Shown here: one piece after another, positions 1-36,324 of the stretch
Layout of the letters: the number at the start of each line of letters is the position of its first letter
Position numbering within the stretch: the first letter of the stretch is position 1
NCBI GenBank assembly: GCA_947476295.1
Contig: CANJQC010000049.1
Location: 1-36,324 of the forward strand
Direction: 5' to 3'
Source: Planctomycetaceae bacterium
Lineage (GTDB): Bacteria; Planctomycetota; Planctomycetia; Planctomycetales; Planctomycetaceae
Length of the DNA: 36,324 nt
The notes under the pieces: generated by a model
What the model saw: only the letters and a program-made list of their open reading frames with translations
What the model was told of the DNA's origin: nothing
Database searches by the model: none
Translations under genes and position numbers: made by a program

Positions 1-2
1 GC

Positions 3-737
3 CTGTCATTTGCTGTCCCCCCCTTCGTCGCATTGGCCGTTAGTCTGCTGACTTTGATCAGCCACGCTCAGGATGATCCTCAGGCAGCGCCTTCGGCACC
101 GGCTGCCCGCATCGACGGCACTGGTCCCGGCTGGAGAGCGCTCGGCAAAGACGATTTTGTGAATGTCAACTGTGACGAAAATACATGGACTTTTCCCGAT
201 GGCGAAATTCACTGCACCGGCAGTCCGGTCGGTGTCATGCGGACAAATACGGAACTGACCAATTTTGAACTGGTCGTTGAATGGAGGCATCTGAAATCTG
301 CTGGAAACTCCGGCGTGTTCCTGTGGGCCAATGAACAATCACTTTCAGCGTTGAAAAGAAACGAACTGCCAGCAGGAATAGAGGTTCAGGTATTAGATCA
401 TGGCTACTCGGAAAACTATCGCAAGCAGACCGGCAAGGATCCGGATTGGTTTACGACCAACGGTGACGTGTTTCCAACTGGAAATGCCGACATGACACCG
501 TTTCCTCCTGTAGCTCCCGGCGGAAAACGCAGCTTTCCAAGCAAGAATCTGAGTCACGGAGTCGGCGAATGGAATCACTACTATGTCCGCGCAATTAACG
601 GCGAAGTTCGGTTGTGGGTCAACGGGGAAGAAGTTTCCGGGGGCAAGGACTGCAAACCAGCCAGTGGCTTCCTGTGCCTAGAATCAGAAGGCTCACCGAT
701 CGAGTTTCGCGGCCTGCGAGTTCGCGAACTGCCATAG
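3..737 (+). CDS. Secreted DUF1080 (3-keto-disaccharide hydrolase-like) protein, 5' end cut by window
   Basis: The reading frame is open from the window edge. Residues read before the first possible start (TTG at 33) are hydrophobic and join the following hydrophobic stretch, which ends in SHAQ, so this is probably a signal peptide whose true start lies upstream. The mature part resembles the DUF1080/PF06439 fold, a concanavalin/LamG-like beta sandwich common in planctomycetes. Family hallmarks visible are NFELVVEWR, GNSGVFLWA, GIEVQVLDHG, GEWNHYYVRAINGEVRLWVNG and the C-terminal PIEFRGLRVREL. Some relatives act on 3-keto-sugars or bind glycans; the substrate here cannot be read from sequence. 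It probably acts in the periplasm or outside the cell. The next gene starts 42 bases downstream on the same strand. Family assignment is firm; function is only by family. Confidence 0.82.
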   Translation: MSFAVPPFVALAVSLLTLISHAQDDPQAAPSAPAARIDGTGPGWRALGKDDFVNVNCDENTWTFPDGEIHCTGSPVGVMRTNTELTNFELVVEWRHLKSAGNSGVFLWANEQSLSALKRNELPAGIEVQVLDHGYSENYRKQTGKDPDWFTTNGDVFPTGNADMTPFPPVAPGGKRSFPSKNLSHGVGEWNHYYVRAINGEVRLWVNGEEVSGGKDCKPASGFLCLESEGSPIEFRGLRVRELP

Positions 738-771
738 CATTCTTCCAGCGAACTGCATGGGGCAATATCGT

Positions 772-800
772 ACAAACGAATGAAGGACAAACGAATGAAG
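772..800 (+). repeat. 15-bp tandem duplication carrying two candidate start codons
   Basis: ACAAACGAATGAAG occurs at 772-785 and again at 787-800 (15-base period). Each copy contains an in-frame ATG, at 780 and 795, so the following gene has two starts in identical local context. Neither is preceded by a convincing Shine-Dalgarno site. Confidence 0.85.
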
Positions 801-3098
801 TCATATTCGTTCATGGGACGTCTGCTACTGCTTCTGCTCGTCGTCAGCCACACCTCAGAATGTCGGGCTCAGGCAGCCTCAGGGGACGCAGAGAGCGCAG
901 ACGCAGAACAGGCACAGCGGAGTCTTGCAGACAAGATTCGCAAATCACTGGTCGTCGTTCGAGCGACGGATCGCGCGGGTGATGAATCCGGATTCGGAGC
1001 AGGCTTTGCGGTCGATCAGCCGGGGCTTATTGCTACCGCCAGGCATGTAATCGGTGATGGGCGTGAATTTGTGGTTGAGCTTCCCGATGGCAGTATTGCC
1101 CCGGTCCTTGAGATCTTTGCATCATCCAGCCAATTGGATCTGGCCATCGTGCGGATTGACAACACGTCGCTGCAACCGTTGCCGCTGTCGACGGACGAAG
1201 TTGTCAAAAATCGTCGTCTGATTGCCCTGGGACATCCGCGAGGCAAGCGGAATGAAATGGCCAGCGGTTCGTATTCAGGCAACTATGAAATTGACGGAAT
1301 CGGAATGCTGGAACTGGCGATGCCCATCGAACCAGGCAACAGCGGCGGTCCGGTACTCACAACTGACGGTCAGGTCGTCGGATTGGTCACGATGAAATCA
1401 ACTGTGAAGAACAGCGTTGGCTACGCTCTGTCTGCAAAACTTATTCGGCAAATGATCGACGATCCAAACCCTGTGCCGCTCGCTCGCTGGAAAACGATCG
1501 GCACGCTTGATGCTCGGCTCTGGAAGCCAGTGTTCGGAGCCGAATGGAAGCAGCGATCCGGCCGAATTATTGTGAGCGGTCCTGGTACGTCGTTTGGCGG
1601 TCGGACATTGTGCGTGCGTCAAAGCCCGTGTCCGGAGGTTCCGTTTGATCTGAAAGTGGACGCGAAATTGGGCGACGAACAAGGCGCTGCGGGGCTGATC
1701 TTTCATTCTGACGGTGGAGACCGGCACTATGGTTTTTATCCCAGCGCTGGAAATATGCGACTCACTTGCTTCGATGGCCCCGATGTCGGGTCATGGACAA
1801 TCCTGCATAACGAACCACATGCTGCGTATCGATCTCAGGACTGGAACACTTTGATGGTGCGAATTCATGCGGATCATTTTGAATGCTTTCTTAATGGTGA
1901 AAAGGTAGTCGAATCGCGTGACAACGTCGTTCCGCATGGGGCGATTGGGCTAGCGGCTTTTCGAAGCACATCTGCAGAATTTCGGCGATTCCAGACTGGA
2001 GCGAACCTGCTTCCGATGCCGCTGGATGATGATGCTCAACTCGCATTGAGGGACATTGTCGCACGCGTCCGTCCGAATCGTCCATCTGGTCCGGACGCTG
2101 TCGTAGACCTGCTTCCATTCAGCGAACAGGCAGCGGACTCTTTATCCGCTGAAGCCGACAGAATGGAGGGCCGAGCGAAGCGTCTGCGACAACTGGCCGT
2201 CGAAGTCCATGAGTCTTCGCTTCGAGCACAGCTTGCCAAAGTACTCGGTCTGCCAGACACTGCGGGTGATGACAACGCTGATGGTGCGGGTCTCGATCAC
2301 GGATCACTGCTACGAGCGGCGTTGTTGATCGCGCGGATGGACAATGCTGACGTCGATGTAGAGGCGTACGTTGATCGCGTTCAGCAAATGGCCGACGAGA
2401 TTCGTGGTGTTCTGCCGGAAGGTGCCGACGAAGCCACGCGGCTTGCTGCCATGGACCGACATTTATTCGAAGAACTGGGCGTTCACGGAAGTCGATTTGA
2501 ATACTACACCCGTGCCAACAGCTACATCAACGAAGTGATTGAAGACCGTGAGGGACTTCCGATCACGCTGTCAGTCCTTTACATCGACATCGGCCGCCGA
2601 CTGAATCTGAGCATTCAGGGGATCGGTCTGCCGGGACACTTCGTCGTGCAATTCGTACCGAATGCTGCGCCGACAGATTCGCAGCTGATCGATCCTTTCG
2701 AACGCGGCAAGCGATTGTCAGAAGTCGATGTGGTTAATCGGCTTACCGAAATGCGCTATCCAAATCTGCCACAGTTTCGAGTTCCCCAAACGACCGTGCA
2801 AATCTGTGAACGCATGCTCGGCAACCTGCTGGGACTGGCAGAACAGGAAAAAGATGACGCCGCTGTCCTTCGGTATCTTGAGACGCTGGTGCTGCTTGTT
2901 CCGACTAGTCCCGAGTACCGCGCGAAACGCTTGGAGATTCGGGCTCGTACGGGCCGACTGACCAACGCCATCGATGACGCTGACTGGTTCTTGGAACATC
3001 AACCGGACGGTATTGACTTCGAACGCCTTCGCGCTCTACGAACGACTCTTGAAGCAGAACTGTCTCGTCAACAGGCAGAAGATGCCGGTGCTAACTGA
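780..3098 (+). CDS. Secreted trypsin-like protease fused to a LamG/DUF1080-like domain and a SirB1-type transglutaminase-like domain
   Basis: This 772-residue multidomain protein starts with a signal peptide (about residues 1-31, hydrophobic run from about 14). Residues about 50-228 are a trypsin-like serine protease of the HtrA/DegP type with a complete triad: His89 (TARHVI), Asp120 (LDLAIV) and Ser188 (GNSGGP). No PDZ domain follows. Residues about 240-405 look like a LamG/DUF1080 beta sandwich (AAGLIFHSDGGDRHYGFY, FECFLNGEKV). Residues about 500-700 match the SirB1/Transglut_core2 family (YINEVIEDREGLPITLSVLY, then LPGHFVVQF and LIDPF), followed by a TPR-like helical tail. The likely location is the periplasm. 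The ATG at 780 or the duplicated one at 795 could start it. Domain calls are good; the physiological target is unknown, and the SirB1 part may be catalytic or a binding module. Confidence 0.85.
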   Translation: MKDKRMKSYSFMGRLLLLLLVVSHTSECRAQAASGDAESADAEQAQRSLADKIRKSLVVVRATDRAGDESGFGAGFAVDQPGLIATARHVIGDGREFVVELPDGSIAPVLEIFASSSQLDLAIVRIDNTSLQPLPLSTDEVVKNRRLIALGHPRGKRNEMASGSYSGNYEIDGIGMLELAMPIEPGNSGGPVLTTDGQVVGLVTMKSTVKNSVGYALSAKLIRQMIDDPNPVPLARWKTIGTLDARLWKPVFGAEWKQRSGRIIVSGPGTSFGGRTLCVRQSPCPEVPFDLKVDAKLGDEQGAAGLIFHSDGGDRHYGFYPSAGNMRLTCFDGPDVGSWTILHNEPHAAYRSQDWNTLMVRIHADHFECFLNGEKVVESRDNVVPHGAIGLAAFRSTSAEFRRFQTGANLLPMPLDDDAQLALRDIVARVRPNRPSGPDAVVDLLPFSEQAADSLSAEADRMEGRAKRLRQLAVEVHESSLRAQLAKVLGLPDTAGDDNADGAGLDHGSLLRAALLIARMDNADVDVEAYVDRVQQMADEIRGVLPEGADEATRLAAMDRHLFEELGVHGSRFEYYTRANSYINEVIEDREGLPITLSVLYIDIGRRLNLSIQGIGLPGHFVVQFVPNAAPTDSQLIDPFERGKRLSEVDVVNRLTEMRYPNLPQFRVPQTTVQICERMLGNLLGLAEQEKDDAAVLRYLETLVLLVPTSPEYRAKRLEIRARTGRLTNAIDDADWFLEHQPDGIDFERLRALRTTLEAELSRQQAEDAGAN

Positions 3099-3343
3099 AA
3101 CCACGGATCAGACTGATCGGACCGAACCGACGGATGTCAGAACGGAACCGGCGTATGGCAAACCGGGTAAATTGCGACGACGCTGCCCGACGATCCGGAT
3201 AATCCGCGCGTGGCGGGGGGCCGATTCGCTGGATCAACTTTGCCGGATATGACGATTCTTCGGAAAGCATGAATTGTGCGAGGCGATGCTCGTTGGGAGC
3301 AATGTTTCTCCCTGTTTGTCGTTCAGCAATTCCGTAAACATCC

Positions 3344-5803
3344 ATGAATCACATTGCCGAACAGCCTGAACACTCTTCAATTGCCGCTCGGATGAGCGAC
3401 ATTGGTAGGTTGTTGGCTGGTTTCCTGCAGAACCGCCGAACTCGCTGCATTCTGAGTTGCGCGGCGATCGTAACGGCCTTTGTGACACTGAACGTGATTC
3501 CGGAATCCCTTGTCTCGGCAGCTCAACTGCGAGCTGATCCGGCTGACAATTCCGGGCTGATGATTGTGCCGCGCAGGGCAGACGTAAGCACAGGGATGAT
3601 CCCGCCGTGGCAGACACCGGCCTCTGCGACCGTTCGCCAGGTGTCGTCGGAATCTGAAGGCCTTCATGGCCGTGTTGATCGATCTGTCTCTGCACCGTCC
3701 AAGGCTGTCTTGCGGCGTCCCGTTCCGCAAGTGCCGCCGCCGTATCGACCTGATGAAACACCAACTCCGAATATTCATTCGATGCCAGCGCATTCAAATG
3801 CTTCCGATGGCATGTCATCTTCCAACGCACCTCACTTTGATGCCCCTGCGCCTCGAATATCGCGTGGTGTCGCAGCGCCGCAGCCGAGTCGTGCAAATTT
3901 TGGCCACGCACCTGGAACATCGGACTTTCGGGCCACCACGGAGTGCGACGCTCCGGCGTGGATAAATCCGTATTATGATCGCACGGCACTAATGCCACAG
4001 GGCCGTGAAAACTCACCCACACCGGCCCCGTCTGTTGTGTTACCAATTGATTACATTGCCTGGTGGGATCCGCTGGTGCGTCAGAGCGCAGGGCTGGCTG
4101 CGAATACATTTCCAGTCGAAGTCTCAACGCTGGTGCAGCAGGCTTTGGCTCATGCGCCACAGGTTCAGGTACTGCAGGCCGATCCGGAAGTACAATATAC
4201 CATTGCGCGTCAGGAGGAGGCGGCATTCGACTGGCGTGCATTCCTTGATGCAAAGTACAGCGACCTCAACGACCCGGTCGGAAACACGTTGACGACCGGC
4301 AATAATGACACCCGCTTTACCGACAACAAAGTGAATTCGCAGGGCGGCTTCAAACGTCGTACCGAATCTGGCGGTGAATTACAGATCGCGCAATCGCTTG
4401 GTCGCCAGTACAACAATTCGGTGTTTCTGCTGCCCAATCCGCAGGCCACATCGCGTCTGGAACTCAGCTTCCGGCAGCCATTGATGAATTCCGCAGGAAC
4501 CGTCTATAACCAGAAGCATATTGTCCTGGCAGGCATCAATTCCAACATTGCCAGCGATGAAACTCTGCAGGAGCTTCAGACACATCTCTTTAGAGTCGCC
4601 GAAGCTTACTGGACACTGTATCGGGCGCGAGCTGAATTCTTTCAGCGTCAAAGACTTCTTCAGTCTGCTCAGAGCGTACTGCAGACACTGGAAGGCCGTA
4701 ATCAGGTTGACGCAATCCCGCGTCAGATCCTGCGGGCGAAAGCTGCTGTGGCGCGAGCGGAATCGCGGATGCAACGCGCTGTCACTGATATCAGGAATGC
4801 CGAATCCCGGTTGCGACTTCTCGTGAATGATCCTTCAATGATTAACAGCGGGCCACTGGAGTTTACGCCCGCGGAATCACCCGCCTCAATGCCGTCTACG
4901 ACCGGATTACGTGAAGCACTGGAAACATCGCTCGTCAATCGGCCGGACATTTCACGCGCGATTCGTCAGATGAGAGCGTCGAGTGTCCGGATCGGTGTCA
5001 GCAAAAACGAGCTTCTGCCGCGTCTTGATTTTCTTGTCACATCGTACGTGGCCGGACTGCAGGGTCGCGCGCAGCTTATCGACTCAATTGGCAATCAGTT
5101 CTCCGACGGTCGTCCCGGGTACACAGTCGGACTGGAATTCGAAGTGCCGCTGGGCAATCGAGCTGCAAAGGCGAAGATGGAACAGCGACAATGGGAACTC
5201 AAACGAGCCATCAGCGAGTTTCGTGTAACCGTAGAGACTTCATTGACGGAAGTAGAGATCGCAAATCGCGAAGTTGACACGGCGTATCGCGACATGCTGG
5301 GAAAATATCAGGCGATGCTCGCTGCACAGAACGAAATCGCCTATCTGCAGGATCGCTTCAATGCTCTGCCGCTGATCGAAGACTCTGGTATGTTGCTGCT
5401 GGAAGATCTGCTCGACGGTTACGAACGCCTGGCCGACGAAGAATCGGCCTTTGTGCAGGCTCAAACAAGCTACGCTCTTTCGATCATCCAGCTTCGGCGC
5501 ACGAACGGAACGCTGATGCGGTCACGTCACGATGCTCCGAAACTAGATCCTGACGAATCGGAATGGATGACGGCCCGCGCCGAACAGACGGCCGAAGAGA
5601 CCGAAGAACGTGCCACGCGAACAGCGAGTTCCAGAAGATCAGAACCGGTCGATGATCAAGGTCGTCCGCCTGCGGCATGGTCACAGCCGCTCGGACCGCG
5701 TTTTGGGAAATCTGGTTCAGTGCATGAGCCGACTCAGCAGGCATCGGTTGTGAAGGCTCCTGTCCGACCTGCGTCATTTGGCGGCCATTCGTTTGGGAAT
5801 TAA
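3344..5803 (+). CDS. TolC-like outer-membrane efflux protein with long disordered N- and C-terminal extensions
   Basis: This 819-residue protein has an N-terminal cytosolic stretch, then a hydrophobic segment at about 36-60 (signal or anchor), then roughly 180 residues rich in Pro, Ser and Ala. The core from about 240 to 720 is an outer-membrane efflux (OEP/TolC) domain. It has long amphipathic helices (EAYWTLYRARAEFFQRQ, AKAAVARAESRMQRAVTDI), the internal repeat expected of the family, and beta-strand segments such as LELSFRQPLMN and YTVGLEFEVPLGNRAAKA. The last ~100 residues are charged and low-complexity. TolC proteins form the outer-membrane exit duct of export systems. Usual length is about 450-500 residues, so the tails are notable. 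No HlyD-type adaptor or inner-membrane pump is adjacent in the window; the next gene on the same strand is SecA-like. No clear Shine-Dalgarno precedes the ATG. Confidence 0.85.
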   Translation: MNHIAEQPEHSSIAARMSDIGRLLAGFLQNRRTRCILSCAAIVTAFVTLNVIPESLVSAAQLRADPADNSGLMIVPRRADVSTGMIPPWQTPASATVRQVSSESEGLHGRVDRSVSAPSKAVLRRPVPQVPPPYRPDETPTPNIHSMPAHSNASDGMSSSNAPHFDAPAPRISRGVAAPQPSRANFGHAPGTSDFRATTECDAPAWINPYYDRTALMPQGRENSPTPAPSVVLPIDYIAWWDPLVRQSAGLAANTFPVEVSTLVQQALAHAPQVQVLQADPEVQYTIARQEEAAFDWRAFLDAKYSDLNDPVGNTLTTGNNDTRFTDNKVNSQGGFKRRTESGGELQIAQSLGRQYNNSVFLLPNPQATSRLELSFRQPLMNSAGTVYNQKHIVLAGINSNIASDETLQELQTHLFRVAEAYWTLYRARAEFFQRQRLLQSAQSVLQTLEGRNQVDAIPRQILRAKAAVARAESRMQRAVTDIRNAESRLRLLVNDPSMINSGPLEFTPAESPASMPSTTGLREALETSLVNRPDISRAIRQMRASSVRIGVSKNELLPRLDFLVTSYVAGLQGRAQLIDSIGNQFSDGRPGYTVGLEFEVPLGNRAAKAKMEQRQWELKRAISEFRVTVETSLTEVEIANREVDTAYRDMLGKYQAMLAAQNEIAYLQDRFNALPLIEDSGMLLLEDLLDGYERLADEESAFVQAQTSYALSIIQLRRTNGTLMRSRHDAPKLDPDESEWMTARAEQTAEETEERATRTASSRRSEPVDDQGRPPAAWSQPLGPRFGKSGSVHEPTQQASVVKAPVRPASFGGHSFGN

Positions 5804-5860
5804 TTGTCGGGTTATGAAACTCCCACTTCGGGGATTGCTCTATTTCGTCACTTCGCCGTT

Positions 5861-5904
5861 TGACTCTCTGAGTCGAGCGTAACAAATTTCGACTCAGAGA
5901 GTCA
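5861..5904. promoter_or_regulatory. Perfect 16-bp inverted repeat made of two palindromes, just before the SecA-like start
   Basis: Arms 5861-5876 and 5889-5904 are perfectly complementary, with a 12-base A/T-rich loop. Each arm also contains the palindrome GACTC-N3-GAGTC (5862-5874 and 5891-5903), with centres 29 bp apart. The right arm ends 7 bases before the ATG at 5912. No T-run follows on the + strand, so it is not a typical terminator for the upstream gene. It could be a paired operator, or an RNA hairpin that controls access to the start codon. The structure is certain; the role is inferred. Confidence 0.75.
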
Positions 5905-5911
5905 AGCTGCC

Positions 5912-7846
5912 ATGTCCGATTCCACACTGACAACAAAACGCCCTCAATCCAGGGCAACACTGCATCCTGCAGCGTTGAATAGATTCTCTCAAACGACTTC
6001 AGCACAGCTGATTCCCCATGTTCGCGCATTGTCGGAATCACTGCAGTCTGCGTCCGAAGCACAGTTGCGGAATGAGGTGGATCTTATCCGCCGCGAAATG
6101 GCGCGAGGTCAATCGCCGAGCGAACCGCATGTGCTGATCTCAGGACTAGCGCTTGCTGCTGAAGCTCTGCGGCGCACTGTGAGCGTGACTCTGTACGACG
6201 TGCAGTTACTGGCCACAATTGCGATGGCACGAAACTGTATTGCTCAGATGCAGACAGGTGAAGGCAAGACCTTTGTGGCGTTGACGGCTGCGCTGCATCT
6301 GTCATTCATCGGTCGTGGAGTTCATGTCATCACGTCGAACGTCTACCTCGCTGAGCGTGACCATAATCTTGCGACAAAGGCAGCATGTTTGCTGGGCGCC
6401 TCTGTTGCTCTGCTGCCCGAACGAGTTGATGCAGCGAAGAAAGCTCCGAGCTATGATGCTGATGTCACGTATGGCACAGCTCATGAATTCGGGCTCGATT
6501 ATCTGCGTGATCAATTGACACTGCGACAGCAATCCCGACTGCGACCTGATGAAAAGCTTCTGGGCAGCCTTCGGCACGATGCCACCTCGCGCCGCATCAC
6601 AATGCAGCGTGGACTGGCGTATGCTGTCGTCGATGACGCTGATAGTGTGTTAATTGACGCCGCCGGATCCCCGCTGGTACTCAGTTTTGGCTCCAACGAC
6701 CGGGCACCGGATGCAGATGTTCATTTGACCGCGAAAGCACTGGCAGAAGTTCTCCAGCCGGATGTTGAGTTCGTGGTGGAGCCGTCAAGCGGTCGAGTCG
6801 CTCTGACGGAATCCGGCGTGCAACGCTGTCACGCGGATGATGTAGCGATCCCGGTGCTGCAACTTGTGAGACCCTGGACCGAGTACGTGCAACAGGCATT
6901 GCGTGCGAAAGTTCTGTTTCGACGCGGCGTGCATTACGTGATAAGGAAAGATGAAGTGCAGATTGTCGATGAAACGACAGAAAAAATCTTTGAAGATCGT
7001 TCGTCGCAGGACGGTTTGCATCAGGCAATAGAAGCGTCACAGGATTTGCCGATCACTGCCGAAAAACAATCCGTCGCGCAAGTCACCAGGCAAAGGTTTT
7101 TCAGACTCTATGAGAATCTTTCCGGTGTGACGGGTACGGCAACCGGATGCGAACAGGAATTGAGTGATTTTTACAATCTGACGGTCGAAGAAATCCCGTT
7201 GCGTGTGCCGTCGCAGCGCGTCGTGCTGCCGACGCGATTTTTCGTGAGCAAAGCGGCGAAGATTCACGCGATCGCTCAGGATGTCATACTTGTGCAGCAA
7301 CTGGGACGGGCGGTGTTGATCGGAACACGGTCAATTCCTGATAGCGAAGCGCTGGCGGATAGGCTGGCTTCACTCAACATCGAGTGTCAACTGCTGAATG
7401 GACTTCAGGACGCAGCTGAGGCTGATATGATCAGCCGTGCCGGACATCCGCGAAGCGTCACCATCGCAACAAATCTTGCCGGGCGCGGAACTAATATTCA
7501 TCTGGATCCTGAAGTGCGGGCGAACGGCGGGCTGCATGTGATTGTCGCCGAGTACCAGAAGTCTTCGCGTATGGACCGACAGCTGATCGCACGTTGTGCG
7601 CGTCAGGGAGACCCCGGGTCGGCTCAAATGTACGCGTCGGCCGAGGATATTTTGATCGCTCTGCATGGCCCGTGGCTGGTAGAATCGCTGCAGCGGGAAG
7701 CGGAAGCAAACGGCGAAGTCGATGCGGATTTTTCTTCGCAGTTGAGACGCATTCAGGCATCGGCAGAACGACAACGGTACGAATCCCGTATCAACATGCT
7801 CCGCCGCGACATTGCCCGCAATTCGCTGCTGAAGCGTGTGAAATGA
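5912..7846 (+). CDS. Short SecA-like motor ATPase lacking most of the helical scaffold region
   Basis: This 644-residue protein matches SecA through the two nucleotide-binding domains and the preprotein cross-linking domain. Visible motifs are Walker A MQTGEGKT (about 113-120), YGTAHEFGLDYLRD (about 187-200), RGVHYVIRKDEVQIVDETT, SDGLHQAIEA-like DGLHQAIEA, LSGVTGTA, TIATNLAGRGTNIHL and ARCARQGDPGS. Differences from housekeeping SecA: the Walker B/DEAD segment is VDDADSVLID instead of VDEVDSILID, so the usual Glu is Asp (residue 242). The chain also ends about 72 residues after the RQGD motif, so most of the helical scaffold with its two-helix finger and the C-terminal zinc tail are absent (true SecA is usually 800-1000 residues). 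It follows the TolC-like gene by 108 bases. It is probably an accessory, SecA-derived motor; a substrate cannot be assigned. Confidence 0.85.
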   Translation: MSDSTLTTKRPQSRATLHPAALNRFSQTTSAQLIPHVRALSESLQSASEAQLRNEVDLIRREMARGQSPSEPHVLISGLALAAEALRRTVSVTLYDVQLLATIAMARNCIAQMQTGEGKTFVALTAALHLSFIGRGVHVITSNVYLAERDHNLATKAACLLGASVALLPERVDAAKKAPSYDADVTYGTAHEFGLDYLRDQLTLRQQSRLRPDEKLLGSLRHDATSRRITMQRGLAYAVVDDADSVLIDAAGSPLVLSFGSNDRAPDADVHLTAKALAEVLQPDVEFVVEPSSGRVALTESGVQRCHADDVAIPVLQLVRPWTEYVQQALRAKVLFRRGVHYVIRKDEVQIVDETTEKIFEDRSSQDGLHQAIEASQDLPITAEKQSVAQVTRQRFFRLYENLSGVTGTATGCEQELSDFYNLTVEEIPLRVPSQRVVLPTRFFVSKAAKIHAIAQDVILVQQLGRAVLIGTRSIPDSEALADRLASLNIECQLLNGLQDAAEADMISRAGHPRSVTIATNLAGRGTNIHLDPEVRANGGLHVIVAEYQKSSRMDRQLIARCARQGDPGSAQMYASAEDILIALHGPWLVESLQREAEANGEVDADFSSQLRRIQASAERQRYESRINMLRRDIARNSLLKRVK

Positions 7847-8135
7847 AGCAGCTTAGCAGGTCTTGTTGACAGATCCGGCGACGACGCTGGCGACGAGACC
7901 GCCGTGACACGAATATTGCCACTCTCGGCAGCCATGACCACGCGGGACTTCCGGAATGCGACAGGACCGGATTATGTCAATGGGCCATGCGCCAAACTGT
8001 TACTTCTTGTTTGAATTCATCCTCAATTCGCCGTGAAAATTCAGCTTCCGACGTTAGAATCCGGAAGCGGTCGATGCCGTAATACTTGGATTCTGAGCAT
8101 TGGGATCCTGAAATTGAGCGACAGAAGGAAGTGTG

Positions 8136-10820
8136 ATGAAGATGGTGTGCAGGCACTATGTTTTCTGCGGCTCAACGCTGACACCGTCGGCCGCTCGCTG
8201 GGTGGCATGTTCCACATTCTTTCGGCTGGTGCTGATCGCACTCAGTACTGTTGTTGCCACCGAGACATCAGCCGACGAGCGTGATTTGACGGCAGCCGCG
8301 ACTGCCACCGTGGATTTTGCACGTGATGTGCAGCCCCTGCTGAAAGAACACTGCTGGTCATGTCATGGTCCGAACAAGCAGGAATCCGGGCTGCGGCTGG
8401 ATCGTCGCGATGCACTGCTGCAGGGCGGTGATCAGGGGCCCGCTGTCAAGGTCGGATCCAACGGCGAAAGTCGTCTGATCCATTACATCGCTGCCACGGA
8501 CCCGGAGAAAGTCATGCCTCCGGAAGGTGATCGCCTGTCAGCCGCTGCGGTGTCTATTCTGCGAGCGTGGATCGATCAGGGATGTGACTGGCCAGAATCC
8601 CTGGCTGATGCAGATATTCGCGGCCGCCACTGGGCGTATCAGCCGCTGCAGCGAGTGGCACCTCCCGTGACCGAGGGCACGAGCTGGGTGAAAAATCCGA
8701 TTGATCAGTTTATTCTGGAAAGGCAGCAGCAGCACCATCTAACGCCATCGCCGGAGGCCGATCGATATACACTGATTCGTCGCCTTTATCTGGATCTGCT
8801 GGGTCTGCCACCGAGCATCGAAGTCGTTGATGCATTCGTGGGGGATGCCAGACCGAATGCCTATGACCTTCTGGTCGATCGCCTGCTGGCTTCTTCACAT
8901 TTTGGTGAACGCTGGGGACGCCACTGGCTGGATATGGCTCGTTACGCGGATTCAGATGGCTACGAGAAAGATAATCCTCGCCCGGACGCATTTTTGTGGC
9001 GAGACTGGGTCATCAACGCCATCAATGCGGATATGCCGTTTGATCAGTTCACCATCGAACAGCTGGCCGGCGATTTGTTGCCCGGAGCCACACATCAGCA
9101 GCAGCTCGCTACAGCATTTCATCGACAGACACTGACGAATACGGAGGGCGGGACGGATAAGGAGCAATGGCGAGTTGAATCCTGTTTTGACCGCACAGAA
9201 ACCACCGGTGCGGTGTGGCTCGGACTGACCGTTGGATGCGCACGCTGTCATTCACATAAGTACGACGCGATTACTCAGAGAGAGTACTATCAGCTGTTTG
9301 CGATGTACAATAATGGCGACGAGCAGACGTTTGTGCTGCCGAAGTCGCCACAGGAAGTCGAAGCCTATGAAGCGGCGAAACCAAAACATGATGTCGCAGT
9401 CGCTCAGCTCACCACAAAGTTACAGGCCGAGCAGCAGAAGCTGCAGCCGGAATATGAAGTATGGCTCCTGAAGGCCAGAAATCAGATCGCAGCGGCGGTC
9501 GCCGGACAGGCTGCCGCGCCGGCCGATCCACCAGTTCCTGACAAGGTTCGTCAACTGCTGGAAGTGACTCCGGCTCAGCTGAACGACGAACAGCGTCAGC
9601 AGATTCTCGATCACTTCAGCACGCTGCAGCCGATCACCGCAGAGCTGGTGAAGTCACTGCAGGAACTGAAGAAGACAGAACCTGCAAAGCCTGAATGGAC
9701 AGTCCGCAGCATTGCTCAGCGAACGGCAGATCCGCGTCAGACATTCGTCCTGCGACGCGGCGAATTTCTGGAACCGATCAAAGAAACGGTGATTCACCCG
9801 GGAGGACTTTCCACACTGCCACCTCTGCGAGCCCGGCACGAAGGGGACCTAGCAGATCGTCTGGATCTGGCACGCTGGCTGGTATCCCCCAATCATCCGC
9901 TGACACCGCGAGTCACCGTCAACCATATCTGGCGACAGCTGTTTGGTGCAGGGATTGTGCGGACGGCGAATGATTTTGGAGTCCGCGGTGATCCTCCCAC
10001 CCATCCGGAGCTGCTGGACTGGCTGGCCAGTGAATTCATCGGTCGCCGTGGTGAAACGGATGATGTGCTGATCGTCGTTCCCTGGTCGCGAAAGGCACTG
10101 ATCCGACTGATTGTGACCTCCGCAACGTACCGGCAGGCATCACACCATCGTCCTGAACTCCGAGAAGCCGATCCCGCGAACATCTGGCTGGCGCGACAGA
10201 ATCGACTGCGAGTTGAAGGTGAGATCGTCCGCGATCTGAGTCTGTCTGTGGCGGGTTTGTTTTCGAATCGCATTGGCGGTCCGAGCGTTTATCCTCCACT
10301 GCCACCGGGCATCGCTGAACTGAGCTATTCCAACAACTTCAAATGGCAGGTGTCGGAAGGAGCAGATCGTTACCGTCGAGGCATGTATACATTTTTCAAG
10401 CGGACAGCGCCTCACCCCAATCTGACGATGTTCGACTGCCCGGACGCCAATCTGACCTGTGTGGAACGGCGAACGTCGAATACGCCACTGCAGGCACTGA
10501 CGGTCCTGAACAACGAAACCTTTGTGGAAACTTCTCGTGCCTTCGCGAAGCGACTGCTGCAGGATTCTGCGGCCAGCGATACAGATCGGCTCACAAAGGC
10601 GTTTCGCCTGTGTGTCGCGCGAACGCCCGAGGAATACGAACTCCTTTCACTGGCAGAACTGCTGGAAAAATCGCGAAACTGGTACCACGATCACTCGGAG
10701 GCTGCCCTGCAGCTTGTATCGACGGACGGCACAGCGGAGGTCACTCCGGCAGAAAACGCAGCCTGGATCTCAACGGCCCGCATTCTGGTCAATCTGGACG
10801 AATTTATTACGCGAGAATAG
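8136..10820 (+). CDS. PSCyt1-DUF1549-DUF1553 cytochrome-type planctomycete protein
   Basis: This protein of about 894 residues has a basic N-terminus and a hydrophobic export segment (about 27-45). A PSCyt1 c-type haem domain follows (VDFARDVQPLLKEHCWSCHGP, CxxCH at about 73-77, possible axial Met in KVMPPEG). Next is DUF1549/PSCyt2 (about 185-400: NPIDQFI, RRLYLDLLGLPP, HFGERWGRHWLDMARYADS), which contains a second CxxCH in GCARCHSHKYD (about 368-372). A coiled middle region and DUF1553/PSD1 (about 590-860: TPRVTVNHIWRQLFG, FGVRGDPPTHPELLDWLA) complete it. Such proteins are very abundant in planctomycetes; a link to polysaccharide degradation or electron transfer has been suggested, but the reaction is not established. 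The ATG at 8136 is chosen because AGAAGGAA lies 5 bases upstream; GTG at 8133 is also possible. The DUF1501 gene follows after 51 bases, so the two are probably co-transcribed. Confidence 0.9.
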   Translation: MKMVCRHYVFCGSTLTPSAARWVACSTFFRLVLIALSTVVATETSADERDLTAAATATVDFARDVQPLLKEHCWSCHGPNKQESGLRLDRRDALLQGGDQGPAVKVGSNGESRLIHYIAATDPEKVMPPEGDRLSAAAVSILRAWIDQGCDWPESLADADIRGRHWAYQPLQRVAPPVTEGTSWVKNPIDQFILERQQQHHLTPSPEADRYTLIRRLYLDLLGLPPSIEVVDAFVGDARPNAYDLLVDRLLASSHFGERWGRHWLDMARYADSDGYEKDNPRPDAFLWRDWVINAINADMPFDQFTIEQLAGDLLPGATHQQQLATAFHRQTLTNTEGGTDKEQWRVESCFDRTETTGAVWLGLTVGCARCHSHKYDAITQREYYQLFAMYNNGDEQTFVLPKSPQEVEAYEAAKPKHDVAVAQLTTKLQAEQQKLQPEYEVWLLKARNQIAAAVAGQAAAPADPPVPDKVRQLLEVTPAQLNDEQRQQILDHFSTLQPITAELVKSLQELKKTEPAKPEWTVRSIAQRTADPRQTFVLRRGEFLEPIKETVIHPGGLSTLPPLRARHEGDLADRLDLARWLVSPNHPLTPRVTVNHIWRQLFGAGIVRTANDFGVRGDPPTHPELLDWLASEFIGRRGETDDVLIVVPWSRKALIRLIVTSATYRQASHHRPELREADPANIWLARQNRLRVEGEIVRDLSLSVAGLFSNRIGGPSVYPPLPPGIAELSYSNNFKWQVSEGADRYRRGMYTFFKRTAPHPNLTMFDCPDANLTCVERRTSNTPLQALTVLNNETFVETSRAFAKRLLQDSAASDTDRLTKAFRLCVARTPEEYELLSLAELLEKSRNWYHDHSEAALQLVSTDGTAEVTPAENAAWISTARILVNLDEFITRE

Positions 10821-10871
10821 TGGTTCGGGTTCTGCTGCCTTAACTGCTGCCTGAAGAAAGAATTTGGAACC

Positions 10872-12368
10872 ATGAACTTTCGTGAACAGTTCGCCTCTCG
10901 TGCTCGACGTGACTTTCTGACGACTTCCGCCAGTGGACTGGGGTTGGCTGCATTAACATCAATGCTGAATGCCGACGGTCTGATGGCGCGGACGGACGCT
11001 GCGGAATCGGCAGTCGCTGCAGGCACTCCCATGGCCGTGCGCGCCCCGCACTTTGCCCCCAAAGCAAAGAACTGTATTTTCTTTTTTCAGGCCGGTGCTC
11101 CCTCTCAACTGGATCTGTTCGACCCAAAACCTCGTCTGAATGAGCTCAATGGTCAGCCACTGCCAAAGGAGATGGTCGAGAAAGTTCGCTTTGCCTTCAT
11201 CCAGAAAGAATCTGCTGTCCTGCTGGGTTCGCCACGACGCTGGTCGAAGCATGGCGAGTGCGGCATGGATTTTTCAGACTTCCTGCCCAACATCGCCACC
11301 TGCGCGGACGACATCCTGATGGTACGTTCGATGGTGTCTGAGCAGTTCAATCATCATCCCGGCCAGTTGCTGCTGAGCTGCGGGCGTGCTTCGTTTGGTC
11401 TGCCGACGATCGGTAGCTGGCTGACGTATGGGCTGGGAACAGAGTCGCAGAACCTGCCCGGATATGTCGTGCTGAACAGCGGACGCGGATCCAGTGGAGG
11501 AGCGTCGCTCTGGTCCAGTGGCTTTTTGCCATCTCATTATGCAGGAGTGCTATTTCGCAATAAGGGCGAAGCGGTTCTGAATCTGGAGAACCCGGCTGGT
11601 CTGCCCGCAGAACTGCAGCGACAGGGGCTGGATACGTTGAAGGTGCTCAACGAAGGTCGCCTGGCCGAGATGCAGGATTCAGAGATTGCCAGTCGGATAG
11701 CCAGCTACGAACTGGCCTTTCGGATGCAGTCAGCCGCACCAGAACTCATCGATCTGAGCGGCGAGACTGCGGCGACACTGGACGCTTACGGCATCGATCG
11801 TCCGCAGCATCCTCAGGCTACGGGGCGCGGGAACTTTGACAATCCGCATCTGTCGTTTTCGCGCAACTGTCTGCATGCTCGGCGGATGGTGGAACGTGGC
11901 GTTCGATTTGTGAATGTGATTTACGAAGCGTGGGATCAGCACAGCAGTCTGGAAGGTGACCTGCGTTACAACACCTGGGTTGTGGACCAGCCGATTGCCG
12001 CGCTCATTCGCGATCTGAAACAGCGAGGACTGTTTGAGAGTACGCTGATTGTCTGGGGAGCGGAATTTGGACGAACTCCTCTGGGAGAGAATCGCGGGGG
12101 CCGAGACGCCAATACCGGTCGTGACCATCATCCGTTTGCATTTACCTTGTGGATGTGTGGCGGTGGGATCAAAGGCGGTCAGATCTATGGTGCCTCCGAC
12201 GATATCGGCTGGGGGGTGGCCAAAGATCCGGTTCACATGAACGATCTGCAGGCTACGTTGCTGCATCTGTTCGGGCTCGATCACTTGAAACTGACACATC
12301 GTCATCAGGGCAGAGATTTTCGACTGACCGATGTGGCTGGTCATGTTGTTCAGCCATGGCTGGCGTAA
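10872..12368 (+). CDS. DUF1501 family protein, Tat-exported
   Basis: This 498-residue protein has a twin-arginine-like N-terminus (RARRDFLTTSASGLGLAAL, about residues 12-30), so folded export is likely. The body matches DUF1501, a family distantly related to sulfatases and alkaline phosphatases: FFFQAGAPSQLDLFDPKPRL, MVRSMVSEQFNHHPGQLLL, ARRMVERGVRFVNVIY, DQHSSLEGDLR, WGAEFGRTPLGENRGGRDAN, GRDHHPFAFTLWMCGGGIKGG. The late conserved His and Asp residues (GRDHHP and AEFGRTP segments) are the type expected to bind metal. It lies directly downstream of the PSCyt1/DUF1553 gene, the standard pairing in planctomycetes, so the two products probably act in one envelope process. The substrate is not known for the family. 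Confidence 0.9.
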   Translation: MNFREQFASRARRDFLTTSASGLGLAALTSMLNADGLMARTDAAESAVAAGTPMAVRAPHFAPKAKNCIFFFQAGAPSQLDLFDPKPRLNELNGQPLPKEMVEKVRFAFIQKESAVLLGSPRRWSKHGECGMDFSDFLPNIATCADDILMVRSMVSEQFNHHPGQLLLSCGRASFGLPTIGSWLTYGLGTESQNLPGYVVLNSGRGSSGGASLWSSGFLPSHYAGVLFRNKGEAVLNLENPAGLPAELQRQGLDTLKVLNEGRLAEMQDSEIASRIASYELAFRMQSAAPELIDLSGETAATLDAYGIDRPQHPQATGRGNFDNPHLSFSRNCLHARRMVERGVRFVNVIYEAWDQHSSLEGDLRYNTWVVDQPIAALIRDLKQRGLFESTLIVWGAEFGRTPLGENRGGRDANTGRDHHPFAFTLWMCGGGIKGGQIYGASDDIGWGVAKDPVHMNDLQATLLHLFGLDHLKLTHRHQGRDFRLTDVAGHVVQPWLA

Positions 12369-12547
12369 GTTCTGTGGCAGCAGTGCATTGTTAACTGTAG
12401 GCCCGGGGGCAGGTTGGAATTCTCGCCGCCGCCGGGACACCGCAGGGTGATAAGCTCCTGGCCGCTGCTCGATATATTTTGACACGGCAGCAATCCATCA
12501 GGGCCGCTCGATAATTCATGTTTGCGTTTCGCGTGGGAAAACTATCG

Positions 12548-13579
12548 ATGACCCAAAAAACCTTTGCGCCAGTGAGGATCGGCGTTATCGGGCTCGGTCG
12601 TTTCGGGCGGCTTCATTCATTGACGCTCGCCGAACTCGCAGAAGCCGAGCTGGTAGCCTTGGTAGCACGGAGGCGGGAAAGCCTCGATGCATTGGCTCAG
12701 GAGCTGCCGGGTGTGCGAGGCTGGACCAGTCTGACGCAGGCGATCGAGGAGTCCGACGCAGAGGCCTGGGTCGTGGCCTGCAGCACTTCGTCGCATGTGT
12801 CCGTGGCAAAGGCCCTGCTCGAAAAAGGAAAAACGGTGCTCCTCGAAAAGCCGATCGCGGACAACCTTATCGAGGCCCGGAGTCTTGCTTCACTCGTACG
12901 GCCGGACTCCGCAAATCTCATGATGGGGCACATCGTGTTGTTCAACAGTGAGTTCCAGCAATTGTGCAGTGTAGCGAGACAGAATGGACCGATCTCGTAC
13001 ATCGACTGTGTACGCCATCGCCCCGCCAGCATCGTCAGAGATTTCCCAGGCGAGAATCCATTGCATGCCGTGATGGTCCACGATCTCTATGCCGCGCAGG
13101 TGCTGCTCAATCGTGCCGAGCCGGATTATTTCAACTCGCAATACCATCGTACCGGAGGCGGTGACATTGACCTCGCTCTGGCGCAGCTCGGGTGGAGCTG
13201 CGGTGCTGTTGCGTCGTTCGCCGCCTCGTACCTGACTCCCTCTGGAATGCCGCCCCGAGGTTTCGACAGGACTGAAGTCTTCGGGGAAGGCTGGTCGGCT
13301 CGCATTTCAACGAATCCCAGACCAATCGAAGTCTGGCATTCACAGGCTTCTTGGCCTTTGGCGCTGGAGATCCGGACGGACCCGCCCAGCGGAATGATGG
13401 CGGAACAACTCCGCTGTTTTTGTCGCGTCGTGCGAGGGTTGCAGTCAGTGCCTATGGGAGCGACCTATGGGGATGCAATCCAAATCCAGAGCTGGATGGA
13501 AAAACTAAGTGAAAGTCCGCAGTCTCCAGGCCGAGTGATCCCACCGGATCTTCCACGTGCGCGTCGAAGCCGGCGCTGA
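12548..13579 (+). CDS. Gfo/Idh/MocA family NAD(P)-dependent oxidoreductase with a chimeric C-terminus
   Basis: The N-terminal Rossmann fold is clear: [15 protein letters not shown] (GxGxxG) close to the start, and [10 protein letters not shown], the EKP motif typical of Gfo/Idh/MocA dehydrogenases of sugars and inositol. The C-terminal domain has [13 protein letters not shown], where family members carry the His/Asp of the active site (HxxGGGxxxD-type; here [11 protein letters not shown]). ATG 12548 places the fold about 8 residues from the start; ATG 12518 is an in-frame alternative with a less natural leader. Leucine is often CTC and glutamate often GAG, unlike the CTG/GAA-rich neighbours, which hints at foreign origin. 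The last ~20 residues, after about MEKLSES, read through DNA that on the other strand encodes a deacetylase, so the natural C-terminus was probably replaced. The substrate cannot be assigned. Confidence 0.82.
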
Positions 13580-14165
13580 CAATGATCAGATCGGGATTAA
13601 TTGAATCGGCGGCGAGTGTCAGCAGATTCTCAAAAGCCGACAGATAGTCGAGTCGGGAAATACCAAACTGCAGTGGCAGATTGAACGTCGTTCCCAGGCC
13701 GGAGCCGCTTCCGGTTTCAGAGCGACGGCCTGTCCCCGGATAAAACGGAAAACGATGAGCCGAAAAGAATCCAACTTGTTCGTCTTCATAGAAAACATCT
13801 TGGGTCCCATTGCCGTGATGCACGTCCCAGTCCACGACCAGCACGTGATCCAGACCAAGTCGCTGTACGGCGACTCGTGCGGCAATCGCTGCGTTCCCGA
13901 GCAGACAAAAACCCATCGGGCCGTCAGGGACCGCATGATGTCCAGGTGGTCGCACCAGACACAACGCATTGGAATCGACGCCATTGATGACTTTTGACAC
14001 TGCATCCACGGCCGCGCCAGCCGCGAGAATCGCCACATCGGAGGACTCGGCACTCATCACCGTATCGACTTCAATTCGACCGCCGCCGGCCTTTGAAAAC
14101 TCACGAATGCTGTTCAGATGACATTCCGAATGGACTCGCAAAATATCTTCATCTGCAGCCAGCAC
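13452..14165 (-). pseudogene. Histone-deacetylase-like (HDAC/AcuC/acetoin-utilisation family) gene remnant, truncated at both ends
   Basis: The open frame (GTG at 14165, 237 residues) covers only the middle of the arginase/deacetylase fold: [29 protein letters not shown] (His76-His77), [17 protein letters not shown] (zinc ligands Asp114, His116) and [17 protein letters not shown] (Asp201). Homology stops at about 13512. The expected following ~80 residues, including the GGY segment with the catalytic Tyr, are replaced by about 20 unrelated residues that lie antisense to the end of the oxidoreductase gene. Upstream, a TGA in the same frame lies about 54 bases before the GTG, and the usual N-terminus with its HPERPERL-type motif is absent; only about 70 bases separate this frame from the next gene. 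Without the Tyr it is unlikely to be an active deacetylase. Loss at both ends is seen; the mechanism is inferred. Confidence 0.8.
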
Positions 14166-14234
14166 GGCATTCTGTTCCGAGCAACGCAGGAGCCAGCGTG
14201 CGTGAAGTCGGGGTCACTGAAATACAGATCATGT

Positions 14235-15662
14235 TTAAAGATCAGTTGACCTTTGGGGACAGATGCCGCGAGAGACGAAAGTTAACAACGACTGCCAGCC
14301 GACTGCGGCGATAATGCAGACAAACGGCATCACCGGAGCGCGCATGCGGGTGTCGGTCCAGTACACAGCATGCAGCAGCATGAATGAAAGCACGACCAGC
14401 CACAGGTCTGCGAGACTGTGGTGAGACGGAATGCATCCCTTGTTGTCGAGTGTCAGTAGATGGCGACATGCAGGAATCCCACGAACGGTCGCTGCAAACA
14501 CACCGATCCCGATGAGCCCATACCAGACCGCAATCAACGCTGTGACAGGTTGCGGCATGCCATCGGGCAAGCCTGGCGTGATCGCGCAGAATCGGCGCAG
14601 CCGCAGCAGGCACGATTTGACAAAACTTATCGGATGAGCCTTCATCGCAGCAATGGCTTGCTGATAGTACCATGCATCCTGAGCTGGTTCATTGCCAGCG
14701 GGAATGCTTTGTGCCGCCGCATCAGCAATCATCCTCTTCTGCCATGCGTCCAGTTGTGGTCCGGGCCATGGAAACGGAATGTCGCCGTCAATCACGTCGC
14801 GATAAAAATCCGGATTGTTTCCCAGAGCGAGTGTGTAGCCGCCGTGCGTCGTCGCGGGAATGAACTTCCCAAATTGCACGGCATTTCGAATGATCCACGG
14901 CGAAATAGTAACGGCTGCGGCGACCATTGGAAGAATTGCAATCGCGACGTTTTTGCGGAAGTCTGAGGAACCATTCAAACAGAGCATCAGTCGCCGCAAC
15001 ACCAATATCGCGCACGACACGAGCAAAATTGGTCGCACCAGCGAACCGAGACCAAAAAGGATGCCTGACAGAATCAGCCAGCCAATCGCGTTCCTGCGAG
15101 TCTGGATGTTGCCTCCTGTGACCTTTAGTTCCTTCCCTTCTCCCCCGAGATCGGGGGAGAAGGTGGCCGCAGGCCGGATGAGGGGGTTGAGGGCATCGAC
15201 AGCATTCAGAGCTACAACCGCTGCCGTCAGCATTGCCGCCGCAGGGACTTCGGTCATCGGCAGAATTGTGTAGCGAACCAGCAGTGGGTCGAATGCTGTG
15301 ATCGCTGTGGCGATCATCGAAACACGCTGCGACAATTGAAGTTGTCGGCAAAGAACCCATGTCAGCCAGATGATAGCGATGCTGCACAAACCGTTGATGA
15401 TGGCGACACAGGCCGCACTCGGCAGTCCAAACACCCGCAGCGCAGCCACCACGATTGGGTAAACTGGCGGACGAAATGCGGTGGGACGATGCGTAGACGG
15501 CCCGGAAAATCCTTCGCCATTGGCCACCATTTCCGCGTGTGCCAGATAACCATCGTTGTCGGCCGTCAGATGTGCGGGATAAATCCAGCCTCCGCCAAGT
15601 CGTACGGCGATCCCGAGAATCATCAGTATCATCAGGATCATCAGGACGGACGAAATTCGCAT
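14235..15662 (-). CDS. Polytopic membrane glycosyltransferase, GT39/ArnT-like
   Basis: The protein has many hydrophobic helices (roughly ten), with a first TM segment at the start, followed by a loop containing LTADNDGYLAHAEMVANGEGF and HRPTAFRPPVYPIVVAAL. This is the acidic loop and Pro-rich pattern of GT-C glycosyltransferases of the PMT/ArnT (family 39) type, which use lipid-phosphate sugar donors. FDPLLVRYTILPMTEVP is a second typical loop. Between two TM helices a stretch of about 25-30 residues (LNPLIRP...LKVTGGN) is encoded by a palindromic repeat insertion, described separately. The start at 15662 (MRISSVLMIL) puts the first helix at the N-terminus; the frame stays open to an ATG at 15785. 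The gene ends 69 bases before the deacetylase remnant. The acceptor is unknown, probably cell-envelope glycan, lipid or protein. Confidence 0.75.
   Translation of the reverse strand: MRISSVLMILMILMILGIAVRLGGGWIYPAHLTADNDGYLAHAEMVANGEGFSGPSTHRPTAFRPPVYPIVVAALRVFGLPSAACVAIINGLCSIAIIWLTWVLCRQLQLSQRVSMIATAITAFDPLLVRYTILPMTEVPAAAMLTAAVVALNAVDALNPLIRPAATFSPDLGGEGKELKVTGGNIQTRRNAIGWLILSGILFGLGSLVRPILLVSCAILVLRRLMLCLNGSSDFRKNVAIAILPMVAAAVTISPWIIRNAVQFGKFIPATTHGGYTLALGNNPDFYRDVIDGDIPFPWPGPQLDAWQKRMIADAAAQSIPAGNEPAQDAWYYQQAIAAMKAHPISFVKSCLLRLRRFCAITPGLPDGMPQPVTALIAVWYGLIGIGVFAATVRGIPACRHLLTLDNKGCIPSHHSLADLWLVVLSFMLLHAVYWTDTRMRAPVMPFVCIIAAVGWQSLLTFVSRGICPQRSTDL
15131..15194. repeat. Palindromic REP/MITE-like element inserted in frame in the glycosyltransferase gene
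   Basis: Two adjoining hairpins are present: a perfect 13-bp inverted repeat (15136-15148 and 15151-15163, 2-base centre) and GGCC-GCA-GGCC (15165-15175), followed by CCGGATGAGGGGG. On the - strand this reads CCCTCATCCGGCC...CACCTTCTCCCCC, a pattern I recognise as a dispersed palindromic repeat in several bacterial lineages, usually between genes. Here it lies inside an open frame and adds about 21 residues without a stop. Confidence 0.8.
15619..15645. repeat. 9-bp tandem repeat, three copies, in the glycosyltransferase's first membrane helix
   Basis: ATCATCAG(T/G) is repeated three times with exact 9-base period. On the - strand it encodes LMI-LMI-LMI in the first transmembrane segment. Length changes by whole units would stay in frame. 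Confidence 0.8.
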
Positions 15663-15919
15663 AGAATGGAGTCTAAGCAGACGAACGAGGGAACGGCAAA
15701 TGACCGCAGTCGAGAAGGATCGGTCGATTCCGTTCGGCGTTACAAATCGCACAATCGCGCAAATCGGTCTGTTGCTTTTTGGCAACGTTCAGGAGAATGC
15801 AATCCGGTCCGGCTAAAGACGTCATTTGACGTACGCTGAATGCAGCAAACCGGGCTGGCGTTGTTGCTGTGCGAGGTTGCGTATGTTTTTTGAGTCTGCG
15901 TTGTGCCGGAGTGCCGTCC

Positions 15920-16600
15920 GTGAAAGAGTCGTTTGCGTATCTGATTGATCTCGTACTGCATCTGGATAAGCATCTATCGACGCTGTCCACTTCGCTCGGC
16001 AGTTGGCTGTATGTGATCCTGTTTGCGGTTGTTTTCTGCGAAACCGGATTGATCGTCACACCATTTCTTCCAGGCGACTCGCTGCTGTTTGCTGTCGGAG
16101 CACTCGTGGCGTTACCCGAAGCTGGGCTAAGTCTGCCGCTGATTTTCGTACTGCTGACCGTCGCTGCGATTCTGGGAGACGCCGTGAATTATCGAGTTGG
16201 CCGAATGATCGGCCCAAAAATCTTCCGAAGTGAAAAATCTTTGCTGCTTAATAAAAATTATCTGTTGAAGGCTCAGCGGTTCTACGAAAAACACGGCGGC
16301 AAGGCCATTTTCCTTGCACGCTTCGTTCCCATCGTACGCACATTTGCGCCTTTCGTCGCTGGCGCTGGCAAGATGAACTACTTTCGATTCTGGATGTTCA
16401 ATGTCAGCGGAGCAATCATTTGGGTGGGAATGTTTCTGGTCGGTGGCTATCTGTTCGGGAATCTTGCGATCGTGAAAAGGTACTTCTCGCTCGTCATGCT
16501 GGGCATTATTGTTGTTTCGGTCCTGCCCATCGCCTTTGAATGGTGGAGAGACAGAAAACAGACAAAGACGGCGAACGCTTCCAATTCTTCCATCGTCTAA
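15920..16600 (+). CDS. dedA: DedA family membrane protein
   Basis: This protein of about 226 residues closely follows the DedA/SNARE-associated (VTT) family. It has an N-terminal LIDLVLHLDKHL, then FCETGLIVTPFLPGDSLLFAVGAL, GDAVNYRVGRMIGPKIF, FYEKHGGKAIFLARFVPIVRTFAPFVAGAGKMNYFRFWMFNVSGAIIW and C-terminal TM helices. The conserved acidic (FCETG, PGDSLLF) and basic (ARFVPIVRTFAPF) residues needed by the family are present. Family members are lipid scramblases or transport undecaprenyl phosphate or similar lipids in the inner membrane. GTG 15920 is chosen because it aligns with the start of well-known DedA proteins; the frame is open upstream to an ATG at 15869. It is divergent from the glycosyltransferase gene, so both may use promoters in the ~260 bases between them. 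Confidence 0.88.
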   Translation: MKESFAYLIDLVLHLDKHLSTLSTSLGSWLYVILFAVVFCETGLIVTPFLPGDSLLFAVGALVALPEAGLSLPLIFVLLTVAAILGDAVNYRVGRMIGPKIFRSEKSLLLNKNYLLKAQRFYEKHGGKAIFLARFVPIVRTFAPFVAGAGKMNYFRFWMFNVSGAIIWVGMFLVGGYLFGNLAIVKRYFSLVMLGIIVVSVLPIAFEWWRDRKQTKTANASNSSIV

Positions 16601-16847
16601 AGTCGCTTCATTGCATGGAAAGTCACGATGCCGCGAAGACTTGGTCGAAAATGTGGTTTCCAGGATCAATTCAGAGGAAAGAGACTCTGTTTGGGTGGCC
16701 ACCCGCTCATTGAGGCGACTCCGGAGAATTGCCGATGTGATTCGTGCCGTCGATGCCATCGCGTCCATGGGACCGTCTGATCCATCATGGAAGTCAACGA
16801 TGACCTGCTGGTCAACGTTTCTGTGCCAGGAAAATTCCGCTCACAGA

Positions 16848-19800
16848 TCATTTCGCCTCAGGTGCGGCGTTGGGCGGTGGGTCTGAAGGAGTTGCGGGCT
16901 CGGGCGGGGTTGCCGGATCGGTAGCGTTGGTTTCCGGTGGGGGATCAGATTCGATCAGGGCTTCGGCTTCCTGCAGGAAACCTCTCAGTTCTGTATTACT
17001 AGACCAACGTGGTTCCTGGCTGAGCTGGCGCACCTGCTGCAGTTGTTCGCTGGCTCGATCGGTGTTGCCCAATTGCTGGTTAGTCATCGCCAGAAACACC
17101 AGATCGAACGCCAAAGACCCAGCGGACGCTGTGTTGTTCATTTGTTCCGATCGTGTCAACGTTGTGAGTGCGGAATGGTAGTCGCCGACGCGATACTGAG
17201 CGACGCCCAGCGTATTCAGGTAAAATCCTTCGTCGGGCTTTGATTCGACGACCGCCTGAATCTGACGCAATGCCTTTTCGTACTCCGTGCGCGTAGAGTC
17301 AGACTTGCGGACAGCACTCCACGACGCTTCGTTGAGTACTGTAGCCGTCGGACCGCTCATGACTTCTACAAGTTGCAACGCCTTCTCGCGGACGGGTTCC
17401 GTGATCGTCTGATCGGAACGGATTAGTTCTGACGCGGTGTCTTTCGTGAACTCTTGCTGCCAAGCCGCACGCACGACAGTTCCAGCCTGACGCGCGACTC
17501 TCTGCTCTGTGAACCATGGCCGTGCATCCCAAAGCTTTAAAGTCCCGTCAGCACTTCCACTGATGATCCGTTCCCCATCCGGGCTGAAACAAACGCTACG
17601 GACAGAACTCTTATGCTCCTTGAGTGTTAGAGTCTCTTGGGCGGTTTCCGCATCCCACAACTTTATCATTTTGTCGTCACTACCACTGACGATGCGCTTT
17701 CCATCAGGGCTAAAACTCGCAGACTTGACCCTGTCGGAGTGTCCGTTGAATGTGAGCATTTCCTGGCCGGTTTCCGCATTCCAAACCTTCAATGCCTCAT
17801 CACCGCTGCCAGTGACGATTCGGGTTCCATCCAAGCTGTAACCCACGCTAGCGATTTCTTTTAAGTGGCCACACAGTGTGAGTAGTTCTCTGCCAGTTTG
17901 CACATCCCATACCTTTGCAGTTTTGTCAGCGCTCCCGCTGACGAGTTGTTTCCCGTTTGGGCTGAAACTGACAGTGTAGACCTTGTCCAGGTGCCCTCTG
18001 AGGGCGAGTATCTGCTGCCCGGTATCCGCATCCCACAATCTGATTGTCTTGTCCGCACTTGCACTGGCGATCCGTTTGCCATTCGGACTGACACAAACAC
18101 AGCTCACCCAATCAGAGTGTCCATTGAGTGTGAGCGTTTCCTGACCAGTTTTCGCATTCCAAACTCTAACCGTCTTATCACCGCCTCCGCCGACGACCCG
18201 CGTTCCGTCTGGGCTGAATCCCACGAATTCGACACCTTCTGCGCATTCGTTAAGTGTGAGTGCCTCCAAGCCGGATTCGGCATCCCAAGCCTTCACCGTC
18301 TTGTCGCTGCTTCCGCTAACGATTCGCTTCCCGTCAGCGCTGAAACTCACGCTCTGAACAGAACCTTCGTGTCCAACTAGGGTGAGCGTGTCCTGCACGG
18401 CTTCTGCGTCCCACACGATAACCGTGTTGTCACGGCTGCCGCTGGCGATCCGCTGTCCATCCGGACTGAAGCTCAAGCCATGAATAAGATTTGTGTGCCC
18501 AATAAATGTGATGATTTCCTTGCCGGTTTCCGCATCCCACAATTTAACGGTTTTGTCCTTACTTACGCTGGCGATCCGTTTTCCGTTCGGGCTGAATCTA
18601 ACGCCCCAAACGGCACCAGTGTGTCCCGTCATCGTGAGTTTTTCCTGCGCAGTTGCTGCATCCCAAACACTCAATGTGTGATCCTGACCCCCGCTGACGA
18701 TTTGCCTGCTGTCAGCGCTAAAACTCACAGAGACGACACCGCGTTGATGCCCTTCAATTTCAAGCGTCTGCTGGCCGGTTACAGCATCCCATACCTTAAC
18801 TGTTCTGGCGTCGCTTCCGCTGACAATCCGTTTGCCATCGGGACTAAAACTCACACTCCTAACTACTTCAGGATGTGCCTGGATTTTGAACAATTCGAGG
18901 CCGGTTACTGCATCCCACACTCTCACAGTCTGGTCCTGGCCTCCGCTGACGATTCGAGTGTTGTCCGGGCTGTATCCCACGCTCCAGACAGGTCCCGTAT
19001 GACCGCTGAGTGTGAGCAATTCCTTGCCGTCGTTTGCATCCCATACTTGAACTGAACTGTCCCCACCGCTGCCTACGACCCGCTTTCCATCAGGGCTGAA
19101 ATCAACGCTCCAGATCCAAGCTAACGCTCCCTCCAAATTGAGCAACTCTTTCCCTGATTCGGCGTCCCAGATCTTAACTTCACCCGGATCCTGGCTGTGA
19201 AACAATCCGCCCCCGGACACGATCCGTTTCCCGTCCGGACTGAAGTCCACACTATCAACGGATTGGGTGCATCCATGGAGCGTCAGCAGCTCGCTGTGGA
19301 CCCGTCGATTCCAGTAGGCCCATTCGAACCCCTTCAAATCGTCTCGGCTCTTGTAATGTTCGATCACTTGCTTGAGGTCACCGATGTTTTTCTCTTCCCA
19401 ATTACGCTCTGCCAGAAGCATATTTGCGTTGTACAAAGTTTTTTCCGCCGCGATTAGATTCTGTTGCGCGCTTTCTTTCTCAACCTCCGACTTTGCTTCT
19501 GCTGCCAGAGCCGCTGCTTCTGCCTCTCTCGCGTTTTTGGCTTCGCCAGTTGCCTGAATTTCCGCCTTGCTGGCCCGTAACCACATCGTCCCTGTTCCGA
19601 TCAGTCCGGCTACCAGCAGCAGCAGGAATACCGTCCCTGACACGAACCCCGCCTTGTGTTTTCGGATTGCTTTCCGTAATCGATAGCCGGTCGATGGCGG
19701 ACGCGCGGTGACCACGTCCCCATCCAGATAATTCTGTACATCGTTTGCCAGTGAACCGGCTCCGTCGTAACGCCGGTTGCGGTCTTTCTCCAGCGCCTTC

Positions 19801-21023
19801 AAGGCGATCCAGTCCAGTTCCCGCTTCAAAATTCCACTTAGGCGCCGCGGCTCAATCCGACGTTGATCTGAAATTCCGGTGATCGCTTCTCCGGAGTTAC
19901 TCAAACGCCGGCTTGGACGCGGGGCCTCTTCGGTGAGTATCAACTGCAGTACTCGATGAAACGCTTCTTTGCGAATCCGATCTTGACCCAGAGGTGTTGA
20001 ACCGGTCAGCAGCTCGTAAAGCAAGACTCCCAGTGAATACACGTCCGTGCGAGTGTCCAGACCCAGTTCGTTCATCTCTGCCTGCTCGGGACTCATGTAT
20101 TCCAGCGTCCCGCACACCTGCCCAACTTCCGTGAACAGCGTCTTATCGGTCAGGCGAAGTTCGGACTCCAACGCTTTCGCCAGACCGAAGTCAATCACTT
20201 TGGCCACCGGTACCCCGTCACGCTGTGTCACCAGCACATTCGACGGTTTAATGTCGCGATGTATGACGCCCTTCTGGTGGGCGTGCTGCAACGCTCGACA
20301 GACCTGCACAAACAGCTTCAGACGATCTGGAATGCTCAGCTTTTCCCGATCACAGTATTTCGTGATCGGCATGCCCTGCACCAGTTCCATGGCAAAGTAC
20401 GGTGTGCCGTCTTCCGTGATCCCGGCATCCAGTACCTTGGCGATGTTCTGATGATCCATCATCGCCAGCGCTTGGCGTTCGGCTTCAAACCGAGCCACTA
20501 CCTGTTTGCTGTCCATGCCCGATTTGATCAGCTTCAACGCCACCCGCCGACGTAGGGGTTCGAGTTGATCGGCCATGTAGACCGTACCCATACCGCCTTC
20601 GCCAAGCTTCTGAAGCAGCTTATACGGACCGATCTGACGCGAGGATGATCTTTCTGGCGGTTTCGCTGCTGTTTTCGCTTGAGGTTCAAGCAACGTCGCG
20701 GCAGGCAGTGTTGCATCATGTTCCGAAAACTTTGTCTGAAGTGGACCGACCAGACTGCCTCGGAGCAAAGCGGCTTGATCGGGAAAACGCTTCGCGTACT
20801 CTTCCAGTGTGGGGAACTCGCCCTGTTTCAAACGGTGGTTCAGATCCAGCCTCACCAGCTCCAGCAGCAATCTGTTGTCTGCACCACCCGGCAGTGGTTC
20901 CAGAAAATCCTCAATCTGCGGTGCAGAACCGGAAATCCATGCAGCCTCGAAGCGATCGCAGATTGCGTCCACCTGAAGAGACAGGGAATGATCAGCATTG
21001 TGCGTCTGGTCGTCGGAAGTCAT
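16848..21023 (-). CDS. Membrane Ser/Thr protein kinase with 14 WD40 repeats and TPR tail
   Basis: This protein of about 1391 residues has an N-terminal helical region with the LEEYAKRFPD motif common in planctomycete kinases. A kinase domain follows (about 134-410): glycine loop LGEGGMGTVY, Lys164 (VALKLIK), HRDIKPSN with Asp257, IDFG with Asp278, GTLEYMSPEQ and DVYSLGVLLYELLTG, so all catalytic residues are present. One TM helix (about 459-482) is followed by a coiled coil (EAKNAREAEAAALAAEAKSE). Then come 14 WD40 repeats of 42 residues (SVSFSPDGKRIVSGS..DKTVKVWDAETG), enough for two seven-bladed propellers, a TPR-like region (VGDYHSALTTLTRSEQ) and a Pro-rich tail. The kinase should be cytoplasmic and the propellers on the other side of the membrane. 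An upstream in-frame ATG at 21065 is possible. Ligand and targets are unknown. Confidence 0.88.
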   Translation of the reverse strand: MTSDDQTHNADHSLSLQVDAICDRFEAAWISGSAPQIEDFLEPLPGGADNRLLLELVRLDLNHRLKQGEFPTLEEYAKRFPDQAALLRGSLVGPLQTKFSEHDATLPAATLLEPQAKTAAKPPERSSSRQIGPYKLLQKLGEGGMGTVYMADQLEPLRRRVALKLIKSGMDSKQVVARFEAERQALAMMDHQNIAKVLDAGITEDGTPYFAMELVQGMPITKYCDREKLSIPDRLKLFVQVCRALQHAHQKGVIHRDIKPSNVLVTQRDGVPVAKVIDFGLAKALESELRLTDKTLFTEVGQVCGTLEYMSPEQAEMNELGLDTRTDVYSLGVLLYELLTGSTPLGQDRIRKEAFHRVLQLILTEEAPRPSRRLSNSGEAITGISDQRRIEPRRLSGILKRELDWIALKALEKDRNRRYDGAGSLANDVQNYLDGDVVTARPPSTGYRLRKAIRKHKAGFVSGTVFLLLLVAGLIGTGTMWLRASKAEIQATGEAKNAREAEAAALAAEAKSEVEKESAQQNLIAAEKTLYNANMLLAERNWEEKNIGDLKQVIEHYKSRDDLKGFEWAYWNRRVHSELLTLHGCTQSVDSVDFSPDGKRIVSGGGLFHSQDPGEVKIWDAESGKELLNLEGALAWIWSVDFSPDGKRVVGSGGDSSVQVWDANDGKELLTLSGHTGPVWSVGYSPDNTRIVSGGQDQTVRVWDAVTGLELFKIQAHPEVVRSVSFSPDGKRIVSGSDARTVKVWDAVTGQQTLEIEGHQRGVVSVSFSADSRQIVSGGQDHTLSVWDAATAQEKLTMTGHTGAVWGVRFSPNGKRIASVSKDKTVKLWDAETGKEIITFIGHTNLIHGLSFSPDGQRIASGSRDNTVIVWDAEAVQDTLTLVGHEGSVQSVSFSADGKRIVSGSSDKTVKAWDAESGLEALTLNECAEGVEFVGFSPDGTRVVGGGGDKTVRVWNAKTGQETLTLNGHSDWVSCVCVSPNGKRIASASADKTIRLWDADTGQQILALRGHLDKVYTVSFSPNGKQLVSGSADKTAKVWDVQTGRELLTLCGHLKEIASVGYSLDGTRIVTGSGDEALKVWNAETGQEMLTFNGHSDRVKSASFSPDGKRIVSGSDDKMIKLWDAETAQETLTLKEHKSSVRSVCFSPDGERIISGSADGTLKLWDARPWFTEQRVARQAGTVVRAAWQQEFTKDTASELIRSDQTITEPVREKALQLVEVMSGPTATVLNEASWSAVRKSDSTRTEYEKALRQIQAVVESKPDEGFYLNTLGVAQYRVGDYHSALTTLTRSEQMNNTASAGSLAFDLVFLAMTNQQLGNTDRASEQLQQVRQLSQEPRWSSNTELRGFLQEAEALIESDPPPETNATDPATPPEPATPSDPPPNAAPEAK
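17513..19275 (-). repeat. 126-bp tandem coding repeats (14 WD40 units)
   Basis: The kinase gene contains 14 consecutive 42-codon units, spanning about 1764 bases. Sequence identity at protein level is high in the SPDGKRIVSGS and TVKVWDAETG segments. Several units depart from the common HT/HS start (units 1, 2 and 9 lack the first His). The repeats explain the repetitive antisense frames in this region. Confidence 0.9.
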
Positions 21024-21152
21024 GGGCTCACCGGATATGACAACGAGAGTCGTGCTGCTCCCCATTCATGGGCTGCCAGCATAACTGCGGCAGACCAATT
21101 CGAAAAGCACTGACTCTGCCTGAATCTATGTATCTGCACGGCCTCCTAAAAA

Positions 21153-22457
21153 TCAGCGTTGTCGACGTCGATCGCGACCTTTGTTGATTGGCCGCACAGG
21201 GCGGTCGGTGGCGGCTCCGGTACTTGGCTTGCGCTTCGCTGGTTTGCGGGATGCACTGCCTGCAGCTTTGGGTTTCAATGCGGGCGGTCGAGACGGCTTT
21301 GGACGTACCGAATTTGGTCTGGGGGACGGATGCGTTCTGGACGTCGCCTTCGTTTTGGCGGTCGGTGTCGCAGGTTCTGCTTCGGTCGGTGCAGCGCGTT
21401 TTCGGTCTCCGCGTGTCTGTCCGGTACGATAGCCAAACTTTTGCTTGCTTCCCTGGCTGTGTGAACCGGATTGAGACGATTCGCCATGAGCGATGAATTG
21501 GCGAAGCTGACGGATTTCAAACGATGAAAGTTCACGATGACGGCCAGGCGGCAGACTTCCCAGTTTCAGCGGCCCAAAGGCAATGCGTTCGAGCGCCAGT
21601 ACCTTGTGGCCAACGCGGGCCATCAAGCGACGAATCTCGCGGTTCTTTCCCTCCTGCAGTTCCAGTTCCAGAATCGTGCTGCGGCCACGACGTTTGAAAA
21701 CGCGTACACTTCGGAAACGAAAAAATCCTTCGGCAAAGTACATGCCCTCGCGAAGCTGATGCAGGATATCGGGTTGAGGAAAACCGGCGACCAGACAGCG
21801 ATAGCGGCGAATGACTTCGAAGCGAGGGTGAGCCAGTTGCTGTGCAAGGTCCCCGTCATTCGTGACCAGCAACATTCCTTCGGTGCTTTCGTCCAGACGG
21901 CCGACTGTGAATAGCCGCTGATCGATTACAGGAACCAGATCGATGGCTCGTGGTCTTCCTTGCGGATCTGAATTGGTACACAGAAAACCGCGTGGCTTGT
22001 TGATCAGAAAATAACGAAAACGCGGTGGCCGTAATCGCTCAGCATCCAGCCTGATGTCCTGAGTCTTCGGATCGATTCCCCGCGCTGGATCGGTGATGAC
22101 TTCACCATCAACCGTGACTCGTCCTGTGCGGATGTATTCTTCGCAGTTGCGTCGTGAATCGACACCCGCCATCGCAAGGAACTTCTGCAGTCGCATCTGA
22201 TCCGGAGATTTTTCGGTTTCTTCGGTCGCGTCGTCTACCATCGCAACTGGCGCAGACCGAACGCCGCGAGATTCCGGTACGTTGAAGGCCGGACGAGTAC
22301 GTTTTGCCGATGCCCGCGGGCCTCGAGCTGGTTTCACCTTCGGTCCCTTCGACGTACCGCGACCTGCACGTTCGACTGGCTTGCCTTTGGCTGGCTTGCC
22401 TTTGGCTGGCGTACGTTTCTTCTTGTCTGTGCCGGATTGAGGGCGACGAGGAGGCAT
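21153..22457 (-). CDS. rluB: RluB/RsuA-type ribosomal RNA pseudouridine synthase with long basic tails
   Basis: The core has an S4 RNA-binding domain ([34 protein letters not shown]) and a pseudouridine synthase domain with [14 protein letters not shown], the catalytic-Asp motif [58 protein letters not shown] and LPPGRHREL. This is the RluB/RsuA/RluE/RluF branch, which modifies 23S or 16S rRNA; a single Asp nucleophile starts the reaction. An N-terminal Lys/Arg/Pro-rich region of about 115 residues and a C-terminal one of about 100 residues extend the usual ~250-300 residue enzyme and probably help RNA binding. The N-terminal tail contains a 15-bp tandem duplication (22376-22405, encoding repeated AKGKP). 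The ATG at 22457 (MPPRRPQ) is preferred; the frame is open to an ATG at 22634 through residues unlike the basic tail. Exact target rRNA is uncertain. Confidence 0.85.
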
Positions 22458-22842
22458 GGTTTCACGATCCAGAGTGTTCTGTCTGAGGCCGGCAGGGATC
22501 CTGCGAGCTGTTTTAACTGCGAGAGTATACTCATCCAGCGACCAGGTTGGTCCAGAGATTGACGTTTTGCTTCGCATTCTCGCGTGCGACTCAATCGGAA
22601 AAAGCGGCATAGACAGAAAAGTGGAGTTTGGCACTTTTCGGACGATAACGGCGGAGCAGGCCGTTTTCTGAGGACAGGGTGTTCATTTTGTCGTTTCGAA
22701 GGTTAGCATTCGACAAGATTGACCTGATTTTGCGATACTGGGCAGAGCCACAGCCATTTTTCGGCGACAAATTTCCTGCCGCCGGGTTTAAGCTAGGGCG
22801 TTCGTTGAGTTCAACATCCCCGAATAGGGTACGATATCCATC
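22458..22842. other. Divergent intergenic region with two inverted repeats
   Basis: No gene is convincing here. Two consecutive inverted repeats are visible: AAAAGTG-N8-CACTTTT (22617-22638) and AACGGC-N7-GCCGTT (22647-22665, followed by TT). The region separates the rluB-like gene on the - strand from the BON-like gene on the + strand, so promoters for both should lie in it; I cannot place them reliably. Confidence 0.5.
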
Positions 22843-23475
22843 ATGATGACACCATTCAAAGTAGTTGCCACGATCATCGTTCTCATTTTGCTCTCTTCCA
22901 CCGCCAGCGCTCAGCCCGACAATGCTGGGGGCGAAAACACTGGTTCTTCCGCGACCGGACAAACCGGGGTCGCCGGCAGCGGATTGTCGGGGCAAAGTAG
23001 TTTTGCCGGAACGGTGCCGGGGGAATCCACTGCGACATCGAATGCGGCAGAGTCCTTTATCGGGGCGAATGCAACACAGGGATTTGTCGGCGGTGCCAGG
23101 CAGGCGACAAATCAGCAGGGAAGTGATCGCCAGTTCCAGGCGATACAAAATGATCAGTCACAGCAGATTACTTCACAGCAAACCGGAACGCCTCGTGAAA
23201 TCAGATCAACTTTGCGAGTCGGTTTCGCATTTCCAACGGCCTCGCAATCCCAAATGATCGGACGCTTGGCAGACGCTAACGTCGCATCGCTGACCCGCTT
23301 TACGCCCAGTCGTCCTGAGCTGGCGGGAATCGACGTCGAGATGAGTTCTGGTGGAGTGGCCATACTGACTGGTTCCGCAACTACCCTGGAAACAAGCCGC
23401 CTTGCGGCAAACCTGATACGTCTGCAGCCAGGAGTGCGTAAGGTGAAGAATCAGATTGTTGTGTCGGTGAATTGA
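22843..23475 (+). CDS. Secreted BON-like domain protein
   Basis: This 210-residue protein has a signal peptide (MMTPFKVVATIIVLILLSS..ASA, about residues 1-23). A low-complexity Gly/Ser/Thr/Gln/Asn-rich region follows (about 24-125). The C-terminal domain has the BON-like pattern GIDVEMSSGGVAILTGSATTLETSRLAANLIRLQPGVRKVKNQIVV. BON domains are small alpha/beta modules found in periplasmic proteins, where they bind membranes or other envelope partners. Its stop TGA overlaps the ATG of rsgA by one base (TGATG at 23473-23477), so translation of the two is probably coupled. Starts at ATG 22843 or 22846. It has no recognised specific function. Confidence 0.75.
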   Translation: MMTPFKVVATIIVLILLSSTASAQPDNAGGENTGSSATGQTGVAGSGLSGQSSFAGTVPGESTATSNAAESFIGANATQGFVGGARQATNQQGSDRQFQAIQNDQSQQITSQQTGTPREIRSTLRVGFAFPTASQSQMIGRLADANVASLTRFTPSRPELAGIDVEMSSGGVAILTGSATTLETSRLAANLIRLQPGVRKVKNQIVVSVN

Positions 23476-24662
23476 TGGCAGACAAAGGAAGAAAGCAACA
23501 TCGTTCGCAGCACGGCAAGAAGGTACGGGTCGATCTGCGCCGCAACAAGCAGGTTCGCACGCGACAGCAGAATCTGACCGACGAGCTTCTCAACGATCAG
23601 GAATCCGCGGCTGACGTCAGTCACTCGGAACGTGTCACCGGACGTGGCGATCTGTCTCGACGCAGAACGCTGGTGGGTATTTCGTCGCAGGGAAATCAGC
23701 TGCTTCGCGTGGTCGTTGAGGACGGGCTGCGACGCGGGCGAGTCACCAGTTTTATCGGGCTGCACATTATGGTGCGGGACGATGCCGACCAGAAGGAATT
23801 TTCCTGTTCTGTTCGCGGCGTACTGAAATCGATGGCCCGCGATTCCCGCAACGTCGTCGTTACGGGCGACCGAGTTCTCTTTCGACACGAAGGCGATACG
23901 AATCAGGGCGTTATTGAACGAGTCGAACCACGTCACGGCCTGCTTTCACGCGGGAGCCAAGGCCGCGAACATATTCTGGTCGCTAATATTGACCAAGTGC
24001 TGATTGTGGGCACTGCCGCAGACCCGGACTTCAAGCCGCAGCTCATCGATCGCTTTTTGGTCAGCGCCGAACGCCTCAACATCGAACCGATCATCTGTAT
24101 TAACAAGATAGACCTGGTCGATCCGAGTACACACCTGCAACATGTGCGAACCTATGGTCGGATTGGATACAATGTTGTCCTGACGTGTGCGATGGACGGA
24201 CGCGGAATTGATCAGCTTCGGCATCTGTTGAAGAATCGTCAGACAGCCGTGAGCGGCCAAAGTGGCGTCGGAAAATCATCGCTGCTCAACTGTGTCGATC
24301 AGGAACTTGGGCTTCAAACTGCCGACGTGAGCGACTGGACTCGCAAGGGAACTCATACCACCCGCCGCGCACGACTCGTGCCACTGTCGTTCGGCGGCTG
24401 GGTCTGCGATACGCCTGGCATTCGGCAGTTTGAGTTGTGGGATATTTCGCTGGAAGAAGTCGATGGCTATTACATCGAATTCCGACCCTTCATTTCCTGC
24501 TGTCGGTTTCAGGATTGTACTCATACCCATGAAGACGGCTGCGGCGTGAAAGAAGCGGTGTCCCAGCAACTCATCTCAACCGCCCGCTACAACAGCTACC
24601 TTCGCCTGCGGGAAGAGGACGTCTGGGTCTGGAAAAATCCCGCCCGTGGTCATGCGAAGTAA
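23475..24662 (+). CDS. rsgA: Ribosome small-subunit-dependent GTPase RsgA
   Basis: This 395-residue circularly permuted GTPase helps late 30S subunit maturation. An N-terminal basic extension of about 60 residues is followed by an OB-fold (about 85-155, GRVTSFIGLHIMVRDD, VVVTGDRVLFR). The GTPase motifs come in the permuted order: INKIDLVD (G4, about 209-215), SGQSGVGKSSLLN (G1, about 260-272), THTTRRARL (G2 region) and DTPGIRQFEL (G3, about 312-321). A zinc-binding cluster follows (CRFQDCTHTHEDGC, Cys-Cys-His-Cys), as in RsgA/YjeQ. It starts at ATG 23475, overlapping the stop of the BON-like gene by one base; this is chosen over TTG 23472. The long basic N-terminus is unusual in length and may contact rRNA. 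Confidence 0.93.
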   Translation: MADKGRKQHRSQHGKKVRVDLRRNKQVRTRQQNLTDELLNDQESAADVSHSERVTGRGDLSRRRTLVGISSQGNQLLRVVVEDGLRRGRVTSFIGLHIMVRDDADQKEFSCSVRGVLKSMARDSRNVVVTGDRVLFRHEGDTNQGVIERVEPRHGLLSRGSQGREHILVANIDQVLIVGTAADPDFKPQLIDRFLVSAERLNIEPIICINKIDLVDPSTHLQHVRTYGRIGYNVVLTCAMDGRGIDQLRHLLKNRQTAVSGQSGVGKSSLLNCVDQELGLQTADVSDWTRKGTHTTRRARLVPLSFGGWVCDTPGIRQFELWDISLEEVDGYYIEFRPFISCCRFQDCTHTHEDGCGVKEAVSQQLISTARYNSYLRLREEDVWVWKNPARGHAK

Positions 24663-24903
24663 GGCAAGGTCCGGAGACCGATCAATGAAAGTTCTCTTTG
24701 TTGGGGAGACTTTCTGGAAAAGTCTGCGTAAACCTGGCAAAATTGGATTTTTCAACACCATGCCGGAGGACTTCGGTCTGCGGAATTGAAAAAGTGTTGT
24801 TAGAATGCGATGTTTGGGCAAACATTCGCTAATGATTCGATCCCTTACGTTGCCGAGTGGCATGGACCCTCGCCTCCCCCGATACAATATTTGGAGCAAT
24901 GAC

Positions 24904-25713
24904 ATGAAAAGACTGCTGATTCTGCTCACCATGATCTCCACTGGCGGCATGGTCGCAGAAGCTGGTCACCGTTCCCGTCATGTGACTGCGAACTCGAATT
25001 GTTGCCAGACCCCAAATAGCAATTCCCAGCCGTCGGATGGTGGCACCGCCCAGCGCGGCACGAATACCTGCAGATCAACACGGTGGTATAAAGCAAAGGA
25101 CGGCACATTTCGCGAAATGATGCCTTACATGGATGCACTCAGCCGCGCTGAAGATGCCGACGATATGGAGATTCAACTCAAGGGCGTGCAGGAGCAGCTG
25201 GAAACGGCGAACGCCAGTATCGAAACAGTTCAGGCTGATACGGTAAAACTGAAGGCCGAACTGGAAAGTCAGATTGCTGCACTAAAACAGCAGTTGGAAT
25301 CCGAACTTCAGGCCATCGCCGCTCAGAAAGAACGCGGCGATAAGGCCGAAGCGGCCCACAAACAGTGTATTGAGCAGATCGCCGGTCTTAGGGACAACAG
25401 CAAGAAGTCGGAAGAATCGCTCAAGGCCGCTCAGGGTGAACTTAATAAAACCACGGAAGAACGCGACAGCCTCAAGACAGCTCGAGCCGAGCTGGAACAG
25501 AAGTTGTCCGACGTGACAGCTGCAAAGATCGCGGCCGAAGAAGCCACGAAGGTCAGTCAGCAGGAATTGGAAAAGCTGAAACACGACGCTGCGGAAGCAA
25601 AGAAGTCCGCAGTTGAATCAGATGCGAAATCAGACGACGCTCCTAAACCTGGCGAGGAAAAACCAGCCACTGACGGAACTGCAGCGCCCGGTGCAGAAGT
25701 TCCAAACAACTGA
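24904..25713 (+). CDS. Secreted long coiled-coil protein of unknown function
   Basis: This protein of about 269 residues has a signal peptide (MKRLLILLTMISTGGMVAEA), a short Cys-containing segment (NCCQTPNSN), a WYKAKDGTFREMMPYMDALSRAEDADDMEIQL segment, then a continuous coiled coil (about 80-235) rich in Ala, Glu, Lys and Gln heptads. It ends with an acidic, Pro-rich tail (KPGEEKPATDGTAAPGAE). The ATG at 24904 has GGAG at 24893-24896 and begins the signal peptide; the frame is open upstream to 24805. An intrinsic terminator follows the stop. It may be a structural or scaffolding envelope protein. I recognise no enzyme motif. Confidence 0.75.
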   Translation: MKRLLILLTMISTGGMVAEAGHRSRHVTANSNCCQTPNSNSQPSDGGTAQRGTNTCRSTRWYKAKDGTFREMMPYMDALSRAEDADDMEIQLKGVQEQLETANASIETVQADTVKLKAELESQIAALKQQLESELQAIAAQKERGDKAEAAHKQCIEQIAGLRDNSKKSEESLKAAQGELNKTTEERDSLKTARAELEQKLSDVTAAKIAAEEATKVSQQELEKLKHDAAEAKKSAVESDAKSDDAPKPGEEKPATDGTAAPGAEVPNN

Positions 25714-26043
25714 CCCGTCTGTCAATCGACTGGATTGCGAATGCTCAAAGGCTCCGCCGGATCACAGATCCTGCGGGGCTTTTCATACTTGAGCGGAATG
25801 CCTGCGCTGCCGATCGCCTGAGCAAAGTTTCCCGGCGTTTTCGCGTTTTCGCGGCCGGTTGAAATCCGCAGTTGTCCGTTGAACACAGTCGGCGTACACT
25901 GCCCAGCCGCCGGCCTGTCGGCTGAACCTGTGAAATGATTCGGAGCTGTTTCCGAGATCGTTTTGAGAATGTCCGTCATATTGATCAGGCTGATCGTGTC
26001 ATGGCAATACTGCTCACGGCGGATTCTTCGAAAGACTTTTGAT
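25714..26043. other. Intergenic region with terminator and a palindrome before ilvN/ilvH
   Basis: This stretch holds the terminator described separately and the palindrome GATCA-GGC-TGATC (25983-25995), about 50 bases before the acetolactate synthase start. That site could be an operator. An 85-residue frame on the - strand (25722-25979) has no recognisable motif and overlaps the terminator, so I do not call it. Confidence 0.5.
25747..25784 (+). terminator. Intrinsic terminator after the coiled-coil gene
   Basis: A stem of about 17 bp (two G-U pairs, one mismatch) runs from AAAGGCTCCGCCGGATC to GATCCTGCGGGGCTTTT with a 3-base ACA loop, and ends in a T-run. It lies 34 bases after the stop codon at 25713. 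Confidence 0.75.
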
Positions 26044-26580
26044 ATGAAACACGTTCTGTCGGCCTTGGTCGTAAATCAACCCGGCGTGCTGGCGCACATT
26101 TCCGGTATGTTGGCATCCCGTGCGTACAACATTGACAGCCTTGCAGTCGGTGCCACGGAAAATCCTGATTTTTCCCGCATCACGTTTGTGGTCAATGGTG
26201 ACGAAAAAACGCTGGATCAGGTTCGCAAGCAGCTGGGCAAGATCGTCACGGTTGTCAAAGTGCAGGACTTTTCTGGTTCCGACTTTGTCGAACGCGACCT
26301 GATGTTGATTAAGGTCAGCACGGAAAACGGCCGGCGCGGAGAGATTCGCGAGCTGGTCGATATCTTCCGTGGCCGCATCGTCGATGTCGGTGCGACGCAT
26401 GTGATGATCGAGATCTCCGGTCGCGAAAACAAGATCGAAGCCTTCATCGAACGTATGCGGGAGTTTGGGATTCTGGAAATGGTCCGCACCGGCCGTATCG
26501 CCATGTTGCGTGATCGCACGATTACCGAAGATGCCGTATCCGACGAACTTAACAAAGCCGCCTCGGCATCTGCAATGTAG
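26044..26580 (+). CDS. ilvN: Acetolactate synthase small (regulatory) subunit
   Basis: This 178-residue protein is a typical IlvN/IlvH: an N-terminal ACT domain (KHVLSALVVNQPGVLAHISGMLASRAYNIDSLAVGATENPDFSRITFVV), VQDFSGSDFVERDLMLIKVS, and a C-terminal domain (IRELVDIFRGRIVDVGATHVMIEISGRENKIEAFIERMREFGILEMVRTGRIAMLR). It binds the catalytic subunit and gives feedback inhibition by valine in branched-chain amino acid synthesis. The catalytic partner ilvB is not in this window. The ATG at 26044 aligns with family starts; the open frame begins earlier at 25963 but that part does not match. The next gene is convergent. It could equally be named ilvH. Confidence 0.93.
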   Translation: MKHVLSALVVNQPGVLAHISGMLASRAYNIDSLAVGATENPDFSRITFVVNGDEKTLDQVRKQLGKIVTVVKVQDFSGSDFVERDLMLIKVSTENGRRGEIRELVDIFRGRIVDVGATHVMIEISGRENKIEAFIERMREFGILEMVRTGRIAMLRDRTITEDAVSDELNKAASASAM

Positions 26581-26670
26581 TGCAAGATCATGCGCAGGCC
26601 GACTGGCGTGCGAGGCGACCGGCGTCCCAGGCAGTTGTTTCGGCCTGTTGCACTCGACCTTTATGCACAA

Positions 26671-28119
26671 CTACGACAGCACATCCTTCAGGACGACGCC
26701 ATGCACGTCGGTCAGACGCATGTCGCGGCCGCTGAAGCGGTAGGTGAGTTGTTCGTGATTAATTCCCATCAGGTGGAGCATCGTGGCGTGCAGGTCATGG
26801 ATTTCGGCTTTGTGTTCGACGGCCTTGTATCCGAATTCGTCGGTGGCTCCGTAGATCGTACCACCGCGAATTCCTGCACCCGCCATCCACATTGAAAACC
26901 CATATTGATTATGGTCGCGACCGTCATTGCCCTGAGCGAACGGCGTGCGGCCAAATTCACCGGACCAAACCACCAATGTTCGTTCCAACAGTCCACGCTG
27001 CTTGAGATCTGCCAGCAGGCCAGCGATCGGTTTATCGACCGTCTTCGCATTCTTAGTGTGCCCATCCACAAGGTTGGAATGCTGGTCCCAACGATCACCG
27101 TTGCCACCGGGGCATGTCAGTTCGATAAAACGAACGCCCCGTTCGACCAGTCGTCGCGCCAAGAGGCACTGCTTTCCAAATGTGGTCGTGTTTGGGAACT
27201 CATCAAAGATGCCGTACATCTCCTGAGTCTCCCGCGTCTCTTCAGTCAGATTCATCAGATCGGGCACGGCCAGTTGCATCCTCGCCGCGAGTTCATAATT
27301 TCGTATCGCCGATTCCACCTGATCGTCGTGTCCGAATCGTTCCGAGGCCTGCTGGTCCAGCTGCCGAATGAGTGCCAGTTTTCTTTTTTGAAGTTCGTCG
27401 TTCGGTTCGCGGCGAGTCACATCGGCCACCGGAGGATCGCTGATGCGAAACACGGACGCCTGATAACTTGCAGGCAGAAATCCACTGCCAAAATTGTCCA
27501 GTCCACCGGGCGGAATCAGACCTCCATTGAGCACCACAAAATGCGGGAGATCCTGGCACTCAGTCCCCAGACCGTAACCGAACCATGCACCCATTGAAGG
27601 ACGACCCTGCAGGCCGGAGCCGGTGTGCAGAAAGTAGTTTGCGTTCGTGTGTTCAGGGAAATTCGATGTCATCGACCGAATCACGGCGAGGCTATCGACA
27701 TGCTGTGCCGTGTGCGGGAACAGATCACTCACCGGAATTCCGCTGTCGCCATACTGTTGGAATTTCCACGGACTGGCGAGCGTATTGCCGATGTTATTGA
27801 ACTGAGTCGGTTCGATCTTTGTCGGGAACGGCTTCCCGTTCCATTCGTCCAGACGAGGCTTCGGATCGAATGAATCGACCTGCGACACGCCGCCATCCAT
27901 ATACAAGAAGATGACACTGAGTGCCTTCGGATCGAAATGCGTCGGCTTAGGTGCCATACCATCAGCAGAACTCTGGTTCGCTGATTCCGATCCACCGGCA
28001 GCACCCGACGACAACAAATGCGCCATCGCCAGGGAGCCGAATCCACAGGCGAGGTTCTGCAGAAGTTCGCGGCGATTTTGAGCAGCAGGACGAAATCGTC
28101 GGCAGTGCGTGCTGTGCAT
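26671..28119 (-). CDS. Second DUF1501 family protein, Tat-like export signal
   Basis: This 482-residue protein has an N-terminal arginine pair before a hydrophobic stretch (AAQNRRELLQNLACGFGSLAMAHLL), typical of exported DUF1501 proteins. The body has all the family segments: VIFLYMDGGVSQVDSFDPKPRLDEWNGKPFP, VIRSMTSNFPEHTNANYFLHTG, GAWFGYGLGTECQDLPHFVVLN, RRLVERGVRFIELTCPGG, DQHSNLVDGHTKNAK, VWSGEFGRTPFAQGNDGRDHNQYGFSMWMAGAGIRGGTIYGATDEFGY and a C-terminal HLMGINHEQLTYRFSGRDMRLTDV. It is a different DUF1501 subgroup from the one at 10872 (EFGRTPFAQ and DGRDHNQYGF here). No PSCyt1/DUF1553 gene is next to it in this window, so its usual partner is missing here. The family reaction is not established. 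Confidence 0.9.
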   Translation of the reverse strand: MHSTHCRRFRPAAQNRRELLQNLACGFGSLAMAHLLSSGAAGGSESANQSSADGMAPKPTHFDPKALSVIFLYMDGGVSQVDSFDPKPRLDEWNGKPFPTKIEPTQFNNIGNTLASPWKFQQYGDSGIPVSDLFPHTAQHVDSLAVIRSMTSNFPEHTNANYFLHTGSGLQGRPSMGAWFGYGLGTECQDLPHFVVLNGGLIPPGGLDNFGSGFLPASYQASVFRISDPPVADVTRREPNDELQKRKLALIRQLDQQASERFGHDDQVESAIRNYELAARMQLAVPDLMNLTEETRETQEMYGIFDEFPNTTTFGKQCLLARRLVERGVRFIELTCPGGNGDRWDQHSNLVDGHTKNAKTVDKPIAGLLADLKQRGLLERTLVVWSGEFGRTPFAQGNDGRDHNQYGFSMWMAGAGIRGGTIYGATDEFGYKAVEHKAEIHDLHATMLHLMGINHEQLTYRFSGRDMRLTDVHGVVLKDVLS

Positions 28120-28283
28120 AGCGGATCAGCGGAATCGTGAGTGGGAGAATTCAACGGCAATACTGTAGCAAATACCTGCGGCAATCGACTTCCCGCCGTC
28201 AGTGATTCGAAAAATTTGTCGCCGTGACAGGCAATCTATCCGCATTTTCACACGCGATGTGACAAATCGACTCAGCTTGAGTC

Positions 28284-28925
28284 TCACACTGGGTATTCGT
28301 TGGCAGCCGTCTTTTGCTCAAGCGATCGCCATAAGTACCACGACGCAATCGTGCGAAAGGGTCGCCATTTTTCGGCGTGTTGCTCGAGCTCCGCGCGGGA
28401 CGGTTTTCCCGGCAACTCATAAAGCGTTCGAATCGCGTTCCTCAGACCAAGGTCATCCGGGGCGAACACGTCAATCCGGCCGAGGGAAAACATCAGAAAC
28501 ATCTGGGCCGTCCAGCGTCCGATGCCCTTGACTTGAATAAGCTCCGCGATGGCGTTTTCGTCCGACTCCTTCGCTATGCGGCGAAAATTGATGGTGCCAT
28601 CCAGCGTACAGGACGTTAGATGCCGCAGATATGCTTGTTTCTGGCGCGAGATGCCAACCGACTGCATCTGGCTGTCAGCCAGTGCATCGATGTTCTTCGC
28701 CGTCAGTTTTCCGGAAGGCAGCAAAGCCTGTAACCGGCCGCGAATCGTCCGCGCTGCAGCGACTGAGATCTGCTGTGAAAGGATTGATCGCACCAGAATC
28801 TCGTATCCACCAGGATCAGGCTTCAGCCTGAACGGCCCGACGGTTCGCATGACTCCAGCCAGTATCGGGTCGTTCCTGCTGAGGACTCGCAGGCCATTGC
28901 GGACATCGGTTGGTTCAAAGGCCAT
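28284..28925 (-). CDS. alkA: DNA-3-methyladenine glycosylase II (AlkA-type HhH-GPD)
   Basis: This 213-residue base-excision enzyme has the HhH-GPD fold: EILVRSILSQQISVAAARTIRGRL, VGISRQKQAYLRHLT, helix-hairpin-helix VKGIGRWTAQMFLMF (about 132-146) and the catalytic Asp in VFAPDDLGLRNAI (Asp158 by position). It lacks the C-terminal iron-sulfur Cys cluster of Nth/MutY, which with WTAQMFLMF supports the 3-methyladenine glycosylase branch. It removes alkylated purines from DNA. The start codon follows the peroxiredoxin stop by 32 bases on the same strand, so the two are probably one operon. Confidence 0.88.
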   Translation of the reverse strand: MAFEPTDVRNGLRVLSRNDPILAGVMRTVGPFRLKPDPGGYEILVRSILSQQISVAAARTIRGRLQALLPSGKLTAKNIDALADSQMQSVGISRQKQAYLRHLTSCTLDGTINFRRIAKESDENAIAELIQVKGIGRWTAQMFLMFSLGRIDVFAPDDLGLRNAIRTLYELPGKPSRAELEQHAEKWRPFRTIASWYLWRSLEQKTAANEYPV

Positions 28926-28957
28926 CGTTTACACTCGAACTATGAATAATTACGAGA

Positions 28958-29437
28958 TCAAGCGTCGGCGAGCGCTTTCAGCGCATCGATCACCTGCTGG
29001 TCGTGGCCATCGACAGACACTTTTTTCCACACCTTTGCAACGGCACCGCTGCCATCAATGAGGAACGTCGAACGCTGAATTCCCATTGAAACTTTGCCGT
29101 ACATGTTTTTCTCACGCCAGGCACCGTATTTCTCCGCAATCTTGTGATCAGTGTCTGCCAGCAGAGGAAAATTCAGGCTGAACTTCTCGGAGAATTTTTT
29201 GTGACTTGCATCGTCATCAGCACTCACGCCGAGGACAACCGCGCCCAGCTTTTTGATTTCAGCCAATCGATCGCGAAACGCGCAGGCTTCCTTTGTACAG
29301 CCTGGCGTGTCGTCTTTCGGATAGAAATAAAGAACAACTGCCTTCCCTTTCAGCTCAGACAGTTTGACGGTCGTGCCGTCTGTCGCCCTCAGAGAAAACG
29401 CGGGTGCTTTTGCGTGTGGTTCGATCCAGTCTGCCAT
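28958..29437 (-). CDS. bcp: Peroxiredoxin, BCP/PrxQ type
   Basis: This 159-residue protein is a thiol peroxidase of the BCP/PrxQ family: [46 protein letters not shown] with peroxidatic Cys47 and resolving Cys52 (CxxxxC), and [39 protein letters not shown]. It reduces peroxides and organic hydroperoxides using thioredoxin, in the cytoplasm. The ATG at 29437 has GAAAGAAAG upstream and begins at the family start (MADWIEP); the frame is open upstream to 29515. The AlkA-type gene follows, so oxidative and alkylation damage defence appear together. Confidence 0.92.
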
Positions 29438-29582
29438 TGATGGACTTTCTTTCAAAATACGATTGATTGAAAAAAGAGCGAGCACTGTATTACGCGACGT
29501 ACAGGAGGTGTTCACTTTCCCGGTTTAGCTGAACATCAGCAATCGAGTTGCAGTATCAAATGCCGATTTCTCGGCGCACGAA

Positions 29583-29655
29583 AAAAGCCAGACGCGCAAA
29601 TGAAACCAAACACGGCAAAACCGCATTCGTAGTTTCACTTGCGCCTCTGGCTTTT
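29583..29655 (-). terminator. Long bidirectional-looking terminator hairpin after csrA
   Basis: Arms 29583-29606 and 29632-29655 pair over 24 bases with only two imperfect positions. The stem is flanked by A-runs and T-runs, so it can work on either strand. It lies about 16 bases after the csrA stop and before the peroxiredoxin gene. The 25-base loop contains a further CGG/CCG pair. Confidence 0.8.
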
Positions 29656-29671
29656 CAGGACGTGAACTGAA

Positions 29672-29869
29672 TCAGCGATCAGAATCGGAAGGAATTTCGG
29701 ACTCTGGCCTTTTGATCGCGACATCCGCAATCTCCTTGCGAAGTACGCGGACGTCAGACGGAGCTTCGATTGAAAGACGTACACGCCCGCCACGCACCTT
29801 AGTAACCGTAACGCGGATGCCTCCGGCGATCTGAATCGACTCTCCAATTCTCCGACTGAGAACAAGCAT
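29672..29869 (-). CDS. csrA: Carbon storage regulator CsrA
   Basis: This 65-residue RNA-binding protein matches CsrA: MLVLSRRIGESIQI at the start with conserved Leu4 and Arg6, VTVTKVRGGRVRLSIEAP and VRVLRKEI with Arg44. CsrA binds GGA motifs in mRNA leaders and controls translation of many genes. Its own leader, just upstream on the - strand, holds two GGA motifs 5 bases apart (GGAAAGGAA), which also form the Shine-Dalgarno site, so self-repression is likely. A strong terminator follows. No flagellar gene or fliW, common partners elsewhere, is in this window. Confidence 0.93.
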   Translation of the reverse strand: MLVLSRRIGESIQIAGGIRVTVTKVRGGRVRLSIEAPSDVRVLRKEIADVAIKRPESEIPSDSDR

Positions 29870-32213
<2,344 letters not shown>

Positions 32214-32290
32214 TCTCGGGCTTGTCCTTGGTCTTTTGTTCATCTGCCGTTATCAGGCATTGTCTTGTCTGAATTCATTTTACATAACAC

Positions 32291-32307
32291 TCCGAGTCAA
32301 ACTCGGA
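32291..32307. promoter_or_regulatory. Small perfect inverted repeat between groEL1 and groES
   Basis: TCCGAGT-CAA-ACTCGGA forms a 7-bp stem with a 3-base loop, 19 bases before the groES start. No T-run follows, so it is more likely a processing, stabilising or regulatory site than a terminator. Confidence 0.4.
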
Positions 32308-32326
32308 ATTCACGGAGCTTACTCGA

Positions 32327-32614
32327 ATGAAAATTAATCCACTTGATGACCGTGTTGTAGTTCGTCCAAACGAAGCTGAAGAGACCACGGCCGGCGGGAT
32401 CGTGTTGCCGGATGCTGCCAAAGAAAAGCAACAGCGTGGCACTGTGATCGCTGTTGGGCCAGGCCGCATGCTGGATAGCGGTGAGCGATCACCGATCAGC
32501 GTCAAAGTTGGCGATCAGGTTCTGTTTGGAAAGTACGGCGGAACAGAAGTTGAAGTAGATGGCGAAGAAGTCAAGATCCTTCGCGAGAGCGATATTCTGG
32601 CGAAGCTTGTGTAA
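32327..32614 (+). CDS. groES: Co-chaperonin GroES
   Basis: This 95-residue protein is a full-length Gro[49 protein letters not shown], then [37 protein letters not shown]. The mobile loop ([11 protein letters not shown], with the hydrophobic IVL triad that contacts GroEL) is intact. It has GGAG 9 bases upstream of the ATG. It lies between two groEL genes, so one GroES may serve both rings. Confidence 0.96.
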
Positions 32615-32631
32615 TTTTCCATGACAGCTCA

Positions 32632-32661
32632 GGCAGGATGTTCGTGTACGGGCGTCCTGTC
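32632..32661 (+). terminator. Possible terminator or attenuator after groES
   Basis: GGCAGGATG (32632-32640) pairs with CGTCCTGTC (32653-32661) using two G-U pairs, with a 12-base loop, then TTTA. It lies 17 bases after the groES stop. The T-run is short, so termination would be partial. Confidence 0.4.
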
Positions 32662-32685
32662 TTTAGCTAAAGTTTTTAAAAACTT
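32661..32685. promoter_or_regulatory. Two overlapping perfect palindromes upstream of groEL2
   Basis: CTTTAGCTAAAG (32661-32672) and AAGTTTTTAAAAACTT (32670-32685) are both perfect palindromes and share three bases. They lie about 60 bases before the groEL2 start, in an otherwise GC-richer context. Possible roles are an operator or an A/T-rich promoter element giving groEL2 its own control. Confidence 0.5.
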
Positions 32686-32742
32686 CACCTCGCATACATC
32701 CCAAATCATTGCAGCGTCTGAACCGCTGAAGGAGCCTTAGTA

Positions 32743-34359
<1,617 letters not shown>

Positions 34360-34427
34360 TGATGTAAAGCAGGCTCATGGGAGGTCCGCTGGAACTGCGT
34401 GATGCCTTGTGATCCTGATCTTGAATC

Positions 34428-34455
34428 TGCGGGGCACCAGCAATGGTGTCCCGCG
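34428..34455 (+). terminator. Strong hairpin between groEL2 and dnaJ
   Basis: A 12-bp stem (34428-34439 with 34444-34455, two G-U pairs) closes a GCAA tetraloop of the GNRA type, followed by TTCGTTTGT. It probably ends or weakens transcription from the chaperonin genes before dnaJ. Confidence 0.6.
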
Positions 34456-34556
34456 TTCGTTTGTAGAGATAACCCTAAATACACATCTGGCGTCGTTTCT
34501 GAGGGCATCCTTTTGCTGTTCAGGCCAGTGACTCACACATTTCTCTCTGGTTTCTG

Positions 34557-35723
34557 ATGATGACAAGTCGGCGTTGCTACTACGAAATTCTCGGCGTGGC
34601 CCGAGTTGCGTCGTCCGAGGAACTAAAAAAGGCGTACAAGAAGCTGGCCTTGAAGTTTCATCCGGACCGCAACCCAGACAACGAAGACGCAATCAATTCG
34701 TTTAAGGAAGCGGCCGAGGCCTTCGAAGTTCTCAGCGATACCGACAAGCGTGCCCGCTACGACCGTCTGGGGCATGCGGGTGTTCGCGGAGCCGCGGGTG
34801 GTGCCGGCTTCCAGGATGTTAACGATATCTTCGGCGCGTTTGGTGATTTGTTCGAAGGTTTTGGTTTTCAGTTCGGCAGCGGAAGTGGCGGTGGCTCTCG
34901 TGGAAGTCGTCGTGCAGGGGCGTCGCGAGGCGAATCGCTGCAGACAAAAATTCGCATTGACTTAACCGAAGCATTTCATGGCTGTAAACGGGAACTTCGC
35001 ATCTCACGGCACGAGGCCTGCGACACCTGCCAGGGTTCAGGCTGCAAGTCGGGAACTTCGCCGATAAAATGTTCCACCTGCGGCGGGCATGGTCAGGTGA
35101 TTCAGGCTCAGGGATTCTTCAAATTTCAGACAACATGCCCGGCGTGCAAAGGTCGCGGGACCGTGGTAAAGAACTCCTGTCAATCATGCAACGGCCAGGG
35201 CCGGATGCTGAAGGAAGTGACACGGGAGATTTCAATTCCCGCAGGAATCGATGCGGGAATGCAAATGTGTCTTCGCGGCGAAGGTGAAGCCGGACTCAAC
35301 GGTGGCCCGCGCGGCGATCTGTTCGTTGATGTTGATGTCAAGAAACATGCCCTCTTTCAGCGCGAAGGACAGGATCTTATGTACCGGCTGCCGATCACGT
35401 TTGGTCAGGCAGCACTGGGTGCGGAAATTGAGATTCCGACGCTGAAAGGTCCTGAGACATTAAAAATAAAACCGGGGACGCAGCCGGGCGAAGTAAATCG
35501 ACTACGGGGACTCGGAATGCCGGATCCACGCGGCGGAAACGGACGACCAGGTGATCTGCTGGTCGAAATTCAGGTCGAGGTGCCGCGAAATCTATCCACG
35601 GAGCAGGAAGAACTGCTGCGCGAACTCTCCGATCTCGACCACAAAGACGTGATGCCTCACAGCAAATCGTTCTTCAAAAAAGTGAAACAGTTCTTTTCGG
35701 GGCAGGAAGAGATAGAAGAATAA
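34557..35723 (+). CDS. dnaJ: Chaperone DnaJ (type I Hsp40)
   Basis: This 388-residue protein has a J domain ([33 protein letters not shown] with HPD), a Gly/Phe-rich linker ([22 protein letters not shown]), four zinc-finger CxxCxGxG repeats ([33 protein letters not shown]), and the C-terminal substrate-binding domains ending in a helical dimerisation tail. It stimulates DnaK ATPase and delivers clients to it. Both adjacent ATGs (34557 and 34560) are possible starts. grpE follows after 9 bases; dnaK is not in the window. Confidence 0.96.
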
Positions 35724-35732
35724 GGTTTATTC

Positions 35733-36293
35733 ATGACACAGGCAGAACCAAACTTAAATAACCCTCAACAATCAGCCTCGGCATCCGGCGAATCGGCCGC
35801 TGATGCATTGGCACAGGATTCAGGGTCTCCGCTCGTCAAAGCCGAGATGCAGTCAAAGATTGATGACCTGCAGTTACGCATCATCCGGATGCAGGCCGAT
35901 ACGGAGAATTTTCGTCGTCGAATTCAGCGAGAACAGGATGATGCCCGTAAATTCGAATCACTGCGACTTCTGCGTGACATGCTTCCCGGACTCGATGGAC
36001 TCAATCGCGCCATCAGCAGTGCGGACCAGACGGGCGATATGCAGACGCTGCTCGACGGTATTAAGATGGTGGCTCAGCAGTTTCGTGACACTCTTAAAGC
36101 TCACGCGGCGGAACCGATTGACGCACTCGGAAAACCATTTGACCCCAATCTGCACGAAGCACTGACTCAGATTCCATCCGCTGAACACGAACCGATGACG
36201 GTTCTGCAGGTTGTGGAAATGGGTTACCGGCTGCATGATCGGGTTGTCAGGCCAACACGAGTGATTGTCTCCTGTGCTGCGCCAGAGGCGTAG
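35733..36293 (+). CDS. grpE: Nucleotide exchange factor GrpE
   Basis: This 186-residue protein has a disordered acidic N-terminus (about 1-35), a long coiled-coil helix (KAEMQSKIDDLQLRIIRMQADTENFRRRIQREQDDARKF), and the beta-rich head with IDALGKPFDPNLHEALTQIPSAEHEPMTVLQVVEMGYRLHDRVVRPTRVIVS, the GrpE signature. It releases ADP from DnaK. It starts 9 bases after the dnaJ stop and is presumably translated from the same transcript. Confidence 0.95.
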   Translation: MTQAEPNLNNPQQSASASGESAADALAQDSGSPLVKAEMQSKIDDLQLRIIRMQADTENFRRRIQREQDDARKFESLRLLRDMLPGLDGLNRAISSADQTGDMQTLLDGIKMVAQQFRDTLKAHAAEPIDALGKPFDPNLHEALTQIPSAEHEPMTVLQVVEMGYRLHDRVVRPTRVIVSCAAPEA

Positions 36294-36307
36294 TCGAGTG
36301 TGTTTGT

Positions 36308-36324
36308 ATGAACGAACTGGCGAC
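36308..36324 (+). CDS. Possible start of a further gene, cut by window end
   Basis: An ATG at 36308 opens the frame MNELA and runs into the window edge, 14 bases after grpE. It is too short to identify, and the start may be chance. Confidence 0.2.

Follow-up and report, generated by a model that had tools for sequence, protein, structure and literature searches.

Secondary SecA_DEAD proteins in which the SecA_SW region is wholly or mostly missing were described from planctomycetes and verrucomicrobia by Kamneva, Poudel and Ward in 2015 (PMC4452313). Their genes adjoin those for HlyD, GAF/HlyD and M50/HlyD proteins and, in some loci, an outer-membrane efflux protein (OEP) duct (PMC4452313). 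The authors suggested that the SecA-like protein is the ATPase supply and the M50 protein the membrane pore, proposed no cargo, and described what the system does biologically as "completely unknown" (PMC4452313). We analyzed a 36,324-nucleotide window of a Planctomycetaceae genome (G000), the whole stretch of DNA considered here, and found a motor gene of this kind, with SecA_DEAD present, SecA_SW absent, and an OEP duct adjoining as in some of the published loci. The motor gene has its orthologs within such modules. Unlike the published modules, the window keeps duct and motor only, with three catalytic-motif changes in the motor, and G000 is without the HlyD, GAF/HlyD and M50/HlyD genes of a complete module. 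A sequence-only reading of this DNA had seen here an outer-membrane duct with a secondary SecA motor tied to it, which would be a new arrangement. The tie is supported by conservation of the pair in the genus, in the family, and in other phyla, but the arrangement had been in print since 2015.

The locus resembles the type I secretion system (HlyB-HlyD-TolC) in its TolC-like duct and in the HlyD adaptors of its relatives, and differs in having no ABC transporter, a SecA-derived motor, and an M50-like inner-membrane protein. A type I system calls for an ABC transporter with HlyD and TolC; the Pfam scan of window genes 33-7846 found no ABC transporter or HlyD domain among them, which speaks against this membership. 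Accessory SecA2 proteins of Gram-positive bacteria partner with SecYEG or SecY2. The window motor is likewise a second SecA-derived motor besides a canonical one, but the C. difficile SecA2 structures run to 781-786 aa, and the window motor, besides being shorter, has no wing or two-helix finger and is paired with a duct. E. coli SecA-N68 (5k9t), a laboratory fragment, was a Foldseek match truncated at a similar place in the SecA C-terminus, while the window copy occurs naturally and has gene neighbors of its own. The features of the locus are as follows.

3344-5803, + strand: TolC-like OEP, 819 aa, gene 1 of the ancestral operon (Pfam OEP 1.8e-19; orthologs directly upstream of SecA in relatives)
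5860-5905, unstranded: perfect inverted repeat with 17-bp exact arms at 5860-5876 and 5889-5905, about 20 paired bases (fold z-score -4.66)
5912-7846, + strand: secondary SecA_DEAD-type motor, 644 aa, without scaffold tail, wing or two-helix finger (ORF, Pfam, profile alignment, AlphaFold2/Foldseek)
6257-6271, + strand: Walker A GEGKT, residues 116-120, intact
6632-6643, + strand: Walker B/DEAD motif DDAD, residues 241-244, with E242D private to the window copy (Glu in 80/80 other SecA-like loci)
7493-7495, + strand: motif V D528N, private to the window copy (77 Asp and 3 His in the 80 other SecA-like loci)
7589-7591, + strand: motif VI G560A, private to the window copy (Gly in 79/79 other aligned loci)

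The motor ORF begins with ATG and has zero internal stops. Pfam matched SecA_DEAD (PF07517, 2.2e-75), P-loop_SecA (1e-37) and SecA_PP_bind (5e-21) in the 644-aa protein, with no match to SecA_SW, and in profile alignments against solved SecA chains the last aligned residue was ~606 of about 780, before the wing and two-helix finger. The protein thus keeps the two nucleotide-binding domains along with the preprotein cross-linking domain and lacks the wing and two-helix finger, in line with the sequence-only reading, which had most of the helical scaffold/two-helix finger missing. That reading placed the C-terminus about 72 residues past RQGDPGS; the chain does end soon after this motif, with an exact count of 74. 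The AlphaFold2 model of the protein alone (mean pLDDT 80.9) matched the SecA fold in Foldseek, where SecY-engaged SecA ranked top by query-normalized TM-score (6itc 0.82, 5eul 0.80). The Asp in place of the DEAD-type Glu (VDDADSVLID) is real. As a trait of the family, adaptive or otherwise, it was rejected, since it is private to the window copy. Having changed its catalytic Glu as well as two further motif residues that are (nearly) invariant elsewhere, the window motor would be expected to have weak or no coupled ATPase.

The 108-base gap between the two genes, as given by the sequence-only reading, was confirmed. In several relatives (G004, G005, G013, L110, L117) duct and SecA are a few bases apart or overlapping. 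The inverted repeat within the window's spacer is a single copy in the genome, and 6 bases separate its end from the SecA start. Its right arm is ancestral, being the sole arm present in G001, and the left arm is new in the window lineage. The repeat could block translation of SecA.

A frameshift or assembly error could have deprived an ordinary SecA of its C-terminus and would account for a protein shorter than canonical SecA, but we rejected this reading and consider its chance negligible. Full-length orthologs in the genus and family stop within about 20 residues of the window SecA end (the G005 ortholog is cut by a contig end), 57/81 SecA-like loci fetched across phyla have a short tail, and G000 holds a separate full-length SecA on contig C87. 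Profile searches matched SecA domains at scores below every curated cut-off: 470 bits against 800 for canonical SecA (TIGR00963), and 457/1085, 386/930, 347/725 and 316/1100 (score/cut-off) for the SecA2 models. The protein might instead be an accessory SecA2 that uses the ordinary SecYEG channel, with the adjoining duct incidental. SecA2 of C. difficile is among its closest solved relatives and the SecA2 models return low E-values, but scores so far under the cut-offs, the missing wing and two-helix finger, and a duct-SecA pairing found across phyla make this improbable. In the tree, which came with a long-branch warning, window-type SecA orthologs separated from canonical SecA as a clade with 100/100 support, while canonical SecA grouped with other short paralogs. 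G000 has a second short SecA on contig C20, 37% identical to the window SecA and with intact motifs. Downstream genes at other short-SecA loci (G027 and G001 C50) gave no partner families.

Neighborhood comparison showed that the duct-SecA pair is conserved, which removes the sequence-only reading's concern that relatives might lack it. OEP orthologs lie directly upstream of SecA in eight genomes (G001, G004, G005, G006, G013, G015, G022 and G023). In G023, from the same family, the gene order is OEP, SecA, HlyD, GAF/HlyD-type and M50/HlyD. The same contiguous five-gene order occurs in L116, L117, L119, L121, L122, L124 and L126, whose hosts include Planctomycetes bacterium CA13, Rhodopirellula rubra, Aporhodopirellula aestuarii, Pirellulaceae and two Verrucomicrobia. 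Within the window's genus, HlyD, GAF/HlyD and M50/HlyD lie together on a contig separate from SecA (G004, G005, G006, G013, G015 and G017). The M50 partners kept HExxH, most kept the second motif N..NP..DG, and all that were checked had at least 4 hydrophobic segments. A PqqD-like peptide-binding domain at the M50 partner N-terminus was rejected as a sub-threshold match in one paralog only (18.2 vs 23.4 bits).

The sequence-only reading saw no adaptor or inner-membrane channel. This holds for the window, and the dedicated genes are missing from its genome as well; in relatives the three genes follow SecA. Dedicated-type HlyD, GAF/HlyD and M50/HlyD genes were absent from G000 (99% complete), G001 (100%) and G012 (99%), three near-complete draft genomes, the G000 assembly comprising 252 contigs. 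These three genes supply the adaptor and the inner-membrane protein that the window lacks, and they have been lost in G000 and in its two closest relatives, G001 and G012. Because these genomes form one clade (99/97 support) with G013, whose SecA ortholog has intact motifs, as sister, a single loss suffices. Across the family, SecA and M50 co-occurred in 37 genomes, with SecA only in 5 and M50 only in 10 (Fisher p 7e-23, relatedness ignored; the family search covered 170 genomes and the Fisher tests took 171). The SecA ortholog of G006 (L009 1450-3399, G006:C364) has one in-frame TAA despite the presence of partner genes, either a recent mutation or an assembly error. The M50 partner gene at G055:C54:21419-23377 has several stop codons, and this SecA was not found in G055; the M50 gene at G087:C457:57212-58699 has one. 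The stop codons in these two M50 genes suggest more independent losses of the system.

Rates of evolution set the orphaned pair apart. SecA dN/dS was 0.200 in the G000/G001/G012 clade vs 0.078 elsewhere (2dlnL 36.0; 45.0 minus two distant outgroups), and duct dN/dS was 0.222 vs 0.116 (2dlnL 18.1), whereas the C20 short SecA paralog, as a control, had 0.045 in the clade vs 0.067 elsewhere. These values come from a purpose-written branch codon model with the foreground picked after the loss was seen and with synonymous sites partly saturated. The window tip alone (0.156) did not differ from background (p 0.51). At 119 positions invariant in other SecA proteins, G000, G001 and G012 deviated at 24, 28 and 29, compared with 13-17 in orthologs outside the clade. 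In G012 the SecA P-loop is broken (GEGKP for GEGKT) and an 8-residue segment is deleted, and the duct gene is cleanly deleted, such that the window's pre-duct spacer directly precedes SecA. SecA and duct in this clade thus appear to be under relaxed constraint. Some constraint seemingly persists, or did until recently, because dN/dS stays far under 1 and no stop or frameshift interrupts the reading frame. The clade can be viewed as a natural loss experiment, in which motor and duct lose constraint after partner and cargo loss and a paralogous short SecA does not.

The candidate cargo, a giant protein of surface type, is often encoded beside the operon. A giant gene is divergent from the adjoining duct in G004, G005, G006 and G015 (complete at 3018 aa in G005), and a like giant gene occupies the equivalent place in CA13, R. 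rubra, Aporhodopirellula and L126. These genes carry DUF4347, and the copies read further add cadherin-like, bacterial Ig and laminin-G domains. Among their first 70 residues, most of the proteins have an LE[P/D/E]R-x-L[L/M/F] motif (LEPR-XLL, NF012209); most also showed no strong hydrophobic signal peptide in a simple hydropathy scan, which is not a signal-peptide predictor. We rejected LEPR-XLL as an exporter-specific signal, since it is unspecific and also occurs in G007 and G010, which have no copy of this SecA. DUF4347 was present in 37/37 genomes with SecA and M50, 7/10 with M50 only, 1/5 with SecA only, and 10/~118 with neither; by genus, it was present in 13/13 genera with both and 10/45 others. 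Of 85 DUF4347 loci, 23 lay no more than 12 kb from this SecA or M50, a stretch that makes up little of a 4-9 Mb genome. No DUF4347 genes were found in G000, G001, G012 or G022. A search of open-access papers connecting the module to DUF4347 or LEPR-XLL returned nothing beyond PMC4452313. Relative to the searched literature, the proposed link to a DUF4347 cargo is new, and so is the reading of the window pair as orphaned and decaying. For a module known since 2015 without a function, the tight co-occurrence with DUF4347 giants, their proximity in the genome, and the disappearance of both from one clade point to a specific, testable cargo.

The complete machine would consist of duct, SecA-type motor, HlyD, GAF/HlyD and a site-2-protease-like M50/HlyD protein. 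The shortened motor would take up an unfolded polypeptide and hand it to M50/HlyD, a polytopic membrane protein that would stand in for SecYEG; HlyD-domain proteins would bridge the periplasm, and a TolC-like trimer would form the exit. The likely cargo would be the LEPR-XLL/DUF4347/cadherin/laminin-G giant, whose gene often stands next to the operon in divergent orientation. The window lineage has lost all three partners together with the DUF4347 genes for the likely cargo, most simply in one event, and the remaining duct and motor evolve under relaxed selection. Our main reading, to which we assign a probability of about two-thirds, is that the window pair is a decaying remnant of such a SecA-powered, type-I-like five-gene exporter of giant surface proteins, its partners and DUF4347 cargo gone and its duct and motor relaxed. 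More tentatively, and with slightly less than even confidence, we propose that the complete operon is a SecY- and ABC-independent, SecA-powered route across both membranes dedicated to LEPR-XLL/DUF4347 giants without a classical signal peptide, and that the window represents decay after cargo loss. If this is right, export driven by a SecA motor can dispense with SecY and run through a TolC duct and a membrane protein of site-2-protease type.

Given a dN/dS that remains far under 1, the main rival to decay is that the pair is still a working exporter that has switched to the adaptors and M50 proteins of paralogous modules. G000 does have candidates, with HlyD and M50 on C51, GAF-HlyD, HlyD and OEP on C95, and another M50 on C138. 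These paralogs are only about 22-31% identical to the dedicated partners, however, and at least the C51-type M50 has genus-wide counterparts, even in genomes without this SecA. The catalytic motifs are also changing and the duct is lost in G012, and we regard continued export by this means as unlikely. In G004, a second type of giant gene (L055 1-8844, G004:C112; at least 2948 aa) adjoins a C20-type short SecA and has PPC and matrixin-like domains in the scanned stretch; from its location it is possibly the cargo of a paralogous module.

Other window genes were also noted. A trypsin-like/transglutaminase-core/TPR protein is encoded at 780-3098, 5' of the duct, in the place occupied by the giant DUF4347 gene in genus relatives, and is syntenic and 76-79% identical in G001 and G012. 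At 30513-36293, translations indicate a tandem pair of GroEL-like genes followed by DnaJ-like and GrpE-like genes.
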